DNA of 5,499 bases from assembly GCA_017398105.1 (NCBI GenBank), contig JAFQHF010000023.1, positions 1-5,499 of the forward strand. Direction: 5' to 3'. The number at the start of each line of letters is the position of its first letter. Positions within the stretch are counted from its first letter, which is position 1. A program made the position numbers and the translations under genes. This document shows positions 1-5,499 of the stretch, in pieces. The notes beneath the pieces are model-generated. The model ran no database searches. It worked only from the letters and a program-made list of their open reading frames with translations, and was not told the DNA's origin. The stretch comes from Oscillospiraceae bacterium. Its GTDB lineage: Bacteria > Bacillota_A > Clostridia > Oscillospirales > Oscillospiraceae.

Positions 1-155
1 ATGCTTTTGGTAGCTGACATGATATGGGTACAATCGTCTGCCTTGTAATCATTCCAGCAGTCAGAGTATCTTTTCTCGCCAGCCTTATATGCGACAATCT
101 GGCAGACGTTTGGCTGTTGCTTTGCTATCAGGTCATGCAGTTCTTCTTGATTCAT
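1..155 (-). CDS. Serine hydrolase, beta-lactamase-related (N-terminal part)
   Basis: The gene reads leftwards and leaves the window after 51 codons. The N-terminus starts MNQEELHDLIAKQQPNVCQI and ends in HIMSATKS. The S47-A-T-K50 tetrad fits the SxxK nucleophile motif of the class C beta-lactamase / penicillin-binding-protein-like family, in which the serine attacks an ester or amide bond and the lysine acts as general base. No signal peptide is seen before the motif, so a cytoplasmic hydrolase or esterase is more likely than a secreted beta-lactamase. The ATG at 155-153 follows an AAGGAAAGTGAG-like ribosome binding stretch and a plausible promoter. The later YxN and KTG-type motifs would lie outside the window, so catalytic competence cannot be judged. 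The family call rests on one motif plus general resemblance to short clostridial serine hydrolases. Confidence 0.75.
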   Translation of the reverse strand, partial: MNQEELHDLIAKQQPNVCQIVAYKAGEKRYSDCWNDYKADDCTHIMSATKS

Positions 156-192
156 AAGTGTATCTCACTTTCCTTTATTCTTACTAAAACTA

Positions 193-221
193 AGCATAAG
201 GGAATTAAAAATTGATTTCAA
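193..221 (-). promoter_or_regulatory. Promoter of the serine hydrolase gene
   Basis: On the minus strand TTGAAA (221-216) is followed, after exactly 17 nt, by TATGCT (198-193). These match the sigma-A consensus at 5/6 and 4/6 positions. Transcription would start near 186 and leave a leader of about 30 nt before the ATG at 155. This is a prediction from sequence only. Confidence 0.5.
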
Positions 222-371
222 GTATTTTTTGCATTCTTCTTAGAACTGTTTCTGTTTTCGGGAAATACGATTTTTCTTGTGTGAGGAAGTCACGGAAGAA
301 AACAAATTCCTCTGGTAGAATAAGGCCATAAAGAAAAACAAATACTACTTCAAAACACGGAGGAATACAAT
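222..371. other. Divergent intergenic region upstream of rubredoxin
   Basis: This is the upstream region of the rubredoxin gene. TAGAAT at 316-321 is a possible -10 box, but nothing resembling a -35 box lies at the right distance, so no promoter is assigned. A short inverted repeat GAGGAA (283-288) / TTCCTC (307-312) lies just upstream of that box and could be an operator. GGAGGA at 359-364, 7 nt before the ATG, is the ribosome binding site. No small gene with a convincing ribosome site is seen. Confidence 0.4.
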
Positions 372-530
372 ATGAAAAAATATGTCTGCGACGTTTGCGG
401 TTGGGAATACGACGAGGAACTGGGCTACCCCGAGGGTGGCATTGCCCCCGGCACCAAGTGGGAGGACATCCCCGAAGATTTCCAGTGCCCCCTGTGCATG
501 GTCGATAAGGACCAGTTTTCTGAAGAATGA
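372..530 (+). CDS. Rubredoxin
   Basis: This is a 52-residue mononuclear iron protein of standard rubredoxin length. The four cysteine ligands are visible as two knuckles: C6-D-V-C9-G near the N-terminus and C39-P-L-C42 near the C-terminus. The family's aromatic core residues are present (Y4, W11, Y13, W30, F37), as is the closing KDQF segment. Rubredoxins carry single electrons in the cytoplasm. In anaerobes they typically feed peroxide- or oxygen-reducing enzymes such as rubrerythrin and flavodiiron proteins. None of these partners is in the window, but a flavin reductase-like protein follows 62 bp downstream. The start is fixed by GGAGGA 7 nt upstream. One oddity is that the residue after C42 is methionine (M43), where most rubredoxins have glycine. 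A hairpin begins 6 nt after the stop and may separate this gene partly from the next. Confidence 0.96.
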
Positions 531-536
531 ACACCT

Positions 537-571
537 GAAGCGGTGTGGCTGAAACGCCGCACCGCTTCTTT
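537..571 (+). terminator. Hairpin between rubredoxin and flavin reductase, weak terminator or attenuator
   Basis: The left arm GAAGCGGTGTGGC (537-549) pairs with GCCGCACCGCTTC (556-568) over 13 bp, with one G·U wobble and a 6-nt loop TGAAAC. Only three T residues follow (569-571) before GC-containing sequence. The stem is strong but the U-tract is poor, so partial termination or an mRNA-stabilising 3' end for the rubredoxin message is more likely than a full stop. Confidence 0.6.
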
Positions 572-592
572 GCATAGATCGGAGGAAAGACT

Positions 593-1144
593 ATGAAAAA
601 AGTATTGATGATCGTAGGATCTTTGAGAAAGGATTCTTTCAACCTGCAATTGGCTAAGGTTGCGGAGAAAATACTGGAAGGACAGACGGAGGTCCGTTAT
701 CTGCACTATGCAGATATGCCCTTTATGAATCAGGACATCGAGTTCCCCACGCCGGAGAGCGTTGCGAGGGTGCGTCAAGAGGTTTTGGCGGCGGACGGTA
801 TCTGGATATTCAGCCCGGAGTATAACTACCAGATTCCCGGTGTGTTGAAGAATCTGCTGGACTGGCTGTCCCGCCCCTTGGCTCCCAATGATTGGGAACG
901 GGGTTCCGCGGTGAAGGGAAAGAGCGTTACTATTTCTGGTGTGGCAGGCCGAAGCGGTGCCGCCGGTGTCCGGAAGCATTTGAGTGCGCTTCTGGAGGTT
1001 ATGTCCATGAAACTGATTGGCGGCATGGGAACGGGCATATCCGCAGATGCTGAAAGCTTTGCTACCAACAAACTGCACTTGTCGGAAGAAAACCATGCAG
1101 CATTGCAGGCGCAGGCAGAGCTGTTTTTTTCTCAGATCCTGTAA
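593..1144 (+). CDS. NADPH-dependent FMN reductase family flavoprotein
   Basis: This 183-residue protein has the flavodoxin-like fold of the FMN_red family. The N-terminal strand leads into the FMN phosphate-binding loop G9-S-L-R12-K-D-S15-F-N17, the typical GSLRxxSxN signature. A second flavin-contacting segment is S74-P-E-Y-N78, followed by P82-G-V-L-K-N-L-L-D-W91. A third is the SGVAGRSGAAG segment at 115-125. Members reduce FMN, quinones, azo dyes or chromate using NAD(P)H. The true substrate cannot be read from sequence. No signal peptide or membrane segment is seen, so it is cytoplasmic. GGAGGA lies 6 nt before the ATG. The MsrAB gene begins 18 nt after the stop, so the two are almost certainly co-transcribed. 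With rubredoxin upstream, the context points to redox stress handling. Confidence 0.9.
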   Translation: MKKVLMIVGSLRKDSFNLQLAKVAEKILEGQTEVRYLHYADMPFMNQDIEFPTPESVARVRQEVLAADGIWIFSPEYNYQIPGVLKNLLDWLSRPLAPNDWERGSAVKGKSVTISGVAGRSGAAGVRKHLSALLEVMSMKLIGGMGTGISADAESFATNKLHLSEENHAALQAQAELFFSQIL

Positions 1145-1162
1145 AATAACGGGAGGTGCAAT

Positions 1163-2275
1163 ATGAGAAAAAGACCTATTACAAGGGCGCTGATTCTGCT
1201 GCTGGTAACTGCCATCGGTCTGGGCGGCTGTGCCACTGAGGCCCCTCCGGCTGCCCTTACGGAAACAGAAGCTGTGCAGACAAACACATTGGAGGTGGAA
1301 ATCATGGACTTTTCCCATGAAACAGAACATGTAATTTATCTGGCAGGAGGCTGCTTCTGGGGACTGGAACAGCTGATGCAGTCCATTCCCGGTGTCATCG
1401 ATGCCGAAAGCGGCTATGCCAACGGCACCGGAGAGCAGGATGCAAACTATTCGGCAGTCTGCGCCGGAGATACCGGCTTTAGGGAGACGGTAAGGGTAGC
1501 ATACGATCCGGAGCAGGTTAGCCTGGATGCCCTGCTGCTTGCCTATTTCTATGTGATCGATCCTACGGTGCAGAACCGTCAGGGCAACGACATCGGCACC
1601 CAGTACCAGACCGGCGTTTACTACACCAATGATGCGGCAAAAGAAACCGTGGAGCGGATCGCAGAACTGGAGCGCAGCCGCAATGCGAAATTCTTTGTGG
1701 AGATCGGCCCCTTGCTGAACTACTATCCGGCGGAGGAATACCATCAGAATTATCTGGAAAAGAATCCTTACGGCTACTGCCACATTCCCTGGGAGGAAAT
1801 GAAACTATTCTCCAGCCTTCGCATTGACCCCGGCGACTATCAGAAGCCAGCGGCGGAGGTGATCCGGGACAAGCTGACTGCGGAGCAGTATGCCGTCACC
1901 CAGGAAAGCGGGACGGAATATCCCTATCAGAATGAATTCTGGAATCATTTCGCCAAAGGCATCTATGTGGATATCGTTACCGGAGAGCCGCTGTTTTCCT
2001 CCACGGATAAATACGAGAGCAGCTGTGGCTGGCCTGCCTTCACAAAGCCCATTGAAGAACCTTCTATCGTGGAGATCGAGGACAACAGCCACGGAATGCA
2101 GCGCGTTGAGGTGCGAAGCCGGGCAGGCAATTCCCATCTGGGCCATGTCTTTGAAAATGATCCCGAATCCCCCAACGGTGTCCGGTACTGCATTAACAGC
2201 GCATCCCTGCGTTTCATTCCCTATGACGAAATGGAAGCCGAAGGCTATGGATACCTGATGGACATCTTTGAATGA
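1163..2275 (+). CDS. msrAB: Peptide methionine sulfoxide reductase MsrA-MsrB fusion, lipoprotein
   Basis: This 370-residue protein repairs both diastereomers of methionine sulfoxide. Residues 1-23 form a lipoprotein signal peptide: basic MRKR, a hydrophobic stretch, and the lipobox L20-G-G-C23. The enzyme should therefore sit on the outer face of the membrane. The MsrA domain spans about 57-210, with the catalytic motif G63-C64-F-W-G67, the TGFRETV segment at 104-110, the [16 protein letters not shown] block at 133-148, and a likely resolving cysteine C206 in GYC. The MsrB domain spans about 238-355, with S286-S-C288-G-W-P (C288 as candidate resolving cysteine), H325-x-x-H328 and catalytic C343 in [11 protein letters not shown]. 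The zinc-binding CxxC pairs found in some MsrB proteins are absent. The start is supported by GGGAGGTG and the intact lipobox; an internal ATG at codon 48 would lose export. No CcdA or thioredoxin-like partner for recycling is in the window. Confidence 0.95.
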
Positions 2276-2329
2276 TCCACGGCAGACAACAAAAAATCGC
2301 CCCTTGCGGGACGTGAAAAAGGAAAAGAA

Positions 2330-2368
2330 ATGACCCTTGATCTTTTTTTCTTCAAGATCAAGGGTCAT
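2330..2368. terminator. Perfect 15-bp hairpin downstream of msrAB
   Basis: ATGACCCTTGATCTT (2330-2344) is exactly complementary to AAGATCAAGGGTCAT (2354-2368), with a 9-nt pyrimidine loop. On the plus strand the stem is followed by CAATTGTAG rather than T residues. On the minus strand it is followed by a T-rich stretch (complement of 2314-2329). It most likely ends the msrAB transcript or protects its 3' end, but its shape suits leftward termination better. Confidence 0.5.
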
Positions 2369-2429
2369 CAATTGTAGATGGGATCAATCATTTACGTAAC
2401 CTCTTACTTTCTATAGATTTGTTTTTAGG

Positions 2430-2465
2430 GGAGTTTACTTAGTACATTGGACTCACTCCTTTTTT
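2430..2465 (+). terminator. Weak terminator-like stem with T6 tract
   Basis: GGAGT (2430-2434) can pair with ACTCC (2455-2459) across a 20-nt loop, with a possible G·U extension, and six T residues follow at 2460-2465. The stem is short and the loop is large. It may be a back-up terminator for msrAB or chance. Confidence 0.25.
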
Positions 2466-2551
2466 GTATCTTCATATTAACGCAGGTTCGCCGGCTTTTC
2501 AAGATGGGATGTTCCATAAGAAAATGCGATAAATATCGGATAAAATGCGGA

Positions 2552-2581
2552 TGGACAAATAGATATTCTGTGTGATATAAT
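2552..2581 (+). promoter_or_regulatory. Promoter of the acyltransferase gene
   Basis: TGGACA (2552-2557, 5/6 to the -35 consensus) and a perfect TATAAT (2576-2581) are separated by 18 nt. Transcription would start near 2588, giving a leader of about 62 nt that begins almost directly with the hairpin at 2593-2614. Confidence 0.65.
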
Positions 2582-2592
2582 ATTTATGTTGG

Positions 2593-2614
2593 GCGGCCTT
2601 TGGGCTGCTTTTTT
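2593..2614 (+). terminator. GC-rich hairpin with T6 tract in the acyltransferase leader
   Basis: GCGGCC (2593-2598) pairs with GGCTGC (2603-2608), with one G·U wobble and a TTTG loop, followed by six T residues (2609-2614). By shape it is a small intrinsic terminator. It starts only about 5 nt after the predicted transcription start. It could end upstream read-through, act as a promoter-proximal pause/attenuator, or stabilise the 5' end of the mRNA. Confidence 0.45.
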
Positions 2615-2649
2615 GCTAAAGAAGCTCTGGATGGAAGGGAAAGAGAGAT

Positions 2650-3927
2650 ATGGAAAAAACATCGGTTGAAAGATCCATTCACGCAAGAAAAATCAGCCAC
2701 CCCAATTGGATCTACGATACCCTGGGACTGGTTTGGAAGCTGTTTGTTTACCCCAAGTATCACGTGCACTACACCTTCAAGAAGGATTTTCGCAAGGTGG
2801 AGGGGCCGTTCTTCTTCATCAGTAACCATGCGTCCCGCTTAGACTACATCTTCGTGGGCGCACCTCTGCTGCCGCTGAAGATGAATTTCGTGGCAGGCTA
2901 TAACGAGTTCCACCGTTCCCATCTGTCTTTGGTGTTCAATCTGCTTCGGGTGATTCCCAAGAAGAATTTTACGCCGGATCTTTACACGGTGAAGGAAATC
3001 AGCCGGGTCATCAAGTCCGGCCATGGCGTGTGCATTTTCCCGGAGGGTATGAGCTCCATTTCCGGCGCTAACCAGCCTGTGGCCCTGGGCACAGGCAAGC
3101 TGTTCAAGCACCACAAGGTGCCGGTCTACTACAGCGTGATCCGGGGCGGCTATCTTACCAGCCCCAAGTATAACCTTCGTGACCGGGTGGGACATGTAGA
3201 GGTGGAGTATGACCAGCTGTTCACAGTGGAGGACCTGGAACGCATGACACCTGCTGAGATCGAATCCAAGATCAATCATGCCATCTATCATGATGATTAT
3301 GCATGGAACAAGATCCACAAGCACCATTACGACATCGGAGAGAATGGTGCCGAGGATCTGGAAGATTTGCTCTTCTGGTGCCCCCGCTGCGGCAAGCAGC
3401 ACACTATGGCAACCAAGGGTAATACGATATTCTGCACCGAATGCGGCAATGGTGCTACGCTGCTGGATACCTATGAGCTGGTTCCCTTTGACGATAACTG
3501 CGTGATCCCCGAGACCCAGACCGCCTGGTTCAATCTGGAACGGGAGATGATCCGCAAGGAAGTGCAGCAGGAGGACTTCGTGTTGGAAGAGCAGGTGCAG
3601 CTTGGTATGCTGCCGGAATTTGAGTTACTGAAGAATCAGGCGACCTCTGAGATTATCGGCAGCGGAACACTGCGGCTGGACCGTACGGGTCTTAGCTACA
3701 CCGGCACCAAAAATGGTGAGCCCTTTACCTTCCATATTCCCAGCGTGGCATTGCCTACATACGGCATGTGCACGGACCTGAGCCGCTTTTACACCTTCGT
3801 CAACGGAGAATTCGTGGAGTTCTATCCGGAGCATCGCACTGTAGAAAAGTTCTTCCTGGCAACGGAAGAACTGCACCGGCTGAACGGCGGCAAGTGGAAG
3901 GATTTTGATTTCAGTCCGGAAGCCTAA
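2650..3927 (+). CDS. PlsC-type 1-acylglycerol-3-phosphate acyltransferase with C-terminal zinc ribbon
   Basis: This 425-residue protein carries a PlsC/LPLAT acyltransferase domain at about 45-215. It shows the catalytic N59-H60-A-S-R-L-D65 (HX4D) motif, the acceptor-binding F130-P-E-G133 motif, and a block IV-like V157-P-V-Y-Y near 157-161. Family members move an acyl chain onto lysophosphatidate to make phosphatidate at the membrane. Enzymes with this domain are often about 200-260 residues, so there is a long extension. It contains a zinc ribbon, C244-P-R-C247-G and C262-T-E-C265-G, then a beta-rich region at about 335-405 (GSGTLRLDRTGLSYTG onward) that could be a PH/GRAM-like domain, a guess from pattern only. 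No clear transmembrane helix is seen. The ATG follows a GGAAGGGA stretch at moderate spacing. Tandem stops TAA-TAG and a strong terminator close it. The exact acyl substrate is not readable. Confidence 0.85.
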   Translation: MEKTSVERSIHARKISHPNWIYDTLGLVWKLFVYPKYHVHYTFKKDFRKVEGPFFFISNHASRLDYIFVGAPLLPLKMNFVAGYNEFHRSHLSLVFNLLRVIPKKNFTPDLYTVKEISRVIKSGHGVCIFPEGMSSISGANQPVALGTGKLFKHHKVPVYYSVIRGGYLTSPKYNLRDRVGHVEVEYDQLFTVEDLERMTPAEIESKINHAIYHDDYAWNKIHKHHYDIGENGAEDLEDLLFWCPRCGKQHTMATKGNTIFCTECGNGATLLDTYELVPFDDNCVIPETQTAWFNLEREMIRKEVQQEDFVLEEQVQLGMLPEFELLKNQATSEIIGSGTLRLDRTGLSYTGTKNGEPFTFHIPSVALPTYGMCTDLSRFYTFVNGEFVEFYPEHRTVEKFFLATEELHRLNGGKWKDFDFSPEA

Positions 3928-3938
3928 TAGAAAACAAC

Positions 3939-3973
3939 AAACCGCTCTTGCTTCCCAAGCAAGGGCGGTTTTT
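3939..3973. terminator. Bidirectional intrinsic terminator between acyltransferase and tRNA array
   Basis: The left arm 3939-3953 pairs with 3957-3971 over 15 bp, with one G·U wobble and a CCC loop. The plus strand ends in a five-T run (3969-3973) and stops the acyltransferase message. Read on the minus strand the same stem is followed by TTTGTTGTTTT-like sequence and would end the tRNA transcript, whose last gene finishes 3 nt away. Confidence 0.88.
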
Positions 3974-3975
3974 CA

Positions 3976-4059
3976 TGGTGGGCCAGGTTGGACTCGAACC
4001 AACGATGGTAAAACCGGCGGATTTACAGTCCGCTGCCATAGCCGCTAGGCGACTGACCC
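3976..4059 (-). tRNA. tRNA-Tyr (anticodon GTA)
   Basis: This is an 84-nt class II tRNA with encoded CCA (3978-3976). The acceptor GGGTCAG pairs with CTGGCCC with one G·U, and the discriminator is A. The D stem is GCC/GGC. The anticodon stem GCGGA/TCCGC encloses loop CTGTAAA, with the GTA anticodon at plus positions 4024-4026. A 13-nt variable region holds a short GGT/ACC helix. The T arm is GTTGG-TTCGAGT-CCAAC. All helices are intact. It is last in the four-gene array, 3 nt from the His gene. Confidence 0.97.
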
Positions 4060-4062
4060 ATA

Positions 4063-4138
4063 TGGGGTAGATGACGGGAATCGAACCCGCGATAGGCGGA
4101 ACCACAATCCGCTGCCTTACCGCTTGGCTACATCCACC
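4063..4138 (-). tRNA. tRNA-His (anticodon GTG)
   Basis: This is a 76-nt tRNA including the extra 5' G (G-1, complement of 4138), which pairs with discriminator C (4066), the identity element for histidyl-tRNA synthetase. CCA is encoded (4065-4063). The acceptor GTGGATG/CATCTAC has one G·U. The D stem is GCC/GGC. The anticodon stem is GCGGA/TCCGC with loop TTGTGGT and anticodon at 4103-4105. The T arm is GCGGG-TTCGATT-CCCGT. It looks fully functional. Confidence 0.97.
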
Positions 4139-4143
4139 ATGAT

Positions 4144-4281
4144 TGGTGCGGACAGGGGGTGGTGCTCCGCGCAGCGAATGAATAATACCAATGATTGCCG
4201 GTGGCAATCATACCCTGATACAATCGAACCCCCGACCCACGCCTTAAAAGGGCGCTGCTCTACCAGCTGAGCTATGTCCGC
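4144..4281 (-). tRNA. tRNA-Lys (anticodon TTT), interrupted by a 62-nt insertion in the T arm
   Basis: Read on the minus strand, every standard element is present. The acceptor GCGGACA pairs perfectly with TGTCCGC, followed by A and CCA. The D arm is GCTC/GAGC with AGCTGGTA. The anticodon stem GCGCC/GGCGT encloses loop CTTTTAA, with anticodon TTT at 4246-4248. The variable loop is GGGTC, followed by T stem GGGGG and a normal 7-nt T loop TTCGATT (4228-4222). The 3' T-stem strand CCCCC should follow at once but comes only at 4159, after 62 extra bases. Total length is 138 nt against the usual 76. Because both halves still pair perfectly, the insertion is either recent or tolerated. As written, mature tRNA would carry a huge T-loop extension and probably not work. 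Whether another tRNA-Lys(TTT) exists in the genome is unknown. Confidence 0.85.
4160..4221 (-). other. 62-nt intervening sequence in tRNA-Lys
   Basis: This is the inserted segment between T-loop position 60 and T-stem position 61. On the minus strand it starts GTATCAGGG, contains a perfect 9-bp hairpin ATGATTGCC-ACC-GGCAATCAT, and ends GCGGAGCACCA. Its 3' part shares, in order, GCAATC, GGTAT, TTC, CTGCGCG and a final CCA with the 3' half of the adjacent tRNA-Ser, suggesting derivation from a class II tRNA. No target-site duplication, open frame or known ribozyme core was recognised. Confidence 0.6.
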
Positions 4282-4286
4282 ATATT

Positions 4287-4376
4287 TGGCGGAGCGCGCA
4301 GAACTCGAATCTGATACCGATTGCTCAGTACGATCCGCTTAGCAGGCGGTCCCTGGACCTCCCAGGTTCACGCTCC
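4287..4376 (-). tRNA. tRNA-Ser (anticodon GCT)
   Basis: This is a 90-nt class II tRNA with encoded CCA (4289-4287) and discriminator G, as usual for serine. The acceptor GGAGCGT/GCGCTCC has one G·U. The anticodon loop CTGCTAA (4345-4339) gives GCT, reading AGC/AGU codons. The long variable arm is TACTGA-GCAA-TCGGTA, a 6-bp stem with a tetraloop. The T loop is TTCGAGT. There are small defects: the D stem has only three clear pairs (CCT/AGG), the outermost anticodon-stem pair is A×A, and the outermost T-stem pair is T×C. It is the first gene of the array. Confidence 0.9.
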
Positions 4377-4392
4377 ATATATACTTAATTTG

Positions 4393-4421
4393 TTGAAGAG
4401 TGTTTTGAGGTGTGCTATAAT
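4393..4421 (+). promoter_or_regulatory. Promoter of the P-loop kinase gene
   Basis: TTGAAG (4393-4398, 4/6) is followed after exactly 17 nt by a perfect TATAAT (4416-4421). A TGC directly before it makes an extended -10. Transcription would start near 4428, about 27 nt before the ATG at 4455. This box lies in the 78-bp gap between tRNA-Ser and the kinase gene. No equally good promoter for the minus-strand tRNA array could be found there. Confidence 0.75.
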
Positions 4422-4454
4422 CAGTTAAGAATACTTGAATTTGTAGGTGAGTAT

Positions 4455-4949
4455 ATGAAAAACCTATATATAGTTGGTGGAACAATGGGTGTTGGAAAAA
4501 CCGCCGTTTGCCAGCAACTTAAAAGGATTTTACCGAATAGTGTGTTTCTTGATGGTGACTGGTGCTGGGATGCAGACCCATTCCAAGTAACCGATGAAAC
4601 AAAATCTATGGTGACAGATAATATTTGCTACTTACTCAATAACTTTTTGCATTGCTCAGCGTATGAGAATGTGATTTTCTGTTGGGTAATGCATCAGCAA
4701 TCTATCATTGATTCTGTCGTAGAAAAACTGGATACACAAAACTGTGATGTGAAATGTATTTCGCTTATTGCTGACGAAGCCAATTTACGCAAGAGATTAA
4801 TTAAGGATGTGGAAAACGGCATTCGTTTTGAGGATGTAATTGAAAGAAGTGTAACAAGAATACCTCTGTATGACACACTCAAAACGGTAAAAATTGACAC
4901 CAACGAAAAAACCGTGGCTATGATTGCCAACGAAATCAAACAGTTGTGA
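4455..4949 (+). CDS. P-loop nucleotide kinase-like AAA family ATPase
   Basis: This is a 164-residue cytoplasmic P-loop protein. The Walker A motif is G9-T-M-G-V-G-K15-T16, right after the first beta strand (NLYIVG). The segment F31-L-D33-G-D35-W-C-W-D39 has the substrate-side DGD motif of small kinases (adenylylsulfate-, gluconate- and shikimate-kinase-like folds). An Arg/Lys-rich LID-like stretch (LRKRLIKDV) lies near residues 111-119. Similar clostridial proteins are usually named only AAA family ATPase or nucleotide kinase. The phosphate acceptor is unknown, and no function in resistance or toxicity is claimed. The ATG at 4455 is chosen because AGGTGA lies 4 nt upstream. A longer in-frame GTG start at 4410 would overlap the -10 box of its own promoter. 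Codons are clearly AT-richer than in the genes left of the tRNAs, suggesting a different origin. Confidence 0.8.
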   Translation: MKNLYIVGGTMGVGKTAVCQQLKRILPNSVFLDGDWCWDADPFQVTDETKSMVTDNICYLLNNFLHCSAYENVIFCWVMHQQSIIDSVVEKLDTQNCDVKCISLIADEANLRKRLIKDVENGIRFEDVIERSVTRIPLYDTLKTVKIDTNEKTVAMIANEIKQL

Positions 4950-4992
4950 TGTTGTCAATTCCAATAGGTCGAACAGTTAGGAAAATAAGAAT

Positions 4993-5003
4993 TTGACGGT
5001 CAA
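4993..5003. promoter_or_regulatory. Palindrome TTGACGGTCAA, possible operator or -35 region
   Basis: TTGAC and GTCAA form an 11-bp dyad around a central G. TTGACG is also a good -35 hexamer, but the hexamer 17 nt further on (CATAGG) is a poor -10. It may be an operator for the regulator gene downstream or a coincidence. Confidence 0.3.
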
Positions 5004-5007
5004 TTTT

Positions 5008-5059
5008 CACTCTACCATAGGTTTATTTCTCCTCACTAAACCAATGGTAGGTGTGTTTT
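5008..5059 (+). terminator. Long imperfect hairpin, likely terminator of the kinase gene
   Basis: CTACCATAGGTTTA (5012-5025) pairs with TAAACCAATGGTAG (5037-5050) with one A×A mismatch and an 11-nt loop. CAC/GTG (5008-5010 / 5051-5053) extends it with a bulged T. Four T residues follow at 5056-5059. It probably ends the kinase transcript 60 nt after its stop, though the U-tract is weak. It may also separate the regulator gene from upstream transcription. Confidence 0.5.
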
Positions 5060-5090
5060 ATGCGAAATAGCGGTTACACTGTATGCGAAA
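5059..5090 (+). repeat. Direct repeat TATGCGAAA upstream of the XRE regulator
   Basis: TATGCGAAA occurs at 5059-5067 and again at 5082-5090, 23 bp from start to start, or roughly two helical turns. The second copy runs into the ribosome binding site of the regulator. Paired sites at this spacing could be operators for autoregulation. This is inference from position only. Confidence 0.35.
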
Positions 5091-5101
5091 GGAGGCAGCC
5101 T

Positions 5102-5499
5102 ATGAACCAAATTAAAATCGGAAGATTTATTGCCGAGTGCAGAAAGAAATCAAACTTAACACAAATGCAGTTGGCAGAAAAACTGGGTATCACCGATAAA
5201 GCAATATCCAAGTGGGAACGGGGCGTGGCAATGCCCGATACTTCGATAATGCTTGAACTGTGTGATATTCTTTGCATCAGTGTAAATGAATTATTAAGTG
5301 GGGAGAAAATCATTATGGAAAATAGCAATCAGAAAAACGAACAGCTTTTGCTTGATATGGCGAAAGAATTGGAAAAGAAAAACAAAACAATTTGGTCTTC
5401 TATGTGGGCAATTATGATTGTAAGTATGGCAGTCCTAATTGCAGGTATCTTTATTGCAGCATTTTTGATTCCCGAAGGAGTGTGGCTGCTTGTCACAAT
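5102..5499 (+). CDS. XRE-family transcriptional regulator with membrane segment (C-terminus cut off)
   Basis: The first 132 residues are in the window, with no stop before its end. Residues about 5-60 are a Cro/C1-type helix-turn-helix (HTH_3): IGRFIAECRKKSNLTQMQLA, then ITDKAISKWERG at 30-41 as the recognition helix region, then MPDTSIMLELCDIL. A charged linker rich in E, K, N and Q (about 67-98) follows. Then comes a hydrophobic stretch at about 101-123 (SMWAIMIVSMAVLIAG...) that reads as a transmembrane helix. This makes it a probable membrane-tethered DNA-binding regulator, a layout common in Clostridia; its signal and targets are unknown. AAAGGAGG (5088-5095) with 6-nt spacing fixes the start at 5102. 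An in-frame ATG at 5060 has no ribosome site. The AT-rich composition matches the kinase gene upstream. Confidence 0.88.
   Translation, partial: MNQIKIGRFIAECRKKSNLTQMQLAEKLGITDKAISKWERGVAMPDTSIMLELCDILCISVNELLSGEKIIMENSNQKNEQLLLDMAKELEKKNKTIWSSMWAIMIVSMAVLIAGIFIAAFLIPEGVWLLVT

Follow-up and report, generated by a model that had tools for sequence, protein, structure and literature searches.

A dispersed palindromic repeat at the T loop of a tRNA-Lys(TTT) gene in an Oscillospiraceae tRNA array

Rickettsia palindromic elements (RPEs) are known to insert into RNA genes. Some families of REP sequences are described as lying inside other palindromes (PMC3733652), and clusters of tRNA genes in archaea are described as associated with mobile elements (PMC6333295). 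For tRNA genes broken by short repeats of the kind reported here, we found no precedent in the open-access literature. We analyzed a stretch of 5,499 nt from an Oscillospiraceae bacterium, hereafter the window, in which a tRNA-Lys(TTT) gene of a tRNA array (4144-4281, minus strand) consists of two perfectly pairing halves parted by 62 nt, as read directly from the sequence.

The interrupted gene, its array and its uninterrupted allele

The 5' part of the gene (4222-4281, minus strand) holds the 5' acceptor strand, the D arm, the anticodon arm, the 5' strand of the T stem and the T loop, and the 3' part (4144-4159, minus strand) holds the 3' strand of the T stem, the 3' acceptor strand, the discriminator and the encoded CCA end. 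The stems are GCGGACA/TGTCCGC (acceptor), GCTC/GAGC (D), GCGCC/GGCGT (anticodon, with the loop CTTTTAA) and GGGGG/CCCCC (T). The T-loop letters TTCGATT are followed by the 62-nt insert, from 4221 down to 4160 on the minus strand, and then by CCCCC. The split gene was not called by ARAGORN in the window, where the array calls were the neighbouring tRNA-Tyr and tRNA-His alone, and Rfam matched its 5' part alone, at 26.5 bits, below the cut-off of 29. Its identity is no chance match, since 58 nt (4224-4281) are identical in the window, in the relative G002 and in the intact tRNA-Lys(TTT) gene of the relative G529 (locus L094), which is flanked, as in the window, by a Ser-like gene and tRNA-His. 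A sequence-only reading had described a tRNA-Lys(TTT) gene split by 62 nt, with perfect helices once the insert is left out, and both the sequence and the identity with G529 confirm this description. Its placing of the split exactly at the junction of T loop and T stem stands for the right edge, which abuts the 3' T-stem strand exactly, and not for the left edge, where TTCGAGC of the intact gene corresponds to TTCGATT in the window and leaves an uncertainty of 2 nt. The insert may therefore begin directly behind A58 and cover 4160-4223, two bases of the target having been replaced.

The uninterrupted tRNA-Lys of G529 lies in an array of the order Glu-Gln-Cys-Glu-(Ser-like)-Lys(TTT)-His-Phe-Tyr. 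From the T loop onwards, the intact gene reads TTCGA-GC-CCCTC-TGTCCGC, the window TTCGA-TT...CACCA-CCCCC-TGTCCGC and G002 TTCGA-TT...-CCCTC-TGTCAGC. The sole change in the 3' part of the window gene relative to G529 turns a G-U into a G-C pair, and in G002 G3 stands opposite A70, giving one acceptor mismatch (G-A). No duplicated bases were found when the empty site of G529 (TTCGA-GC-CCCTC) was compared with the window and G002, so that no target-site duplication was observed at this one site. Among the ten first relatives, which are MAG loci matched with the plsC-like gene of the window (2650-3927), only G002 gave a full-length match to 4060-4400, with 93% identity over 338 nt, insert included. 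The two assemblies share 85% nucleotide identity over the plsC region, and the insert and flanks of G002 carry their own substitutions relative to the window. In G002, the normal anticodon loop is missing from the Ser-like gene and tRNA-His shows four differences from that of G529, which indicates that decay is further advanced there than in the window. The unaltered halves of the window copy fit a young insertion, in line with the view of the sequence-only reading that they speak against old decay. A tRNA array beside the plsC-like gene was searched for in the first ten relatives and was not there. Upstream of this gene, 2379-2597 matches DNA adjoining the array of G002 (L131 9229-9021) and partly also that of G529 (L130 99-185), hinting at a rearrangement.

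The next genes of the array, tRNA-His(GTG) (4063-4137, minus strand) and tRNA-Tyr(GTA) (3976-4059, minus strand), were identified by both ARAGORN and Rfam. The upstream gene (4287-4376, minus strand) was called by neither program and was recognized from the sequence and from nine aligned loci as a tRNA-Ser(GCT)-like gene with an 8-bp acceptor stem, a 4-bp T stem and a 6-bp D stem. In three of the nine loci, GGAGcG/CgCTCC becomes GGAGaG/CtCTCC, a compensatory acceptor change (the G002 row being incomplete at the 3' end). This unusual 8/4 shape is like that of the 8/4 allo-tRNAs described in PMC7609411. The array of G002 also gave an odd tRNA-Phe(aaa) call (L131 8920-8993) where G529 has tRNA-Phe(gaa).

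At the start of the G002 region stand tRNA-Ala(GGC) and a gene for a tyrosine integrase, which ends about 7 kb before the array, and in G529 a serine recombinase adjoins tRNA-Ala about 6 kb from the array. The G451 region holds a Tn916-type integrase and an actin-like protein, and the G518 region a serine recombinase; the 5.5-kb window itself is without these integrase and recombinase genes. The array may thus be cargo of integrase or recombinase elements, as its surroundings in relatives suggest. Searches with the array and the split gene matched 101 phage records and 60 plasmid records, none covering more than 80% of the query; the 20 matches listed for each were parts of tRNA genes, unannotated at the match, or otherwise labelled. 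The exact 5' half of the split tRNA was not found in viral contigs.

Among the 136 genomes of the genus of G002, only G002 and G529 carry the array allele, and both also match an ordinary tRNA-Lys(TTT), by ARAGORN in G002 and by pattern match in G529, for which reason we regard the split gene as a spare. ARAGORN called an ordinary Gln(TTG)-Lys(TTT) pair, whose tRNA-Lys differs in sequence, in G001, G002, G003, G005 and G006. A pattern for the tRNA-Lys middle, with at most one mismatch, matched 112 of the 136 genomes and not the other 24, these being MAGs, in which absences mean little, and a match to the gene middle being no proof of an intact gene. By eye count, 5 of the 112 matched through CTT or GTT alone, and 107 of the 136 genomes gave a match with the TTT anticodon. 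The genome of the window probably also has an ordinary tRNA-Lys(TTT). In G008, one tRNA-Lys(TTT) and three tRNA-Lys(CTT) calls lie unusually close together in a cluster (L046 1395-1827).

A dispersed repeat and its host hairpins

Searched for in related genomes, as the sequence-only reading had proposed, the insert was present at the same locus in G002 and proved to belong to a dispersed repeat, about 60 nt long, that occurs in 87 of the 136 genomes of this genus (E≤1e-4). G529 is not among these 87. Six of the ten first relatives (G001, G003, G004, G005, G006 and G008) gave short matches with the insert at their centre, in addition to the syntenic locus of G002. At most about six candidates were scored per genome, and one genome gave up to 45 first-look candidates, a figure that is not a copy number. 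The core of the repeat is a hairpin, ATGATTGCC-ACC-GGCAATCAT, followed by ATT...GATTCGCTGCGCGGAGCACCA; in the insert it is a perfect 9-bp hairpin (4191-4211, minus strand), as seen in the sequence and in the predicted fold. We found no report of this repeat in the open-access literature.

For a closer comparison, copies that matched the greater part of the core and had 100 nt of sequence to either side were collected, giving 101 copies, of which 58 were kept as distinct after removal of similar flanks by ungapped comparison. These 58 sites may not all be independent, several having a common host repeat family. The right end of the repeat is fixed and the left end fuzzy: by eye, the distinct copies end on the right with CACCA or a near variant and on the left with sequences like AATTATGG or AATCAAGG, and a terminal GTAG or CGTC tag is absent from all of them. 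Wherever CACCAC occurred, it served as the anchor for the right end, a choice by which the bases at the start of the right flank are biased. In some copies AATCAA/TTGATT flank the core hairpin, and the outer ends do not match each other (by eye). Open reading frames of at least 150 aa contain 12 of the 58 copies, where random positions within these loci would give 40.7; the repeat is therefore mainly intergenic, with mechanical reading frames rather than annotated genes serving as the control. The core also occurred in five viral stretches, which served only as extra copies. The insert with its 5-nt right flank matched two unannotated phage contigs at about 80% identity and had no match in plasmids. 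A larger element with the repeat halves set apart was considered and rejected: in 221 sequences, 106 distinct copies have both halves and one the right half only (L036), and the 15 cases listed as "left only" were interpreted as reverse hairpin readings, as copies that have diverged or as a copy situated at a contig end.

About half of them are enclosed by a hairpin, the 3' arm of which begins at the right end CACCA; this is twice the frequency of the controls. A stem score of at least 5 across the element, with the right arm starting no more than 3 nt from the repeat end, was obtained for 30 of the 58 distinct copies. Re-dealing the left and right flanks gave an expectation of 14.9 (sd 3.0; 0 of 5000 permutations), and shifting the left window within the same loci gave 15.0 (sd 3.2). 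With a thermodynamic test the signal was weaker for longer flanks (26 of 2000 permutations) than for short ones (1 of 2000). The preference for hairpin loops is partial, since 28 of the 58 copies fall below the stem score and some lie beside a palindrome rather than inside it.

GTAG-type REPs are among the host hairpins. At locus L215 (genome G509), repeats like GTAGGGGCGATTATCAATCGCCC flank a RAYT-like gene on either side, and the loop of one of these REP palindromes is occupied by the element (GGGCGATTAATA...CACCA-CGCCCCTAC); the dispersed repeat is thus separate from the GTAG-type REP, inside one of which it lies. Uninterrupted host hairpins exist as well, for example GTAGGGGAGGGTCAAGACCCTCCCCTAC in L211 and GGGCGATTAATAATCGCCCCTAC in L215. 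With its form GGGGG-loop-CCCCC, the T arm of the tRNA resembles these hairpins, and the right end of the element abuts its 3' arm as it does in the REPs. The T arm is thus a hairpin of the kind that the repeat tends to occupy, and this tendency would explain the neat position. In L215, tandem GTAG-type REP palindromes spaced by about 31 nt (1923-2265) were also observed next to the RAYT-like gene.

A Y1 transposase (PF01797) was found in 12 of the 20 genomes searched, 10 of the 14 repeat-bearing and 2 of the 6 repeat-free ones, and none was found in the repeat-rich genomes G001, G005, G461 and G499. Repeat copies occurred in two of 14 Y1_Tnp regions, in L215 directly upstream of the RAYT-like gene and in L211 at a distance of about 1 kb, and 12 shorter, partly overlapping Y1_Tnp regions gave chance-level matches alone. 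No mobilising enzyme could be linked to the repeat, and a RAYT is not established in this role. No paper on RAYT in Firmicutes was found in the open-access literature.

Explanations of the interruption

The results are, in our judgement, very probably explained by a REP/MITE-like palindrome of about 60 nt that inserted into a redundant tRNA-Lys gene of an accessory array and left a young pseudogene. A non-autonomous mobile palindrome would have entered the hairpin loop of the T arm, possibly by moving through a hairpin or single-stranded target, and this would have disabled a spare gene. What we observed of this sequence of steps is the dispersed repeat, the empty allele, the common insertion, the redundancy in relatives and the loop preference. 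Among the origins weighed by the sequence-only reading, a recently broken copy gains support from the dispersed repeat, from the intact allele of G529 and from the separate ordinary tRNA-Lys(TTT) of relatives. Its suggestion of an unknown processing event receives none, as the repeat avoids long reading frames and the acceptor stem of G002 is mismatched. It had also considered an assembly chimera, here with a false join at the repeat. The insert is indeed a repeat with several copies at contig ends, for which reason assemblers probably break on it; however, the diverged G002 assembly holds the same insert between the same halves (93% over the 338 nt), so that two separate assemblies would need the same false joins, and we judge a chimera very improbable. 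An insertion of a general MITE-like kind, with no structural choice of target and a T-loop position due to chance, is an unlikely but more serious candidate. It agrees with the 28 of the 58 copies below the stem score at the junction and with the C-rich right flanks, part of which a C-N-C preference might explain given the anchoring on CACCAC, whereas the excess of pairing flanks over two controls and the uninterrupted host hairpins, such as those of L211 and L215, speak against it.

Other explanations keep the gene at work. A new tiny intron or intervening sequence, removed from the precursor to give a normal tRNA, would agree with the perfect cloverleaf formed by the letters without the insert and with the predicted fold of the 138-nt RNA, in which the acceptor, anticodon and T stems are kept and the insert is a hairpin. 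We nonetheless rate it as extremely improbable, as copies of this repeat occur at numerous, mostly intergenic sites at which splicing would have no obvious purpose, the G002 sister copy combines a G-A acceptor mismatch with decayed neighbours, and an ordinary tRNA-Lys(TTT) match is present in each of the two genomes with the array allele. Moreover, the exact T-loop-plus-repeat pattern, which diverged copies would escape, gave no second tRNA case among the matches examined. It occurred in 4 of 136 genomes of the genus and 14 of 400 of the family; of the 22 matches listed, two were the known place in G002, 12 were read in context, with no tRNA called by ARAGORN on those loci, and four further ones in G461 had the same matched letters as one read in context. 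Group I and group II introns have a catalytic core of a few hundred nucleotides. Both were rejected for this insert of 62 nt, and within 4050-4400 all Rfam matches (E≤1) were to tRNA. The interrupted RNA might also work as a tRNA with a hairpin-tagged, enlarged T loop, as its predicted fold keeps the acceptor stem, the anticodon arm and the T stem. Residues of the T loop and the D loop normally meet to form the tRNA elbow, as described in PMC7609411, and a T loop of 69 nt should disturb it; with the acceptor damage in the G002 sister copy, this makes a working tRNA of this shape highly improbable. We give a very small chance to an interrupted gene that is transcribed and used, be it through a hairpin cut out by a bacterial activity or through a tRNA with a 69-nt T loop that is charged and working.

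Returning to the insertion of a mobile palindrome, we infer that the RNA with the insert has no tRNA function and that the window copy is dead though its halves are perfect. Splicing is neither needed nor supported, and what appeared to be a candidate for a new system of tRNA splicing in bacteria falls away. The observation is real and its cause ordinary, and it exemplifies the decay of an accessory tRNA array through insertion of an ordinary kind; the remaining interest is the repeat's taste for hairpin loops. The results point to a family of mobile repeats of Oscillospiraceae-like bacteria that appears to favour such loops, in REP palindromes and once in the T arm of a tRNA. As the family is present in many genomes, it could show whether tiny palindromic elements move via single-stranded hairpin targets.

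Comparison with known elements

The repeat resembles REP sequences in being short, palindromic, mainly intergenic and present in many copies per genome, and differs from them in having no GTAG or CGTC tag, a length of about 60 nt, a 9-bp core hairpin and a fixed CACCA end. With MITEs such as ERIC and NEMIS it has in common a small, non-autonomous, dispersed form and a pair of inserted and empty alleles; however, it shows no clear terminal inverted repeats at its outer ends and, at the one site compared, no target-site duplication. We therefore do not file it in a named family, given the missing tag and the missing duplication at this one site. RPEs are likewise described as short palindromes inserted within genes (PMC3733652), a likeness of description; they are described in reading frames, whereas our repeat avoids them. 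ISPpu9, ISPsy8 and others are described as mobile DNA with REP palindromes as target (PMC1525189), and these are full insertion sequences, whereas the repeat is an element of about 60 nt without a gene. Finally, the array is like tRNA arrays on mobile elements in being dense and multi-isotype and in having, in relatives, integrase or recombinase genes in the same region, and the array of the window differs from them by its interruption by a repeat.
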